Made by a program: the position numbers and the translations under genes. From assembly GCA_024402495.1 (NCBI GenBank), contig JAKSTR010000004.1:1-64000 (forward strand): a stretch of 64,000 nt of DNA, written 5' to 3'. The DNA comes from Treponemataceae bacterium (lineage in GTDB: Bacteria > Spirochaetota > Spirochaetia > Treponematales > Treponemataceae). Shown here piece by piece: positions 1 through 64,000 of the stretch (its first letter is position 1; each line of letters opens with the position of its first letter). The notes under the pieces were generated by a model. That model saw only the letters and a list, made by a program, of their open reading frames with translations, ran no database searches and had not been told where the DNA came from.

Positions 1-63
1 TGGCAAGGAAATAGACCTTTTCAAAGTGTAAAAAAGTTTTCCCGAAACCTGCTTTGCAATTGC

Positions 64-150
64 GTCATCCCGAACTGGTTTCGGGATCTATGGAAAGTGC
101 AGAGAAATATTCAGTTATTGCTGTAGATGCTGAGATAAACTCAGCATGAC
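64..150. repeat. Dispersed GTCAT...ATGAC palindromic repeat, short copy
   Basis: The element begins GTCAT and ends ATGAC. Inside are two hairpins: CCCGAA/TTCGGG near 69-86 and TGCTGAG/CTCAGCA near 128-146. A related, longer copy lies at 27690-27884 with the same two ends. Two copies of this design indicate a dispersed intergenic repeat family of REP or MITE type. No coding potential is seen. Confidence 0.55.
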
Positions 151-184
151 AAAGTGGCTTTTGTTTTTCAATTACTGAACGGTA

Positions 185-216
185 AAAGGCTTCCGGTAAA
201 TGCTGGAAGCTTTTTT
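185..216 (+). terminator. Intrinsic terminator of a gene left of the window
   Basis: Stem GCTTCC (189-194) pairs with GGAAGC (205-210) and is followed by six T residues. It would end a plus-strand transcript entering from the left. Confidence 0.6.
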
Positions 217-257
217 GTGTTGAAAAGTTTTCCCGAAACCTGCTTTTGAATCATCCA

Positions 258-354
258 TTCGGGAAAATCCCGAAGCATGGATTTGCGCAAAAACAACAAT
301 CGGGAAGCTCCCGAAGCTTGAATTTTAGAAAAACAACAATCGGGATGCTCCCGA
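258..354. repeat. Three ~40-bp tandem repeats with TCGGGA-N3-TCCCGA cores
   Basis: Perfect small palindromes sit at 258-274, 300-314 and 340-354, spaced 40-41 bp. Each is TCGGGA, three bases, TCCCGA, and the two intervals contain a shared AAAACAACAA stretch. An open frame crosses these repeats (246-476), but it has no ribosome-binding site and its content is repeat-derived. Confidence 0.6.
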
Positions 355-590
355 ACTTGCGCTGTGACCCTGAATGTCGAGTTATATTACTTAGCCTGAA
401 TATTTTTTATAAATACAAAAACAAGCAGCCGCAGGCAGACACAGACCTGAAAAAATTCGTCACGGCCGAAGGGTAAACATTTTTTCAGGTAGAGCCTGAA
501 AAAAGCCTGCTTTTTAATCATTTATAATAACTATACATTCAGGCAATTTAGTAAAAATTTGTATTCATACTAACTGCTTTAGTTTTATGC

Positions 591-619
591 TTGAGTTAAA
601 GCGAAGAACTATTTACAAT
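591..619 (+). promoter_or_regulatory. Promoter for the chemoreceptor gene
   Basis: TTGAGT (591-596) and TACAAT (614-619) are separated by 17 bp, close to the sigma-70 consensus. They lie about 48 bp before the start codon at 667. Confidence 0.5.
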
Positions 620-666
620 GTGTTTTATGAATAAGATAAAAAAACTTTTTGTATGGAGGAAGAGTA

Positions 667-2565
667 ATGTCTCTTTTTGTTAGTTTTATAGCCTTTTTTA
701 TACCGGCAACCTACGCAACTACTTTGTTAATCCGCTGGTATTCTGTTGCTTTTTTGTACCGAAACCTTGCAGGTTATTGGGATCACATCGCTGTAACACT
801 GATTACCACTACAGTTTTGCTTGTCGTTGTATGTTCTATTTTATACCCGCTTTTTGCACGCTTTGATAAAGTTTCGCGCCGCATAAAAAATGGTGGTGAA
901 AAAGCAAGCGATGCCGAAAAAGACCAGTGCCTTTCGGCTTACCGCAAAATTTGCATTGCAATATTTTCAACCGATTTTATAGGATTTTTTATTGGTCAGT
1001 GTTTCATAACATTTTTAAGTGTTCAGCGCGGCAGCACCGACGGTTTTATTGCACGAATCGTAATGATTCTGCTGCAATGCCTGGGCACTGCGCTCTTTAT
1101 GGCAATTATTGAAATTCTTGTTGTAAACGAACTTTTTGCACCTCACCGCCGCCTGCTTGAAATTCACACCGTTGAATCTTTTGAAAGCCGCAAGGCAATG
1201 CGTTTTTCTTCAACAACCTTAATGCTTATTATTGCGGCAATAAACTTCTGCATCATCAATATGATGACGGTACCTTTTCAGCTTTTGGTAAAACCGCTTG
1301 ATGCAACGCCTGTAACAGTAGCCTTAACTTATATAAAAGAAGCTGTTATTTCGGCTGTGGTTTGTAATGTTATCTGTATTTCCGTTTCTTTTTTAGTTCT
1401 GCATAAATTTGCCCAGCGCATTGATACCAACGTTGAACGCGTGCGCGACATTGCAAAAGAAGGCAATTTAACGTCGCGCCTTAACCTTGCCATGCTTGAC
1501 GATTACGGCAGGCTTACCGGCGCAATCAACGTGTTAATCAAGCAGCTCGCCATAATGTTCCGCAACCTTAAAAACGACACCGCCGTTGTTGCCAAACAGT
1601 CTGACACGCTGGCAAAAGTTTCCGGTTCTGCAAGCGAAGCGCTGGTTCAAATGCGCGATTCGTTTAAAAGAATTGAAGAAGACAGCCACAGCCGAAATAA
1701 GCTTATTGCCGCCGCAGAAAAAGATGTTTTGGGCTTAACCGAAGACGTTGAACGGGTTAAGGCTCAGGTAATTTCTCAAACCGCGGCAATGCAGCAAACC
1801 AGTGCTGCGGTTAACGAAATGTCTGCAAATATTGCCAGCGTTGCCGATTTAACAAAAAAAGCGGACATTGTTTCCGGTGCGCTGTCACAGTCCAGCAACC
1901 AGGGCAGCGACGCTATTAACGCCGCAATCAAGTCAATTGAACAGATTCAGAACGTTTCGCTTGAAGTACAGGAAATCGTTAAGGTCATTCAAAAAATCGC
2001 AAGCCAGACTAACCTGCTCAGTATGAACGCGGCAATTGAAGCAGCGCACGCTGGCGCACTTGGACAGGGATTTGCGGTTGTTGCAGATGAAGTACGTGCG
2101 CTTGCCCAGTCATCTTCAAAAAGCGCAAAAGACATTCAGGAAAAAATTAAAGACATGGTAGAAAAAATCAACACCGGCGTTGATTCTATCAATGTTGCAA
2201 GCCGTAGTTTTAATGAAATTGAAGAAAACGTAAAACAGACCAGCACTTTGGTGCGCACAATTGCGTCTTCCATGGAAGAACAGCAGACCAGCGCCGGCGA
2301 AACCTTGCGCACAACCGCGGCAATGGTAGAAGCCATTCAGTCTGTAAAAGAACTTGCAGAACACGAAAGTGTAAGCGCCGCCAACGTGCGCACCGTTATG
2401 CTTGATGTGGTAAAATCTTCCGAAGCTGCAATTGATCTGGTAAACGAAGGTGTTGAAGCTTCAAATCATTTGAATAATGCAATTGAACAGGTTAACGACA
2501 GCGTTCAAAGCAACAGAAAAGCCGTTAATTCAATGCAGGCTACGGTTTCAAGCTTTAAGGTTTAA
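667..2565 (+). CDS. Methyl-accepting chemotaxis protein with a membrane-embedded sensor region
   Basis: A 632-residue chemoreceptor that would signal to CheA/CheW. The first 250 residues show about six hydrophobic helices and no sizeable periplasmic ligand domain. A HAMP-like segment follows (about 250-300), then a long coiled coil carrying the conserved signalling tip near residue 470 ([13 protein letters not shown]). No CheR-docking pentapeptide is visible at the C-terminus. ATG at 667 is chosen over an in-frame upstream TTG at 649 because GGAGGAAGAG lies at 655-664. The gene is monocistronic, with a promoter at 591-619 and a terminator at 2596-2632. The signalling class is certain; the ligand is unknown. 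Confidence 0.93.
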
Positions 2566-2595
2566 TAATTCATCAAAATATTTTTAATCTTTTAC

Positions 2596-2632
2596 AAAAA
2601 AGGCGCTTCGCAAAATGCGAAGCGCCTTTTTT
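2596..2632. terminator. Bidirectional terminator after the chemoreceptor gene
   Basis: An 11-bp stem, GGCGCTTCGCA (2602-2612) with TGCGAAGCGCC (2616-2626), is flanked by six A and six T residues and so can act on both strands. It is the left partner of the terminator at 31862-31897. Confidence 0.9.
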
Positions 2633-2662
2633 GTTCTTTATATTTTCTTTTATTGCGGTAAA

Positions 2663-2767
2663 TTACAAAGCCTTTCTGCGGTCAACGTAATCTTTGGTCA
2701 ATTTTGCAGTTACGCCCGAAAGCGCAATCAGTGCAACGATGTTTGGCAAAGCCATTAAACCGTTGAA
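2663..2767 (-). pseudogene. 3'-end fragment of an AGCS sodium:alanine/glycine symporter gene
   Basis: The minus strand encodes the last 34 residues plus stop of the symporter at 31928-33334, including the LPNIVALIALSG segment. The rest of the gene is absent and is replaced upstream by the cobalamin promoter and riboswitch. Both substitutions relative to the intact gene are synonymous, which suggests descent from a functional allele rather than long decay. The open frame continues a further 40 codons into unrelated DNA and is not a real gene. Confidence 0.85.
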
Positions 2768-2769
2768 TG

Positions 2770-2798
2770 TTGAATACAAGCTCAAATAATGGTATGCT
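2770..2798 (+). promoter_or_regulatory. Promoter of the cobalamin operon
   Basis: TTGAAT (2770-2775) and TATGCT (2793-2798) are spaced 17 bp. The predicted start falls just before the cobalamin riboswitch. The promoter begins only 3 bp beyond the end of the direct repeat. Confidence 0.6.
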
Positions 2799-2805
2799 AC
2801 ATTCA

Positions 2806-2990
2806 TAAATAGTAACTGGTGCCGGTCTGTTTTGTGCAAGAATCGGTTAAAAGGGAAGCAGGTTAAAATCCTGCACGATCTCGTCACTGTGATAAAGGAG
2901 TTTCTGTTTAAGAATAGCCACTGGATTTTTTCTGGGAAGGTAAAACAGAAATGAAGATTTTTCAGTCAGGAAACCTGCCAGTTATAATAG
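2806..2990 (+). ncRNA. Cobalamin riboswitch
   Basis: The conserved features of the adenosylcobalamin riboswitch appear in order: GGTGCC near 2819, AAAAGGGAA near 2849, GCCACTG near 2917, GGGAAGG near 2934, and the B12 box AGTCAGGAAACCTGCC at 2964-2979. It precedes a cobalamin biosynthesis and transport operon. Together with the terminator at 3123-3167 it should repress transcription when cobalamin is plentiful. Confidence 0.95.
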
Positions 2991-3058
2991 TACCGGAATT
3001 ATTTCCAGATCACGAGCAATTGATTGTACTTACATGCTATCGACTCTTCTCACACGCT

Positions 3059-3080
3059 ACACATATTTTTGAATATGTGT
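3059..3080 (+). promoter_or_regulatory. Hairpin in the riboswitch expression platform
   Basis: ACACATAT (3059-3066) pairs with ATATGTGT (3073-3080) between the aptamer and the terminator. It may be part of the switching or antiterminator structure. No coding sequence lies between 2990 and 3194. Confidence 0.35.
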
Positions 3081-3122
3081 ATTTGCATTTATATGCATTG
3101 TGGAAAAGATAATATGTTAATC

Positions 3123-3167
3123 AAAAGCCCTGATTTTTTCACCGGTTGAAAGAGTCAGGGCTTTTTT
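3123..3167 (+). terminator. Riboswitch-controlled attenuator before cbiK
   Basis: Stem AAAAGCCCTGA (3123-3133) pairs with TCAGGGCTTTT (3155-3165), with a T run at 3162-3167. It lies between the riboswitch and the first gene of the operon, the usual place for a transcriptional off-switch. Confidence 0.85.
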
Positions 3168-3193
3168 ATATCAAATAAATAAGGAAGCAAAAT

Positions 3194-4354
3194 ATGAACA
3201 GAAAGATTATTGCGGCATTGTGCTGTACAGCGCTGGTCGTAACATTAACTGGATGTAATCAGGCAAAAAAAGACAAAGAAGCTGCTGACAAAGTTGCAGC
3301 CCTAATCGATGCCATTTATGTTCAGGAACGCACGGACAAAACTGATGAACAGTGTGCCGCTGCAAAAAAAGCATGGGATGCACTTACAGATGCGCAGAAA
3401 GAACTTGTTGAAGGCGAAAATGCCGATCCTGAATATTTTGGACGCGATACTGGAGATGCTTCAAAAGACAACCCTCTTAATCAGGACGGAATTGGAGAAG
3501 ATGAAATCCTGGTTGTAAGCTTTGGTACTTCTTTCAACGACAGCCGTGCCGAAGATATTTACGGAATTGAAAAAGCCGTTCAGGCTGCAAATCCTTCATG
3601 GTCAGTTCGCCGCGCCTTTACGGCACAGATTATCATTAACCACGTTCAGGCACGCGAAAACGAAAAAATCGACAACATGGAACAGGCACTTGAACGCGCC
3701 GCTGCAAACGGAGTTAAAAACCTTGTAGTTCAGCCAACACACCTTATGCACGGTGCAGAATATGATGAACTTTCCGCCGCAGTTAAAAAATACGAAGACA
3801 AATTTGAATCGGTTGTAATTGCAGAACCGCTTCTTGGTAAAGTTGGAAAAGATGCTTCTGTAGTAAACGAAGACAAACAGGCAGTTGCAGTTGCAATTAC
3901 AAACGCTGCTGTAGAAAGTGCTGGTTTTGCATCCCTTTCTGATGCAGAAAAAGACGGTGTTGCCTTTGTATTCATGGGGCACGGAACTTCACACACTGCG
4001 AAAGTTAGTTACAGCCAGATGGCAACTCAGATGGCAAAACTTTCATACGGAAATGTTTTCATCGGTACAGTTGAAGGTGAACCAGAAGAAACAGAATGCG
4101 AAAACGTAATCCAAGCCGTAAAAGCTGCGGGATACAAAAAAGTTATCCTCCGCCCTCTTATGGTAGTTGCCGGTGACCACGCAAACAACGACATGGCAGG
4201 TGACGATGATGATTCATGGAAATCTATGTTCGTAGCTTCAGGCGCATTCGATTCTGTAGACTGCCAGATTGAAGGTTTAGGAAGAATTCCTTCCGTACAG
4301 GCTCTTTATATTGCCCACACAGCAGAAGCGGTTAAAAGCGTAAAAAAAAAATAA
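3194..4354 (+). CDS. cbiK: Exported lipoprotein sirohydrochlorin cobaltochelatase CbiK
   Basis: Inserts cobalt into sirohydrochlorin, the entry step of anaerobic cobalamin synthesis. A lipoprotein signal peptide is clear: basic N-terminus, hydrophobic core and lipobox LTGC with Cys21. The mature protein should therefore sit outside the cytoplasmic membrane. After a 75-residue charged spacer, the chelatase fold begins near residue 103 (ILVVSFGTSFNDSR) and carries metal-site histidines in QPTHLMHG and FMGHGTSH. Periplasmic CbiK is known in Desulfovibrio. AAGGAAG at 3181-3187 supports ATG 3194. The stop falls immediately after an A10 tract, and the next open frame looks like a lost or frameshifted C-terminal part. 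Confidence 0.92.
   Translation: MNRKIIAALCCTALVVTLTGCNQAKKDKEAADKVAALIDAIYVQERTDKTDEQCAAAKKAWDALTDAQKELVEGENADPEYFGRDTGDASKDNPLNQDGIGEDEILVVSFGTSFNDSRAEDIYGIEKAVQAANPSWSVRRAFTAQIIINHVQARENEKIDNMEQALERAAANGVKNLVVQPTHLMHGAEYDELSAAVKKYEDKFESVVIAEPLLGKVGKDASVVNEDKQAVAVAITNAAVESAGFASLSDAEKDGVAFVFMGHGTSHTAKVSYSQMATQMAKLSYGNVFIGTVEGEPEETECENVIQAVKAAGYKKVILRPLMVVAGDHANNDMAGDDDDSWKSMFVASGAFDSVDCQIEGLGRIPSVQALYIAHTAEAVKSVKKK
4342..4351 (+). other. A10 homopolymer at the cbiK stop: possible frameshift site
   Basis: Ten A residues end one base before the cbiK TAA (4352-4354). Reading -1 here, or one extra A, would run cbiK into the frame of the next domain, which is open from 4336 to 5022. The site could be transcriptional slippage, ribosomal -1 frameshifting, a true mutation or a sequencing error. 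Confidence 0.6.
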
Positions 4355-4395
4355 ATGACGGTTTATATTCAGCCTCATTTGTAACAGACAGTTCA

Positions 4396-5022
4396 ATGTT
4401 CCATGCCAACGAAGCCCAAAAAGGCAAGGGAACATTGAGCGTAATAGACGGCAAGATGACTTTCCACGTGTCGCTTGCCGGAAAAAGCATAATGAACCTT
4501 TATGTAGGAAAAGCTGAAAACGCAAAAAACGACGAATCAAACTGGCTTAACCCTACAAAAGACAAAGTAACCTACGAGGATGGATTTACTGACACTGTTT
4601 TCGGCTTTGACATTCCGGTAACCAAGCTGGACAGGGAATTTGACCTTGCCCTCATCGGGAAAAAAGGAATCTGGTACGACCACAAAGTTTCTGTTACTAA
4701 CGTAGAAGAAAAAGAAACCTTACCGGAAGGTGAACACGAAGTTTCAGTTGCTTTAATCGGCGGAACCGGTAAGGCAAAAATCACTTCACCTTCAAAGGTA
4801 AAAGTTGCAGGCGGCAAAGCCTTTCTTACAATCGTGTGGACAAGTTCAAACTACGATTATATGATTGTTGACGACAACAAGTATTTGAACCAGACACCCG
4901 GTGAAAAATCTACTTTTACTTTCCCTGTAGCCGACGTAACAAAGCCTTTTAAGGTAATTGCTGATACAACAGCCATGGGTAATCCTCACGAAATTGAGTA
5001 TACAATTGGAATACTGTACTAA
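4396..5022 (+). CDS. Secreted-type beta-domain protein, probably the C-terminal extension of CbiK
   Basis: 208 residues from the first ATG, but the frame is open from 4336, and the residues before the ATG (INDGLYSASFVTDSS) look like the true start of the first domain. There is no Shine-Dalgarno site before 4396 and no signal peptide. Two beta-rich units can be seen: about residues 1-105 (to YDHKVSV) and 110-208 (EGEHEVSVALIGG to PHEIEYTIGIL). I associate similar paired domains, from memory, with surface proteins next to metal or tetrapyrrole uptake genes. Most likely it is translated as the tail of CbiK by frameshifting, or the pair is a broken fusion. A stand-alone cytoplasmic role seems unlikely. 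Confidence 0.6.
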   Translation: MFHANEAQKGKGTLSVIDGKMTFHVSLAGKSIMNLYVGKAENAKNDESNWLNPTKDKVTYEDGFTDTVFGFDIPVTKLDREFDLALIGKKGIWYDHKVSVTNVEEKETLPEGEHEVSVALIGGTGKAKITSPSKVKVAGGKAFLTIVWTSSNYDYMIVDDNKYLNQTPGEKSTFTFPVADVTKPFKVIADTTAMGNPHEIEYTIGILY

Positions 5023-6166
5023 TAAAATCCTTAAATCAATTTCTCTATTGCTTCTGATTTCTACCTTGTCTTCATGCAGCATTGCAAAAGACCAGAAAAA
5101 GCAGGAATCAGAAGTTCTTGATTTTAAAAGCATAGAATTTTCAGAAACACTCCCTATAACCTATGCCAGATATTTTTCCATAAAACGTTCCGGCGATTGC
5201 AATTATTCTCTTGTAAGCATACAGGGAGAAAAAAACATCATTATAATAGAAGAAAACAAACAAATTCCTGCAAACATTCCTTCTGACTACGTAGTTTTAC
5301 AGAAACCGCTGAACAAAACATATCTGGTTTCTTCGTCTGTAATGGATTTTCTGCTAAAACTTGATGTTCTGGACCGGGTAAAATTTAGCGGAACAAAAAA
5401 GGAAAACTGGTATTTGGATAAAGCCATAAATGCAATGGAAAAAGGCAGCCTTGTTTATGCAGGAAAATACAGCGCACCGGATTACGAGCTTCTTTACAGC
5501 AATAAAACTGACCTTTCCATTCAAAATACAATGATTTACCATAAACCGGAAGTAAAAGAAAAGCTTGAACAACTTGGAATCCCCGTTCTTGTGGAAAAAT
5601 CTTCTTACGAAAAAAATCCTCTTGGAAAAATTGAATGGATTAAACTCTACGGACTCCTTTTTGACCGCGAAAAAGAAGCTGCTGAATTTTTTAATTCTAA
5701 AATACAGGAATTTTCCGCTCTAGAAAGCCCTGAACATACCGATAAAACGATTGCGTTCTTTTATATCACTTCAAACGGCACTATATCGGTTAGAAAACCT
5801 GGAGACTACATTGCCGAATCTATAAAAATGGCCGGCGGAAAATATTTTCTTGAATCAAAAAACCTTGAAGAAGAAAATGCTCTCTCTTCCATGATTATGC
5901 AGTCAGAAGATTTTTACCTTAAGGGACGGAATGCAGATATTCTTGTCTATAATTCCACAATTGACGGAATGATTACAGAAAAATCTCTGCTTCTGGCAAA
6001 ATATCCCATGATTAAAGATTTTTCTGCATTTAAAAATAACAAAATTTACTGTACCGACAAAAAATTCTTTCAAGAAACTTCCGGTGCCGTAGATTTTATG
6101 ACCGACTTGAATAAGATTTTAAAAAATAAAGATAATGACCTTAAATATCTGGTAAAAATACAATGA
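5006..6166 (+). CDS. btuF: Corrinoid/iron-complex ABC transporter substrate-binding lipoprotein (BtuF-like)
   Basis: Binds a corrinoid or related tetrapyrrole outside the membrane and delivers it to the BtuC-like permease. The N-terminus is a lipoprotein signal (ILKSISLLLLISTLSSC), followed by a periplasmic-binding fold of the FecB/BtuF type with motifs such as YELLYSNKTDLSI and YNSTIDGMITEKS. The start is uncertain: TTG 5006 gives a compact signal peptide, while TTG 4958 would add 16 residues. Both overlap the preceding frame. The stop overlaps the btuC start by 4 bp. Substrate is inferred from the operon; cobalt-sirohydrochlorin or haem-like ligands are possible given the exported chelatase next door. 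Confidence 0.82.
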   Translation: MEYCTNKILKSISLLLLISTLSSCSIAKDQKKQESEVLDFKSIEFSETLPITYARYFSIKRSGDCNYSLVSIQGEKNIIIIEENKQIPANIPSDYVVLQKPLNKTYLVSSSVMDFLLKLDVLDRVKFSGTKKENWYLDKAINAMEKGSLVYAGKYSAPDYELLYSNKTDLSIQNTMIYHKPEVKEKLEQLGIPVLVEKSSYEKNPLGKIEWIKLYGLLFDREKEAAEFFNSKIQEFSALESPEHTDKTIAFFYITSNGTISVRKPGDYIAESIKMAGGKYFLESKNLEEENALSSMIMQSEDFYLKGRNADILVYNSTIDGMITEKSLLLAKYPMIKDFSAFKNNKIYCTDKKFFQETSGAVDFMTDLNKILKNKDNDLKYLVKIQ

Positions 6167-7164
6167 AAAAACGATATGCCATTTCTTTTACCCTTATTCT
6201 GATATTCCTCGCTCTCCTCGTTCTTGTAAATCTTATGACCGGAAGCGTACATTTAAAAATAAGCGATTTCTTTTCCCTTTCCCAAAATGAGGCACTGAGA
6301 AGGGTAATTCTAGATATAAGACTGCCTCGTATTCTTGCAGCAATTATACTTGGAGGAGCTCTTTCCGTTTCGGGCTTCCTTCTCCAGACTTTTTTTGCAA
6401 ACCCTATTGCAGGTCCTTTTGTTTTGGGTATTTCTTCCGGCGCAAAACTTTTTGTTGCCATGACAATGATTTTTTTCCTGAATGCGGGTATTATGATTTC
6501 TTCCATTGCTATGGTTTGTGCAGCATTCATAGGTTCCCTTATTGCCATGGGAATAGTTCTGCTTCTTTCTCTTAGAGTCCGCAATATGTCTGTTCTTGTT
6601 GTCTGCGGCATCCTAGTCGGCTATATCTGTTCTGCTGTTACAGATTTTTTTGTAACTTTTGCAAACGATTCAAATATAGTAAACCTTCATAACTGGTCTT
6701 TAGGAAGTTTTTCCGGAACTAGCTGGAAAGACATTCTTATAATGGCGGTTCTGGTTTTTACGGCTCTGACATTTTCCATTTTTCTTTCAAAACCAATCGG
6801 AGCATTCCTTCTTGGAGAAAATTACGCAAGAAACATGGGCGTAAACATAAAAGCCTTAAGAATTGCGCTTATTGTCATTTCTACCCTGCTTTCAGGCTGT
6901 GTTACGGCCTTTGCAGGACCCATAAGCTTTGTAGGCATTGCAGTTCCCCATCTTATTAAATCCCTTACTAAAACTGCAAAACCTCTGGTTCTTATTCCGG
7001 GATGTTTTCTTGGCGGCGGTGCCATTACTCTTTTCTGCGACGGAATTGCAAGGTCTGTTTTTGCCCCTACAGAACTAAGCATCAGCACCGTTACGGCATT
7101 CTTCCTTGTACCGGTAGTCATTTCCATGATGGTTCGGAAAAACGGAGGCAGTAAAAATGCTTAA
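6163..7164 (+). CDS. btuC: FecCD/BtuC-family ABC transporter permease
   Basis: A 333-residue polytopic permease with about nine or ten membrane helices. Family hallmarks are [19 protein letters not shown] near the N-terminus and [24 protein letters not shown] in the second half. It would form the channel for the substrate bound by the preceding lipoprotein and be driven by the ATPase domain of the next gene. ATG 6163 overlaps the btuF stop in ATGA, and its own end overlaps the next start by 8 bp, so the three genes are translationally coupled. Confidence 0.9.
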
Positions 7165-9484
7165 GACTTCAAACCTTTGTGTAGGCTACAATAAAAAAAT
7201 CCTCATTGATGGAATTAATTTTAATGTTCAAGCCGGAAAAATTCTGACCCTTATAGGACCAAACGGTTCGGGAAAATCTACGGTACTCAAAACCATAATA
7301 AAAGAACTTAAAGCCCTTGGAGGTTCTGTTTCCCTTACAGGGAAAAACCTTTTTTCAGAAAAAGAAGCTTTTGTATCACGGCATCTTTCTATGGTAATGA
7401 CTGAACGGATTCACCCGGAAATGATGACTGTACGAGAAGTTGTTGCCACCGGCCGTTACCCTTATACAGGTCGGCTGGGTATCCTTTCGGATGAAGACTG
7501 GAAAATTACAGAAGAAGCCATGAAAACCGTTCACTGCGAAAAAATTGCTGACTGCAATTTTAATATGATAAGTGACGGACAAAGGCAGCGGGTAATGCTT
7601 GCCCGGGCAATATGTCAGGATACAGAAGTAATAGTTCTTGATGAACCTGTTACTTTTCTGGATATGTACTACAAACTGGACTTTCTTAAAACCGTAAAAA
7701 ATCTTGCCCTAAGAAAAAATAAGGCAATCATTATGTCCTTGCACGATCTGGATCTTGTAAAAAAGATTTCTGACCTAATTCTCTGCCTTGACGGTGAAAA
7801 AATTGTAAAGATTGGAACAAGTGATGAGATTTTCAGGGATGATTTTATACAGAAACTTTACGGCTTGAATAAAGATGAATTTAACCCGGAAACCGGTATG
7901 CTGGTCTGGGACTGCGCAAGGGATTGTAGTGGCGGCGAAGCCGTTGTGAAGCAGCCTGCTGCGAACAATGGAGGTGCGCAATGCACCGGAACCACGGAAA
8001 GCCCGACCCGTCAGGGATGCGCCCATAAAAAAGCAAAAATCCTTATGATTCAGGGAACCATGAGCAATGCAGGGAAAAGCCTTGTTGTTGCCGGTCTGTG
8101 CAGAATTTTTAAGCAGGACGGATACAAGGTTGCCCCTTTTAAGTCTCAGAACATGGCGCTGAACTCCTTTATTACCCGGGACGGTTTTGAAATGGGGCGG
8201 GCTCAGGTTATGCAGGCCGAAGCAGCAGGAATTGAGCCGGATGTGGCAATGAATCCTATTCTATTGAAGCCAACGAATGATACGGGTTCTCAGGTTATTG
8301 TAAACGGCGAAGTTATGGGCAACATGCCGGCACGTGAATATTTTGAATACAAAAAAAGTCTTGTGCCGGAAATTATGAAAGCTTTCCACAAACTGGAAGA
8401 CCAGTACGACATTATCGTTATTGAAGGTGCAGGTAGTCCAGCCGAAATTAACCTGCGTAAGAACGACATCGTAAACATGGGGCTTGCAGAAATGGTTGAT
8501 GCGCCGGTTCTTCTTGTTGGCGACATTGACCGTGGAGGCGTTTTTGCCCAGCTTTTGGGAACCATAGAGCTTCTGGAAAAATCTGAACGCGAAAGAATCA
8601 AGGGTCTCATAATCAATAAATTCCGCGGAGACAAATCCCTTTTGGACAGCGGCATTGTAATGCTGGAAGAAAAAGGTGGCATTCCAGTTACGGGAGTTCT
8701 TCCTTACATGCAGCTTTCCATTGATGACGAAGACAGTCTTTCTACCCGCTTTGAAAGTCGCAGCGCAGGAATTGTAAATATCGGTGTAATAAAATTTCCG
8801 CGCATTTCTAACTTTACAGACTTTAACGTTTTTGATGAAATTGATGGAGTAAGCCTTCACTACATAAAAAATGCTGGAGAGATTCCTGCAATGGACATGA
8901 TTATTCTTCCAGGCAGCAAAAACACAATTGCAGACCTTAAATGGATGCGGGAAAACGGAATGGAAGCAGCCGTAAAAAAATTCAGCGCAAACGGATTGGT
9001 TTTTGGAATTTGCGGCGGGTACCAGATGCTTGGAAAAAACATACATGACCCGGAAAATGTGGAAGAAGGCGGAACTATCCGTGGAATAGAACTGCTGGAT
9101 ACAGAAACGGTTCTACTTAAAGAAAAAACAAGAACTCAGACTCAATGTAACACTGGAAAGGTTTCGGGGGCGCTTCAATTCCTGAGCGACAGACTTATTT
9201 CCGGTTATGAAATCCACATGGGGAAAACAAAAATTGGGAATGCTGATTCTTTCCCTTGCGGTGCTTCCTGTGGAAATGTTTACGGTTCTTACATCCACGG
9301 CTTTTTTGATGAAGGTGACATTGCATTTACTTTGTGCAGTTTTCTTGCCCAAAAAAAAGGCATGGAGCTTTCTGGAAAATCTTTTGACTACAAGGCATTT
9401 AAAGAATCTCAATATGATCTTCTTGCTGACGGCATAAGGAAAAATCTTAACATGGAGGCAATTTATGGAATCCTGGAGCAGTAA
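7157..9484 (+). CDS. Fusion of BtuD-type ABC ATPase and cobyric acid synthase CbiP
   Basis: 775 residues. Residues 1-250 are a complete ABC ATPase: Walker [10 protein letters not shown], signature region [15 protein letters not shown], Walker [11 protein letters not shown], switch His in MSLHD. Residues 293-775 are a full-length CbiP/CobQ: DTBS-like ATP site GTMSNAGKS, then a class-I glutaminase domain with nucleophile in [10 protein letters not shown] and a His in [10 protein letters not shown]. CbiP amidates adenosylcobyrinic diamide at four side chains. The linker (about 251-292) is Gly/Cys/Thr-rich and encoded by DNA made of three small hairpins. No independent start for CbiP is seen. The fusion ties import energisation to a synthesis enzyme, probably as an accident of gene joining. 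Confidence 0.92.
7931..7990 (+). repeat. Palindromic mosaic encoding the BtuD-CbiP linker
   Basis: Three consecutive perfect hairpins lie in frame inside the fusion gene: CGGC-GAA-GCCG (7933-7943), GCAGC-CT-GCTGC (7951-7962) and GGTGC-N5-GCACC (7973-7987). The stretch is GC-rich, unlike the surrounding A-rich coding DNA. It resembles an intergenic palindromic repeat now read as protein. Confidence 0.55.
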
Positions 9485-10484
9485 AATAAAATCCAACTGG
9501 GATAAAATAGCAAAACCTCTGGACAGTCTTGGAAAACTTGAATCCCTTGTGGCAAAACTTGGGGCCATCCAGAAAACAGAACATCCTTCATGCGAAAAAT
9601 CATGTCTTGTGGTTTTGTGTGCGGATAACGGCATTGTAGAAGAAGGCATAAGCCAGTCTGACCAAAGCATTACAAGAATCTGTGCCCAAAACATTTCAGC
9701 CGGTAAAACCACCGTTGGCATTATGGCTTCTCAGGTAAACTGCCACATTATGACCTACGACGTGGGCATAAATACGCAGGATGAACTTAAAAATGTCATA
9801 AACAGAAAAATCCGTTCCGGCACAAGAAATTTCCTTAAAGAAGAAGCCATGACACAGGAAGAAGTAGACCAAGCTCTGGATTTGGGAAAGGAAATTGTTC
9901 TGGACTGTAAAAATAAAGGCTATGATCTTATCTGCGTTGGCGAAATGGGAATCGGGAATACAACTACTTCTGCGGCAATTGCTGCCTCCATTCTTAAAAC
10001 CGGCGGCGAAATTACTGCAGGACGTGGAGCTGGTCTTAGTGACGAAGGACTTAAACGTAAGGTTTTTGTAATAAATGAGGCAATAAAAAAATATGACTTG
10101 TACAGTAAAGATTCACTTTCTGTTTTAAAAGCTGTTGGAGGCTACGACCTTGCAGTAATGACTGGCATTTACCTTGCGGCAAAAGAATATTCCATGGCTG
10201 TAGTTCTGGATGGCGCCATAAGCATTACGGCTGCCCTTGTTGCAGAAAAACATTCCAAGGGAACTGTTGATTTTCTCCTTCCTTCACACATAAGCCGGGA
10301 ACCGATTGGAGAACTTTTGTGCCGGGAACTTAATCTTTCTCCTGTAATTGACGCAGGCATGGCTTTGGGCGAAGGAACCGGTGCTGTTCTGTTTCTTGGC
10401 ATTTTAAAGACTGCCATTGCTGTTTACGAAAAAAGCGTTCCTTTTGCAGATTCAAATGTTGAACAGTATAAGAGGTTCAAATGA
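9465..10484 (+). CDS. cobT: Nicotinate-nucleotide:dimethylbenzimidazole phosphoribosyltransferase CobT
   Basis: Activates the lower ligand base to its alpha-ribotide for attachment to the corrinoid. The 339 residues match the family length. Motifs include [13 protein letters not shown] for phosphate binding and a C-terminal LGEGTGA containing the catalytic Glu. The start overlaps the cbiP end by 20 bp, and the stop overlaps cobU in ATGA. No dimethylbenzimidazole synthesis gene (bluB or bza) is in the window, so the base may be made elsewhere or taken up. Confidence 0.95.
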
Positions 10485-11014
10485 TTCACCTTGTTTACGG
10501 CGGAAGCGGAAGCGGAAAATCTGCCTATGCAGAAAATCTTGTAATGACCTTGGACACTAAAAATAAATACTACCTTGCAACCATGAAAATTTACGGCGAA
10601 GAGGGACTTAAAAAAGTACAGCGCCACAGGGAACTTAGAGCCGGAAAAGGTTTTGTAACTATTGAAAAAGAAACTCTGGATGACATGGAAGATATAAAAA
10701 AGATTGTGACAGAAAAAGATTCTGTCATTCTTCTTGAATGCCTTTCAAATCTTACGGCAAACGAAATGTTCCGGGAAGACAGAATGATTCCTTGCCGGGA
10801 AGTAAGTAAAAAAATTTGCAGCGGTCTCAAAAGTTTAGGGGAAACTGCGGAAAACCTTGTCATTGTGAGCAACAATATTTTTGAAGACGGAATTGAATAT
10901 GATGAAAGTACAAAAGAATATATGAAAGCTCTGGGTGAGATAAATGTTTTTGCGGCAGAAATGGCTGATAAAGTTACGGAAGTAGTCTGCAGTATTCCGG
11001 TGGAGGTAAAATGA
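10481..11014 (+). CDS. cobU: Adenosylcobinamide kinase/guanylyltransferase CobU
   Basis: Phosphorylates adenosylcobinamide and converts it to the GDP form in nucleotide-loop assembly. P-loop GGSGSGKS is at residues 7-14, the likely guanylylated His is in QRHRELRAG, and LLECLSNL follows. The C-terminal third (VSNNIFEDGIEYDES) departs from the usual VSNEVG-type motif. That missing motif is present in the small CobU-like gene two positions downstream. The gene is coupled at both ends by ATGA overlaps. Confidence 0.9.
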   Translation: MIHLVYGGSGSGKSAYAENLVMTLDTKNKYYLATMKIYGEEGLKKVQRHRELRAGKGFVTIEKETLDDMEDIKKIVTEKDSVILLECLSNLTANEMFREDRMIPCREVSKKICSGLKSLGETAENLVIVSNNIFEDGIEYDESTKEYMKALGEINVFAAEMADKVTEVVCSIPVEVK

Positions 11015-11790
11015 AAAGCATTTTAAAAGCATGTGCCGTCGCTTTTTCCATGTACTCAAAAATCCCAATGCCCCGTTTTGTGTGGGGAAGTCAGGACATG
11101 AAGTATCATCTGTGCTTTTTCCCTCTGATTGGATCAGTAATTGGCAGCATAGTTTTTTTATGGAACCATGTCTGCACTTTGATTCCCGTTTCAGATATCC
11201 TTAAAACTTTTCTTGCAATTGCAGTTCCACTTATTGTTACAGGCGGATTTCACGTAGATGGCTTTATGGATACGATGGACGCAATTCATTCTTATCAGGA
11301 CAGAGAAAAAAAACTTGAAATACTTAAAGACCCTCACATCGGTGCATTTTCTGTAATATGCGCCATTATATTTTTCCTTTTTGCAATAGGTTTTTCTTTT
11401 GAAATTAAAACATTTGAAACCCTTTTTACAGTCTGCGCATCTTTTGTCATTTCCCGGGAATTAAGCGGTCTTTCCGTATTGCTATTTCCTAAAGCAAAAA
11501 AAGACGGCATGGCTTCTGTAGAAAGCAAAACCGACGGTAAAAAAACAGTTGTTGTAGTTCTTATTATTGAACTTTTTGCAAGCTGCACTACCCTGTTATG
11601 TCTGACACTGGGAAAAAGCCTTTGCGGAATATTTTCCATTGCCGCCATGGGACTTTCCTTTGTCTATTATTATTTTATGAGCCGCAAAAACTTTGGCGGA
11701 ATTACGGGAGACCTGGCTGGATTTTTCATCTGCATTTCTGAACTGACAGCGCTGATCGCAACTGCCGTTTCCTGCATTTTTGGAGTGTAA
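11011..11790 (+). CDS. cobS: Cobalamin synthase CobS
   Basis: Joins adenosylcobinamide-GDP with the alpha-ribazole (phosphate) to make cobalamin (phosphate) in the inner membrane. 259 residues with several hydrophobic helices. The acidic metal-binding motif GGFHVDGFMDTMDA and the following KDPHIGAF are diagnostic. It is translationally coupled to cobU by ATGA and followed after 2 bp by the CobU-like gene. Confidence 0.95.
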   Translation: MKSILKACAVAFSMYSKIPMPRFVWGSQDMKYHLCFFPLIGSVIGSIVFLWNHVCTLIPVSDILKTFLAIAVPLIVTGGFHVDGFMDTMDAIHSYQDREKKLEILKDPHIGAFSVICAIIFFLFAIGFSFEIKTFETLFTVCASFVISRELSGLSVLLFPKAKKDGMASVESKTDGKKTVVVVLIIELFASCTTLLCLTLGKSLCGIFSIAAMGLSFVYYYFMSRKNFGGITGDLAGFFICISELTALIATAVSCIFGV

Positions 11791-11792
11791 AA

Positions 11793-12128
11793 ATGATTTT
11801 AATAATTGGCGGTTCTTATCAGAATAAATATGAATGGGCAAAAACTCACTACGGTAACCGTAAAATATGGAACAGTTTTCATCTTTTTGTAAAACAAAGC
11901 CTTTTAGAAGGAAAAACGCCGGAAGAAATTAAGACTAACGTACAAGCAAAAATAATGGAGGATCCATCCCTTGTAATAATCAGTGACGAAATTGGTTGCG
12001 GAATTGTGCCTTTTACAGAAGAAGACAGGAACTACCGCGAATTAACCGGGCGACTTTTGTGTCACATTGCAGAACATGCCGAAAATGTTTTCAGAATTAC
12101 CTGTGGAATAGGACAGAAAATAAAATGA
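11793..12128 (+). CDS. CobU-like protein with a degenerate P-loop
   Basis: 111 residues. The N-terminus GGSYQNKYEWA sits where CobU has GGSGSGKSAYA, so the nucleotide-binding Gly/Lys/Ser residues are lost. The C-terminal half keeps a canonical CobU tail: ISDEIGCGIVP, DRNYRELTGR, CGIGQKIK. This is the segment that the full-length CobU at 10481 has altered. It may be a partner or regulatory subunit of CobU, a leftover paralogue, or a divergent enzyme. It is embedded in the operon and coupled to cobC by ATGA. Function unproven. Confidence 0.75.
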   Translation: MILIIGGSYQNKYEWAKTHYGNRKIWNSFHLFVKQSLLEGKTPEEIKTNVQAKIMEDPSLVIISDEIGCGIVPFTEEDRNYRELTGRLLCHIAEHAENVFRITCGIGQKIK

Positions 12129-12703
12129 TAAAGAAAGTTCAGCTTATAAGACACGGAAAAACAAAAGAAAACCTGGAAAAAAGATTTGCAGGTGGAAAAA
12201 CGGATTCTTCTCTCTGTGAACAGGGCATTGCAGAAATCAAACAGTTCTCAAAAGATAATGTTTATGAAAACTGTGAACTTTTATTTTCAAGCCCAATGAA
12301 ACGCTGCCTTGAAACTGCAAACCTTATATTTCCTGACTCCAATATTCAGACCATCGAAGATTTCCGTGAACTGAATTTTGGTTTATTTGAAAACAAAAAC
12401 CATGCTGAACTGGACGGAAATCCATTATACCAGAAATGGCTTGATTCAGGCGGAAAAGGTGAAATTCCACAGGGAGAAAATTTTCAGAGTTTTGTACAGC
12501 GATCACTAAAAGGATTCAAATACATGATTTCTCTTTCTAGGGAAAACTCTGTCTCGGCAGTTGTCCACGGCGGCACAATAATGGCAATACTTTATGCCTT
12601 AAACGGCGGCGACTATTACGAATATATGTGCTCCAATGGCCAAGGTTATATTTTTGAGTTTTCCTCAGAAACAATGAAAATCTCCGGATTAAGAAAAATC
12701 TAA
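12125..12703 (+). CDS. cobC: Alpha-ribazole phosphatase CobC (histidine phosphatase)
   Basis: Removes the 5'-phosphate from alpha-ribazole phosphate or adenosylcobalamin phosphate. 192 residues with the catalytic LIRHGKT at residues 7-13 and the second His in VVHGGTIM. ATG 12125 is chosen because it overlaps the previous stop in ATGA and fits the family N-terminus. The open frame extends further upstream without support. The specific role rests on operon context, since the fold is shared with other phosphatases. Confidence 0.85.
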   Translation: MIKKVQLIRHGKTKENLEKRFAGGKTDSSLCEQGIAEIKQFSKDNVYENCELLFSSPMKRCLETANLIFPDSNIQTIEDFRELNFGLFENKNHAELDGNPLYQKWLDSGGKGEIPQGENFQSFVQRSLKGFKYMISLSRENSVSAVVHGGTIMAILYALNGGDYYEYMCSNGQGYIFEFSSETMKISGLRKI

Positions 12704-12714
12704 GGTGAATACAG

Positions 12715-13752
12715 ATGTTCAATATCAATGCAATTAACTGTCATTTAATAGCTTTTCTCATTGGTTTTATCCTTGACCTGATAATAGGCGACCCTTACTG
12801 GCTGCCTCATCCAGTCCGCTTTATAGGGAAAACCATTTCCTTTTACGAAAAACTTTTGATTGGAAAAAAGGATCTTCCAAAACCGCTTACTCCAAAACAG
12901 AAAAGACTCCGCGGTGTAATTATGGTAATGCTCGTAACTGCCACTACAGAATTTTTTGTAATACTTATTCTTTATTTTGCAGAAATTCTTTCCATAGCTG
13001 TTCATCCTGCCGTAAGCATTGCCGTAGAAGCCATAATAACATTCCAGCTTCTTGCAACAAAATGCCTTAAAGTAGAAAGCATGAAAGTTTATCGGGAACT
13101 TAAAAAAGGAAATCTCTACGGTGCTAGAAAAGCCGTTTCCATGATTGTAGGCCGAGACACAGAAAACCTTACAGATGTGGAAGTAACAAAAGCAGCCGTT
13201 GAAACAGTTGCAGAAAATACATCTGACGGAATAATTGCCCCAATGCTCTTTTTAGCCATTGGAGGCCCGGTTTTTGGTTTCTTTTACAAATGCATTAATA
13301 CAATGGATTCCATGATCGGCTATAAAAATGAACGCTACTTAGATTTTGGAAGATTTGCCGCAAAAACTGATGATGTACTGAATTTTATTCCGGCACGCTT
13401 AAGTGCATGGCTCATGATTTTTTCTTGCCTTTTTCTGGGGAAAAAGTATTCTGCATCCGGCGCCAGACGCATTTATTGCCGTGACCGTTACAAACATGAA
13501 AGTCCAAATTCTGCACATACAGAAAGTGTCTGCGCAGGAGCTTTGGGCGTACAGCTTGCAGGGCCTGCTGTTTATGAAGGCAAAATTGAAAATAAAGATT
13601 TTCTTGGTGACAAATTGCGGGAAATAGAATACGAAGACATTAAACGGGCAAATGCACTTTCCTACGGAACTGCAATCACATGCATAATTTTATGCAGCAT
13701 TCTAATTGCCTTATGCTCTTACGGACCATATTTAATTAAGGCAGGAAACTAA
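12715..13752 (+). CDS. cbiB: Adenosylcobinamide-phosphate synthase CbiB
   Basis: Membrane enzyme that attaches aminopropanol phosphate to adenosylcobyric acid. 345 residues with hydrophobic helices at the N-terminus, middle and C-terminus, and the family motif GDPYWLPHPVRFIGK near residue 25. NTMDSMIGYKNERY is also typical. AAGGTGA upstream fits ATG 12715. The stop overlaps the cobD start as TAATG. Confidence 0.94.
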   Translation: MFNINAINCHLIAFLIGFILDLIIGDPYWLPHPVRFIGKTISFYEKLLIGKKDLPKPLTPKQKRLRGVIMVMLVTATTEFFVILILYFAEILSIAVHPAVSIAVEAIITFQLLATKCLKVESMKVYRELKKGNLYGARKAVSMIVGRDTENLTDVEVTKAAVETVAENTSDGIIAPMLFLAIGGPVFGFFYKCINTMDSMIGYKNERYLDFGRFAAKTDDVLNFIPARLSAWLMIFSCLFLGKKYSASGARRIYCRDRYKHESPNSAHTESVCAGALGVQLAGPAVYEGKIENKDFLGDKLREIEYEDIKRANALSYGTAITCIILCSILIALCSYGPYLIKAGN

Positions 13753-14801
13753 TGCACGGCGGCAACATTTACTCTACAAAAATAAAATATGATTTCTCAG
13801 TAAACGTGAACCCATACAGGCTTCCATTAAAAGCAGCCTTTAGTTTTTTCCGATCTTATGCTTCTTTAAAAAATTACCCTGACATAAATTCGGCTGAACT
13901 TTCCCAAGCTGTTTCAGAAAAATATAGCATTCCTGAAAAAAACATTATTATGGGAAACGGTGCCTCAGACATCATTTTTGCAACAGTAAGGGCTCTGGCT
14001 CCAAAAAAAGCCCTGCTTCTTTCACCCTGTTTTTCAGGATACATTCACGCACTAAATTCTTTGGGAACAGAAATAATCTATTTTCCTCTAAAGGCTGCTG
14101 AAAATTTCTCATTAAGTGCAGAAAGATTTTCAGAACTAAAAAAATTCATCAAAAATGAAAAGCCGGATATGTTTTTCCTCTGTAACCCAAATAATCCCAA
14201 CGGCATACTTTATTCCCGGGATTTTATCACAGAACTTTGCGATTTATGTAAAACGCTGGGAATTTTTATTCTTCTGGATGAATGTTTTATAGAATTAAGC
14301 GGAAAAGCAAAAGATTATTCTCTCTGCAGCACTTTTCATTCTTATGACAATCTGATTATTATAAATGCGCTTACAAAGACCTATGCCGTACCGGGTTTAA
14401 GACTTGGTTTTGGAATTTGTTCCTCTGAAAAAATTCTTTCTGGCATAAAACATCAAATGCCAGAGTGGAATGTTTCCATTCCGGCGCAGAAAGTAGGAAA
14501 AGTGCTTTTACAGGACGTCCGTTACATAACCAGTTCAGTAAAAAAAATAAAAAAAGAAAGAAAATTTCTGTCAGACGGAATTTCAAAACTGGGATTAAAA
14601 GTTTATCCGTCTGATTCCAACTTCATTCTGTTTTACACAGAAAAACAGGCAGACTTAAAAACCGAATTGATAAAACAGCAGATTCTCATCCGCGATTGCA
14701 GCGATTATGAAAATCTAAAAAACGGGTTTTACAGAGTTGCGGTAAAATCTCATGGCGAAAATAAAATTCTTTTAAGAAAAATAAAAAAAGCTCTGGGATA
14801 A
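13752..14801 (+). CDS. cobD: L-threonine-O-3-phosphate decarboxylase CobD (PLP-dependent)
   Basis: Makes the aminopropanol phosphate used by CbiB. 349 residues of the aminotransferase fold-I family. Visible sites are the cofactor-binding NPNNPNG, LLDECFIE and the PLP Lys in LTKTYAVPG. HisC is the nearest alternative, but the position directly after cbiB supports CobD. The start overlaps the cbiB stop. Confidence 0.9.
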   Translation: MHGGNIYSTKIKYDFSVNVNPYRLPLKAAFSFFRSYASLKNYPDINSAELSQAVSEKYSIPEKNIIMGNGASDIIFATVRALAPKKALLLSPCFSGYIHALNSLGTEIIYFPLKAAENFSLSAERFSELKKFIKNEKPDMFFLCNPNNPNGILYSRDFITELCDLCKTLGIFILLDECFIELSGKAKDYSLCSTFHSYDNLIIINALTKTYAVPGLRLGFGICSSEKILSGIKHQMPEWNVSIPAQKVGKVLLQDVRYITSSVKKIKKERKFLSDGISKLGLKVYPSDSNFILFYTEKQADLKTELIKQQILIRDCSDYENLKNGFYRVAVKSHGENKILLRKIKKALG

Positions 14802-14803
14802 AA

Positions 14804-15445
14804 ATGAAAAAAATCGAATACGTACTTCCTTCAGAAATAGAAAAACGAAGCTTTGAGATTATCGAAAGAGAACTTCTGGAACAGGGAATAAAAATCCCCG
14901 ACGAACAGAAGCCTGTTACCATGCGGGTAATTCATACAAGTGCAGATTTTGAATATGCAGAAACCATGTGCTATTCGGCAAATGCCATTGAAATTGCAAA
15001 AAAACTGATTGCATCTGGCGCAGACATTGTTACAGATACAAATATGGCAAAAGCCGGCATAAACAAAAAAGCACTGGAAAAATTTGGCGGTCAAGTTCAC
15101 TGTTTTATGGCTGATGATGATGTTGCCGCCGAAGCAAAAGCCCGCTCCGTTACAAGAGCCACAATAAGCATGGAACGGGCAAGCCGTCTTGGGAAACCTG
15201 TCATTTTTGCCCTTGGTAACGCGCCAACAGCAATGATAAGCCTTTATGAAATGATGGAAAAAAAAGAATTTGTACCTCCCTTTGTAATTGGAGTTCCTGT
15301 CGGCTTTGTAAATGTTGTTGCAGCAAAAGAACTGTTTCTGCATTCCAACGTGCCTTACATTATAAACAAAGGCCGTAAAGGCGGAAGCAACATAGCCGCA
15401 GCAATCTGCAATGCTCTTCTTTATGAACTTGGAGTCCGCAGTTGA
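14804..15445 (+). CDS. cbiC: Cobalt-precorrin-8 methylmutase CbiC
   Basis: Moves the methyl group from C-11 to C-12 to give cobyrinate. 213 residues, the usual length, with catalytic His in MRVIHTSADFEY near residue 44, and the conserved DTNMAKAGI and NAPTA. It begins 2 bp after cobD and ends overlapping the TTG start of cbiD. Confidence 0.95.
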   Translation: MKKIEYVLPSEIEKRSFEIIERELLEQGIKIPDEQKPVTMRVIHTSADFEYAETMCYSANAIEIAKKLIASGADIVTDTNMAKAGINKKALEKFGGQVHCFMADDDVAAEAKARSVTRATISMERASRLGKPVIFALGNAPTAMISLYEMMEKKEFVPPFVIGVPVGFVNVVAAKELFLHSNVPYIINKGRKGGSNIAAAICNALLYELGVRS

Positions 15446-16557
15446 AATACGGTTTCACTACAGGTAGCTGTGCCGCTGCCGGAGCAAAAGCCGCAGCTTT
15501 TATGCTTCTTTCAGGTCTTGAAAAATCATCTATAAAAATCCTCACTCCTAAAGGAATAGAATTTAACGCAGAAATTGTTGATATATGCCGGACAGAAAAT
15601 GCCGTTAGCTGTGCCGTAATCAAAGACGGTGGCGATGACCCAGACGTTACTACGGGAGCCCATATTGTCTCGAAAGTTTCCATAGAGTCAGAGAAAAATG
15701 AAAACGAAAAAACGGTCATAAAGATTCAGGGAGGTCCTGGAGTTGGAACAGTCACAAAACCCGGCCTTGACCAGAAAGTTGGAGAAGCTGCTATAAACAC
15801 AGTTCCCAGAAATATGATTAAAAAAGAAGTTCTTGAAGTATGCAGCCTTATGGACTTTAATGGAACACTTCTTGTAGAAATATCAGTTCCGGAAGGCATT
15901 GAGCTTGCAGAAAAGACATTTAACCCCCGTCTTGGCATAAAAGGCGGTATTTCCATTCTCGGTACAAGCGGCATTGTAGAACCCATGAGTTCCCAGGCAA
16001 TTCTTGATACAATAAAAGTTGAGTTGAACCAGCACAAAGCCTTTGGAAAAAAAATTGCGGCAGTAACTCCGGGAAACTACGGTCAGGATTTTATGCTAAA
16101 AACCTATGACTACGATCTTGATAAAAGCGTAAAATGCTCAAATTTTATTGGCAACGTAATAGACATTGCCATTGAACTTGGTTTTGAAAAACTTCTCCTT
16201 ACAGGCCATATCGGAAAACTTATAAAAGTTTCCGGCGGAATAATGAACACTCACTCCAAAGAAGGTGACTGCCGTATGGAATTAATGTCAGCTTCGGCAA
16301 TAAGATGCGGATGCAGCCTTGACGGAGCAAAAAATATACTGGAGTGTGTTACAACAGAAGATGCCGTAAGCATTCTTATTAAAGAAAACATACTAAAAGA
16401 AGTGATGAAAGATGTTCTTGATAGGATTATGTTTTTCCTGAACAAACGGGCGGGCGATAAAATAGAAATAGGCTGTATGATTTACAGCAATCAGTTTGGT
16501 CTTCTAGCAAAAACAGAAAATGCAGAAGACTTAATCAGACAATGCAAGGTGATGTAA
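15442..16557 (+). CDS. cbiD: Cobalt-precorrin-5B C1-methyltransferase CbiD
   Basis: Methylates C-1 during ring contraction in the anaerobic pathway. 371 residues starting KYGFTTGSCAAAGAKAA, the family N-terminus, which fixes the start at TTG 15442 overlapping the cbiC stop. GDDPDVTTGA and GGISILGTSGIVEPMS are characteristic. CbiD has no ordinary SAM-methyltransferase signature, as is normal for the family. Confidence 0.95.
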   Translation: MKYGFTTGSCAAAGAKAAAFMLLSGLEKSSIKILTPKGIEFNAEIVDICRTENAVSCAVIKDGGDDPDVTTGAHIVSKVSIESEKNENEKTVIKIQGGPGVGTVTKPGLDQKVGEAAINTVPRNMIKKEVLEVCSLMDFNGTLLVEISVPEGIELAEKTFNPRLGIKGGISILGTSGIVEPMSSQAILDTIKVELNQHKAFGKKIAAVTPGNYGQDFMLKTYDYDLDKSVKCSNFIGNVIDIAIELGFEKLLLTGHIGKLIKVSGGIMNTHSKEGDCRMELMSASAIRCGCSLDGAKNILECVTTEDAVSILIKENILKEVMKDVLDRIMFFLNKRAGDKIEIGCMIYSNQFGLLAKTENAEDLIRQCKVM

Positions 16558-17315
16558 TGGTTTATTTTGTTGGTGCAGGCTGCGGTGCAGCAGATTTAAT
16601 TACCGTTAGAGGAATGAAGCTTTTACAGAAGGCTGACACTATCATTTACGCAGGTTCTCTTGTAAATCCGGAACTTCTGGAATATGCAAAAGATACATGC
16701 CGGATTTTTAACAGCGCCACAATGACGCTGGAAGAAGTAATAGATGTAATGAAAGTATCAGAAGAAAAAAAGCAGATGACTGTAAGGCTTCACACTGGAG
16801 ACCAGAGTATTTACGGTGCCGTACGTGAACAGATGGATGCACTTGATGAACTTGGCATTTTGTACGAAAGCTGCCCTGGCGTAAGTGCCTGCTTTGGTGC
16901 CGCATCCAGCCTTAATCTGGAGTTTACGCTTCCGGAAGTTTCCCAGTCACTTATCATTACCCGAATGGAAGGAAAAACTTCTGTTCCAGAAAAAGAATCC
17001 ATACAGAGCTTTGCATCTCATCATGCTACAATGGCAATTTACCTGAGTACGGGTATGCTGGAAGAACTTTCAAAACGCCTTATTCAGGGAGGCTATGAAA
17101 AAACAACTCCGGCAGTTCTCATTTACAAGGCTACCTGGCCGGAAGAAAGGAGTTTTCTGTGCACGGTAGAAACCCTTGCAGAGACAGGGGAAAAAAACAA
17201 CATAACAAAAACAGCTCTTGTTCTGGTTGGTGATGTTCTTACTCATTCAAAATATGCAAAATCCCGTCTTTATGCAAAAGATTTTGAAACCGAATTCAGA
17301 AAAATAAAAAAATGA
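16557..17315 (+). CDS. cbiF: Cobalt-precorrin-4 C11-methyltransferase CbiF
   Basis: SAM-dependent tetrapyrrole methylase acting at C-11. The N-terminus VYFVGAGCGAADLITVRG is the family P-loop-like motif, followed by YAGSLVNPELL, LHTGDQSIYGA and PGVSACFGAA. ATG 16557 is preceded by AAGGTGAT and overlaps the cbiD stop by one base. An in-frame ATG at 16542 is less likely. The stop overlaps cbiG in ATGA. Confidence 0.94.
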   Translation: MVYFVGAGCGAADLITVRGMKLLQKADTIIYAGSLVNPELLEYAKDTCRIFNSATMTLEEVIDVMKVSEEKKQMTVRLHTGDQSIYGAVREQMDALDELGILYESCPGVSACFGAASSLNLEFTLPEVSQSLIITRMEGKTSVPEKESIQSFASHHATMAIYLSTGMLEELSKRLIQGGYEKTTPAVLIYKATWPEERSFLCTVETLAETGEKNNITKTALVLVGDVLTHSKYAKSRLYAKDFETEFRKIKK

Positions 17316-18361
17316 AAAGCAAAACAATTTCATTAGTAAGAGTCTGTTTTTTTACTGAAAAGGCAGAAAATCTTTTCGAAAAAATAAAGGCCTCAAACAG
17401 GGAAATTCTCTGGCAGAAACTGGAAGATAAATCAGTTTTATCTGAATGGACAAAGGAATCTTTTGAAAAATCCATTCCCCTTCTTTTCATCTGTGCCGCA
17501 GGCATTGCCACAAGAACAATTGCACCTTTTGTAAAAGATAAATTTACCGACAGCCCTGTTCTTGTTATGGATGAAGAAGGACGATTCATCATCCCAATTC
17601 TTTCCGGTCACCTTGGAAATGCCAACGAAATTGCCTTTGAAATTTCCCGTTCTATAAATGCACAGCCTGTGATTACAACAGGAACTGACGTAAACGGAAA
17701 ATTCGGTATCGACAATTTTGCAAGAATTAATGGTTTAAAAATTGTAAACCGTGAAGGAATAAAAAAAATTTCAGCAAGAATTCTTGCAGGAAAAAAAATA
17801 AAGGTATTTATAGAAGATACAATTAAGATAAGCGCTTTAAACATGCCTTCCGAAATCGTTCTGGTAAAAAACGCCGGAGAAGAAGCCCATGTCGCTGTTA
17901 CTTTACGGGAACTGGCAACCGATGAAAAAAACAAATACTTGATAAACCTTGTTCCTAAAAAATACTGCCTTGGAATAGGCTGCAAAAAGGGAAAAAACTT
18001 TAACGAACTTAAAGATTTTGCAGAAACAATTTTTTCCAGCCATTTTCATGCAGAACTCAGAAATGAAGTGGTTTCTATTTCCTCAATCAATTTAAAGGAA
18101 GAAGAAACAGGACTTCTGGAATTTTCCCACTGGCTTCATGTGCCTTTTATAACTTATACCGCAGAAGAACTGATTAAAGCACAAGGTGATTTTTCTGAAT
18201 CTGACTTTGTAAATGAAATTACGGGCGTTCCCAACGTGTGCGAAAGAGCCGCAGTTCTTGCCGCGGGTAAAGACGGACATCTTGTTTTAAGTAAAACAGC
18301 AAAAAACGGCATGACTATATCTGTTGCAGAAAAGAAACCTCTTATTGAAAAATGGAATTAA
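17312..18361 (+). CDS. cbiG: Cobalt-precorrin-5A hydrolase CbiG
   Basis: Opens the delta-lactone and releases acetaldehyde during ring contraction. 349 residues: N-terminal domain with CAAGIATRTIAPFVKDK and ILSGHLGNANEIA, and C-terminal domain from about residue 215 (YCLGIGCKKGKN) to GVPNVCERAAVLAA. Coupled to cbiF by ATGA. About 16 bp separate it from cbiH, which has its own GGAG site. Confidence 0.94.
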   Translation: MKSKTISLVRVCFFTEKAENLFEKIKASNREILWQKLEDKSVLSEWTKESFEKSIPLLFICAAGIATRTIAPFVKDKFTDSPVLVMDEEGRFIIPILSGHLGNANEIAFEISRSINAQPVITTGTDVNGKFGIDNFARINGLKIVNREGIKKISARILAGKKIKVFIEDTIKISALNMPSEIVLVKNAGEEAHVAVTLRELATDEKNKYLINLVPKKYCLGIGCKKGKNFNELKDFAETIFSSHFHAELRNEVVSISSINLKEEETGLLEFSHWLHVPFITYTAEELIKAQGDFSESDFVNEITGVPNVCERAAVLAAGKDGHLVLSKTAKNGMTISVAEKKPLIEKWN

Positions 18362-18377
18362 CCCTTTGGAGAAATAA

Positions 18378-19136
18378 ATGAGCGGAAAAATATACATTGT
18401 GGGAATTGGTCCCGGAGCTTACGAAAAAATGACTGTTGAAGCCGTAGAAGCAATAAAAAAAAGCGACATTATCATAGGCTACACAGTTTATGTAGATCTA
18501 CTTAAAAACACTTTTCCTGAAAAGACCTTTGAATCCACTCCCATGAAACAGGAAATAGAAAGATGCAGACTCTGTTTTGATTATGCTCTTAATGGCAAAA
18601 ATGTTTCTCTTGTATGCAGCGGTGATGCAGGAGTATACGGCATGGCTTCTCCAATGTTCCAGCTGAAGGCTGAAAACAGCGAATATTCATCTGTTGCACT
18701 CTGCGTCATACCTGGAGTTACCGCTGCAACAAGCGGATCCGCAGTTCTTGGAGCTCCCTTAAACCATGACTTCTGCATCATAAGCCTTAGTGACCTTTTG
18801 ACCCCTTGGGAAGTAATAGAAAAAAGGCTTACGGCCGCAATTCAAGGTGATTTTGCCATTGCCCTATACAATCCTTCAAGCCACAAGAGAAAAGATTACC
18901 TCAAAAAAGCCTGCAGCATTATGCTTAATGCAGGAGCCGATAAAAACAGAGCCACCGGTTTTGTAGAAAACATCGGAAGAAACGGAACAAAAGCCGTAGT
19001 CTGCACACTTTCTGAATTAATGGAAAAAGACGTAAACATGTTTACAACAGTTTTCATCGGAAATTCCCAAAGCGAAATAATCTTTTCAGAAAGCAATGAA
19101 CCAATAATTCTTACAAAGCGGGGATACCGTGTATGA
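18378..19136 (+). CDS. cbiH: Cobalt-factor III C17-methyltransferase CbiH
   Basis: Methylates C-17 and drives ring contraction. 252 residues beginning GKIYIVGIGPGAYEKMT, with CSGDAGVYGMA, PGVTAATSGSAVLGAPL and YNPSSHKRKDYL, the last typical of CbiH/CobJ. No C-terminal ferredoxin or CbiG fusion is present. The end overlaps the next gene in ATGA. Confidence 0.94.
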   Translation: MSGKIYIVGIGPGAYEKMTVEAVEAIKKSDIIIGYTVYVDLLKNTFPEKTFESTPMKQEIERCRLCFDYALNGKNVSLVCSGDAGVYGMASPMFQLKAENSEYSSVALCVIPGVTAATSGSAVLGAPLNHDFCIISLSDLLTPWEVIEKRLTAAIQGDFAIALYNPSSHKRKDYLKKACSIMLNAGADKNRATGFVENIGRNGTKAVVCTLSELMEKDVNMFTTVFIGNSQSEIIFSESNEPIILTKRGYRV

Positions 19137-20602
19137 AAAAAGTTCTTGTTTTTGGAGGAACAACGGAAGGCAGAATCCTTGCCGAAACCCTTTCTCAAAG
19201 CAACATAACAGTTCACGTTTCGGTTGCGACCGATTATGGAGAACAGGTTATTGAAGAAAAAAACAACCTTAAGATTCTCAAAGGACGTCTTGATGTTCCT
19301 TCCATGAAACGTCTCATAAAAGAAAACAAATACCATATGGTAATTGATGCAACACACCCTTTTGCAACCGAAGTTTCAGAAAGCATAAAAAATAGTTGTC
19401 AGGAAATCGGGCTTCCTCTCCTTAGATTTGAACGCAATGTTGAGCTTGAAAAATACAGCAATGTTATCTTTACAGAAAATGCGCATGAATGCTGTAATCT
19501 TCTTTCAAAAACCTCAGGAAAAATACTCCTTACAACAGGAAGCAAAGACCTGAATGTTTTCTGCAAATCCCCTTCCTTACGTGAAAGGCTCGTTGTACGG
19601 GTTCTTCCAAGTCTTGAAAGCATAAACCTTTGCTATGAAAACAATCTCGAAGGAAAACAGATTATTGCCATGCAGGGGCCCTTTTCAAAAAACATGAACA
19701 TAGCCCAGATTGAAGACTATGACATTTCTGCCCTTGTAACAAAAGAAAGCGGAAAAACAGGCGGAACAGATTCCAAAATAGAAGCCGCTTTAGAAAAAGG
19801 AATAAAGTGTATTATAATCAAAAAGCCTTCCACCAAAACCAAAGATTCTGAATTTTCTCCAAACTACTTCCAATGTACCTCAATGCGCCAGATATATGAC
19901 GCAATTGAAGAAAATCTTTCGGTTAAAATTAACTCAACAAAAAACATCCATGTTGATTTAATAGGTATTGGAATGGGAAATGAAAAAAACATGACCCTCG
20001 AAGCCGCAGAAAAAATCCAGAAAGCGCAGGCAATCTTTGGTGCAGAAAGAATGATTTCTGCCATAAAAACCAATGCAAAAAAATATCCACATTACCTTGC
20101 AAAAGATATTGTTCCTGTTTTAAAAGGCTTCCTAAATTCAGATTCAGAAATTAACAAAGTCTGCGTTCTTTTTAGCGGAGATACAGGATTTTTCAGTGGA
20201 GCTGCAAAACTGCAAAAAGAACTGGAAAAAGCAGAAAATATCACTGTAAAAAACATTGCCGGTATTTCTTCACTATCCTATCTTGCTTCAAGAATCGGGC
20301 AGACATATCAGGATGCGGTCATAATCAGTCTCCATGGAACAGATGAAAGTTTCTGGAAGCCGGAGCTGGACAATGCCCTTACCCGTCTAAAAAAAATATT
20401 TCTCTTAACATCCGGTATTCAGGATGTTCATAAAGTCGGAAACCTTGTTTCGTTATATAATAAATCAGGAGAAAAAAAATACAGAATGGCTGTAGGTTTT
20501 AATCTTTCATATGAAAATGAAAAAGTGCAGATAATTAATCCAGAAGATTGTCGTTTCTTTACAGAAGAAGGGCTTTATTCAATTTTACTTTGGGTGGAAT
20601 AA
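19133..20602 (+). CDS. Fusion of cobalt-precorrin-6A reductase CbiJ and C5-methyltransferase CbiE
   Basis: 489 residues. Residues 1-255 are CbiJ: nucleotide-binding VLVFGGTTEGR, DATHPFA, KDLNVF and AMQGPFS. Residues 270-489 are CbiE: HVDLIGIGMGNEKNMT, FGAERMI, FSGDTGFFSGA and GISSLSYLASRIG. CbiE is more often fused to CbiT (as in CobL). Here CbiT is a separate gene directly after. The two activities are adjacent steps in side-chain and ring methylation. Confidence 0.92.
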   Translation: MKKVLVFGGTTEGRILAETLSQSNITVHVSVATDYGEQVIEEKNNLKILKGRLDVPSMKRLIKENKYHMVIDATHPFATEVSESIKNSCQEIGLPLLRFERNVELEKYSNVIFTENAHECCNLLSKTSGKILLTTGSKDLNVFCKSPSLRERLVVRVLPSLESINLCYENNLEGKQIIAMQGPFSKNMNIAQIEDYDISALVTKESGKTGGTDSKIEAALEKGIKCIIIKKPSTKTKDSEFSPNYFQCTSMRQIYDAIEENLSVKINSTKNIHVDLIGIGMGNEKNMTLEAAEKIQKAQAIFGAERMISAIKTNAKKYPHYLAKDIVPVLKGFLNSDSEINKVCVLFSGDTGFFSGAAKLQKELEKAENITVKNIAGISSLSYLASRIGQTYQDAVIISLHGTDESFWKPELDNALTRLKKIFLLTSGIQDVHKVGNLVSLYNKSGEKKYRMAVGFNLSYENEKVQIINPEDCRFFTEEGLYSILLWVE

Positions 20603-20605
20603 ATT

Positions 20606-21193
20606 ATGACAGAAAAGATCACACACGGAATAAAGGATGATGAATTCCTACGGGATGATGTTCCAATGACAAAAGAAGAAGTACGTGCGATTTCCATTTG
20701 CAAACTGAATCTAACAGAAAATGCAGTGCTATATGATATAGGAAGCGGTACAGGTTCAGTTGCCGTAGAAGCAGCCTCATGCTCAAAAAACATAATGGTT
20801 TATGCCGTTGAAACAAATCCTCTGGCTGTGAACCTTATAAATAAAAACAGAGAAAGATTTGCTCTGCCTAATATTAAAGTAGTAGAAGGCATGGCCCCTA
20901 CTGTCATGGAAAGTCTTCCCGTTCCGACTCATGCCTTTATTGGTGGCACCAAAGGTAACCTAAAAGATATCCTTACTACCCTCTACAAAAAAAATAATTC
21001 CATGCGGGTCGTAATGAATGCCGTAAGTCTTGAGTCGGTTTCCGAAATGACAATGGCTCTAAAAGAATTTCCTGTTGTCGATGATGAAGTAATCCAGGTT
21101 TCAATAAGCAAGGCAAAAAAAATCAGCAGCTACCACATGATGACTGCAAATAATCCCGTTTTCATTTTCTCATTCACATTTACAGGGAACTGA
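20606..21193 (+). CDS. cbiT: Cobalt-precorrin-6B C15-methyltransferase (decarboxylating) CbiT
   Basis: Methylates C-15 and decarboxylates the C-12 acetate. 195 residues starting with the conserved GIKDDEFLRDDVPMTKEEVRA segment and the class-I SAM motif YDIGSGTGSVAVEAA. It works with the CbiE half of the preceding gene. Three bp follow before the CbiA start region. Confidence 0.95.
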   Translation: MTEKITHGIKDDEFLRDDVPMTKEEVRAISICKLNLTENAVLYDIGSGTGSVAVEAASCSKNIMVYAVETNPLAVNLINKNRERFALPNIKVVEGMAPTVMESLPVPTHAFIGGTKGNLKDILTTLYKKNNSMRVVMNAVSLESVSEMTMALKEFPVVDDEVIQVSISKAKKISSYHMMTANNPVFIFSFTFTGN

Positions 21194-21196
21194 CAT

Positions 21197-22546
21197 ATGA
21201 AAGTTCCACGAATTATTATAGCTGCACCCAGAAGCGGTAGCGGAAAGACAGTTCTTACAATCTCCCTTATGAAAGCCCTCTTACAAAACGGAAAAAACGT
21301 TTCTGCATTCAAGTGCGGGCCGGACTACATAGACCCCATGTTTCATAAAAAAATCCTGGGTGTAGATTCCAGAAACCTGGACCTTTTTTTTACAGATGAA
21401 GAAAAAAACCGCGCTCTTTTTCTAAAAAACAATAAATGCGACATTTCTGTAATCGAAGGCGTTATGGGGCTTTATGACGGAGTTGGCGGTGTAACAGATC
21501 AGGCTTCTACTTACCACCTTGCAAGAACATTAAAAGCCCCCGTAATCCTTGTTCTTGATGCAAAAGGAATGAGCCGATCAATACTGGCAGAGGCTGCAGG
21601 TTTTCTTTCCATGGATCAAAACAAACTTATTAAAGGCATCATACTCAACAATATGAGTGCCAGCTTGTTTCAGCCTGTAAAAGAACTCATCCAGGAAAAC
21701 CTGAATGTTTCAGTTATAGGTTACTTTCCCCATCAGAAAGACTGTGACATAAGTTCAAGGTATCTTGGACTGGCATTGCCTGACGAAATAAAAGATTTAC
21801 AGGAAAAAATTACAAAGTCGGCAGAAACTTTTTCCAAAACCGTAGACATTAAAAAAATACTGGAAATTGCGGAAAATGCAGAAGACCTTGATTCACAGTT
21901 TGTTTTTCCTGCTAAACAGAAACCCAAAACCCGCATTGCCGTTGCTTATGATGAAGCATTCAATTTCTATTACAGAGACAACCTTGAACTTCTTGAAAAC
22001 AATGGCGCCGAACTGGTATATTTTTCGCCTGTTCACGACAAAAAACTTCCATCAGATATTGGAGGTCTTCTTCTTGGAGGCGGATATCCGGAACTTTGTG
22101 CTAAAGAACTTTCTGCCAATAAAACCATGGCACAATCCATAAAAGAAGAAATTCAGAAAGGGTTGCCAATCTGGGCAGAATGCGGCGGGTTCATTTACCT
22201 CCACCAGCTTCTTGATTTACAGGATGATGAAAAAAAATATGCCTTCTGCGGCGTCATAAACGGCAAGTGTTTTCAGACACAAAAACTCGTTCGCTTTGGT
22301 TACATCACACTGAACGAACTTAACATAAAGGCCCATGAATTCCATTATTTTGAAAGCGAAAATAACGGCAGTCTCTGTACTGCAGAAAAACCATACACCG
22401 GAAAACAGTGGAAATGCGGTCACAACATTAACGGAGGTTTTCAGGGCTTTCCCCACCTCTATTATCCATCAAACATCAGTTACGCAGAAAAAATAGTAGA
22501 AACCTGCGCAGGTTATAAAAAAATTGATATAAGGAATTATAAATGA
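21197..22546 (+). CDS. cbiA: Cobyrinate a,c-diamide synthase CbiA
   Basis: Glutamine- and ATP-dependent amidation of the a and c side chains. 449 residues: N-terminal P-loop APRSGSGKTVLT, KCGPDYIDPMFH, EGVMGLYDG; C-terminal class-I glutaminase with Cys in WAECGGFIYL and a late HEFHYFE. Coupled to cbiL by ATGA. Confidence 0.95.
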   Translation: MKVPRIIIAAPRSGSGKTVLTISLMKALLQNGKNVSAFKCGPDYIDPMFHKKILGVDSRNLDLFFTDEEKNRALFLKNNKCDISVIEGVMGLYDGVGGVTDQASTYHLARTLKAPVILVLDAKGMSRSILAEAAGFLSMDQNKLIKGIILNNMSASLFQPVKELIQENLNVSVIGYFPHQKDCDISSRYLGLALPDEIKDLQEKITKSAETFSKTVDIKKILEIAENAEDLDSQFVFPAKQKPKTRIAVAYDEAFNFYYRDNLELLENNGAELVYFSPVHDKKLPSDIGGLLLGGGYPELCAKELSANKTMAQSIKEEIQKGLPIWAECGGFIYLHQLLDLQDDEKKYAFCGVINGKCFQTQKLVRFGYITLNELNIKAHEFHYFESENNGSLCTAEKPYTGKQWKCGHNINGGFQGFPHLYYPSNISYAEKIVETCAGYKKIDIRNYK

Positions 22547-23508
22547 AAGGCATATTGTACGGCATCGGAACAGGTCCTGGAGAGGCAGATCTTCTTGCAG
22601 GTAAGGCCTGTGAAGCAATTAAAAACTGCGAAGTTATTGCACTTCCACATACTTCTAAAGAATACTGCCATGCTTACAGGATTATAAAAAAATCATTTCC
22701 GGAAATTGATTCAAAAGAAATACTCCCTCTGGATTTTCCAATGACAAAAGACGAAACCATCTTAAAAAATGCCCGCAAGGCTTCTGCAGAAAAAATCTGC
22801 CGGGAACTTGAAAACGGAAAAAATGTGGCTTTTGTTACAATCGGAGACGTGGCCATTTATTCTACTTTTTCATATATAAAAAAACTTGTGGAAGAAAAAA
22901 ACTATTCCACTCTTATGATAAGCGGCATTCCTTCATTTTGTGCTGCAGCCGCCAGACTTGGCATTTCCCTTTCTGAGCAGGATGAAGAAATCCACATAAT
23001 TCCCGGAAGTGCAGATTTACGGCAAGCCTTTAACCTGGAAGGAACCCTGATTTTTATGAAATCTGGAAAAAGGCTTCTTGAACTTAAAGAATTTTTACAA
23101 AAAAAACAGACTTCCCATTACTTTGACTTTTATGCAATTTCAAACTGCGGAATGGAAAATGAAAAAATCTACAGTAAAACCGATGAACTTTCAGAAGATT
23201 CATCTTACCTAACAACAGTCATAATCAAGAATATAAAAAAGAAAACCGACGAAAAGAACTACAGATTTTTTCAAAACCTTAAATGTGAAATGTTTCCCTG
23301 TCACCAGGTTGATGACGAAGAAGCTTTTAACTGTCTTTTCTGCTATTGTCCCCTTTATTTCCTTGGTGACAAATGCGGAGGAAACTTTAAATATACAGAA
23401 AAGGGAATAAAATCCTGCATAAACTGCAATTTTCCCCACAAGAAAGAAAACTATAAAAAACTGATTGACCGGCTAAAAGAACAGAAAAACGGGTCAGATA
23501 TTTATTAA
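22543..23508 (+). CDS. cbiL: Cobalt-factor II C20-methyltransferase CbiL with a C-terminal cysteine-rich domain
   Basis: Residues 1-225 form the C20-methyltransferase: LYGIGTGPGEADLL, TIGDVAIYSTF and SGIPSFCAAAARLG. Residues 236-321 are an added domain with eight Cys and two His (CEMFPCHQ, FNCLFCYCPLYF, KCGGNFKYT, SCINCNFPH). It matches my memory of the Pfam 'cysteine-rich small domain' (PF04071), usually a separate small protein. It may bind metal. This is the last gene of the operon. It falls at the end of the pathway order despite encoding an early step. Confidence 0.92.
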   Translation: MKGILYGIGTGPGEADLLAGKACEAIKNCEVIALPHTSKEYCHAYRIIKKSFPEIDSKEILPLDFPMTKDETILKNARKASAEKICRELENGKNVAFVTIGDVAIYSTFSYIKKLVEEKNYSTLMISGIPSFCAAAARLGISLSEQDEEIHIIPGSADLRQAFNLEGTLIFMKSGKRLLELKEFLQKKQTSHYFDFYAISNCGMENEKIYSKTDELSEDSSYLTTVIIKNIKKKTDEKNYRFFQNLKCEMFPCHQVDDEEAFNCLFCYCPLYFLGDKCGGNFKYTEKGIKSCINCNFPHKKENYKKLIDRLKEQKNGSDIY

Positions 23509-23553
23509 AACCTATTTATATGATATATATTTATACAAAGTAAAGGATTTTTT

Positions 23554-24417
23554 ATGAAAATTATTGATTTATTGAAAAAAGACACATTGAGCATTTCTTT
23601 TGAAGTTTTTCCGCCCAAAACAGACACTGTTTTTGAATCCGTAAAAAAAGCGGTAGATGAAATTGCCGAATTAAAGCCTTCGTTTATGAGCGTAACATAC
23701 GGAGCTGGCGGCGGTACAAGCAATTACACCGTTTCTATTGCAGAAGACATTCAGAAAAATTACAGCGTTACAGCCCTTGCGCACCTTTCATGCATTTCTT
23801 CAACAAAAGGGCTGGTACATTCTCAGCTTGAAAAATTAAAGGATTCCGGTATTGAAAATATTCTTGCCCTTCGCGGAGACATTCCGGAAGGCATGTCTAC
23901 AGAAAAACTGGATTACCGCTATGCCAGCGACCTTGCAGCAGAAATCAGCGATTTTGGCGGTTTCTGCATTGGCGGCGCCTGTTACCCGGAAGGTCATCCG
24001 GATTCTGCGAACCAGAATGACGACATTGAAAACATGAAAAAAAAGATAGACGCCGGCTGTGAATTCCTTACAACCCAGATGTTTTTTGACAACAACATTC
24101 TGTACAGCTATCTGTATAAACTCAGGGTTCACGGAATTGAACTTCCGATTATTCCGGGAATCATGCCTGTAACAAGCGCAAAACAGATTCCGCGCATCAC
24201 AAAACTTTCGGGCTGCTGCCTGCCGCCGCGTTTTAAATCTATTGCAGACCGTTTTGGCGATGACAACAATGCCATGACACAGGCAGGCATTGCCTATGCA
24301 ACAGACCAGATTATAGACTTGTTTGCAAACGGAATTAACCATGTTCACGTTTATACGATGAACAAACCGGAAGTTGCGAAGAAAATACTAGAAAATCTTT
24401 CTTATATCGTAAAATAA
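23554..24417 (+). CDS. metF: 5,10-methylenetetrahydrofolate reductase MetF
   Basis: Makes 5-methyltetrahydrofolate, the methyl donor of MetH. 287 residues. The N-terminus ISFEVFPPKTD carries the catalytic Glu, and MSVTYGAGG, ALRGDIP and FMTTQ-like FLTTQMFFDN follow. An AAAGGA site precedes ATG 23554. The 45-bp gap after cbiL is AT-rich and may hold a promoter. Base use from here on is visibly less A-rich than in the cobalamin genes. Confidence 0.95.
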   Translation: MKIIDLLKKDTLSISFEVFPPKTDTVFESVKKAVDEIAELKPSFMSVTYGAGGGTSNYTVSIAEDIQKNYSVTALAHLSCISSTKGLVHSQLEKLKDSGIENILALRGDIPEGMSTEKLDYRYASDLAAEISDFGGFCIGGACYPEGHPDSANQNDDIENMKKKIDAGCEFLTTQMFFDNNILYSYLYKLRVHGIELPIIPGIMPVTSAKQIPRITKLSGCCLPPRFKSIADRFGDDNNAMTQAGIAYATDQIIDLFANGINHVHVYTMNKPEVAKKILENLSYIVK

Positions 24418-24428
24418 AAAGCCTGTTT

Positions 24429-25088
24429 ATGACTTTCAACTCTCTTTTTGTAGACAGAATGGCGCCCCAGCTGCTGAAACCAGACTATAACGAAGTGTTT
24501 CGCTATATGGGCTATAGCCTGAAAGACCGTACAGAACTGACAGATGAAGTCAGACCGATAGTTTACGAAGTAGTTCCGCAAATTCAAAATATTCTTACAC
24601 CGCAGGCAGTTTATGTAAGCTACCCGCTTAAAATTGAAAACGATGTCTTGCATTTTGGAAACTACGAAGTAAAAAGCAAAGAACTGGCACGTTTTGAACG
24701 CAACTGTTCTGCAATATATCTTTTTGCCGCAACTTTAGGGCCAAAAATTGATCAGGCTATTCAGAAACAGCAGAAACTTGACCCGGTACGCGGAGTAATT
24801 ATGCAGGCAGCCGGTGCAATGTATATAGAAAAATACTGCGATATTCTGTGCCAGAAAATTTCCGCAGAAGTTAAGGCTGTCGGCTGCAAAACAAAAAACA
24901 GATTCAGCCCGGGTTTTGCAGACGTGCCTTTGGAAACCCAAAAGCTGTTTTTTAAGGTGCTGGATTGCAGCCATAAAATCGGGCTTACTTTGATGGACAC
25001 TCTGATTATGGCACCTGAAAAAAGCGTTACGGCGTTTGTGGGTGTAGAAAGCATAAAAAGTACAGAAGGGATAGAAAAAGGAGAATAA
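24429..25088 (+). CDS. Free-standing methionine synthase reactivation domain protein
   Basis: 219 residues resembling the AdoMet-binding activation domain that ends classical MetH: RFSPGFADVPLETQ, LDCSHKIGLTLMDTLIMAPEKSVTAF. It would bind SAM and support reductive remethylation of oxidised cob(II)alamin on MetH. It lies between metF and metH, ending 2 bp before the metH ATG, and the MetH here lacks this domain, so the two proteins complement each other. Confidence 0.9.
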   Translation: MTFNSLFVDRMAPQLLKPDYNEVFRYMGYSLKDRTELTDEVRPIVYEVVPQIQNILTPQAVYVSYPLKIENDVLHFGNYEVKSKELARFERNCSAIYLFAATLGPKIDQAIQKQQKLDPVRGVIMQAAGAMYIEKYCDILCQKISAEVKAVGCKTKNRFSPGFADVPLETQKLFFKVLDCSHKIGLTLMDTLIMAPEKSVTAFVGVESIKSTEGIEKGE

Positions 25089-25090
25089 TT

Positions 25091-27670
25091 ATGCGCGACA
25101 TTCGTGAATATCTGGGCAAGCAGGTTTTAATTTTTGACGGCGGAACAGGTTCAGTTCTTCAGGAAAAAGGACTGAAACCCGGCGAACTGCCGGAAAACTG
25201 GAATATTGAACATCCGGAAAGTATTGTAGACCTTAATTATTCTTACTTTGCAGCCGGTTCAAACCTTGTAAACACAAATACTTTTGGCGCATTTGAAACC
25301 AAGTTTACAGGCTTCAAAAGCTATTCCCTTGAAAAAATAATCAGCGCCGCGGTTGCCAATGCAGTTGCCGCCCGCGAAAAAATTGAAGCAGAAACAGAAA
25401 ATCCCAACAGCAGACAGCCCCATTTCATTGCCTTTGATATTGGTTCCTGCGGCAAGCTTCTGGAACCGCTTGGCGATTTAAGCTTTGAAGGCTGCGTTAC
25501 CCTGTTCAAAAAATCGTTCAGAATTGCCCTAAAACAGCCAGTTGACCTTATCGTAATTGAAACAATAAACGACATTTACGAAGCAAAAGCTGCCGTTATT
25601 GCGGCAAAAGAAGCAATGGAAGAAACCGGAATCGAAGTTCCCGTTTTTACCACCACGGTTTACGATCAGGGCGGCAAGTCTTTAACCGGTTCCGGGCCGG
25701 AAATTGCCGTCAGCGTTCTGGAAAGCCTTGGCGTTACAGCCCTCGGTTTAAATTGCAGCCTTGGACCTAAAGAAATGACCCCAATGGTAGAAGCGCTTCT
25801 TAAAAATGCCAGCCTGCCTGTAATCGTAAAGCCCAATGCCGGGCTTCCGCGCAGCGAAAACGGCAAAACCGTATTTGACGTAAAACCGGAAGAATTTTCT
25901 GACCTGGTAAGCGGATTTGCAAAAAACGGCGCTCTTGTTGTTGGCGGCTGCTGCGGTACTACGCCGGAACACATTCGCCTGCTTGCAGAAAAAGTGCGTG
26001 CCGGCGAAAAATCCGGCGAAATTGTGGCAAAATACCCGGAAGACAAAAATATTGCAGTCATTTCAAGCTGTACAAAGTTTGTTACGTTCGGCAAAGCCCC
26101 GGTTCTTATCGGCGAACGAATAAACCCTACCGGCAAGAAGAAATTTAAAGAAGCACTCCGCAACAACGACATTCCATATATTTTAAACGAAGGCATTACG
26201 CAGGAAGAAAAAGGCGCTCAGGTGCTGGATGTAAACGTTGGGCTTCCTGAAATTGACGAAGTTGCCATGATGGAACGCGTGGTAAAGGAACTTCAGAGCG
26301 TAACCGACCTTCCATTACAGATTGATACATCTGACCCGGTTGCAATGGAAAAAGCCCTGCGCCTGTACAACGGCAAGCCTTTAATCAATTCGGTAAACGG
26401 CAAGCAGGAAATTATGAAGGCAATTTTTCCGCTGGTAAAAAAATACGGCGGCGTTGTTGTCAGCCTTACAATCGACGAAGGCGGCATTCCCGAAACTGCC
26501 GAAGGGCGCATTGCAATAGTAGAAAAACTGTACAAAACCGCCGCAGAATATGGAATTGCGGCTAAAAATATTATCATTGACCCGCTGGCAATGGCAGTCA
26601 GTAGCGATGACAAAGCCGCCATTGCTACTTTGGAAACAGTAAAATACGTAAAAGACGTAAAACACGGTCACACGATTCTTGGCGTTTCAAACGTTTCTTT
26701 CGGGCTTCCTTTGCGCGAACAGATTACGGCAGCCTTTTTTACAATGGCAATGCAGAACGGCTTAAGCGCCGCAATCATGAATCCAAGTGCAAAAGAAATG
26801 ATGAAGGCATGGACCTGCTTCTGCACGCTTTCGGGCTATGATCCCCAGTGCCTGAATTATATCAGTTTTGCAGACAAAATGACCGAAGAAGAATCTTCAA
26901 AAGCTCAGGCTATGGCGGCAGCGGCAGCAAATGCAGTGCTGGCGGCGGCAAGCGGAAAACCTGCCGTGGCTGGAACGGCTGTCAGTGCGGTAAGCGTGCC
27001 TGCCCAAAATGGCGGAACAAATTCCGCCGCACCCGCTGCAAGCGACAAATCGGGCTTAAAATATGCAATAACAAAAGGCATGAAAGACGCCGCCGAAAAA
27101 GAAGCACGTACCCTTTTGCAATCCGCAGATTCAATGACCGTAATTAACGAATACATCATTCCGGCTTTGGATATTGTTGGCAAAGGCTTTGAAGAAAAGA
27201 AAGTTTACCTTCCGCAGCTTTTAATGAGTGCCGAAGCGGCAAAACAGGCTTTTGGCGTTATAAAAGAAGAACTGGACAAATCCGGTAAAAAAGAAGAACC
27301 CAAAGGTTCAATCGTTGTTGCAACCGTAAAAGGCGACATTCACGACATTGGCAAAAACATCGTAAAAGTTCTTCTTGAAAATTACAGTTTCCGCGTAATT
27401 GATTTGGGCAAAGACGTGCCGCCAGAAACCGTAGTTGAAACTGTCGTAAAGGAAAATATTCAGATGGTAGGCTTAAGCGCGCTAATGACAACAACTGTGC
27501 CGGCTATGGCAGAAACCATAAAACAGCTGCGCAAAAAAGCACCGTGGTGCAAAGTTTGCGTTGGCGGCGCGGTTTTAACCCAGGAATATGCAGACATGAT
27601 TGGCGCAGATGCTTACGGCAAAGATGCAATGGAAACCGTAAAATATGCCCAGAAAGTTTTCAACTGCTAG
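25091..27670 (+). CDS. metH: Cobalamin-dependent methionine synthase MetH lacking its activation domain
   Basis: 859 residues. Residues 1-300 form the homocysteine-binding barrel with zinc ligands in GLNCSLGP and GGCCGTTPEH. The pterin-binding barrel spans about 337-600 (LIGERINPTGKKKF). An Ala-rich linker covers about 605-650. The cobalamin cap is at about 654-735, and the B12-binding domain follows with GDIHDIGKN near residue 747, supplying the lower-face His. The SAM activation module is encoded separately just upstream. AAAAGGAG precedes ATG 25091. Confidence 0.96.
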   Translation: MRDIREYLGKQVLIFDGGTGSVLQEKGLKPGELPENWNIEHPESIVDLNYSYFAAGSNLVNTNTFGAFETKFTGFKSYSLEKIISAAVANAVAAREKIEAETENPNSRQPHFIAFDIGSCGKLLEPLGDLSFEGCVTLFKKSFRIALKQPVDLIVIETINDIYEAKAAVIAAKEAMEETGIEVPVFTTTVYDQGGKSLTGSGPEIAVSVLESLGVTALGLNCSLGPKEMTPMVEALLKNASLPVIVKPNAGLPRSENGKTVFDVKPEEFSDLVSGFAKNGALVVGGCCGTTPEHIRLLAEKVRAGEKSGEIVAKYPEDKNIAVISSCTKFVTFGKAPVLIGERINPTGKKKFKEALRNNDIPYILNEGITQEEKGAQVLDVNVGLPEIDEVAMMERVVKELQSVTDLPLQIDTSDPVAMEKALRLYNGKPLINSVNGKQEIMKAIFPLVKKYGGVVVSLTIDEGGIPETAEGRIAIVEKLYKTAAEYGIAAKNIIIDPLAMAVSSDDKAAIATLETVKYVKDVKHGHTILGVSNVSFGLPLREQITAAFFTMAMQNGLSAAIMNPSAKEMMKAWTCFCTLSGYDPQCLNYISFADKMTEEESSKAQAMAAAAANAVLAAASGKPAVAGTAVSAVSVPAQNGGTNSAAPAASDKSGLKYAITKGMKDAAEKEARTLLQSADSMTVINEYIIPALDIVGKGFEEKKVYLPQLLMSAEAAKQAFGVIKEELDKSGKKEEPKGSIVVATVKGDIHDIGKNIVKVLLENYSFRVIDLGKDVPPETVVETVVKENIQMVGLSALMTTTVPAMAETIKQLRKKAPWCKVCVGGAVLTQEYADMIGADAYGKDAMETVKYAQKVFNC

Positions 27671-27689
27671 TTTCCCGTGCTTTCATTCC

Positions 27690-27884
27690 GTCATTCCGAA
27701 CCTGTTTCGGAATCTTATTCTGATAACAAAGCGGATGCTGTGCGCAGCCACCGAAGGCTAACAAGTTCAGCATGCCTCGCTTTTGCTGCCTGCTCTATCT
27801 CTAACTGTTATTTGGTGTGGGCAAAAACCCCAGTTTTTTGCTTTGCGAAAAACTGGGACTATTTTTATAAAAGTTCAGCATGAC
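27690..27884. repeat. Dispersed GTCAT...ATGAC palindromic repeat, long copy
   Basis: The segment starts GTCATTCCGAA, contains the hairpin TCCGAA/TTCGGA, and ends TTCAGCATGAC, like the copy at 64-150. It contains a second internal TTCAGCATG (27764-27772) followed by extra DNA with a terminator-like hairpin, suggesting a composite or an insertion within the repeat. Confidence 0.55.
27829..27866 (+). terminator. Probable terminator downstream of metH
   Basis: CCCAGTTTTT (27829-27838) pairs with AAAAACTGGG (27848-27857), followed by ACTATTTTT. It lies inside the dispersed repeat and would end the metF-metH transcript. Confidence 0.5.
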
Positions 27885-27923
27885 CTGACCGGCTTGTAGA
27901 CATTCGGGCTTGTTTGATGAAAT

Positions 27924-27952
27924 TTACATCATCACAAATATTAAAGTATAAT
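27924..27952 (+). promoter_or_regulatory. Promoter placed directly before the start codon (leaderless)
   Basis: TTACAT (27924-27929) and TATAAT (27947-27952) are spaced 17 bp. Only six bases separate the -10 box from ATG 27959, so transcription should begin at or beside the start codon. There is no Shine-Dalgarno sequence. Confidence 0.7.
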
Positions 27953-27958
27953 TGAACC

Positions 27959-29752
27959 ATGAAAATTCTTCTTGTTTCCGTAAACGCAAGCTACATGCAC
28001 ACCAATGTTGCCATCAGGGCGCTAAAAACCTATGCAGAAAAATACTGCACGCTTAAAAACCTTCAAATTGAAATTGCCGAATACACAATTAACCAGCCGA
28101 CTGGCGAAGTTTTAAGAAACATCGGCTTTTCAGGCGCAGATGCGGTATTTTTTTCTACCTACATTTGGAACGGCGAATACGTTTGCAAGCTGATTCCGGA
28201 AATTAAGAAATTTTTGCCCGGCTGTCTTATAGGAGCCGGTGGCCCGGAATTCGGGTACAGCGCAGAAAAATACCTTAAAATGCTGCCGGCTTTGGATTTT
28301 GTAATGTTTGGCGAAGGCGAAAAAACTTTTTCGCAGATTGCAGAACTGTTTTCACAAAATCAGGATTTTAAGTCTGTAAAAGGCATTTACTACAGAAACC
28401 CGGCAGAACCGGCATTAAACGAAGCGGCGGCAAAAACGGCAGCTGAACAATTTTTCAGACCTGCGGCACAAAAAGAAGCAGGCGCCGGCACAGTTGTGTA
28501 TACCGGCGACCCTTTGCCGGTAGAAAATCTTGACGATTTGCCGTTCGCCTATCCGGAAATTCTTTCCGGCAATTTTGACCCTGACCACAAAATTTATTAT
28601 TACGAATCTACAAGAGGCTGCCCTTTCGGCTGCGCGTACTGCCTTTCTTCCGTAGACAAGCGGGTACGCTTTAAAAGCCTTGAAAAAGTTCAGCAGGAAC
28701 TTCAGATTTTTCTGGACGCAAATGTAAAACTCGTCAAGTTTATTGACCGCACCTACAACCTGAACCCAGACCGCTACATTCCCATCTGGGAATACATTTT
28801 GCAGAATCACAACGGCAAAACCATGTTTCATTTTGAAATTGAAGCAGAATATTTTTCCGAAGAAGCCATGAATTTTCTTCAGAAAGTGCCGGAAGGCGTT
28901 ATGCAGTTTGAAATGGGCGTTCAGTCTGCAAACAAGGAGACCTTAAAAGCCGTAAACCGTTCTTCAAACGTGGAAATTCTTGCAGAAAAAATCCGGTGCA
29001 TTCCGCGAACCATTCACCAGCACCTTGATTTAATTGCCGGGCTGCCTTACGAAGACCTTGAAAGTTTTGGCAGAAGCTACGATTTTGTCATGGATTTGCG
29101 CCCAGATGCCCTTCAGCTGGGATTTTTGAAAATTCTTAACGGCACGGTAATGGCAGAAATTGCTTCGCAAAACGGCTGGAAGTGGATGGGAACCCCGGTT
29201 TACGAAACTTTTTCCACGCCGTACCTTAGTTTTGAAGACGTGGCGTTTTTAAAAGACGTGGAAATTGCTACAGACGCTTACTGGAATAAAAAAATCTTTT
29301 CTTCCACGATGAACTATATGTTCCGCAAAATCAGCCCGTGGGCTTTTATCTGTTCAATTACGAATTTTGGAAGAAGCAAAGGCGCTTTTTCGCAGGCGCG
29401 GAAAGACTTGTACTGGTTCACTCTGCTGAATGAATTTGCCCAATGCCTGCAGGGCGGAAAGTTTTTTTGCAGCGAAGAACTGATGACGCAGTTTGCCGCG
29501 TTAAATGTTCCTCTAATCAGGGATTTGCTTCGGTATGATTTTGTGCGCGGCGGCAAAAAAGGCAATTTTCCGGAATGGTACGGGCACCGCTACGACAAAG
29601 ACAGACACCGCCTGCTTATGGACTCGCAGGATTTGGACGGAAGCACGCGGATTAAATTTGCCATGAGCGAATACGAAGTTTTTGACTTTGATGTTACCGC
29701 CGAAAAACCGGAAGAACACCCGGGCACTTTTGAACTTTTAATCACTTACTGA
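27959..29752 (+). CDS. B12-binding domain radical SAM protein
   Basis: 597 residues. An N-terminal Rossmann-like B12-binding domain (about 1-130, YMHTNVAIRALKTYAEKY) is followed by a radical SAM core with the cluster motif RGCPFGCAYC at about residues 219-228. A C-terminal extension matches the DUF4080-type family as I remember it. The substrate is unknown. It follows the methionine synthase genes, and use of a corrinoid cofactor is plausible but not shown. The N-terminal domain lacks the DxHxxG histidine of base-off B12 binders, which is common in this group. Confidence 0.88.
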   Translation: MKILLVSVNASYMHTNVAIRALKTYAEKYCTLKNLQIEIAEYTINQPTGEVLRNIGFSGADAVFFSTYIWNGEYVCKLIPEIKKFLPGCLIGAGGPEFGYSAEKYLKMLPALDFVMFGEGEKTFSQIAELFSQNQDFKSVKGIYYRNPAEPALNEAAAKTAAEQFFRPAAQKEAGAGTVVYTGDPLPVENLDDLPFAYPEILSGNFDPDHKIYYYESTRGCPFGCAYCLSSVDKRVRFKSLEKVQQELQIFLDANVKLVKFIDRTYNLNPDRYIPIWEYILQNHNGKTMFHFEIEAEYFSEEAMNFLQKVPEGVMQFEMGVQSANKETLKAVNRSSNVEILAEKIRCIPRTIHQHLDLIAGLPYEDLESFGRSYDFVMDLRPDALQLGFLKILNGTVMAEIASQNGWKWMGTPVYETFSTPYLSFEDVAFLKDVEIATDAYWNKKIFSSTMNYMFRKISPWAFICSITNFGRSKGAFSQARKDLYWFTLLNEFAQCLQGGKFFCSEELMTQFAALNVPLIRDLLRYDFVRGGKKGNFPEWYGHRYDKDRHRLLMDSQDLDGSTRIKFAMSEYEVFDFDVTAEKPEEHPGTFELLITY

Positions 29753-29853
29753 AAAAATGTGCCGGAATTTGCAATTTTTTCCTGCTGAAAAACGCAGCGG
29801 CGGCTTTAACGAAGTTCAGCCTTTAATGCCGCGCAAAGACCGGCACTGCAAAA

Positions 29854-29882
29854 TGCTGATAAAACTTTAATATTTCTGTATA
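29854..29882 (+). promoter_or_regulatory. Promoter close to the ygiQ-type start codon
   Basis: CTGATA (29854-29859) and TATAAT (29877-29882) are 17 bp apart. Eight bases lie between the -10 box and ATG 29891, with no ribosome-binding site, so the mRNA is probably leaderless. Confidence 0.65.
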
Positions 29883-29890
29883 ATAGGCTT

Positions 29891-31747
29891 ATGACTGATT
29901 TTCTTATTACACAAAAATCTGATATGAAGGCACGCGGGCTTGAAGAAGTGGATTTTGTATTTGTTTCCGGCGACGGCTATGTAGACCACCCGAGTTTTGC
30001 AGCGGCGCTTTTGGGTCGCCTGCTGGAAGCAAACGGATATACGGTTGCACTTCTTCCCCAGCCGGACTGGAAAAATCCTGAAAGTTTTAAAATTTACGGT
30101 AAGCCTAAGCTTGCGTTTCTGGTTTCCGCCGGTGCAATGGATTCGATGGTCAGCAATTACACTGCAAACAACAAGCCGCGTTCCAAAGATGCGTACGCCC
30201 ACGGCGGAGAAAAAGGTCACCGCCCGGACAGGGCAATTACGGCGTATGTTGGCGCAATACGGCAGGCGTATAAAGGCGTAAACGTAATTATCGGCGGAAT
30301 TGAAGCAAGCCTGCGCCGTACTTCGCATTACGATTACTGGAGCAACACCGTCAAGCGTTCGGTTCTTTTGGACAGCAAGGCTGACCTTTTGATGTATGGA
30401 ATGGGTGAACATTCAACACTGGAAATTGCGGCACAGCTTAAGGAAGGCAAATCGGCAAGGGAAATACGCAATGTGCGCGGAACCTGCTGGTATACGGGGC
30501 GGCAGGCTGACATTGACGAACTTTTTGCAAAAGACGAAAGTGAACTTATAAATAACAAAAAGCCAATTCTGCTTCCCAGTTTTGAAGAAGTTAAGGCAGA
30601 CACCCCTGAATGCAAGGCAAATTTTGCCAGAAGCTATTTAATTCAGGAAAAAAATACGGATGCATTAAACGCTGCAACTTTAATTGAAAAAGCGGATGCC
30701 AGATATGTCGTTCAAAATCCGCCTTCGCTGCCACTTACAACCGAAGAAATGGATAAGGTTTACGAACTTCCTTTTATCCGCAAGTGGCATCCCATGTACG
30801 ATGAACCTGCCGCCAACGGCAAAACCGGCATTCCGGCTCTTTCAGAAGTTAAGTTCAGTTTAACCAGCTGCCGCGGATGTTTTGGCGCGTGCAGTTTCTG
30901 CGCAATTACGTTCCATCAGGGAAGGCGCATTCAGTCCCGAAGCCACGAAAATATTATAAAAGAAGCCGAAGCTCTGACTCACGACCCGGATTTTAAAGGG
31001 TACATTCACGATATTGGCGGGCCTACTGCCAATTTCCGTAACGATGCCTGCGAAAAACAGAAAAAAGCCGGCGCGTGTCAAAACCGGGACTGTCTTGGCG
31101 TAGACCCGTGCCCGAACGTAAAGTTTGACCACAAGGATTATGTTCAGCTTCTTGGAAAATTGAGGGCAATTCCGAACGTAAAAAAAGTTTTCATTCGTTC
31201 CGGCATTCGTTTTGATTACCTTATGCGCGACAAAGACAAAACTTTTTTCTACGATTTGTGCAAGCATCACATCAGCGGTCAGCTGAAAGTTGCGCCGGAA
31301 CACGTTAATGACAATGTTCTGCGCCTTATGCGAAAGTCTACGCACAAAGTTTACGAAGATTTTTCAAAAGAATATGAACGCATCAACAAGGAATTAGGCA
31401 AAAAGCAGTATCTTGTTCCATATTATATTGCAGGGCATCCCGGTGCGGACTTAAGCGCCGCCGTTGATGTGGCGCTGTATCTTAAAAAAACGGGGTTCGT
31501 TCCGGATCAGGTTCAGGATTTTTACCCGACCCCCGGAAGCCTTGCCACATGTATGTACTGGACGGGGCTTAATCCGTGGAAGACTGAAGCCGACGGCAGT
31601 TTTGAAAAAGTATATGTAGCCCGCGGCGCCCACGAACGAAAATTGCAGCGTGCCTTGTTGCAGTTTAACAGACGGGAAAATATGCCGCTTGTAAAGGAAG
31701 CCTTAAAACTTTGCCACAGAGAAGACGCTTTTAACAAACTGTATTAG
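29891..31747 (+). CDS. YgiQ-family radical SAM protein
   Basis: 618 residues. The radical SAM cluster motif is CRGCFGACSFC near residue 326, within the typical SLTSCRG context, followed by GRRIQSRS. Residues 1-310 form the YgiQ N-terminal domain (SGDGYVDHPSFAAALLGR). A second Cys-rich segment (CQNRDCLGVDPCP) follows the core. The biochemical role of YgiQ proteins is not established. No Shine-Dalgarno site precedes ATG 29891. Confidence 0.93.
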   Translation: MTDFLITQKSDMKARGLEEVDFVFVSGDGYVDHPSFAAALLGRLLEANGYTVALLPQPDWKNPESFKIYGKPKLAFLVSAGAMDSMVSNYTANNKPRSKDAYAHGGEKGHRPDRAITAYVGAIRQAYKGVNVIIGGIEASLRRTSHYDYWSNTVKRSVLLDSKADLLMYGMGEHSTLEIAAQLKEGKSAREIRNVRGTCWYTGRQADIDELFAKDESELINNKKPILLPSFEEVKADTPECKANFARSYLIQEKNTDALNAATLIEKADARYVVQNPPSLPLTTEEMDKVYELPFIRKWHPMYDEPAANGKTGIPALSEVKFSLTSCRGCFGACSFCAITFHQGRRIQSRSHENIIKEAEALTHDPDFKGYIHDIGGPTANFRNDACEKQKKAGACQNRDCLGVDPCPNVKFDHKDYVQLLGKLRAIPNVKKVFIRSGIRFDYLMRDKDKTFFYDLCKHHISGQLKVAPEHVNDNVLRLMRKSTHKVYEDFSKEYERINKELGKKQYLVPYYIAGHPGADLSAAVDVALYLKKTGFVPDQVQDFYPTPGSLATCMYWTGLNPWKTEADGSFEKVYVARGAHERKLQRALLQFNRRENMPLVKEALKLCHREDAFNKLY

Positions 31748-31834
31748 GTTTATGCGCGGCATTTTTCTGCCATTATAAAGTTTTTAAGAAGCGCGAATTC
31801 TGGCATTAAAAACCTTTATGTCGAAGTTTGCCCG

Positions 31835-32032
31835 TCAAAATATTTTTAATCTTTTACAAATAAAAAGGCGCTTTGCAAAATGCAAAGCGCCTTTTTTGTT
31901 CTTTATATTTTCTTTTATTGCGGTAAATTACAAAGCCTTTCTGCGGTCAACGTAATCTTTGGTCAATTTTGCAGTTACGCCTGAAAGTGCAATCAGTGCA
32001 ACGATGTTTGGCAAAGCCATTAAACCGTTGAA
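31835..32032. repeat. Right copy of the direct repeat bounding the cobalamin/methionine block
   Basis: Near-identical to 2573-2767. It includes the terminator and the 3' end of the intact symporter gene. Identity ends at 32032, where the gene continues normally. Confidence 0.9.
31862..31897. terminator. Bidirectional terminator between the ygiQ-type gene and the symporter
   Basis: GGCGCTTTGCA and TGCAAAGCGCC form an 11-bp stem flanked by A and T runs. The stem differs from the left copy by a compensating C-G to T-A change. Confidence 0.9.
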
Positions 32033-33334
32033 AATATCTGCGATTGTCCATACGGCGCTTACCGTCATGTACGGGCCGATTAAAACGGCGGCAATATAAA
32101 ACCAGCGGTAAACTTTTACAACGCTCATATTGCCGTTTACTGCGTATTCAAGACAGCGTTCGCTGTAATAGTCCCAGCCCAAAATAGTTGTAAAGGCAAA
32201 AAATGCAAGACAAAGCATCATAAGGAAAGGAATTATTGCACCGGCAAAAGGAATTGCATCCTGAAAAGCGCGGATAGTTACTGCCGCGCCTTCAAGACCT
32301 TCTACCTTGTATGCGCCGGTAATTACAATTGCAAGCCCGGTAATTGTACAAATGATAATTGTATCAATAAAAGTTCCTGTCATCGAAACCAAGCCCTGTT
32401 CAACAGGTTCGCTGGTTTTTGCAGCGGCGGCAGCAATAGGCGCACTACCAAGACCCGCTTCGTTACTAAAGATACCGCGGGCAATACCTTTCTGCATTGC
32501 AATAATTATTGCACCAAGTGCACCGCCTGCTGCGGCACGCATACCGAATGCCGAAAGTACAATTTCCTTTAATGCCGCCGGAATTGCGGTAATGTTGAAA
32601 ACAAGTACCGAAACACCCAAAAGCACGTACAGAATCGCCATAAACGGAACGATGACTTGCGAAACTTTTGAAATTCGTTTTAAACCGCCAATTACAACCA
32701 AAGCAGTGCAAAGCGCAACCAGAATACCGGTTACAACAATTGCAAGCGAATACGGTCTGCCGAACAAAGTAATGCAGTGGACGTTTGCCGGATCAAAAAA
32801 TACTTTTGCCGCGCTTGTAATGCCGTTAACCTGGGTAATTGTACCAATACCCAAAAGTCCTGCCAGAACACCAAAAACCGCAAACAGTTTGGCAAGCCAT
32901 TTGAATTTGCTGCCCATTCCTTTTTCGATGTAATAAAACGGACCGCCCAAAATGTGACCGTCTTTTTCAACGTTGCGGTAATGAATAGCCAAAGTACATT
33001 CGGCATATTTTGTTGCCATGCCGAAAAGTGCCGCAATCCACATCCAGAAAAGCGCGCCAGGACCGCCTGCTACAACAGCGGTTGCAACGCCTACAATGTT
33101 GCCAGTACCAATCGTTGCCGAAAGTGCAGTACAAAGGGCTGCAAAACTGGAAACTTCGCCTTCGCTTTCTTTGTCTTTCTGAAACATAAGACGGAAAGCC
33201 TGACCAAGTTTGGAAAACTGCAAACCCCTTACACGAATTGTAAGTAAAATGCCGGTTACCAGAATGGCAACAATCAGGGGCACGCCCCAAACAATGTCGT
33301 CAACGGCACCTAAAAAGTTAGAAAATGAAGACAT
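31928..33334 (-). CDS. AGCS-family sodium:alanine/glycine symporter
   Basis: 468 residues with about ten or eleven membrane helices; takes up alanine or glycine with sodium. Family motifs include GTGNIVGVATAVVAGGPGALFWMW and GIFSNEAGLGSAPIAAAAAKT. ATG 33334 is chosen because CAGGAGC lies just upstream; an in-frame ATG at 33364 lacks a site. A glycine riboswitch in the leader points to glycine as a substrate or as a signal of excess. Its 3' end is duplicated at 2663-2767. Confidence 0.94.
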   Translation of the reverse strand: MSSFSNFLGAVDDIVWGVPLIVAILVTGILLTIRVRGLQFSKLGQAFRLMFQKDKESEGEVSSFAALCTALSATIGTGNIVGVATAVVAGGPGALFWMWIAALFGMATKYAECTLAIHYRNVEKDGHILGGPFYYIEKGMGSKFKWLAKLFAVFGVLAGLLGIGTITQVNGITSAAKVFFDPANVHCITLFGRPYSLAIVVTGILVALCTALVVIGGLKRISKVSQVIVPFMAILYVLLGVSVLVFNITAIPAALKEIVLSAFGMRAAAGGALGAIIIAMQKGIARGIFSNEAGLGSAPIAAAAAKTSEPVEQGLVSMTGTFIDTIIICTITGLAIVITGAYKVEGLEGAAVTIRAFQDAIPFAGAIIPFLMMLCLAFFAFTTILGWDYYSERCLEYAVNGNMSVVKVYRWFYIAAVLIGPYMTVSAVWTIADIFNGLMALPNIVALIALSGVTAKLTKDYVDRRKAL

Positions 33335-33355
33335 AAAATGCTCCTGCCTGAAAAT

Positions 33356-33374
33356 TGAAAACAATTTTCAATGC
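33356..33374 (-). promoter_or_regulatory. ATTGAAAA-N3-TTTTCAAT palindrome before the symporter start
   Basis: A perfect 8-bp inverted repeat lies between the riboswitch terminator and the ribosome-binding site. It could be a second leader hairpin or a protein operator. A similar palindrome lies at 43119-43138. Confidence 0.35.
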
Positions 33375-33416
33375 TTTAAAAAATTAAAGGCTGAAAAAAA
33401 GAAATTTTTTTCAGCC
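33375..33416 (-). terminator. Glycine-riboswitch-controlled terminator
   Basis: Read on the minus strand, GGCTGAAAAAAA-type arms (33389-33400 with 33405-33416) form a 12-bp stem followed by TTTAATTTTTT. It lies between the riboswitch and the symporter. Confidence 0.75.
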
Positions 33417-33478
33417 CTCTAAGGAGTAGGAAATAAAGCTTTTCTTAAATAGTCTTTTACAAATCGAAAAAACCACAC

Positions 33479-33612
33479 ATGCTCTGTCCTTTTGCCTGAG
33501 AGATTGTGCAGAACTGCACGTACACCTTCGGCGCTTTCAACAGCCAACGGCCGCCAAAAGACTCTCCAGAGAGGGCTTTACACTGAAAACCACCTTCAGC
33601 GAAAGCTCACAA
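33479..33612 (-). ncRNA. Glycine riboswitch
   Basis: On the minus strand the aptamer core GCGCCGAAGG and the 3' signature CTCTCAGGCAAAAGGACAGA (33485-33504) are unmistakable. One complete aptamer is seen (about 33479-33575). The 5' part (33576-33612) only forms a short hairpin, so this looks like a singlet type with a ghost aptamer. It controls the symporter gene. Confidence 0.93.
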
Positions 33613-33619
33613 TTGATTT

Positions 33620-33648
33620 ATTATAAAAGCACACTTTCATTTTTTCAA
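33620..33648 (-). promoter_or_regulatory. Promoter of the glycine riboswitch-symporter transcript
   Basis: On the minus strand TTGAAA (33648-33643) and TATAAT (33625-33620) are 17 bp apart, a strong sigma-70 promoter starting just before the riboswitch. Confidence 0.75.
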
Positions 33649-33783
33649 CAAAAACTTATATAAAAAAGCAGCGGTTAAACAAAAAGTGGCAGTACAAGCC
33701 AGACAAATAAAACCAAGTAAAGACAGGCAAAAAAAACTTGGGTAAACTAATATAAAACCATCTTACAGAAAAGGAAGAAAAAC

Positions 33784-34698
33784 ATGGAATGGCTTAGTTC
33801 ACTTGGCAGCGCAATTGATTACATCGAAGAACATCTTTTGGATGAAAACCTTTGCGCAGACATTGTAGCCGAAGAAATTGCCGTAAGTTCCTTTTATTTT
33901 CAGAAAGGTTTTACAATTCTTACGGGCTACGGCGTTGCCGAATACATACGAAACCGCAGGCTGTACATTGCCGCTGTTGAAATTGCAGCCGGCGCAAAAG
34001 TAACAGACATGGCGTTTAAGTATGGCTGGGAAACCTGCGAAAGTTTTTCAAAAGCGTTTTCGCGTTTTCACGGAACAACGCCCCAAAGTGTAAAAGGCGA
34101 CATTTCCAGAATCAGGCTTTTCCTTCCATTAAAAATTCAGGTTACGGTAAACGGAGGTAACAGAATGGATTACAAAGTGGAAAAAATGGATGGTTTTAAA
34201 ATCATTGGCATCAGGCGCACTTTCAATTCGGAAAACTCGTATCAGGAAATACCGAAGTTTTGGGACGAAATTTACAAAAAATATTATCTGACTTTCTGCA
34301 GCAAGCCGGAATATAAAGACGGCGTGCCAACCAATTCAATTGAAAAGGCGTTTAAAGAAAACAATATTGGCGAATACGGCGTGTGCGTGGAACCTTTAGA
34401 CCGGCGCGGCAACTTTGACTATTTTATTGCAGGCATTTACAAAGGCGGCGAAGTGCCAGCCGGACTGGAAGTTTACGAAATTCCGGCGCTGGAATGGGCA
34501 AAGTTTGAATGCACAGGACCAATGCCCGGCGCGCTGCAAAGCGTAAACACCGAAATTTTCAGAAGCTGGCTGCCTGCAAACGGCAAATACGAAATTGCCG
34601 CCGGTTTTAATATTGAATGGTACAGCGACGACGGCACGCCGGACGACGACAATTACAAAAGCGCCATCTGGATTCCTGTAAAAGAAAAGGACAAATGA
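33784..34698 (+). CDS. AraC-family regulator with GyrI-like effector domain
   Basis: 304 residues. Residues 1-105 form the two helix-turn-helix units of AraC (AEEIAVSSFYFQKGFTILTG and AFKYGWETCESFSKAFSRFHG). Residues about 120-304 match a GyrI-like small-molecule-binding domain (YKVEKMDGFKIIGIRR, VYEIPALEWAKFECTG). AAGGAAG precedes ATG 33784. The target and ligand are unknown. The gene overlaps the next by ATGA. Confidence 0.9.
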   Translation: MEWLSSLGSAIDYIEEHLLDENLCADIVAEEIAVSSFYFQKGFTILTGYGVAEYIRNRRLYIAAVEIAAGAKVTDMAFKYGWETCESFSKAFSRFHGTTPQSVKGDISRIRLFLPLKIQVTVNGGNRMDYKVEKMDGFKIIGIRRTFNSENSYQEIPKFWDEIYKKYYLTFCSKPEYKDGVPTNSIEKAFKENNIGEYGVCVEPLDRRGNFDYFIAGIYKGGEVPAGLEVYEIPALEWAKFECTGPMPGALQSVNTEIFRSWLPANGKYEIAAGFNIEWYSDDGTPDDDNYKSAIWIPVKEKDK

Positions 34699-35084
34699 TG
34701 AAGTTTTTTGGCGTAAGCAAAGTTTTTAGCACCCGGAACCAGCAGCAGTATTTGCATATCGGCGAGTTCTGGGACTATTTTAGCGGCATTTGGGGAAGGG
34801 AAAACATTTTGGGGCTTGGCTACAACTGGCGCACCGGTTCAATTGAATATGTAATTGGCACGCTGAACCAGCCTTTAAACTTTAACCTTGCCGAAGCTGA
34901 CGCAAAGTTTGGCGGCTGCGTTTATAAAGAAATTGTCTTGCCCGACGATGGCTGGCAAAAGTTTTGCGGCAAAACAGAAAAGCTGGCAGAACTTTACGAC
35001 CAGATATATAAAAGCGGCGCGCTTAAATACGAGATAGAATCCTTTGATGACGGCGGAAACTGCGAGGTTTTAATTTACCGCTGA
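34695..35084 (+). CDS. Small protein coupled to the AraC regulator, GyrI/effector-domain-like
   Basis: 129 residues; ATG 34695 overlaps the regulator's stop in ATGA (a second ATG follows at 34698). No signal peptide. The pattern QQYLHIGEFWDYFSGIWGRENILGLGYN and a C-terminal YEIESFDDGGNCEVLIYR recalls AraC-type effector-binding folds, but the match is weak. It may be a ligand-binding partner of the regulator. Function not recognised with confidence. Confidence 0.7.
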   Translation: MMKFFGVSKVFSTRNQQQYLHIGEFWDYFSGIWGRENILGLGYNWRTGSIEYVIGTLNQPLNFNLAEADAKFGGCVYKEIVLPDDGWQKFCGKTEKLAELYDQIYKSGALKYEIESFDDGGNCEVLIYR

Positions 35085-35109
35085 ACGCGCGCCATACTGT
35101 AAAAATTCC

Positions 35110-35157
35110 AAAAGCCAGCCTGAAAGATTAAAGCTCATCGGGCTGGCTTTTTTTTGC
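35110..35157 (+). terminator. Terminator of the AraC regulator operon
   Basis: AAAAGCCAGCC (35110-35120) pairs with GGCTGGCTTTT (35141-35151) and runs into a T tract. Confidence 0.85.
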
Positions 35158-35198
35158 AAAAAAGCTTTTTTTAAGGTCTTTTTGTGCTTTTCAAAATT

Positions 35199-35359
35199 CG
35201 CACGGTCGTTTGCTTCAAAGTCACCTTGCGTTTGTGCTGAAACGACCGTGCGTTTTACCCTATAACGCACAGTGGAAAATTCAAAAACGACCGTGCGTTT
35301 TTTGAAAAACGAACGGTGATTTTTCAGTTTTCACCGGTGGCTTTAAAAAGCTTCACCGG
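35199..35359. repeat. Cluster of inverted repeats with the 13-mer CGCACGGTCGTTT
   Basis: CGCACGGTCGTTT occurs at 35199-35211. Its reverse complement AAACGACCGTGCG occurs at 35240-35252 and again at 35285-35297. A second palindrome, CGGTGA (35314-35319) with TCACCG (35331-35336), follows, with CTTCACCGGG near 35350. The stretch lies between two genes and has no ORF. It could be a multi-site operator or a repeat element. Confidence 0.6.
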
Positions 35360-35566
35360 GATGTTTTTTAGCGCAGGTCTTTGAACTTTCTGCTAGCTCT
35401 TTTGCAAACCAAAAAAAACGGTGCAAATTTTCAAAATATCTTCTATATAAATGCAATTTATGCAAAAAGGGCTTTCACCGTAACAGTTCCTGCACTTGAA
35501 AATTGAGCCGAGTTTAAGTAAATTTTTTGCATAACTTTTTTAATTTTCAACTTGCACGGAGAACCG

Positions 35567-36703
35567 ATGAATAAACTTAAAAGATTTTTGCCGCTTATAT
35601 TTGCAGGACTTGCAGCCGCCTGCTTGCTGGTTTGGGCTTTTTTGCCGGATACCAGCCCCAAAGTAGCTTACGCCGATTTTACAGAAGATTTTGAAACCGG
35701 CGAAGTTTCGGCAGTGTGCTTTGCCGAAGATTTTTTGCAGGTTACCCTTGTAAGCGGCGAAAAATATAGAACGCCCAATCCCAATTCGCCCACGCTGAAG
35801 GAAAAGCTGCTGCTGAAAGGCGTTGAAACCAGCCGGAAAAACAGCACCGACGAAACTATTTCCTTGATTTTCGACATTATTTTTTACCTTATATTTTTTG
35901 GAATAATTTTTGTTGCTTTCAGAAAATTTATAAGCCCGAATACTTTTAAAACCGTTCACCGTACCGGCGTAACTTTTGAAAACGTTGTGGGCATGGACGG
36001 ATTGAAAAAAGACATGATGCAAATTATTGACATCATGAAGCACCCGGCGGAATACCAGAAACGGGGCATCCGCATGCCCAAAGGCGTACTTTTGGAAGGC
36101 GGACCGGGAAACGGTAAAACGCTTTTTGCCCGGGCACTTGCAGGCGAAGGAAAAATCAACTTCATTCCGGCAAAAGCCACAGATTTTGAAAGCATGTTTA
36201 TGGCAATCGGGCCGATGAAAGTGAAACTTCTGTTCAAAAAAGCGCGGAAAGCCGCCCCGTGCATTGTTTTCATCGATGAATTTGACGGAATCGGTACAAA
36301 ACGCAACTATTCGGGCTCGGCAATTGAAACCGAAAATACCAGAATTGTTACGGCGCTTTTGAACGAGCTGGACGGTTTTACGCCGAATCAGGGGATTTTG
36401 GTTTTGGCGGCAACCAACAGCCGTGCCGCTTTGGACGAAGCCCTTATCCGTCCCGGCCGCTTTGACGCAAAATACGCCGTGCCCTACCCCGGCGCACAAG
36501 ACCGGATTAAACTTGCCGCAGCCTTTCTTCAAAATAAAAAATACGAAGATGAAATTAATGCTGAAAGCCTTGCTAAAACTTTCGACGGTTTCAGCTGTGC
36601 CCAAATTGAATCGGTGATTAACCGCGCCGCATTAATTGCACGGCAAAATGGTCGCGAAGCGTTCAATTTTAGCGACATAAAAGCCGCAATGAAGGAAAAC
36701 TAA
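35567..36703 (+). CDS. FtsH-like membrane AAA ATPase without a protease domain
   Basis: 378 residues. A membrane helix lies at about 6-27, a short external segment follows, a second helix lies near 103-122, and then an AAA module: Walker A GGPGNGKT, Walker B IVFIDEFDGIG, sensor ATNSR, arginine finger RPGRFD. The protein ends at the AAA lid (INRAALIARQNG...), with no HEXXH zinc-protease domain. Full FtsH is encoded at 52558-54603. CACGGAGA before ATG 35567 fixes the start. It may be a chaperone-like or inactive FtsH partner. Confidence 0.85.
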   Translation: MNKLKRFLPLIFAGLAAACLLVWAFLPDTSPKVAYADFTEDFETGEVSAVCFAEDFLQVTLVSGEKYRTPNPNSPTLKEKLLLKGVETSRKNSTDETISLIFDIIFYLIFFGIIFVAFRKFISPNTFKTVHRTGVTFENVVGMDGLKKDMMQIIDIMKHPAEYQKRGIRMPKGVLLEGGPGNGKTLFARALAGEGKINFIPAKATDFESMFMAIGPMKVKLLFKKARKAAPCIVFIDEFDGIGTKRNYSGSAIETENTRIVTALLNELDGFTPNQGILVLAATNSRAALDEALIRPGRFDAKYAVPYPGAQDRIKLAAAFLQNKKYEDEINAESLAKTFDGFSCAQIESVINRAALIARQNGREAFNFSDIKAAMKEN

Positions 36704-36705
36704 AA

Positions 36706-37215
36706 ATGAAAAGCCCGGAAGAAATGCGCCAGATTGCAAAAAACAATTTTTTAAGCGGTCACAACTGTTCGCAGGCGGTGGTAAGTGCTTTTTTTGACGA
36801 ATTAGGCGAAGAAGTTTTTGGAATGAACAAGGAAACCGCCCAAAGAATGGCGGCACCGTTCGGCGGAGGAATGTCCCGGCTTAGGGAAGTTTGCGGTTCT
36901 GTAAGCGGAATGTTTATGGTTGCCGGGCTTTTGTACGGTTACGGCGAAAACGATCCCAAATCCGCAAAGGGCGAACATTATGCGCGGATTCAGGAGCTGG
37001 CTAAAACCTATGCCGCCAGAAACGGTACAATTATATGCCGGGATTTACTGGGATTGCCGCCTAAAACGGCGAGTTTTCAGCCGGAAAGCCCGAAACCGGA
37101 AGAAAGAACCGAGCAATATTATAAAAAACGCCCCTGCGCCGATCTGGCTGGCGAGGCGGCGGCAATATTAACGCAGATGATTATTGACGACCCGCCGGCA
37201 AAAGGCAAGTTTTAG
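36706..37215 (+). CDS. C_GCAxxG_C_C family redox-type protein
   Basis: 169 residues with the family pattern: NCSQAVVSAFFDELG, MAAPFGGGMSRLREVCGSVSGM, IICRDLLGL and CADLAGEAAAIL. The spaced cysteines suggest metal or redox chemistry, but the function of the family is not established. It begins 2 bp after the AAA gene, so the two are co-transcribed. Confidence 0.88.
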   Translation: MKSPEEMRQIAKNNFLSGHNCSQAVVSAFFDELGEEVFGMNKETAQRMAAPFGGGMSRLREVCGSVSGMFMVAGLLYGYGENDPKSAKGEHYARIQELAKTYAARNGTIICRDLLGLPPKTASFQPESPKPEERTEQYYKKRPCADLAGEAAAILTQMIIDDPPAKGKF

Positions 37216-37245
37216 CGCGTCATTTTAAAACCCAAAAGAACAAAA

Positions 37246-37300
37246 AAAATACCCGGAACACGTTTTTGCAATCAACATAAGGCGTATTCCGGGTATTTTT
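37246..37300. terminator. Terminator after the C_GCAxxG_C_C gene
   Basis: AAAATACCCGGA (37246-37257) pairs with TCCGGGTATTTT (37288-37299). A runs before and T runs after allow action in both directions. Confidence 0.8.
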
Positions 37301-37412
37301 GTTTGCAGGCGCCGTTTCAATCTGCAATATGCGCCGCTTTTTCAGTCTTTTTTTACAAACCGAAGCCTTGCAGCACAAAACGGCGCGCGTATTTTATAAA
37401 ACAGCCTTTATT

Positions 37413-37697
37413 TTATCTAAGGCAGTCAAGGTCAAGCATCGAATTTTTTTCGTCAATATTCATTTTGCTGATTTTGCCAGGTTTTTCTAATTTACGGCTT
37501 TCGGCATCTGGAAAAACTTTTATTGCCGCGTCTGCAATGTTGCGCGTAGGCTTAAAGGGCAAACCCTGTTCGCGCACAGCCTGTTTTATAAAAACTGCAA
37601 CCGCATTTTCCAGACTAAGACCCAAATCTTCAAACAAATCTTTGCCCTGTTTCAGCAAAGCCGAATCTATGCTAAGTTCAACCTTTTCTTTTTCCAT
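37413..37697 (-). CDS. RelB/DinJ-type antitoxin without a neighbouring toxin
   Basis: 94 residues. The N-terminal half VELSIDSALLKQGKDLFEDLGLSLENAVAVFIKQAV is the ribbon-helix-helix of the RelB/DinJ family. GAGGA precedes ATG 37697. No RelE/YafQ-like frame lies on either side, and the downstream stretch 37300-37412 shows nothing coding. It is either an orphan antitoxin or a repressor serving another target. Confidence 0.85.
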   Translation of the reverse strand: MEKEKVELSIDSALLKQGKDLFEDLGLSLENAVAVFIKQAVREQGLPFKPTRNIADAAIKVFPDAESRKLEKPGKISKMNIDEKNSMLDLDCLR

Positions 37698-37784
37698 AAC
37701 GTCCTCTTTGTATTTGCTGGTTATTTGAAAAAATACTGCGAATGTGTGCTTTTGTCAATTTTGCGCAGGCAAAGCAGAAAAAAT

Positions 37785-37886
37785 CAACGACCTCGCCACA
37801 TGCAGTGAGGTATGTTGTTCTTAATACGTGGTTGCAGTCGGGTTTAATACCCCTTGTTACGACGCAAATGACGGGGTATTAAACCC
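37785..37886. repeat. Compound palindromic element
   Basis: Two adjacent inverted repeats: CAACGACCTC with GAGGTATGTTG (37785-37817, imperfect), and a perfect 14-bp pair GGGTTTAATACCCC (37840-37853) with GGGGTATTAAACCC (37873-37886) separated by 19 bp. No coding frame. A partial match to the first arm (AATCAAC-ACCTC-CC) lies at 46826-46840. It may be a non-autonomous mobile or REP-type unit. The remaining 37698-38041 region shows no gene. Confidence 0.6.
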
Positions 37887-38041
37887 TCCGCACGAATAAA
37901 AAAACGCAGCAAATGTTTTCAATTCATCTACTGCGTTTCAGCTTCAATTGAAAAAATAAAGCCGGCATGATTTTAAAAATTTTTTGCGGCGCAAAAATAC
38001 TGCACCATTTGCTTTTTTTCAAAAAATCAGGTTCGGGTTAA

Positions 38042-38578
38042 TTATTCAACTTTAACAACGTAATTTGCCTTGCGCGGTGCTGGCGCCGGGGCTGGTTCTG
38101 CGGCGTAACCAATTGCGCAGTTGCCAATTCCTTCGTATTCGCCTTCAAAGCCCAAAGTTTTCAGCCAGTTTTTCCATTCTTCCATTTCAAAAGTTTCTTT
38201 TGCGCGGTGAATCCAAATGCTGTTTACGCCAAGCGATTCGGCGGCAAGCATTAAATTGCCCATTACCAGACTGCCGTCGTAAACTCTGGTTGCCACGTCT
38301 TTTTTGGCAAGCACAACCAGAACAACCGGCGCACCGTAAAACGGATCAAAACCGTCCTGCCAGCCGCCAATCTGCTGATTTACCTTGCTTAATTTGTCGC
38401 GCAGCTGCCGGTTTGTAACGGCAAGAATGACAGGGCTCTGTTTGCCCATACCGGTTGCAGCAAAAGTACCTGCTTCGCAAATCTGGTCAATTACAGCCTT
38501 TTCTGGTATTTTGTCCGTAAACTTGCGCACACTGCGGCGTGCTTTTATAGTTTTAAGAACTTCGTTTTCGTTTGCCAT
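38042..38578 (-). CDS. Nitroreductase-family flavoprotein
   Basis: 178 residues. N-terminal RRSVRKFTDKIPEKAVIDQICEAG is the FMN-binding signature, with VMGNLMLAAESLGVNSIWIH later. Reduces nitro compounds, quinones or similar with NAD(P)H. An Ala/Pro-rich tail (EPAPAPAPRK) is unusual. Last gene of a minus-strand trio with rubrerythrin and a flavin reductase-rubredoxin. Confidence 0.92.
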   Translation of the reverse strand: MANENEVLKTIKARRSVRKFTDKIPEKAVIDQICEAGTFAATGMGKQSPVILAVTNRQLRDKLSKVNQQIGGWQDGFDPFYGAPVVLVVLAKKDVATRVYDGSLVMGNLMLAAESLGVNSIWIHRAKETFEMEEWKNWLKTLGFEGEYEGIGNCAIGYAAEPAPAPAPRKANYVVKVE

Positions 38579-38607
38579 AGTTTTCTGCCTCTAATTGAAA
38601 CTTAAAA

Positions 38608-39144
38608 TTAGTAGTTTTCTTCTGAAATTTCAAAATAACTTTGCGGATGTGCGCAGGTAGGGCAAACTTCCGGTGCTTTTGTGCCAACCACAATATGACC
38701 GCAGTTTCTGCATTCCCAAATCTTTACTTCGCTCTTTTCAAAAACCCTGCATTCTTCAACATTTTTCAAAAGCCTGCGGTAGCGTTCTTCGTGGTGTTTT
38801 TCAATTAACGCAACCAGACGGAATTTTTTTGCCAAATCGGCAAAACCTTCTTTTTCGGCGGTTTTGGCAAAATCGTCGTACATATCAGACCATTCAAAGT
38901 TTTCGCCTTCGGCAGCCGCATTAAGGTTTTCTCTTGTATCGCCGATTCCGTTCAGTTCTTTAAACCACAATTTTGCGTGTTCTTTTTCGTTTTCTGCGGT
39001 TTTTAAGAAAATTGCGCTAATCTGTTCGTAGCCTTCTTTTTTGGCAACCGAAGCAAAATAAGTGTACTTGTTGCGCGCCTGCGATTCGCCTGCAAAAGCT
39101 GCCAGCAAGTTTTTTTCTGTTTGTGTGCCGTCGTATTTTCCCAT
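38608..39144 (-). CDS. Rubrerythrin
   Basis: Peroxide-reducing diiron protein of anaerobes. 178 residues: a four-helix diiron domain with [15 protein letters not shown] and [18 protein letters not shown], then a C-terminal rubredoxin-like knuckle pair WECRNCGHI and CPTCAHP. Electrons probably come from the rubredoxin-bearing protein encoded just upstream. Confidence 0.96.
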
Positions 39145-39200
39145 AAAATCCTCCGTTTTGGGTAGTTGAACTATAAAAATCTTCCGTTATATAGAAAAAA

Positions 39201-39800
39201 TTACAGTGGTTTGAAAAAGCTTGCCGGGTGATTGCACCACGGACAGATAAAATCGTCGGGCAAAGTTTCGCCTTCGTAAATGTAGCCGCAAACCGAACAG
39301 ATAAAGCCTTTTTTCTTCGGCTGGTCTGCTTTGGGCTTAATGTTTGCCTGATAAAATGCGTAAGTTGCCGATTTTTCGTCTGACAAAATCCGGGCGTCGG
39401 TAACGTCGGCAAGAAATAAAATGTGCGTGCCCAAATCGGTTGCAGAAACGACTTTGGCGCTTAAATACGCGTTGCATTCTTCTGCAATATAAATAATGCC
39501 GTTTTCGCTGCGGCTAAAAGTAATGCCTGCCGTTTTATCTGCTTTTTTGCCCGACTGCATTCCCCAATGCCTGAAAGTTTCAAATTTCGCCTTTTCACTC
39601 AGCACCGAAACGTTAAATTCGCCGGTTTTACTTATCATTTGACAAGTGTAATTTTCTTTGTTAACGGCAACCGTTATGCGGTTTGGCTGGGATGTAACCT
39701 GCACGACGGTGTTTACTACGCAGCCGTTGTCTTTACCGCCGTCTTTTGCGGTAAGAAGAAAAAGCCCGTAAGTTAAATTAAACATTGCCTTATTGTCCAT
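39201..39800 (-). CDS. Flavin reductase-rubredoxin fusion (high-molecular-weight rubredoxin)
   Basis: 199 residues. Residues 1-150 form an FMN-binding flavin reductase domain (NTVVQVTSQPNRITVAVNK). Residues about 163-199 are a rubredoxin domain with CSVCGYIY and CPWCNHP. The combination is the Hrb type, which passes NAD(P)H electrons to oxygen- or NO-detoxifying partners. First gene of the minus-strand trio. Confidence 0.93.
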   Translation of the reverse strand: MDNKAMFNLTYGLFLLTAKDGGKDNGCVVNTVVQVTSQPNRITVAVNKENYTCQMISKTGEFNVSVLSEKAKFETFRHWGMQSGKKADKTAGITFSRSENGIIYIAEECNAYLSAKVVSATDLGTHILFLADVTDARILSDEKSATYAFYQANIKPKADQPKKKGFICSVCGYIYEGETLPDDFICPWCNHPASFFKPL

Positions 39801-40111
39801 AATCCGCCTTTTTTAAGCTGAAACTAAAGAAACGTGAAAACAATTGAATTCAGGCATTTCTGAAAAAAATTTTCAGAAACGACCTTTTTATTGTAAAGCA
39901 ATTTTCAGCTTTTTTGAGGCAAAACTATGTAAAAAATATAGCAAAGAATATGTAAAAGGCTTTCTGCCAAAAATTGAAAAATACCGGGCGAATAATAAAA
40001 GAAACGCGGCGCAAGCAGCCGGTAACTGAAAAAAAATCCCGGCAGCGCGAAAAAAAACAGAAGCCTTTATTTGCGCCGCCGGATTTTGTCTGCAATTTCT
40101 GCACCGCACTT
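39801..40111. other. Intergenic region without a supported gene
   Basis: Contains one clear hairpin, TTTCTGAAAA (39857-39866) with TTTTCAGAAA (39870-39879). A 61-codon open frame (39844-40029) has no ribosome-binding site and no recognisable family. Confidence 0.5.
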
Positions 40112-41062
40112 TTATTTTTTGCGTTTCTGGTCGCTTAAAGAATTGCGTTCCCAGAAAACATTGTCTTTATATCCCTGAATCTGTTTATTTTCTTCTGCCT
40201 GCAAAAGCCGCTTTGCCGCATAAAGACAGTATTCGCCGTTAATTTCTACGCCGCAATAATTGCGCCCCAGTTTTTTTGCAACCACGCTTGCAGTGCCGCT
40301 GCCCAAAAACGGGTCAAAAACCACACCGCCGGCGGGGCAGCTTGCCAGAATCAATTTGGCATATAATTTTTCGCTTTTCTGGGTCGGGTGTTCGGTATTT
40401 TCGCTCATTGACCAGAACGGAACAGAAATATCGTCCCAGAAATTGGAAGGATAAGTCAGGCGGAAATTGCCGTCGTCTTCGGTATTCCAGTCTTTTGCCT
40501 CGCCGTTAACTTTATACGGCGCAAGAACTTTGCGCTTCAATTTAACGGCTTCTACGTCAAAATAATAATTTTTCGGGTCGGCAACGGCAAACCAGATGTC
40601 TTCCATGGAATTTTTCCAGTTGTTTTTTGCGCCCCTGCCCTTTTCGCGCTGCCATGTTATGCGGTTCATTACGCAAAGTTCTTTTTCTATGCCGCGCTGC
40701 AAAGCCGAAGTGCATTTCCAGTCGCCGCAAAGATAAAGTGAACCGTTGGGTTTCAGTTTTTTGCAAACCTGCGGCAGCCAGCCTTGCAAATATTCTTCGT
40801 AGTCGGCTTCTTTCATTGCAGAAAAATTAAGCCCGTTGAAGTTTTTGGTCAAATTGTAAGGCGGGTCTGCAATGATTAAATCAGCAAAGCCGTCCGGCAA
40901 AAGAGGCAGAACCTGCAAAAGGTCTGCGTTTATGGTTTTGTTTATAAAATCGCCGCCGGTTTTAAGCTGTTCAATATCAGTAATTTCTGCCTGCAAAGCG
41001 CTGCGTTCAGCCTCGCTAATTGAAAGCGTATGATTTCTGCCGGCTTTTTGTTTTTCTTCCAC
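40112..41062 (-). CDS. Solitary site-specific DNA methyltransferase (N6-adenine or N4-cytosine, beta class)
   Basis: 316 residues. The catalytic motif ADPPYN is near residue 66 and the SAM motif DPFLGSGTAS near residue 244, an order typical of the beta class. HPTQKSEKL is also characteristic. No target-site or restriction subunit gene is next to it. The start is GTG 41062 with AGGAAA upstream. The recognition sequence cannot be read from the protein. Confidence 0.92.
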   Translation of the reverse strand: MEEKQKAGRNHTLSISEAERSALQAEITDIEQLKTGGDFINKTINADLLQVLPLLPDGFADLIIADPPYNLTKNFNGLNFSAMKEADYEEYLQGWLPQVCKKLKPNGSLYLCGDWKCTSALQRGIEKELCVMNRITWQREKGRGAKNNWKNSMEDIWFAVADPKNYYFDVEAVKLKRKVLAPYKVNGEAKDWNTEDDGNFRLTYPSNFWDDISVPFWSMSENTEHPTQKSEKLYAKLILASCPAGGVVFDPFLGSGTASVVAKKLGRNYCGVEINGEYCLYAAKRLLQAEENKQIQGYKDNVFWERNSLSDQKRKK

Positions 41063-41070
41063 AATTTTTC

Positions 41071-41886
41071 CTAAAAAATATTTTTGCAGAAATTATAAAT
41101 TCCGCTGGCAATTGCCGGATTTGCGTGGTCACTGCCCGTCACCAGATACCAGTCGTGCGGCTGGCGGTTTTTTACCATAATATTGTGGTACTGTTCAGGA
41201 AAATCTACCACAACTTTGTCGCTGTCGCCGCAGCAAACCATCAAAACCTGCAAATCGCCGTCAAAAACTATTTTATCTTCGCCTGCAAACTGACCGGGAT
41301 GCTGCATAATGGAATCTTTGCACGGTACCAGACCCGGCGCCGGTGCAATTGCGCCAACATAACCAAACTTTTTCGGGTATGTTATGCCAGCCGCCAAAGA
41401 TTCGCGTCCGCCCATTGAAAAACCGATAATCGCTGTATTTTCGGCGCCGGTTTTAACGGAATATTTTTTTTCAATAAAAGGCATCAAATCGCCGGTTAAA
41501 TCGTTCAAAAAATTGTTGTAGGCGTTTACGTTTTCTTCGCTAAAGCCGTCGCAAACTTCTTTTGTGGTGCTGGCAAAAATATACGGAAAAACTACAATCA
41601 TCGGTTTTGCAAGTTTTTCTTCTATTAAGTTGGCAATTATTTTCTGGTTGCAGCTGTCGTCGTCCTGCAGCATGGTAAACTGGGTGCAAAAAAAGCCGTG
41701 CAGCACGTACAAAACCGGGTATTTTATTTTTGGGTCGTATCCGTTTGGCAAAAGCACGTTTGCCGGTCTGGTTTTATTGCACGCCGCAGAAAAATATTCC
41801 ACATTTTCAACGGTTCCGTACTGGCGGCCGTCAATTTTCTGCATAAAATGTTCCGGGCAAAATTCTTCAATATTAAGTTTTTTCAT
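41071..41886 (-). CDS. Alpha/beta-hydrolase esterase
   Basis: 271 residues with the nucleophile elbow GFSMGGRES, early YVLHGFFCTQ and late GSDHANPAI, the likely acid and His region. This resembles the Fes/feruloyl or acetylxylan esterase (esterase D-like) group. No signal peptide, so cytoplasmic. GAGGAA precedes ATG 41886. It overlaps no neighbour but lies 8 bp before the methyltransferase gene on the same strand. Confidence 0.88.
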   Translation of the reverse strand: MKKLNIEEFCPEHFMQKIDGRQYGTVENVEYFSAACNKTRPANVLLPNGYDPKIKYPVLYVLHGFFCTQFTMLQDDDSCNQKIIANLIEEKLAKPMIVVFPYIFASTTKEVCDGFSEENVNAYNNFLNDLTGDLMPFIEKKYSVKTGAENTAIIGFSMGGRESLAAGITYPKKFGYVGAIAPAPGLVPCKDSIMQHPGQFAGEDKIVFDGDLQVLMVCCGDSDKVVVDFPEQYHNIMVKNRQPHDWYLVTGSDHANPAIASGIYNFCKNIF

Positions 41887-42028
41887 AGGTTTCCTCTTTT
41901 TTTCCGCTTAACACAAAAATTTTACATTGAAATAATTTTTTTTACAAGCAAACAAAAAAAGAAAACCTTTTTTTGGCGGCTAAACTAAAATGATAATTGC
42001 AAAAACAGTTTTTTTCATCTTTCAAAAA

Positions 42029-42063
42029 TAAAAGCCCCGGACTTTGCATTCCGGGGCTTTTGT
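42029..42063. terminator. Bidirectional terminator
   Basis: AAAAGCCCCGGA (42029-42040) pairs with TCCGGGGCTTTT (42049-42060). It closes the minus-strand genes from the HigBA side. Confidence 0.85.
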
Positions 42064-42073
42064 TGTTTAATTG

Positions 42074-42265
42074 TCATATTCCTCGACAAGTTTCCTGTAA
42101 ACAGTTTTGTGTTTGGCAGCTAACAGTATAACCCATTCCAACAACCTTTTTTTTGATAGGAGTTCCACAATACGGGCAAATTTTATCCGTTTTACCTTTT
42201 TTTGCATAATCGTCAAGCACTGCATCAATTAACTCAAAATCTTTTTGACTTAACTTAAAAACCAT
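42074..42265 (-). CDS. Small zinc-ribbon-like protein
   Basis: 63 residues; function not recognised. It has CPYCGTPI in the middle and two later Cys pairs (SCQTQNC, QETC), suggesting a small metal-binding knuckle. AAGGAG lies at good spacing before ATG 42265. It sits downstream of a degraded frame and the HigBA genes, all minus strand. Confidence 0.65.
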   Translation of the reverse strand: MVFKLSQKDFELIDAVLDDYAKKGKTDKICPYCGTPIKKKVVGMGYTVSCQTQNCLQETCRGI

Positions 42266-42395
42266 ATAAAATTCTCCTTATCGTTCCTGTTACTTGTACT
42301 TGTATACCTGCTTCGTCAGCCCTGTCAAGAGCATCGCGCATAAGCATTTGTCTGTCTTTATCAGATAAATTAGGGGTATTTAATGCAGCTGAAAT
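42255..42395 (-). pseudogene. Short remnant frame upstream of the zinc-ribbon gene
   Basis: On the minus strand an open stretch encodes SAALNTPNLSDKDRQM followed by LMRDALDRADEAGIQVQV and TGTIRRILYGF, then stops inside the start region of the next gene. An ATG at 42347 would give 30 residues. The composition looks like a real protein end, but upstream is closed by a stop. It is probably a decayed gene. Confidence 0.35.
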
Positions 42396-42424
42396 GCAGC
42401 GGCTTCAATAATTTTCAGAAGCAA

Positions 42425-42718
42425 TTATGCAAAAGCAAAAGTTTGAATGCGCGCCAATTCTTTTTCCGCTTCAATTTCGGCAAGCGAAAGATCATAGTTT
42501 GACTGAAGATTCAGCCAAAACTCAGGACCTGTTCCGAAAAATTTGCCCAGCCGCAAAGCAGTATCGGCGGTTATTGCGCGGTTGCATTTTATAATTGCGT
42601 TTATCCGTGCCGGCGGAACAAGAATTTCGATTGCCAGCCGGTTCTGGCTGATATTCATAGGCTTTAAGAATTCTTCAAGAAGAATTTCGCCGGGTGTAAT
42701 TAAATTTTTTGTCCTCAT
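42425..42718 (-). CDS. higA: HigA-family antitoxin
   Basis: 97 residues with an XRE-type helix-turn-helix (NISQNRLAIEILVPPARINAII) and the HigA tail TADTALRLGKFFGTGPEFWLNLQSNYDL, written here in parts. It neutralises HigB and represses the operon. ATG 42718 is preceded by GAAGGG and is preferred to the TTG at 42733. It follows higB with no gap, the usual toxin-first order of higBA. Confidence 0.93.
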   Translation of the reverse strand: MRTKNLITPGEILLEEFLKPMNISQNRLAIEILVPPARINAIIKCNRAITADTALRLGKFFGTGPEFWLNLQSNYDLSLAEIEAEKELARIQTFAFA

Positions 42719-42729
42719 ATCTGCCCTTC

Positions 42730-43008
42730 TCAATGATAATCTACAATTTCAACATCAAACGCATCCGTTCCAGCCCAGCTAAAACAGATTCTCCACTGGT
42801 CATTTATCCGAATACTGTACTGTCCTTCCCTGTCGCCTTTCAAAAGTTCCAGATGATTTGCAGGCGGTATTCGCAGAACGTCAACTTTTACCGCAGCATG
42901 AATCATGTCAAGTTTTCGGAGTGCAACACGTTCAATTGCTTTAAATCTGCGGTTTTCGCCGGTTTCATAAAGTTCTTCGGTGTCCTTGCACTTAAACGAT
43001 TTAATCAT
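42730..43008 (-). CDS. higB: HigB-family (RelE-fold) toxin
   Basis: 92 residues, ribosome-dependent mRNA interferase family. The second half is typical: KVDVLRIPPANHLELLKGD, GQYSIRINDQWRICF, VEIVDYH. Translation starts at ATG 43008, six bases after a TATAAT box and without a Shine-Dalgarno site. Confidence 0.93.
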   Translation of the reverse strand: MIKSFKCKDTEELYETGENRRFKAIERVALRKLDMIHAAVKVDVLRIPPANHLELLKGDREGQYSIRINDQWRICFSWAGTDAFDVEIVDYH

Positions 43009-43014
43009 GAATAT

Positions 43015-43050
43015 ATTATATTTCTTTTTGAATATTACGCAACACGTAAT
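43015..43050 (-). promoter_or_regulatory. higBA promoter and probable operator
   Basis: On the minus strand TATAAT lies at 43020-43015, with TTGCGT at 43042-43037 (16-bp spacing). The inverted repeat ATTACG-N5-CGTAAT (43034-43050) covers the -35 box and is a likely HigA binding site. The start codon follows the -10 box by six bases. Confidence 0.55.
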
Positions 43051-43118
43051 ACGTTTTGCAAAATAAAAATTGAAAATTTACAATGACCCGGATACGGGGT
43101 AAAAAATCACCGTGCTGA

Positions 43119-43168
43119 ATTGAAAATGCGTTTTCAATATTGAAAACCAAAACCGCGCCATATATAAT
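43119..43168 (+). promoter_or_regulatory. Promoter and palindrome before the MATE gene
   Basis: TTGAAA (43140-43145) and TATAAT (43163-43168) are 17 bp apart. The perfect palindrome ATTGAAAA-N4-TTTTCAAT (43119-43138) abuts the -35 box and could be an operator. Confidence 0.6.
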
Positions 43169-43255
43169 GAAATCTCTAAAATTGTAATTTTTAGAAAAAT
43201 CTAAAAGAACGCGATGTCCTGATTCTTGCAATTTCAAGAATTAAAACTCGCCGGA

Positions 43256-44611
43256 ATGCATAATCACAGAACAATGAAAGACAAAGAATTTTCTTCCAAA
43301 TTATTAAAAACGGCTATGCCGATTACTTTGCAGAACCTCATGCTTGCGCTGGTTGCAGTTTCGGATTCGCTTATGCTGGGCAACTTGCAGCAGAATTTTA
43401 TGGCGGCTGTAACGCTGGCAACGCAAATTCAGTTTGTGCAGAATATGTTTTTAATGGCAACGGTAGAAAGCTCTGCCATTTTGGGCGCACAGTACTGGGG
43501 CAAAGGCGACAAGCAGTCGCTGAACAGTGTTTTTTGCATTACTTTCAAGCTTTGCGCCGTAATCGGGCTGGTTGCTTTTGCCGGCTGCGTGTTTTTTCCG
43601 CGCACGCTTATGCGCATTTTTACAAACGAAGACGTTTTAATAGAAATCGGAATTGAATACTTAAAGATTGCCGGCTGGTCTTATCTGCTTACGGGCTTTT
43701 CGCAAAGCTACCTTGCAATTATGAAAGTTACCAGCCACCCGAATACTACGGCAAAAATCAGTTCGTTTGCGGTAGTGCTTAACATTGTGCTTAACGGCGT
43801 GTTTATTTTCGGTTTGTTTGGCGCACCGGCGATGGGCGTAAAAGGCGCGGCTTTGGCAACTTTAATTGCCCGCATTGCAGAACTTTGCCTTTCGGTTGGG
43901 GTTTCTTACAGAAAAACTTACATTCACATTCACTTTGCGCAAATTTTTAAGCGTCAGAAAGAACTTTTGAACGATTTCTTAAAATGCTGGCTGCCGCTTT
44001 TGGGCGCATCGCTGCTGTGGGGAATTGGATTTACTTCTTATACCGCCTTTATGGGGCATTTGGGTACAGACGCCGCAGCTGCAAACTCTATCTGCGCCAT
44101 TGTGCGCGACTTAATCTGCTGCCTTTGCAACGGGCTGGCAAACGGCGGCGGCATTATTGTGGGGCACGAGCTTGGCGCAGGCAATCTGGACAAAGGCAAA
44201 GAATACGGCGACAGGTTATTCTGGCTAAGCTTTATTTGCGGCGGAATTTCCTGTGCGTTAATGTTTGCATTTACCCCCATTTCGCTGAAATTCATTCAGC
44301 TTACCAGCGGCGCAACCCGTTTGCTTTACCAGATGATGATTGTAATGGCGGTTTACATGATAGGAAGGGCGGTCAATTCGGTTTTGATAAACGGCATTTT
44401 TGCAGCCGGCGGCGACACCCTTTTTGATATGTACAGCCTTTTTGTCTGCATGTGGTGTCTTGCAGTTCCACTCGCCGCCCTGGGCACTTTCCTTTTCAAA
44501 TGGCCGGCGGTAATTGTTTACGCCTGCACCTGCCTTGACGAAGTTGGAAAAATTCCGTGGGTTGTCGTTCACTATAAAAAATACAAGTGGGTAAAAGACT
44601 TAACCCGCTGA
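43256..44611 (+). CDS. MATE-family multidrug/sodium antiporter
   Basis: About 451 residues and twelve membrane helices. Exports cationic compounds in exchange for ions. The N-terminus MKDKEFSSKLLKTAMPITLQN and later SDSLMLGNL, NGLANGGGIIVGHELGAG fit the family. The start is uncertain: ATG 43256 or 43274, neither with a clear ribosome-binding site. A strong promoter lies at 43140-43168. Eighteen bp separate it from the HAD gene. Confidence 0.9.
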   Translation: MHNHRTMKDKEFSSKLLKTAMPITLQNLMLALVAVSDSLMLGNLQQNFMAAVTLATQIQFVQNMFLMATVESSAILGAQYWGKGDKQSLNSVFCITFKLCAVIGLVAFAGCVFFPRTLMRIFTNEDVLIEIGIEYLKIAGWSYLLTGFSQSYLAIMKVTSHPNTTAKISSFAVVLNIVLNGVFIFGLFGAPAMGVKGAALATLIARIAELCLSVGVSYRKTYIHIHFAQIFKRQKELLNDFLKCWLPLLGASLLWGIGFTSYTAFMGHLGTDAAAANSICAIVRDLICCLCNGLANGGGIIVGHELGAGNLDKGKEYGDRLFWLSFICGGISCALMFAFTPISLKFIQLTSGATRLLYQMMIVMAVYMIGRAVNSVLINGIFAAGGDTLFDMYSLFVCMWCLAVPLAALGTFLFKWPAVIVYACTCLDEVGKIPWVVVHYKKYKWVKDLTR

Positions 44612-44629
44612 CAAATATAAGGAAAACCG

Positions 44630-45286
44630 ATGATTAAAGCTTTTGTTTTTGATATGGACGGCGTGCTTCTGGATACGGAAAGCGTTTGCGACCGAACCTG
44701 GGTTATGGCGGCAAAAGATTTTGGCTTAAAGCCGGAAGATGGAATGCGGATTATTGACCTTTGCCGCGGCACGAATAAAAAAACTACAAAAGAAATTATC
44801 CTGCGCGAACTTGGCAGCGATTTTGACGTTGATTTGTACTTGCAGACAACTTCCAGATATTTTAAGCAGATTGAAGCCGCAGAAGGCATCGGGCTGAAAC
44901 CATACGCCAAAGAATGTCTTTTGTGGCTTAAACAGAAAGGGTTAAGGCTTGCGCTGGCTTCTTCTACCCGGCAGGCGGTTGTTGAAAACGAATTGAAAAA
45001 TGCCGGGCTTTTTGATTTTTTTGAATTCTGCATCTGCGGCGATATGGTTACAAACAGCAAGCCTGATCCGGAAATTTATGCAGGCGCGGTAAAAAAACTT
45101 GGTCTTCAGCCCGGCGAATGCGTTGCAGTAGAAGACAGCCACAACGGTCTGGTAAGTGCAAAAACCGCAGGGCTTGTTACCATTATGGTACCAGACCGCG
45201 CCGCCCCAACCGAAGAAACCCGTAAAGTTACCGATTACATTTTTAATTCACTTGCAGAAATAGAGAAATTTGAGAATTTTTTTTGA
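44630..45286 (+). CDS. HAD-superfamily hydrolase, beta-phosphoglucomutase-like
   Basis: 218 residues. Motif I FDMDGVLLDTES, motif II LASSTRQ, motif III SKPDPEIY and motif IV VEDSHNG are all present, with a helical cap between motifs I and II. Acts on a small phosphorylated metabolite, either as a phosphatase or a phosphomutase. Substrate unknown. Preceded by AAGGAAAA and coupled in transcription with the MATE gene. Confidence 0.92.
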   Translation: MIKAFVFDMDGVLLDTESVCDRTWVMAAKDFGLKPEDGMRIIDLCRGTNKKTTKEIILRELGSDFDVDLYLQTTSRYFKQIEAAEGIGLKPYAKECLLWLKQKGLRLALASSTRQAVVENELKNAGLFDFFEFCICGDMVTNSKPDPEIYAGAVKKLGLQPGECVAVEDSHNGLVSAKTAGLVTIMVPDRAAPTEETRKVTDYIFNSLAEIEKFENFF

Positions 45287-45290
45287 AAAA

Positions 45291-45321
45291 TTAACAAAAT
45301 TAGAAATATTTGTGATATACT
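45291..45321 (+). promoter_or_regulatory. Possible promoter of the HD-GYP gene
   Basis: TTAACA (45291-45296) and TATACT (45316-45321), 19 bp apart, 21 bp before ATG 45343. Confidence 0.4.
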
Positions 45322-45342
45322 TTTTATGTTTTTCGTGAATTT

Positions 45343-46719
45343 ATGAAAGAGATAAAAACTAAAGAAATTGCAATTTTTATTTTTCTGATGCTTGTGCTAA
45401 TTGTGCTGGTTTTTGCAGGTATTTTTCACAGCAACAGAAACTTTAACAAGATAAAGCGCACAGTTGAACTTTCAAAATTAAATAATTTTTCACATTGCAG
45501 TGTAACGGTAAAACCTCGCGGCGGCGAAGGCGACAGCTGGGTGCGCACAATTGAAATTGCAGACCAGAACGGCAACGTTACAGAAAAAGAATTTGTCGGC
45601 GTAACCTACGATGCAAAAGTTTCCAATTTAACAGAATACGATTTTTACGACTGGTCGCTTAAGATGAAGGTTGATGATTACATTCTTCTGAATACCGCAT
45701 GGTGCGGCGATATGGAAATCAGCCAGAAAGATGACAAAAACGGCTACAAATCTCAGTCACTCGATTTACGAAACCCTTTAAGAAGCCGCCTTATTATAAA
45801 ATATCAGGTTTTTGGTGGCGATTTGTTCATTCCGCTGCAAAAAGACGACACTTTTACTTACCAGCCATACGTTCCGTATAAGGAAAACCAAATTTTGCCG
45901 TCGCAAGATCCGGAAAAGCCCAATTCGGTTAGTTTTGGCTTTATTATTTACGTTCCGTTTGAACAGAAAGACAATCTGCCAGATTTTTCCCAAAGCACGC
46001 TTACCTACCGCCTGCGGAAACCTTTTGAGCAGGAAAAGTTTATTTTGTATCTGCGCATTTCCCTTTTGCTGTGGCTGTGCTGTGCTATTGCGTTTGTTTT
46101 TTCGGAATGGCGAATGCATGCTTTGTACGAAGCCAAAAAGCACGACGACCGCATTATTGACCAGGTTATGAATACTTTTATCGGTTTTATCGATGCAAAA
46201 GACCCGAATACCAACGGTCATTCGCTTCGCGTGGCAAAATATTCCCAGCAAATTGCAGAAAAATTGAAATATTCGCCGGAAGAAGCTAAACGGCTTTATT
46301 ATATCGGCTTAATGCACGACTGCGGAAAAATTGGTGTACCCGAAAATATTCTGCGCAAACCGGCAAAGCTGGACAATGAAGAGTTTGAAATAATCAAGCA
46401 GCACACTTTGGTCGGTTCCGAAATTTTGCAGAACTTTACCGAAATTAACAATATTGGTCGCGGTGCGCTGTGCCACCACGAGCGCTACGACGGTAAAGGC
46501 TATCCGCAGGGGCTTGAAGGCGAGCGTATCCCGATTGAAGGGCGAATTATCTGCATCGCCGACGCTTTTGACGCGATGAATTCTAACCGCTGTTACCGCG
46601 ACAAGCTGCCAAAAGATTACATTATAAATCAGCTAGAACAGAACCGCGGCAAGCAGTTTGACCCGAAACTTACAGATATTTTTATTGAAATGATAAAAGA
46701 CGGCACGATTGACTGCTGA
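45343..46719 (+). CDS. Membrane HD-GYP cyclic-di-GMP phosphodiesterase
   Basis: 458 residues. Helices at about 10-28 and 236-258 frame an external domain of roughly 200 residues of unknown ligand. The cytoplasmic HD-GYP domain starts near residue 285: HSLRVAKYSQQIAEKL, LMHDCGKIGVPENIL, HTLVGSEIL and HHERYDGKGYPQGL. All metal and GYP residues are present, so activity on c-di-GMP is likely. No strong ribosome-binding site is visible before ATG 45343. Confidence 0.92.
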   Translation: MKEIKTKEIAIFIFLMLVLIVLVFAGIFHSNRNFNKIKRTVELSKLNNFSHCSVTVKPRGGEGDSWVRTIEIADQNGNVTEKEFVGVTYDAKVSNLTEYDFYDWSLKMKVDDYILLNTAWCGDMEISQKDDKNGYKSQSLDLRNPLRSRLIIKYQVFGGDLFIPLQKDDTFTYQPYVPYKENQILPSQDPEKPNSVSFGFIIYVPFEQKDNLPDFSQSTLTYRLRKPFEQEKFILYLRISLLLWLCCAIAFVFSEWRMHALYEAKKHDDRIIDQVMNTFIGFIDAKDPNTNGHSLRVAKYSQQIAEKLKYSPEEAKRLYYIGLMHDCGKIGVPENILRKPAKLDNEEFEIIKQHTLVGSEILQNFTEINNIGRGALCHHERYDGKGYPQGLEGERIPIEGRIICIADAFDAMNSNRCYRDKLPKDYIINQLEQNRGKQFDPKLTDIFIEMIKDGTIDC

Positions 46720-46853
46720 CTTGCTGATTGTTGCCGCGAAGCCTTTGCATTGCGGTACGCGGCAGAACGGTAACACGATGAAAACGTGCACATTTCCTGC
46801 GTCCGCATTTTAATCCGGCAGCGTAAATCAACAACCTCACCGCAAAAAAAACG

Positions 46854-46885
46854 AAAAGCACTTTACATTCGTAAAGTGCTTTTTT
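46854..46885. terminator. Bidirectional terminator between the HD-GYP gene and lepA
   Basis: AAAAGCACTTTAC (46854-46866) pairs with GTAAAGTGCTTTT (46871-46883) around an ATTC loop. A and T runs flank both sides. The rest of 46720-46922 has no gene. Confidence 0.9.
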
Positions 46886-46922
46886 GTCGCTGCAAACAGT
46901 TTTCTTTCAGCCTGCAAAATTT

Positions 46923-48728
46923 TTAATTTTCATCTTTTGTTTTAAGAACAGCCAGAAATGCGCTCTGCGGCAATTCAACATCGCCAATCATCTTCATGCG
47001 CTTTTTACCTTCTTTCTGTTTTTCCAGTAATTTGCGTTTACGGGTAATATCGCCGCCGTAACATTTTGCCAAAACGTCCTTGCGCACAGGGTTAACGGTT
47101 TCGCGGGCAATAATCTGGCTGCCAATCGCCCCCTGAATTGCAATTTTGAACTGCTGGCGGCTGATTTCTTCTTTCAGCATTTCGCAAACGTGGCGGGCGC
47201 GTTCGTAAGCGTTGCCTTTATAGCTAAGCTGCGAAAGTGCATCAACAGGTTTGCCGTTAATCAGAATATCAATTTTTACCAGCTCAGTCGGGCGGTAACC
47301 AATAATATCGTAATCAAAAGAAGCATAGCCGCGGCTGTAGCTTTTCAAACGGTCGTAAAAATCAAACAAAACTTCGCTAAGCGGCATTTCGTAAGTTAAT
47401 TCTACGCGCTTTTCGTCAAGATACTGCATGTTTGTCTGGGTGCCGCGCTTTTCGGTACAAAGCGAAATTAAGCTGCCCAAATACGTTGCAGGCGAAATTA
47501 TAGAAGCCTTGATGTAAGGTTCCTGTGCCGAATCAATGCGGCTCTGTTCAGGATAATCCGCCGGATTATCAACAAATTTTTCTTCGCCGTTAGAAAGTTT
47601 TACGCTGTAACGAACTGAAGGCGCAGTAAAAATAACAGCCTGATTAAAATCGCGTTCAAGGCGCTCCTGCACAACTTCAAGATGAAGAAGCCCCAAAAAG
47701 CCGCATCTAAAACCGTGACCCAGCGCAATGGAAGAGTCTTTTTCAAAAGTCAAACTGGCATCGTTCAACTTTAATTTTTCCATGCTGTCGCGCAGTTCGT
47801 CATAATCGTTAGAATCAATTGGATAAATTGAAGAAAAAACAACCGGCTTTACTTCTTTAAAACCGTCAAGCGGTTCTTCTGCCGGATTTTCGGCATCGGT
47901 AACAGTATCGCCTACCCTGACATCCGAAACAGTTTTTACACCGGCGATAAAATAACCTACAGCACCTGCGCCAATTTCGCCGGTTTCTTCAAGTTTCAGC
48001 TTAAAAATACCGCAGTTTTCAATTTTATATTCAGAACCGCTGCTCATAAAACGGATTGTCTGACCGTTTTTAAGCGAGCCTGAAAAAATACGCACGTGAA
48101 CGACAACACCGCGATAAGGGTCGTAGTGGCAGTCAAAAATCAAGGCTTTGGTTTTACCGGAATCATCTGTGGTTGGCGGCGGTACGCGCGTAACAATCGC
48201 TTCCAGAAGTTCATCAATACCAGTACCCTGCTTTGCAGAAACAAGAACCGCAGTTTCCGGGTCAAGACCCAAATCGTGGTCAATCTGGTGCTTTACAGCC
48301 GGAATATCGGCAGCAGGAAGGTCTATTTTGTTGATGACCGGCAAAATTTCCAAATCATGTTCCAGTGCAAGATACATATTTGAAAGTGTCTGCGATTCAA
48401 TTCCCTGCGCAGCATCAATTAAAAGCAGCGCGCCTTCGCACGAAGCAATTGCGCGCGATACTTCGTAAGAAAAGTCTACGTGACCTGGCGTATCAACAAA
48501 GTTCAATTCGTAAGTTTCGCTATTTTTAGCGGTATAAGGAATTGTTACCGCCTGACTTTTTATGGTAATTCCGCGCTCGCGTTCAATATCCATATTGTCA
48601 AGAATCTGGTTTTGAAACTGGCGGTCGTCAATAATTCGGGCTTTTTGAATAAGTCGATCTGCTAAAGTCGACTTTCCGTGGTCAATATGAGCTACGATGC
48701 AAAAGTTTCTTATATGTTGCAAGTCCAT
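46923..48728 (-). CDS. lepA: Elongation factor 4 (LepA) GTPase
   Basis: 601 residues, the usual length. G1 AHIDHGKST, switch ERGITIKSQAV, DTPGHVDF, NKIDLPAA and the LepA C-terminal domain (GYASFDYDIIGYRPTELVK, CYGGDITRKRKLLEKQK) are intact. It binds ribosomes and affects elongation or assembly under stress. It begins 12 bp after the htrA-like gene and is probably the last gene of that operon. Confidence 0.97.
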   Translation of the reverse strand: MDLQHIRNFCIVAHIDHGKSTLADRLIQKARIIDDRQFQNQILDNMDIERERGITIKSQAVTIPYTAKNSETYELNFVDTPGHVDFSYEVSRAIASCEGALLLIDAAQGIESQTLSNMYLALEHDLEILPVINKIDLPAADIPAVKHQIDHDLGLDPETAVLVSAKQGTGIDELLEAIVTRVPPPTTDDSGKTKALIFDCHYDPYRGVVVHVRIFSGSLKNGQTIRFMSSGSEYKIENCGIFKLKLEETGEIGAGAVGYFIAGVKTVSDVRVGDTVTDAENPAEEPLDGFKEVKPVVFSSIYPIDSNDYDELRDSMEKLKLNDASLTFEKDSSIALGHGFRCGFLGLLHLEVVQERLERDFNQAVIFTAPSVRYSVKLSNGEEKFVDNPADYPEQSRIDSAQEPYIKASIISPATYLGSLISLCTEKRGTQTNMQYLDEKRVELTYEMPLSEVLFDFYDRLKSYSRGYASFDYDIIGYRPTELVKIDILINGKPVDALSQLSYKGNAYERARHVCEMLKEEISRQQFKIAIQGAIGSQIIARETVNPVRKDVLAKCYGGDITRKRKLLEKQKEGKKRMKMIGDVELPQSAFLAVLKTKDEN

Positions 48729-48740
48729 TTTTAAATACTA

Positions 48741-50423
48741 TTAAAAATAATAGGGACTGTCTAGACTATTTGCGAGGGAAATAAAAATATCAACATAACC
48801 ATTTTTGCGTTTTTTTGCATAAACTTCGGTTAAAATTGCATCTTTATCATCATTCACGCGTATTCTGCTAAACTCAATCTTGTCGTTTTCACTAAAACCG
48901 GCTTCGTCGGCAACGGTATTAGGCAGAACTTTTGTAACAACATATTCTTTTTTGTGAATTGAATCTTTTGTAAGAAACAGCTGCATGCCAAAAATTGGCA
49001 GAAAATAATTTGCCACACTGTCGCGCTGGTAAATTTCATAACCGGGGTTTTCCGGGCGAACCATTGTATAAACGGCTGCCGTTTTTTGCACGCCGTCGCG
49101 TTCGTATTCAATTGTAATAATTGAAGAAGGCTGCTTGTAAAGAAGAACATTCTGCAGCTGTTCAATCGTGGTAAATTTTTTGCCGCCAATCGATTTTATA
49201 ATATCGCCGGCTTTTAACCCGCTTTTAGCCGCAGGACTACCCGGCATAACATAAAAAAGCTCTACGCCATAAGGCAAAAACGCATCATCGCGATAATTGC
49301 GCCCATAAGCGCCTATCCAGCTGTGTTCAATTTTTCCGCCAGCATAAAGCCGCGGCAGAATTGTCTTTAAATATTCTACCGGTATGCCAAAATTCAAGCC
49401 TTCGTACTGCAAAATACCTGCAAAAACCACCGCCTGTACCGAACCGTTTTCGGCTAGAACAGGACCGCCGCTGTTTCCGCTGTTAATGGCGGCATCAATT
49501 TGCATGACTGTTGCGGTGGAAAGCAGTTTACGTTCCGGGTTGGAAACAATACCCGATGTAATTGTGCGTTCAAGTCCGATAGGCGAACCGATTGCGTATA
49601 TTTTGTCACCAATTTCAAGGTCTTCTGATGTGCCGAGGGGAAAAACATGAGGCGGCGGAACCGGCGTGCGCAAAAGTGCCAAATCCAAATCTTTGTCGTA
49701 GGCTACAACTTTTGCCGGAATACGCTCGTCCGGGTCGTCTGCAAGGGTAATATAAAGACGGGCGTAGCCTTCGTATTTTGGGTCTACCATGTTTTCAATT
49801 ACGTGGTGGTTTGTAACAAGATAACCGCGGCTGTCTATAAAAAAGCCGGAACCAAGCACACGGTTTGCATAGCCGGTGCCGCCTTCAATTTTTAAGCCCA
49901 AATCTACCCAAACGGTAACGGTGCCTTTTACCATTGTAGACATTTTAGGCGCTGTCTGCTGAGTTTTTGCGGTATATTCGGCGGCGGGTAAAGCTTTCTG
50001 CAGCAATTGTTCATAAGACCAGCCGGCTTGTACCGCGTTTTTTACGCCGCAAGATTCCAGCGATTCAAAATAACCCATAGCTTCCACCCATTTTGAATCG
50101 GTGCAAGCCTGATTGAACGCGGCGATTACTGCATTTTTCGTTTTTGTGTAAAGGGAAGAATATTCTTCTGTAGAAGGATTTGCCTCGTAAGCCAGTTTTG
50201 CCTGCCACATGGCTTCAACCGGCTTATCGGCTATCAGTTTTTCAATTGCGCCGGTTTCTAAAAACTGGCGCTGTTCTTCGGTATATTTGGGTACTTTTAC
50301 CGGCTGACTTTGATTTGTGGTATTTTTTTCGTTTTTTTCACTTGAACCGTTGGCAAAAACAAACTGAGTTTGACAGAAAATCATCAAACCGAACAAAAAT
50401 ACACAAATTTTAGTCTTATTCAT
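48741..50423 (-). CDS. Exported HtrA-like serine protease with PDZ domains
   Basis: 560 residues. Signal peptide with core VFLFGLMIFCQTQFVFA. Trypsin-like domain: His in TNHHVIEN near 205, Asp in DKDLDLALLR near 243, Ser in NSGNSGGPVL near 316. One clear PDZ domain (PGSPAAKSGLKAGDIIKSIGG) and a second PDZ-like segment (VLPNTVADEAGFSENDKIEF) follow. An N-terminal helical spacer precedes the protease. ATG 50423 has GGAGAAG upstream and overlaps the preceding gene by 8 bp. Likely envelope quality control. Confidence 0.92.
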   Translation of the reverse strand: MNKTKICVFLFGLMIFCQTQFVFANGSSEKNEKNTTNQSQPVKVPKYTEEQRQFLETGAIEKLIADKPVEAMWQAKLAYEANPSTEEYSSLYTKTKNAVIAAFNQACTDSKWVEAMGYFESLESCGVKNAVQAGWSYEQLLQKALPAAEYTAKTQQTAPKMSTMVKGTVTVWVDLGLKIEGGTGYANRVLGSGFFIDSRGYLVTNHHVIENMVDPKYEGYARLYITLADDPDERIPAKVVAYDKDLDLALLRTPVPPPHVFPLGTSEDLEIGDKIYAIGSPIGLERTITSGIVSNPERKLLSTATVMQIDAAINSGNSGGPVLAENGSVQAVVFAGILQYEGLNFGIPVEYLKTILPRLYAGGKIEHSWIGAYGRNYRDDAFLPYGVELFYVMPGSPAAKSGLKAGDIIKSIGGKKFTTIEQLQNVLLYKQPSSIITIEYERDGVQKTAAVYTMVRPENPGYEIYQRDSVANYFLPIFGMQLFLTKDSIHKKEYVVTKVLPNTVADEAGFSENDKIEFSRIRVNDDKDAILTEVYAKKRKNGYVDIFISLANSLDSPYYF

Positions 50424-52491
50424 CAAAAACTTCTCCAAAATAGAAATCGCCGATAGAAACAACCAGCAGGCGTTTACCTTCTATGACGTTGTCTAATACT
50501 GAAACACCTGGAACAGTGGAATGGTTAAAGAAATTCAGCACTTGTTTTGCAACATCGTAATTTTGCTTTTCACCAATCCAGAATAAGTTTTCGTAAAAAT
50601 CATCCTGAAAAATCAGCTGGTTGCCAAAAGCATTTTGAATCAGTTTAGGTTTTCCGCCGTCGGTAATAACGGTAACAATTTCTTTGGAAACCGGATGAAC
50701 GAACTGGTCAATCTGCGATTCGTCGGTAATAACAGAACGAATATTCCATTCGCCGTCGGCTTCTTCGTCCGTATCCCATGAAACAAGCCGTGCGCCGCCG
50801 CTTAAAAATTCTGCAACATATTCCGTTCTGCCGTCTTTGTTCAAATCTCCAACAGCACGTGTCATGAACGTGCCGTGGGTAACAGCCAAATTACCGAATA
50901 ATTTTTCGTTTAAAAGCCGGTCTTCGTCGGCGGTCATATACATGCGCACCAAAGCCGGATTAAAATCGTAAATCTCGGTCATTTCAAAAAAATCGTCGCC
51001 GTCAGAATCGATATTGCGGTAAAGCAAACTGCCGTGGTCAAAGGCGGCAAATGCATAAGGTTTTTCGCCCTGATAATAAACTGCCGACTGCGGCTGACCG
51101 CGAAGCATTGTAAAGCGTATCAAGCCACCTTCCCTTTCGGTAGACGGAACGGTAATTTTGCTTGCATAGCGCATTAAAACCGGTGTGGCAAGAACTTCAA
51201 TATTGCGCTTAACCTGCGGAATAAAGAATTTGGCATTGAGTTTTTTAAACTTTGCCTGAACAATGTCCACCGGCGTCCAGTACAAAGATTCGGCGGTAAT
51301 AATAAATTCGGTTTCGTTCTGCTTGTCTTCAAAGCGGCTAACCGAAGGATAAACGCCGTAATCCACCAAAATATCGCCAGAAGCGAAAGACAGAGAAACG
51401 GGAACGCCAAAATCGCAGTTTGCCTGCCAGGTTGCAACGCCGTCCTGATTGTGGTCATAGCGAATTGTTTCAGCCCTGCCGCGCTTGTACTGGCACGAAA
51501 GGTCAACGATTCCGTCGCTGTTTGTATCAAAAATCAGCACGCCGGCAAAAGCGGTTAACCATTCATTTGTCTGGCGGATAACATCGCGGTCGCTTAAAAG
51601 GTCTGCAAAAGCCTGCAAACATTCAAAACGCAAACCGGTTGCGGCAAAGCGCACCATTTGCTGCAAAGCTTCAATTTCGCTAATCAGGCCGCGTTCAAGT
51701 GAAAAAACTGTAGCAAGCTCGCTGCGATTATTGTAAGCATTGAAAGCGCGCAAAAGTCTTTCGGCTTCGTCGTTGGAACGGCTGTACGCAGCGCCATAAA
51801 CCAGAATTTCAGGATATTCATTTGTCCACATGGTATGGGTACGCAGCAGCGAAGCCGCATAATCCGCAATTTCGTGGTTGCTTCGTCTGCCAAGTTCATT
51901 TTTAAAGAAGATAAGAGGAAAACGTCCGTCGTTCGGGTACAAAGTGCGGGCATTTTTTACAAGCTCAAATGCCGCATTGGCGTGCCCGATATTGTAATAA
52001 ACTTTTGCACGTATATAATCAGCATCGCTGCTTTGCAAATATGGTTCAACGTCCAGAACGCTCAGAGCCGGAAGCCAGCTGCAAGTATCGCAAAGCAAAT
52101 CGGCATACAGAATGCGTGCCGAATCACGGCTGCACTGAACCCAGCTGCCAATGCTTAATGCACGGTTCAACAATTCAAGACTCTGGGCTTTCGGCTTGTT
52201 CAAAACTTCAGCCGCCAGCGCCTTCAAATACCACAAATCCGGAATTTCAGGGTCGTATTTTATGCCCAAATCTGCCTGTTCATAGGCTTTGTCCCACCAT
52301 GCATCTTCAATTGCCTGTGCGCTTTTTTCAAGGCAAATTAAAGCCGTGCGCCTGTTTGCTTCCTGTGCCGAAGCGATTATTGGTTCTTTTTCTTCAATTT
52401 GGGCAACCTGGGCAAAAATATTTGCAGAAAATAAACTAAAAATCAAAATTACTAAAAAGTTTTTAATAGAATTGTTGTATTTTATTTGCAT
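50416..52491 (-). CDS. Exported TPR-like protein with Asp-rich calcium-type loops
   Basis: 691 residues; not a family I can name. Signal peptide (NFLVILIFSLFSANIFAQ). Residues 40-330 look like helical TPR-type repeats (AWWDKAYEQADLGIKYDP, NIGHANAAFELVKNARTLYP). The rest is beta-rich with Asp loops resembling EF-hand or FG-GAP metal sites: DTNSDGIVDL, DHNQDGVATW, DSDGDDFFE and DLNKDGRTEY. ATG 52491 follows GGAGGG. Translationally coupled to the HtrA-like gene, so a shared envelope role is likely. Confidence 0.8.
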   Translation of the reverse strand: MQIKYNNSIKNFLVILIFSLFSANIFAQVAQIEEKEPIIASAQEANRRTALICLEKSAQAIEDAWWDKAYEQADLGIKYDPEIPDLWYLKALAAEVLNKPKAQSLELLNRALSIGSWVQCSRDSARILYADLLCDTCSWLPALSVLDVEPYLQSSDADYIRAKVYYNIGHANAAFELVKNARTLYPNDGRFPLIFFKNELGRRSNHEIADYAASLLRTHTMWTNEYPEILVYGAAYSRSNDEAERLLRAFNAYNNRSELATVFSLERGLISEIEALQQMVRFAATGLRFECLQAFADLLSDRDVIRQTNEWLTAFAGVLIFDTNSDGIVDLSCQYKRGRAETIRYDHNQDGVATWQANCDFGVPVSLSFASGDILVDYGVYPSVSRFEDKQNETEFIITAESLYWTPVDIVQAKFKKLNAKFFIPQVKRNIEVLATPVLMRYASKITVPSTEREGGLIRFTMLRGQPQSAVYYQGEKPYAFAAFDHGSLLYRNIDSDGDDFFEMTEIYDFNPALVRMYMTADEDRLLNEKLFGNLAVTHGTFMTRAVGDLNKDGRTEYVAEFLSGGARLVSWDTDEEADGEWNIRSVITDESQIDQFVHPVSKEIVTVITDGGKPKLIQNAFGNQLIFQDDFYENLFWIGEKQNYDVAKQVLNFFNHSTVPGVSVLDNVIEGKRLLVVSIGDFYFGEVFDE

Positions 52492-52557
52492 TTTGCCCTC
52501 CAAAAGTGCAATTTTTGTAAAATTTCTTCTATATTGTTTGCATAAACTGCTGAAAAA

Positions 52558-54603
52558 TTAAAACAAACTTTGTTCTTCATTTGCAGAATCGTCTGCGCCG
52601 TTTGCAGAATTTTCTGCTGGTTTTGTTTCTGTATTTTCTGCCTGCATATTTTCTTCAGTTTTTGCCTTGGTCTGGCGCGGCTTGCGTTTAGTTTTCGGCT
52701 TGGATTTACCTTCTTCGCTGTCAAAAACTATAAAATCGGCAAGCTTTAATTCTTTATCGCCGCTTATTTTAGCTTCGCCAATATGCAAAAGTTCCCTGAT
52801 ATCGGCATCGTCCAAAGTTTCGCGTTCAATTAACGCCGCCGAAAGCGCATCCAGCTGGTCGCGGTGGGTTGTTAAAATATCAACCGCTTTCTGCCGTGCC
52901 TGATCAAGCAAATTTTTAACGGCATGGTCAATTTTGTGCGCCGTATCTTCGGAATAATCTTTATGCCGGGCAATTTCTTTTCCCATAAAAATCGGCTCGT
53001 CTTCCTGCCCGTAGGAAACGGCGCCGATTTCATCAGCCATGCCCCATTCGCAAACCATGCGGTGTGCCAGATTGGTTGCCTGCTGAATGTCGTTTTGAGT
53101 GCCGGTGGTCGTGTCGCCGTAAACAACATATTCCGCGGCATAACCGCCAAACATAATCACCAGTTCATCTAAAAGCATGCTTTTTGTATGCGAATGCCGG
53201 TCTTCTTCCGGCAGCCCGATAGTTAAGCCCAAAGCCCTGCCGCGGGGAATAATTGTCACTTTATGAAGCGGCGACACGTTTTTAAGATAATAATACGGAA
53301 GCGCATGACCGGCTTCGTGACAGGCGGTCATTTCGCGTTCTTTTTCCGGCAGAACCATAGTTTTGCGCGCAATGCCCATTAAAATCTTGTCGCGGGCTTC
53401 TTCAAATTCTTCGTTTTCAACAAATTTCTTAGATTTTCTGGCAGCAAAAAGCGCAGCTTCGTTTACCAGATTTGCCAAATCAGCACCGCTCATTCCCGGT
53501 GTGGCACGTGCAAATTTGTTAAAATCCACGTCTTTGGCAACCGGAATTTTTCTGCCATGAATATTCAAAATTGCTTCGCGCTCTTTAATGTCCGGCAGCG
53601 AAACCACCACCTGACGGTCAAAGCGGCCGGGGCGAAGCAAAGCCGGATCCAAAACGTCCGGGCGGTTGGTAGCGGCAAGAACAATTACGCCTTCCTTGGA
53701 ATCAAAACCGTCCATTTCTACCAGCATCTGGTTCAAGGTCTGTTCGCGTTCGTCGTGACCGCCGCCAAAACCAGCACCGCGCGCCCGCCCTACTGCATCA
53801 AGCTCGTCAATAAAAATAATACATGGCGCGCTGCGTCTGCCGTCTGCAAAAAGGTCGCGCACGCGGCTTGCACCAACACCGACAAACATTTCAACAAAGT
53901 CGCTGCCGGAAATATGCAGAAAGTTTACGCCGGCTTCGCCAGCAACGGCGCGGGCAAGCAAGGTTTTACCAGTACCCGGGCTGCCCACCAGCAGAACGCC
54001 TTTAGGAATTTTCGCGCCCAAATCCAGATATTTCATCGGATTTTTCAAAAAATCAACAATTTCTGCAAGTTCGTATTTTGCTTCTTCCTGCCCGGCAACA
54101 TCTTTGAACAGTATTTTTTTACTGCCGTCGTAACGCCGGGCGCGGCTTTTACCAAACTGCATGCTGCGCGCATTCTGGGTAGAACTTTGCCTAAAAATCA
54201 TGAAAATAAGAAAAATCATAAAAATCAGCGGCAAAAATTCCATTAAATACGAAAACAAACCAACTTTCGGTTTTGCACCTTTTATTGCCACATTGTGAAC
54301 TTTTAAAAGCGGCATCAATTCGGTGTCGTTATACGGAATAATTGTAGAAAAAGTTTCAAAACGGCCGGTATTTTTTGCAAAAGAACCCGTAATCTGTTCT
54401 TCGCCAACAATTACAACCGTTTCAATCTGGTTTTTCTTAACCGCTTCTAAAAATTCGGTGTAAGAAATTTCTGTAATTACGGATTTTTTGGCAGAACCAA
54501 ATATAAAATAGCCCACGCAGGCAAAAATAAGCAAAATACAGATTACAGAACCGATTTTGCTTTTCGTGCTCATATTATTTTTATCGTAATTATTTTCGCT
54601 CAT
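52558..54603 (-). CDS. ftsH: ATP-dependent zinc metalloprotease FtsH
   Basis: 681 residues. Two N-terminal membrane helices frame a small external domain. AAA module with GSPGTGKT near 211, [11 protein letters not shown] and RPGRFDRQ. Zinc protease with [10 protein letters not shown] near 427 and a later Asp-containing segment ([16 protein letters not shown]). Lys/Glu-rich tail of about 70 residues. Degrades membrane and regulatory proteins. GAGGA precedes ATG 54603. Confidence 0.97.
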
Positions 54604-54629
54604 AAAATCCTCATTTTTTCCTTGCTGTT

Positions 54630-56099
54630 TTACATTTCAAACTTAACAAAAACCTGCTTTTGCGCACTTTCCGGGTATTTGACCAGATAATTTTCATAGC
54701 CCAAAACTTCGCCAATCAAAGCAAAAATTTCGCCGTCTGCTTCTATTACAGGCAGTTTGTCGCGGTGGTTTTCTGCAACTTTCAAATCCGAAAGCACTTT
54801 TGAGAGCAGTTTAAATGAACCGCTGACATCTTTTATTTTATCGGCAGGTTGGCGGTTTCTAAGCACACAGGGAAAGGGAAAAGGACCAAGAAAATTGTCG
54901 TTTTTTAACAGGCTGAAGGTTTCTGAATTTTCGGCTACGCGCGCAGTTACGGTCAAACAGCCTGCTTTTGCGGAAAAATTTTCAAAAACTTCAATATAAA
55001 AACCTGTTTTTTCAAATTTTGGAATATTTCTGTTGTTTTTCAATTCAACAAAAATAAAACCGTCTTTTCGTTGAACTGATAAATCTTCCAGAATAAGCGC
55101 GCCGCCATTTTTTGCCGCATTCCGCAGCTGATCGTAAGTTATGCGGCGTTTTACTTTTACCAAAATAAGCGCGTCGTATAAAATTTCAATCCGGTAAGGC
55201 AGTTCCAGCTTTTCAAATTGAAAAAGCGGCATTTTTACGCAATTTTCCGTGCCGTTTTCTGGCTGCCAAATGCAATTCCGGCGCAAATTTTCAATTATAT
55301 TAACAAAGTCGCCGGCTTTTTCTGCACCGTGCAAAAGCGCCGTATCCCAGCCTGTAAACAGCTGGTTAAGCACCGGCACCAGCTGGTTGCGTATTTTGTT
55401 GCGGTTATAAATATTCTGGGCGTTTGTTGCATCAAACCGGAAAGGAATATTCGCGGTTTGGGCGTATAAAGTTATCTCGTCTTTTTCCAGGCTTAAAATC
55501 GGGCGGTAAAACTTGCCGCGGCGCTGTGGTATGCCGGCACTTTTAAAAACTCCTGCGCCCTGCAAAAAACGCTGAATCAGCGTTTCAAGCTGGTCTGTTT
55601 TGTTGTGACCAAGACAAAAAAGTTCTATATCGTGTTTCCGGCAAAAATCTTCAAAAAGCTGATAGCGCAAAAAACGCGCCGCTTCTTCTTCGCCCTTGTC
55701 GCGGATTTGGGCAAGCTGCGCAATTTTATTTGGTTCAATGGTCTGTTTTTCAAATATTATTTCAAAATTGTTTTGGCTGCTTTTGTTTTTTTTATTGAAA
55801 CTGGCGCAAAAATCAATTACAAAATCGCTGTCAGCGGCGCTTACGGATTCTTCGCGCACGTTATGGTTAACGGTAAGCACATAAAGCGGCAAATTACATT
55901 TTGCGCAAACATCGCACAAAATATTCAGAACCACCATAGAATCTGCTCCGCCGGACACGCCTGCGCCGACACGCTTAATTCCTTCTGTTGCAAAAAGTTG
56001 CATAAGCGCGGCTTTTATATTTTCAATTTTTGTGTTTATGGCAGAAATATTTGTTTTTTTTGCAGAACTGGAAGAAACTGTATTTTGCTGAAGGGTCAT
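54630..56099 (-). CDS. tilS: tRNA(Ile)-lysidine synthase TilS
   Basis: Modifies the anticodon C34 of tRNA-Ile2 to lysidine so that it reads AUA. 489 residues: N-terminal PP-loop GVSGGADSMVVL, HNKTDQLETLIQRFLQG, NIPFRFDATN, then middle and C-terminal domains. It lies 26 bp upstream of ftsH, a pairing seen widely in bacteria. Probable first gene of tilS-ftsH-TPR-htrA-lepA. Confidence 0.93.
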   Translation of the reverse strand: MTLQQNTVSSSSAKKTNISAINTKIENIKAALMQLFATEGIKRVGAGVSGGADSMVVLNILCDVCAKCNLPLYVLTVNHNVREESVSAADSDFVIDFCASFNKKNKSSQNNFEIIFEKQTIEPNKIAQLAQIRDKGEEEAARFLRYQLFEDFCRKHDIELFCLGHNKTDQLETLIQRFLQGAGVFKSAGIPQRRGKFYRPILSLEKDEITLYAQTANIPFRFDATNAQNIYNRNKIRNQLVPVLNQLFTGWDTALLHGAEKAGDFVNIIENLRRNCIWQPENGTENCVKMPLFQFEKLELPYRIEILYDALILVKVKRRITYDQLRNAAKNGGALILEDLSVQRKDGFIFVELKNNRNIPKFEKTGFYIEVFENFSAKAGCLTVTARVAENSETFSLLKNDNFLGPFPFPCVLRNRQPADKIKDVSGSFKLLSKVLSDLKVAENHRDKLPVIEADGEIFALIGEVLGYENYLVKYPESAQKQVFVKFEM

Positions 56100-56110
56100 A
56101 ATTGCGCCGA

Positions 56111-56149
56111 AAAAAAAAGGATATTCTGAATCTTGTCAGAATATCCTTT
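56111..56149 (-). terminator. Terminator of rplY
   Basis: A 14-bp stem (56116-56129 with 56136-56149) is followed on the minus strand by eight T residues. It lies directly before the tilS start, so tilS must start from a promoter I could not define or by read-through. Confidence 0.9.
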
Positions 56150-56173
56150 GTAAAATTGCTAAGCTAAAAAGAA

Positions 56174-56719
56174 TTATTTGTAAACTTTAGCAACAACTGC
56201 ATTTGCATCGCTCAAGATTTTTACGCCTTCAGCAAATGGCAATTCTTTTACTGTGAAAGACTGTCCACAAGCAAGGTTTGAAACATCGCCAACGATGCGA
56301 ACTGGCAGGTCTTTTGGCAAACATTCAATTGTTACTTCTTTAACACCTGTTGTCAAAACGCCACCTTCGCGTACACCAACCGGGTTTCCGGCAATCTGTA
56401 CTTTCATTGTAACTTTCAAAGGTTTGTCTTCATCAATTACGTGGAAGTCAACATGAAGGTTTTTGTCAGCCTTAATGTCGTATTCTGTGTCTTGAATGAA
56501 AGCAAGGTGTTTTTTTCCTTCTACATCAAGAGAAATCAATGTAGTAGGAGTTGCCATTTTCCAAACTTTTGTGAATTCCAATTCATCAACGTCCAACATT
56601 GTGGCTACGCCTTTTGAGTTATACATAACGGCAGGCAAACGGCCAGTTGCGCGCAATTTTTTTGCTGCAGATTTACCAGATTCGTTGCGCAATTTGGCGT
56701 TCAAGTCTAAACAATCCAT
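56174..56719 (-). CDS. rplY: Ribosomal protein bL25, CTC form
   Basis: 181 residues. Binds 5S rRNA through the N-terminal L25 domain (CLDLNAKLRNESGKSAAKKLR, RLPAVMYN) and has the extra TL5/CTC C-terminal domain (VGVREGGVLTTGVKEVTIECLP, written here in part). ATG 56719 is supported by AAAGGAG. An upstream in-frame start at 56746 is not. It lies downstream of tRNA-Gln on the same strand. Confidence 0.94.
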   Translation of the reverse strand: MDCLDLNAKLRNESGKSAAKKLRATGRLPAVMYNSKGVATMLDVDELEFTKVWKMATPTTLISLDVEGKKHLAFIQDTEYDIKADKNLHVDFHVIDEDKPLKVTMKVQIAGNPVGVREGGVLTTGVKEVTIECLPKDLPVRIVGDVSNLACGQSFTVKELPFAEGVKILSDANAVVAKVYK

Positions 56720-56793
56720 TTCAGGAACTCCTTTTATTGAGAGCATTTCAGCACTATATTTTTTTGTACAGGAACAAATTATTCCCTATTTAC

Positions 56794-56866
56794 CTGGGAC
56801 GGCAGGATTCGAACCTGCGGAATGACGGCACCAAAAGCCGTTGTCTTACCACTTGACGACGTCCCA
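56794..56866 (-). tRNA. tRNA-Gln (anticodon TTG)
   Basis: 73 nt on the minus strand. The acceptor TGGGACG pairs with CGTCCCA, discriminator G. The anticodon loop CTTTTGG gives TTG, and the T arm contains GGTTCGAATCC. CCA is not encoded. Confidence 0.96.
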
Positions 56867-56899
56867 ATACCCTTGTTAAACAACAATAGATATTAAAGT

Positions 56900-56918
56900 C
56901 TTTAGATATAATCTAAAG
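56900..56918 (-). terminator. Hairpin between spoVG and tRNA-Gln
   Basis: CTTTAGAT-N3-ATCTAAAG forms a perfect 8-bp stem. The following minus-strand sequence (ACTTTAAT) is only weakly T-rich, so termination is possible but uncertain. Confidence 0.4.
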
Positions 56919-56939
56919 AAAAATTCTAATTTATGCAAG

Positions 56940-57227
56940 CTATTCTTCGTCGTATTCGACAGTTTCTTCAAAATTACCGGCTTCATATTCGGCAAGTATT
57001 TTTGATTCAAGCTCGTTTCTAAAATCCGGGCTGATTGGATGCGCTACATCTTTATAATCGCCGGTGCGCGTTTTGCGGCTTGGCATTGCAATAAATAAGC
57101 CCGTTTTACCTTCAATTACCTTGATATTGTGTACCACAAAGCAGTTATCAAAAGTAACCGTAACATAAGCCCGCAGTTTACCTTCGTCAGAAGAAACTTT
57201 TCTTATCCGAATTTCCGTGATTTGCAT
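56940..57227 (-). CDS. spoVG: SpoVG-family nucleic-acid-binding regulator
   Basis: 95 residues. Conserved start [11 protein letters not shown] and core [17 protein letters not shown]. In spirochaetes such as Borrelia, SpoVG binds DNA and RNA and affects gene expression. The acidic tail (ETVEYDEE) is typical. It is preceded by GGAG and lies 32 bp after ispE on the same strand. Confidence 0.95.
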
Positions 57228-57259
57228 TTGTCCACTCTCCTCAAACGCAATTACGTCGA

Positions 57260-58117
57260 TTAAAAAGCACTACACAAATAGCAGCGCTTCCAACGTGCAG
57301 AAAGGTTGTTATAAGCTTGCTGAGCCTTTTCTTCAGACTCAAACACCCCAAATACTGTAGAACCGGAACCGGTCATTTCCGCAAAATCTGCGCCGCAACT
57401 ACGAACATCTTTTAAAGCCTGTTCAATCTGGGCATATTCTGCAAAAATCGGTTTGGTAAAGCTGTTAAAAAAGCGCCAGCCTTTTACAGACTGCCTGTAT
57501 TCTTTTTCAAGTTCGCTAAACTTTAACCAGCAGGCATCATCTTCATGATTCTGCTGCCACTGGTCAACCAAAGCATAAGCTTCTTTCGTAGAACAATGTA
57601 CTTCAGGGCAAACAACAACAAAGCAAATATCACTTCGGCTTGTTATAGGTTTTATAATTTCACCGCGGCCGCTAACCAGGGCACAACTATTACCTAAAAA
57701 AAACGGAACATCGCTGCCGATTTTTTCTGCCATCAAAAACAATTCTTCATCGCTCAATCTGGCATCAAATAAAGCATTCAGTCCCTGCAGCATGGTTGCC
57801 GCATCAGAAGAACCGCCGCCCATACCGGCACCGCTTGGAATGATTTTATTCAGCTGAACTTTTACGCCTTTACCGGTTTTTACGCGTTCTTCAAAAAGCG
57901 CAAAGGCTTTTGTTACGGTGTTTTCTTCCGGCAAAACCATTCCGTCAACTGAAAGTTCGCAGCAGCCGTTTTCCGTAACGGAAATTGCAAGCTGGTCGCA
58001 CAAGTTAATCTTCTGAAAAATGCTTTCAATATTATGAAAACCGTCTGCGCGCTTTGGCAAAACCTTTAAGGTTAAATTGAGCTTTGCAGGTGATTTTAAA
58101 CTAATATTGCGAGGCAT
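57260..58117 (-). CDS. ispE: 4-diphosphocytidyl-2-C-methyl-D-erythritol kinase IspE
   Basis: 285 residues. GHMP kinase of the MEP isoprenoid pathway: N-terminal [15 protein letters not shown] loop [17 protein letters not shown] and C-terminal [17 protein letters not shown] 58117 is the only workable start, because the promoter -10 box lies nine bases upstream and overlaps the longer frame. There is no Shine-Dalgarno sequence. Confidence 0.95.
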
Positions 58118-58126
58118 ATTTCTAGT

Positions 58127-58154
58127 ATTATACAAATTTATGGCTTTTTGTCAA
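58127..58154 (-). promoter_or_regulatory. Consensus promoter of ispE-spoVG
   Basis: On the minus strand TTGACA (58154-58149) and TATAAT (58132-58127) are 16 bp apart, both perfect consensus boxes. The ispE start follows the -10 by nine bases, leaving a leader of only about 2-3 nt. Confidence 0.8.
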
Positions 58155-58309
58155 ATGCTTTGGTTGGTTAACTTATTGCTTCGTTTTGTAAGTTTTAATG
58201 GCGCTTTTAGCCAAGCTGTTGCAAAACTTTCTAAACCGTTGAATATTTTGCAAACTTTAACAATTTACGCAAAAAGTGCAAAAATGTGCAATTTTTCACT
58301 TTTTTCTAG

Positions 58310-58339
58310 TTGACAGGTACGCAACAGATAAACTAATGT
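58310..58339 (+). promoter_or_regulatory. Likely promoter of the acidic protein gene
   Basis: A perfect TTGACA (58310-58315) with a weaker TAATGT (58334-58339) at 18-bp spacing. Confidence 0.4.
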
Positions 58340-58373
58340 TTTTATATAAAGACTTACCAAAGGAAGTGTTTTG

Positions 58374-58631
58374 ATGCTGGGTGAAAGCGAATTGTTGGAA
58401 GAGACGACTGAGGCAGATTTGTTATTTATTGATTCGTATGACGATGATTACGATGAAGATGACGGCGATTTTGATGATGACGAGTCTTTTGACGACTTTG
58501 AAGATGATGATTTTGCTGACGATTATGACGAAGATTACGACGAAGATGACCTTGACGGCTTTGAAGAAGAAGACGAGTTCTATGACGACGAAGAAGACGA
58601 TTTTGGTTACGACGACGATTTCGATGAATAA
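58374..58631 (+). CDS. Hyperacidic small protein of unknown function
   Basis: 85 residues, of which well over half are Asp or Glu. It is almost without basic residues, and after the first 20 residues it is built of D/E runs with interspersed Phe and Tyr (SYDDDYDEDD, DDFADDYDEDYD). Probably intrinsically disordered. It could mimic nucleic acid, chaperone basic proteins or bind cations; none of these is shown. AGGAAG before ATG 58374, a promoter-like TTGACA and a following terminator support a real gene. Low complexity makes homology recognition unreliable. Confidence 0.75.
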   Translation: MLGESELLEETTEADLLFIDSYDDDYDEDDGDFDDDESFDDFEDDDFADDYDEDYDEDDLDGFEEEDEFYDDEEDDFGYDDDFDE

Positions 58632-58672
58632 TCGGGTCTTTATTTAAGCAAAAAGTTTAGAAAATTGTTTAT

Positions 58673-58702
58673 AAAAGCAGTGTTTTTTGCACTGCTTTTT
58701 TA
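58673..58702 (+). terminator. Terminator of the acidic protein gene
   Basis: AAAAGCAGTG (58673-58682) pairs with CACTGCTTTT (58690-58699), with a following T run. Confidence 0.85.
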
Positions 58703-58923
58703 TTTTTATGCGCGCCACACAAATGCGGCGGCTTTTTATGGCAGCGGTGCAGTCTGCATATTCGTGCAGTCGCGCAAGCCTTTTTTTGTTCCTTTTAATT
58801 GAAAAATGACAGCCCCGCAATCTGAAAAAAAACTTTTTGCGGCAAATATTTCAAACGCTTTGTTTTTTCAGTTTTGGCGCAGATATTTTAAAAACCTTCT
58901 ATTTTTCTGCAAATTTTATGCAT
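58703..58923. other. Intergenic region without a recognisable feature
   Basis: No open frame with a ribosome-binding site and no clear palindrome is seen between the two terminators. Confidence 0.5.
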
Positions 58924-58967
58924 AAAAAAAGCCCGGAACTGAAATATTTTTTCAATTCCGGGCTTTT
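58924..58967. terminator. Terminator downstream of rsfS
   Basis: AAAAGCCCGGAA (58927-58938) pairs with TTCCGGGCTTTT (58956-58967). On the minus strand a T run follows, ending the nadD-yqeK-LCP-rsfS transcript. Confidence 0.85.
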
Positions 58968-59013
58968 ATGAAAACATTCAAAAGCGTTTACAAGCTTTAT
59001 AAAACAGCAGCTT

Positions 59014-59385
59014 TTAGTTTTCGGCACTTTCTGCGCCAGTACCTTTCAAAACTTCACCTTTGTGCCACAATTTTTCCAAATCATAAAAATCTCTGGCTTC
59101 TTTAGACATCAAATGAACGACAACCGGACCCAAATCAATCAAGTTCCAGTCATCGCCGTCCGGTGTCTTGCGGTTAGGCACATGAATTTCCAAAATATCA
59201 TCGTTTTTAACGTAGTCTTTTACGTGCTTATAAAGACCTTTCCAATGCGGCGCACTGGTAATTGTTACAAGTACAAAATAATCAGTCCAGCTGTTCAATT
59301 TAGAAACATCAATAACCGTAACATTTTCGCCTTTATAATCTTCCATAATCTGCGCAATTTCTAAAGCTTTTTCTTTAATTTCCAT
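59014..59385 (-). CDS. rsfS: Ribosomal silencing factor RsfS
   Basis: 123 residues. Binds uL14 on the 50S subunit and blocks subunit joining when nutrients are short. Motifs: KGENVTVIDVSKLNSWTDYFV, WNLIDLGPVVVHLMSKEARDFY (given here in parts), LEKLW. ATG 59385 follows AGGGAGAA. An in-frame upstream start at 59427 lacks support. Last gene of the operon. Confidence 0.95.
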   Translation of the reverse strand: MEIKEKALEIAQIMEDYKGENVTVIDVSKLNSWTDYFVLVTITSAPHWKGLYKHVKDYVKNDDILEIHVPNRKTPDGDDWNLIDLGPVVVHLMSKEARDFYDLEKLWHKGEVLKGTGAESAEN

Positions 59386-59457
59386 ATTTTTCTCCCTAAA
59401 AAAATTATTATATTGAAAAATTCCCAAAATCCTCTGTTTTCTGAGAAACCCAAACCG

Positions 59458-60648
59458 TCAGTTTACGCTGCGCCCGTTAAAGTCGCGACCCAAAATAATG
59501 GTAAAGTCCACCAGCGAATCATCATTCTGAAACGACTCAGACGAAATAACTTCATCAGTTTCAATATTTTTACAATTGATGATTTCTGCAACCGCACCGG
59601 CAACCTCGGCATTGCCAATGTGGTCAATAATCACCGTTTCCTGATAATTCGTGCTGTCGGCATTACCGACATTCAAAACGTCGTAACCGAAACTTCTGAA
59701 CAGGATACCGGCATCGCGGGCAAGGTTCTGGGTTGCAGTACCGTTCAAAACTTCAAGCACGTAAACGCGGCTGTGCGCAGTATCGCTTGCAGAAACGATT
59801 GACGACATTGTCTGTTTAAAAATATCCTGAATCAGCTTTCCGTTAAAATCCGGAAAAAGCAGAACATTTCCGCCAACTTCCTGTTTTTTGCCGGTAATGC
59901 TTTGCGGCGTAAGACGTTCCGTATCAAGTGCCGAAATAAACGAAAGCAGCTTAAAAAGCGCTTCTTTATCAGCATTTGTCTGCATGTTTTTTACAAAAAG
60001 CGGAAAAACCGTCTTGTTCAGCATGAAAGACGATTTTTTGTTCAGCGCCGTCAAAAACGAAAGCATCAAATTCTGCATGCGTTCCTGCACGTCTGCCTGA
60101 CTTTCTTCCGGGTTAACATATTTGGCATAGGTAACAATTTTTCCGCCGTCAAGCAGAACCGAACCTGACGGCAGCAGAAACCTTTCATCGTCTTTCTGCA
60201 CGTCAACCGGCGACGGTATGAAAACCCTTAAGCCGCCCAGCAAATCGGTTAAAGTTGAAAACTGTTCAAGATTCATTACCACGGTAAAAGGAATTTTAAT
60301 ATCGCACATAGCCTCAATTTCCGTGCGGTATTCATTAAGCCCCTTTTCCCTGTAAACCGCGTCAATACGGTCAACACGCCCCAAAGACTTGTAAATCATG
60401 CCCGTATTGCCCGGTATGTCAAACAGCGCGCCGCGTTCCGAACCCGGATAATAAAGCAGCAAATCGGTAAAAAGCGGCTGCCCTTCATCTTCCAGAATAA
60501 AAAGAATGTTCAAAAGCTGGTTATTTTCAAGAACGTCCGCAACGGTATCAGTCTGCAAATTAACAATCAGCACCAGACCTACGGCAATCAAAATCAGCAA
60601 AATCGCTAAAAGAAAAAATGCGCCTGTATTTCCCTTTGCTTTTGGCAT
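59458..60648 (-). CDS. LytR-CpsA-Psr (LCP) family membrane protein with LytR_C domain
   Basis: 396 residues. An N-terminal membrane anchor at about 10-31 is followed by an LCP-type domain (LLYYPGSERGALFDIPGNTGM, VVMNLEQFSTLTDLLGGL, YAKYVNPEESQADVQERMQ), written here as pieces. The C-terminal LytR_C fold contains VYVLEVLNGTATQNLA. LCP proteins transfer glycopolymers to cell-wall acceptors. Some expected Arg residues of the pyrophosphate pocket are present (RGAL, QERMQN). The spirochaete substrate is unknown. Starts 1 bp after yqeK. Confidence 0.85.
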   Translation of the reverse strand: MPKAKGNTGAFFLLAILLILIAVGLVLIVNLQTDTVADVLENNQLLNILFILEDEGQPLFTDLLLYYPGSERGALFDIPGNTGMIYKSLGRVDRIDAVYREKGLNEYRTEIEAMCDIKIPFTVVMNLEQFSTLTDLLGGLRVFIPSPVDVQKDDERFLLPSGSVLLDGGKIVTYAKYVNPEESQADVQERMQNLMLSFLTALNKKSSFMLNKTVFPLFVKNMQTNADKEALFKLLSFISALDTERLTPQSITGKKQEVGGNVLLFPDFNGKLIQDIFKQTMSSIVSASDTAHSRVYVLEVLNGTATQNLARDAGILFRSFGYDVLNVGNADSTNYQETVIIDHIGNAEVAGAVAEIINCKNIETDEVISSESFQNDDSLVDFTIILGRDFNGRSVN

Positions 60649-60649
60649 T

Positions 60650-61285
60650 TTACCCTCTTCTACTTTCTTCTTTTATAAGTTGTTTCAAATATTCGTAAAG
60701 TTCAAAAGTAACATCTGCAACTTTTTTACCTTTGCTTTGCAAATAATCAATGTTTTCCTGCACAATCAAAAAAGTTAATTCATTCAGGCTAAATTTTTCA
60801 AAACTTTTCAGTCTTTCCGGCGTCATGTGTTCCCTGCCGGGTTCAATTTTGTCGGCAATAAACAGAAGCTTCGCAAAATCGCTCATGCCTTTTTTGCCAA
60901 AAGTATGGTTCTGCACCGCTTCAATAACTTCATCATCCTGAATGCAAAAACCAGTTTTCAGCAATTGAGCCGCTGCCCTGCCGTGCAGAAGCGCGGTTTT
61001 CTTGCTTTCAAGCGCGCCAACCGGCAAACCGTCGCCAACAGCAAGCGTAATCATCAGCGGATCCGGGCATTCCTTGCAAATATCGTGACCAATACCCGCC
61101 AAAAAAGCCCGGCGACCGTCCAGACCATAGCGCAGCGCCAAAGTTTCGCACATTTTTGCCGTGCGTTCAGAATGTTCAAAACGGCTTTGCTTTTCGGCAC
61201 TTTGGGCATAAAGGCGAACCTGTTCAATTTTTTCTTCAATGTTAAAAGAATTTTGTGAAGAACTGCTAAAATCATTCGTTTTCAT
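60650..61285 (-). CDS. yqeK: YqeK-type HD-domain phosphohydrolase
   Basis: 211 residues. The HD domain carries HSERTAKMCETLALRYG, GIGHDICKE, HGRAAAQLL and FIADKIEPGR. YqeK enzymes hydrolyse diadenosine tetraphosphate symmetrically. ATG 61285 is chosen because it overlaps the nadD end by 14 bp; the longer open frame upstream runs inside nadD. The position between nadD and rsfS is the common bacterial order. Confidence 0.92.
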   Translation of the reverse strand: MKTNDFSSSSQNSFNIEEKIEQVRLYAQSAEKQSRFEHSERTAKMCETLALRYGLDGRRAFLAGIGHDICKECPDPLMITLAVGDGLPVGALESKKTALLHGRAAAQLLKTGFCIQDDEVIEAVQNHTFGKKGMSDFAKLLFIADKIEPGREHMTPERLKSFEKFSLNELTFLIVQENIDYLQSKGKKVADVTFELYEYLKQLIKEESRRG

Positions 61286-61859
61286 ACAATTTTCTTTCTG
61301 TAATATACTCGTAAACCCCGTTTGGAACAAGATAACGCCAGCCTTCGCCACCGGCAATTTTTTGCCGTATTGAAGAAGACGCAATCGGCAGCACCGTAGT
61401 TTCAACTTCAATATGCCTGAACGGAAAATCGATTTCTTCGGCTGCGCCAAAATTGCGGCGTACCAAAATCAAATTGGCTTCTTCTGCAAGTTCTGCGGCA
61501 CAGCGCCAGGACGAAAAACCGGCAACCAAGTCGTCGCCAAGAATGAAACCGATTTTTTCACTGAGCTGGTTGCCGTAAAACTTTGTAAGATAACGAATTG
61601 TATCAATCGTGTACGAAACGCCGCCACGGTTCAGCTCGCAAAGCTCCAGACCAAATCCATCGTTGCCGGCAATGGCAAGCTGAAGCATATTTATTCTGTC
61701 CTGATCGCCGGCGCCAATTGCCATTTTTTTATGCGGCGCAATATTTACCGGCACAAAAAAAACTTTATCATAACCCAGGGCCAGGCGCACGTCTTCTGCA
61801 AGCGACAAATGACCTGTATGAGGCGGATTAAAAGAACCGCCCAAAAGTGCAATTTTCAC
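61272..61859 (-). CDS. nadD: Nicotinate-nucleotide adenylyltransferase NadD
   Basis: 195 residues. Converts nicotinate mononucleotide to deamido-NAD. Starts KIALLGGSFNPPHTGHL, with the nucleotidyltransferase HxGH element, and ends with the SSSIRQKIA signature. It lies 12 bp downstream of obg on the same strand. Confidence 0.96.
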   Translation of the reverse strand: MKIALLGGSFNPPHTGHLSLAEDVRLALGYDKVFFVPVNIAPHKKMAIGAGDQDRINMLQLAIAGNDGFGLELCELNRGGVSYTIDTIRYLTKFYGNQLSEKIGFILGDDLVAGFSSWRCAAELAEEANLILVRRNFGAAEEIDFPFRHIEVETTVLPIASSSIRQKIAGGEGWRYLVPNGVYEYITERKLYENE

Positions 61860-61871
61860 GATTTTACCGTT

Positions 61872-63005
61872 TTACTCGCCCGGATACTGAATTTCTGCAA
61901 CGTCGCAGTCGGAACGGCTTGCCATAAAATCGCTTTTTGCATTTTTTTCTGCAATTACGTTGGTATTGCGCGCCTTTTTGCTGGCTTTTGCGCCCATTTC
62001 AGAAGCGTTATCAACGGCGTCAACCAGCGCAATAATCGAACGGCGAACTTCGTCCATGCCGGTACGTGCAAAAACAGACATTCCAAGAACGGTTTCATTC
62101 GGATTGTCTGCCTTAATCTGTTCAAAACGTTCTTTTGCGCCTTCAAGATCAAGCTTGTTGCAGATTAAAATACGCGGTTTTGCCGCAAGTTCCTTAGAAA
62201 AATTAGCAAGTTCTACCGAAAGTTTCTGATAGGCTGTCAAACTTTCTTCATCGCTGGCATCAACAATGAATACAAGACCAGCCGTGCGGGCAATATGCTT
62301 CAAAAAGCGGATGCCAAGCCCCGCGCCTTCAGAAGCGCCCTCGATAATTCCCGGAATGTCGGCAATGATAATATCCCTGTCTTGTTCTACGTGCAAAACA
62401 CCAAGGTTTGGTATTTTGGTGGTAAACGGATACGGTGCAATTTTTGGGCGCGCATTGGTAAAAAAATCCAGAAGGGAAGATTTACCGGCGTTTGGAAAAC
62501 CTACCAGACCGATGTCCGCCATAATGTTCAGTTCAATTGAAAGCAAACGGGTTTCGCCCGGCTTGCCCTGATGCGCATATTGCGGTGCCTGATTTGTTGA
62601 AGTTTTAAAGTGAACGTTGCCCCAGCCGCCTTTACCGCCTTCCAGAAAAACAAAGCGTTCGTCTTCGCTTTCGGTGGTAAATTCTCTAATCATTGTGCCG
62701 GTTTCGGCATCGCGGATGATTGTTCCCGGCGGAACGAAAATTACAACGTCTTCGCCGTCGCGTCCAAAACGATTGCGGCCTTCGCCATCGCCGCCATTGC
62801 GCGCCTTAAACTGCTGCTTGTAGCGCAGATGGGCAAGCGTGCGAAGGTTTTTCTTTACCTGAAAAACAACATCGCCGCCGCGACCGCCGTCGCCGCCAGC
62901 CGGACCGCCCAATGGTACATATTTTTCGCGGCGAAAAGCTATGCAGCCGTTGCCGCCTTTGCCGGAACTGACTTCGATTACAGCTTCATCAGCAAATTTT
63001 ATCAT
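61872..63005 (-). CDS. obgE: GTPase Obg
   Basis: 377 residues. The glycine-rich Obg fold (GGKGGNGCIAFRREKYVP, GGDGGRGGD) covers about 1-158. The G domain has GFPNAGKSS, DIPGIIEGASEGAG and NKLDLEGA. There is no typical OCT domain; the last 45 residues are a polar tail. Involved in 50S assembly and the stringent response. Downstream of rpmA, but separated from it by a terminator and palindromic repeats. Confidence 0.95.
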   Translation of the reverse strand: MIKFADEAVIEVSSGKGGNGCIAFRREKYVPLGGPAGGDGGRGGDVVFQVKKNLRTLAHLRYKQQFKARNGGDGEGRNRFGRDGEDVVIFVPPGTIIRDAETGTMIREFTTESEDERFVFLEGGKGGWGNVHFKTSTNQAPQYAHQGKPGETRLLSIELNIMADIGLVGFPNAGKSSLLDFFTNARPKIAPYPFTTKIPNLGVLHVEQDRDIIIADIPGIIEGASEGAGLGIRFLKHIARTAGLVFIVDASDEESLTAYQKLSVELANFSKELAAKPRILICNKLDLEGAKERFEQIKADNPNETVLGMSVFARTGMDEVRRSIIALVDAVDNASEMGAKASKKARNTNVIAEKNAKSDFMASRSDCDVAEIQYPGE

Positions 63006-63019
63006 TTTTTCTCCAGATA

Positions 63020-63166
63020 CGGTTATGACAAGGCACGCTACCGCTTAAAGCCTTGACATAACCGTTTTTAAGGTTTGCTGTAAACCTTAAATACATCAAA
63101 TCAAGGCACGCTGACGCTTAAAGTCTTGTCATAACCGTTTTTAAGGTTTGATGAAAACCTTAAATT
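63020..63166. repeat. Duplicated palindromic unit between rpmA and obg
   Basis: A 73-bp unit beginning CAAGGCACGCT occurs at 63029-63101 and again at 63102-63166 with changes. Each unit contains hairpins: GGTTATG...CATAACC (63021-63063 in the first) and TTAAGGTTT...AAACCTTAA. No ORF. Confidence 0.7.
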
Positions 63167-63206
63167 AAAAAAAATACCCGGTAATAAGCACTGCTTACCC
63201 GGGTAT
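63167..63206 (-). terminator. Terminator after rpmA
   Basis: ATACCCGGTAA and TTACCCGGGTAT form a stem with one bulge. On the minus strand a T run follows. It separates rpmA from the repeat and obg. Confidence 0.75.
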
Positions 63207-63247
63207 CTACGAATTAAGAAAATGCAAATAAAAGCAAAACTTAAAAC

Positions 63248-63505
63248 TTATGCCTCTACAGGCACGATTGAAGCAAGTTTTCTTCCCTTGCGTTCATGGA
63301 AAACAACTTTACCATCTGCTGTTGCAAACAAAGTATCGTCTTTTCCTCTTCCTACATTGTTACCGGGGTGAATTTTTGTTCCTCTCTGGCGAACAATGAT
63401 TGTACCTGCTGTTACTTCTGTACCGCCAAAACTTTTTACACCAAGATACTTAGGATTTGAATCACGGCCGTTTTTAGCACCGCTACCGCCCTTTTTGCGT
63501 CCCAT
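63248..63505 (-). CDS. rpmA: Ribosomal protein bL27
   Basis: 85 residues, full length, with [19 protein letters not shown] and [16 protein letters not shown]. The N-terminus starts GRKKGGSG, with no long pre-sequence of the kind cut in Firmicutes, although a Prp-type protease gene lies next to it. Part of rplU-prp-rpmA. Confidence 0.97.
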
Positions 63506-63507
63506 AA

Positions 63508-63861
63508 TTATGCCTCCGCTGGCTTATTAGTAATTTTTATTCGTAATTCCAAATACTGGGGAAAATCTTTTTGCAAAAGTTCAAAACCCTTCTGCAAAAA
63601 ATCACCAGCATATATTAAGCGTGCCTTTGAAGCGGCGTTTTGTTTTGTACTAAAACCAAACTCGCCATCGCCAAAAGCTGTAAAAGTTACCGGTGAAACA
63701 CTGCAAGCCGAATCATTCAAGCTTGCAAAACTTGTTTTTACAAGGGTTGTCACCGCTGCACAAACAATATCTTTGCCATTCGGCGCAAAACCTGCATGAC
63801 CTTTAACCGAACATTCGGTCAAAGCCCCTTCAGCATCGCGCCGTAAAATGACACAAATCAT
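63508..63861 (-). CDS. prp: Prp-family cysteine protease (ribosomal-processing protease homologue)
   Basis: 117 residues. Catalytic His in [22 protein letters not shown] and Cys 12 residues later (shown in part: GHAGF, DIVCAAV). In Firmicutes, Prp trims the bL27 N-terminus. Here bL27 lacks that extension, so the native substrate is unclear. Lies between rplU and rpmA, 2 bp before rpmA. Confidence 0.9.
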
Positions 63862-63866
63862 TGCAA

Positions 63867-64000
63867 TTATGCTACTACAATGTCCTCAACGCGAACATTT
63901 GTGTACTGCTGACGATGACCGATTGTGCGATGATAGTCTTTCTTGCTCTTGTATTTGAATACAATTACTTTGTCATCTTTAAAAGTATCTTCAACTTTTA
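63867..64000 (-). CDS. rplU: Ribosomal protein bL21, C-terminal part (runs off the window)
   Basis: The last 44 codons are present, ending [19 protein letters not shown] and then RVEDIVVA, the bL21 C-terminus. The 5' part lies beyond position 64000. It starts the rplU-prp-rpmA operon. Confidence 0.93.

Follow-up and report, generated by a model that had tools for sequence, protein, structure and literature searches.

Predicted leaderless transcription of two radical SAM genes from start-codon-proximal promoters in a Treponemataceae bacterium

Two consecutive radical SAM genes of a Treponemataceae bacterium each carry a TATAAT box that ends 6 nt before the predicted ATG, and because of this distance transcription would be expected to begin with the A of that codon. 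We consider it probable (about 0.85) that both genes are transcribed from housekeeping-sigma promoters of their own into leaderless mRNAs, and that Treponemataceae regularly use two layouts, of which this arrangement is one. The promoter elements, their spacing, the excess of that spacing over chance and its conservation were read directly from the DNA. The first-pass annotation had suggested that leaderless initiation may be a regular mode in this organism; the suggestion was supported in silico by a spacing peak, by accompanying −35 elements, by a location at the heads of transcription units, by orthologues and by a family-wide excess.

Promoter elements at the two genes

Both genes lie in the window, the whole 64-kb stretch of DNA that was analysed, which belongs to an assembly of 2.97 Mb in 202 contigs. 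The first gene (27959–29752, + strand), predicted to be leaderless, encodes a B12-binding/radical SAM/DUF4080 protein (Pfam PF02310, PF04055 and PF13311), whose closest named relatives are those of Treponema MAGs and isolates, the best being from Candidatus Treponema equifaecale at 70% identity. The second (29891–31747, + strand), likewise predicted to be leaderless, encodes a YgiQ family radical SAM protein (PF08497; TIGR03904 at 796 bits, cut-off 462). No start codon intervenes between either ATG (27959 or 29891) and the in-frame stop upstream of it. The preceding gene (25091–27670) codes for a MetH-like protein (859 aa) in which Pfam found homocysteine, pterin and B12-binding domains but no reactivation domain. 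Between it and the DUF4080 gene there is an intrinsic-terminator-like hairpin of 13 pairs with a T-rich tail (27829–27857, + strand). The intergenic region 27671–27958 consists mostly of dispersed repeats, and parts of it, for example ∼27690–27774, have copies with 82–100% identity in many of the genome's other stretches; the gap between the two radical SAM genes (29753–29890), in contrast, shows no such recurrence elsewhere in the genome.

A sigma-70 scan of both strands from 27,500 to 30,100 returned two promoter-like sites, one at each of the two ATGs. The TATAAT that had been placed six bases before ATG 27959 was confirmed in the sequence and by the scan (27947–27952, + strand), and the transcript of the DUF4080 gene is accordingly placed, as a prediction from this box, with its first base at A 27959. 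Before ATG 29891, a gap of eight bases had been claimed; the box lies at 29879–29884 (+ strand; sequence and scan), which leaves a gap of 6 nt. A −35 element at a spacing of 17 bp, proposed for both genes, was found at the YgiQ gene (CTGATA, 4/6, 29856–29861, + strand). At the DUF4080 gene the hexamer at 17 bp is only TTACAT, and the better element is TTTACA (5/6, 27923–27928, + strand) with an 18-bp spacer. The complete promoters scored 11/12 (TTTACA-18-TATAAT, 27923–27952) and 10/12 (CTGATA-17-TATAAT). As the number of promoter-like sites in the scanned region did not exceed that in shuffled sequence (2 against a mean of 2.9), the evidence lies in the position of the sites and not in their count.

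The reported lack of a Shine-Dalgarno sequence at both starts was borne out, with at most three consecutive matches to the anti-Shine-Dalgarno complement at each. The lack is not an independent argument for leaderless initiation, since AT-only hexamers in the same position rule out a Shine-Dalgarno sequence just as often (10/54 for candidates versus 28/130 for AT-only hexamers, P = 0.69). A first, unfair comparison (7/54 versus 283/466) had looked strong, and this line of evidence was dropped as circular.

Similar layouts had been described before higB and ispE. The TATAAT boxes were present at 6 and 9 nt, respectively. The ispE gene (TIGR00154) has a perfect 12/12 promoter, TTGACA-16-TATAAT (58127–58154, − strand), 9 nt before ATG 58117; it is predicted to be near-leaderless, with an expected leader of ∼2–3 nt. 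At higB (PF05015), the box lies 6 nt before ATG 43008 (43015–43020, − strand), and no −35 element passed the sigma-70 scan. A palindrome, TTACG-N5-CGTAA (43035–43049, − strand), falls in the −35 region upstream of higB and is plausible as a candidate operator for the antitoxin.

Spacing between −10 elements and start codons in the genome

The spacing of promoter elements was analysed in 741,865 bases of the genome, comprising the window and 40 further stretches. In these 742 kb, 520 open reading frames (ORFs) were called by a simple and conservative codon-score caller that made no use of upstream signals. Raw counts of TATAAT before any ATG, with no prior ORF calling, had too much noise to be decisive and were dropped. 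Before any plausible start of the 520 ORFs, TATAMT occurred 10 times at 6 nt and seven times at 7 nt, as compared with 0–5 times at all other spacings, and the peak at 6–7 nt was absent when the hexamers were reversed or permuted. When a −10 element (at least 5/6) was required to be paired with a −35 element (at least 4/6) at 16–18 bp, 19 pairs were found at 6 nt, six at 7, five at 8 and five at 9. The mean over 26 other spacings (0–30 nt without 5–9) was 2.08, which gives a Poisson P of ∼1e-12 for the 19 pairs at 6 nt. The excess over background at 6–9 nt amounts to ∼27 of the 520 ORFs, or ∼5%, an estimate that depends on the conservative ORF caller.

The candidate −10 elements were preceded by a −35 element 16–18 bp upstream in 25 of 54 cases; among AT-only controls the proportion was 18/130 (P = 6e-6). 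A close co-directional gene upstream was present for one of 22 candidates and for 170 of 456 other genes (P = 0.001), after genes without a judged neighbour (3 candidates and 39 others) had been set aside. A pyrimidine at position −1, counted in the same genome as an initiator test, was not enriched (37/54 versus 84/130, P = 0.73). Thirty candidates were listed and 20 of their proteins were run against Pfam; most fell into common housekeeping families, which included PurD, a ParA-like ATPase, RecO, apolipoprotein N-acyltransferase, Ham1, an Era-like GTPase with a KH domain, RF-1, 4-alpha-glucanotransferase and bactofilin.

Conservation of the layout in Treponemataceae

Orthologues of three genes were compared, the third being purD, taken from the list of candidates in the genome itself. 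For DUF4080, the sample drew on 48 regions of 104 matched genomes, with matches that began at query residue 1–3 and did not lie at a contig end, and on named loci, 10 of 25 of which were left out as duplicate contigs, judged by length; L096 (67 bases) was also left out. Removal of near-identical upstream sequences reduced 63 regions to 60. For YgiQ, 32 regions of 70 genomes with a match were used, which with that of the window made 33, reduced to 31; for purD, loci from the 30 best of 52 matched genomes were used, reduced to 27.

Of the 60 DUF4080 orthologues, 13 had a −10 element of at least 5/6 at a distance of 6 nt from the start and seven had one at 7 nt (20/60 in all), against a background of 0.45 per other spacing in the range from 0 to 45. 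Examples are TGCTATACT-GAAGGC-ATG, TGTTATAAT-TGCCCT-ATG and TGATATACT-GCTGCG-GTG; six of the 20 leaderless-type orthologues start with GTG. Of 31 YgiQ orthologues, 10 had the element at 6 nt and five at 7 nt (15/31), with 0.25 per other spacing. The corresponding numbers for purD were 12 and four (16/27), and here the −35 element could also be followed: TTG stood 35 nt before the ATG in 13 of 27 orthologues and 36 nt before it in six, with at most two at any other offset. Transcription beginning with the A of the ATG predicts just this, a −35 element at −35 relative to the start codon. At all three genes, these orthologues from other Treponemataceae have kept the spacing although the upstream DNA has diverged.

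The layout was missing, in the sense of no 5/6 element at 6–7 nt, from 40 of 60 DUF4080 and 16 of 31 YgiQ orthologues, and 11 of 27 purD orthologues were without it. Some of the other DUF4080 orthologues have Shine-Dalgarno-like leaders (L005 and L008, for example, are preceded by AAGGATAAAA), and some lie apparently close behind another gene. Since several DUF4080 and YgiQ orthologues without the layout look leadered or close behind another gene, it is dispensable.

Across 99 genomes of the family, the extended pattern TGNTATAMT-N6-RTG occurred 2,412 times, as compared with 565 occurrences at N12 and 332 of the reversed N6 pattern, and N6 exceeded N12 in 99 of 99 genomes. With ATG as the start the counts were 2,182 at N6 and 370 at N12. 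With GTG there was no clear family-wide excess (230 at N6 versus 195 at N12, P = 0.10), and the use of GTG consequently rests on the orthologues only. The genome under study is among those with weaker excesses (10 at N6 versus four at N12 and five reversed). Its 10 TGn-extended −10 boxes at spacing 6 compare with 14–37 in the six genus mates searched; despite this small number, −35-dependent leaderless-type promoters are frequent in it. In single genomes of other spirochaete families, N6-RTG exceeded the reversed pattern by 72 to 4 (G257), 43 to 4 (G183) and 18 to 0 (G268). One family of 12 small genomes (f5) in the phylum-wide search of 198 showed no clear excess (38 versus 28 reversed).

Proposed leaderless initiation as a minority layout

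From this arrangement we infer the transcription start, the absence of a leader and the mode of ribosome loading. RNA polymerase with the housekeeping sigma factor would begin the mRNA at the A of the ATG, leaving no 5′ leader, and recognition of the start codon at the 5′ end would load the ribosome, by 70S or IF2-assisted initiation, with no Shine-Dalgarno helix. Leadered genes with a Shine-Dalgarno sequence would form the majority layout in Treponemataceae; in the minority layout, estimated at ∼5% of genes, promoter and start codon would be merged at the heads of transcription units.

The mRNAs might instead start further upstream and carry a leader devoid of a Shine-Dalgarno sequence, TATAAT being present by chance or as part of an unstructured AT-rich zone that aids ribosome loading on such leaders. 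Genes of this kind are many in bacteria, and AT-only hexamers are common at the position in question (130/520 ORFs). AT-richness cannot, however, produce a spacing peak 1–2 nt wide, of which permuted hexamers show no trace, and the −10 elements are accompanied by −35 elements and by transcription-unit heads. In addition, the scan around the two genes passed no other promoter-like site, and the terminator-like hairpin separates the metH-like gene from the first promoter; we regard an upstream start as improbable. It is still less probable, indeed very much so, that the promoters are real and that translation begins further downstream, on mRNAs with short leaders. The start codons are predicted ones, and codon 12 of the YgiQ gene is a further ATG in frame. 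Against this, the N-terminus of the DUF4080 product, MKILLVSVNASY, recurs in similar form in closer orthologues, and its B12-binding match starts at residue 7; position 1 of TIGR03904 aligns at residue 4 of the YgiQ protein, and the GARS_N domain of PurD begins at residue 1.

Mixed use deserves more weight than either, while remaining rather unlikely in our judgement: a leaderless promoter at the ATG would be combined with read-through or with a second promoter upstream, giving a leadered mRNA in some conditions. Dual transcription starts are common among bacteria, and genes that have both types of orthologue, such as DUF4080 and YgiQ, could pass through a mixed state. The scan, which does not cover alternative sigma factors, gave one promoter per gene, which counts against mixed use.

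Leptospira interrogans belongs to the same phylum as Treponemataceae, on a different spirochaete branch. Differential RNA-seq of this species gave ∼440 mRNAs with an untranslated region of <10 nt (PMC5243855), which are measured leaderless mRNAs, whereas those of Treponemataceae are predicted from sequence. Zheng et al. (2011; PMC3160421) took a TANNNT motif ∼12 bp upstream of the start as the Pribnow box of TA-led leaderless genes; in their table, 6 of 18 Spirochaetes genomes have predicted leaderless genes, at 1.8–6.9% of genes. The position of the signal is alike in our genome and the estimate of ∼5% compares with that range; their main text does not name Treponema, and it is not known to report gene-by-gene conservation of the layout among spirochaete orthologues, which is present here. 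Experiments in Deinococcus-Thermus, as reported in PMC12340547, demonstrated that a −10 element at fixed spacing next to the ORF drives leaderless expression; there, ∼30% of ORFs have such an element, as compared with ∼5% in our genome, where a −35 element is often present, and many relatives of which have TGn-extended TATAMT. A search of a literature library, at the level of titles and the beginnings of abstracts, found no report of leaderless mRNAs in Treponema, and no transcription-start map for Treponema was found. Since bacteria, and spirochaetes among them, are already known to have leaderless genes, the present case belongs to a known kind. What is new is the gene-by-gene conservation of the leaderless layout within Treponemataceae, with numbers.

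It looks as if an uncommon but known mode of starting protein synthesis is routine in this Treponema-type bacterium. If ∼5% of genes lack a leader, this should be taken into account in genetic tools for these bacteria as well as in the annotation of their start codons and the prediction of their promoters, and gene callers based on Shine-Dalgarno sequences will misplace some starts. A further reading, which we put forward tentatively and with less than even confidence, is that leaderlessness in Treponemataceae may be a trait selected at particular genes: in a core group comprising purD, YgiQ and DUF4080, the distances between −35 element, −10 element and start would have stayed fixed across many genera while the other upstream DNA turned over, and the group would constitute a family-wide leaderless regulon. 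RF-1, ParA and RecO would, on that tentative reading, probably be further members of the group. Were such a regulon to exist, its translation would depend on 70S/IF2 initiation and could be tuned apart from that of genes led by a Shine-Dalgarno sequence. The retention of a merged promoter and start at single genes offers concrete targets, with purD foremost, for studying what keeps some genes leaderless over long times.
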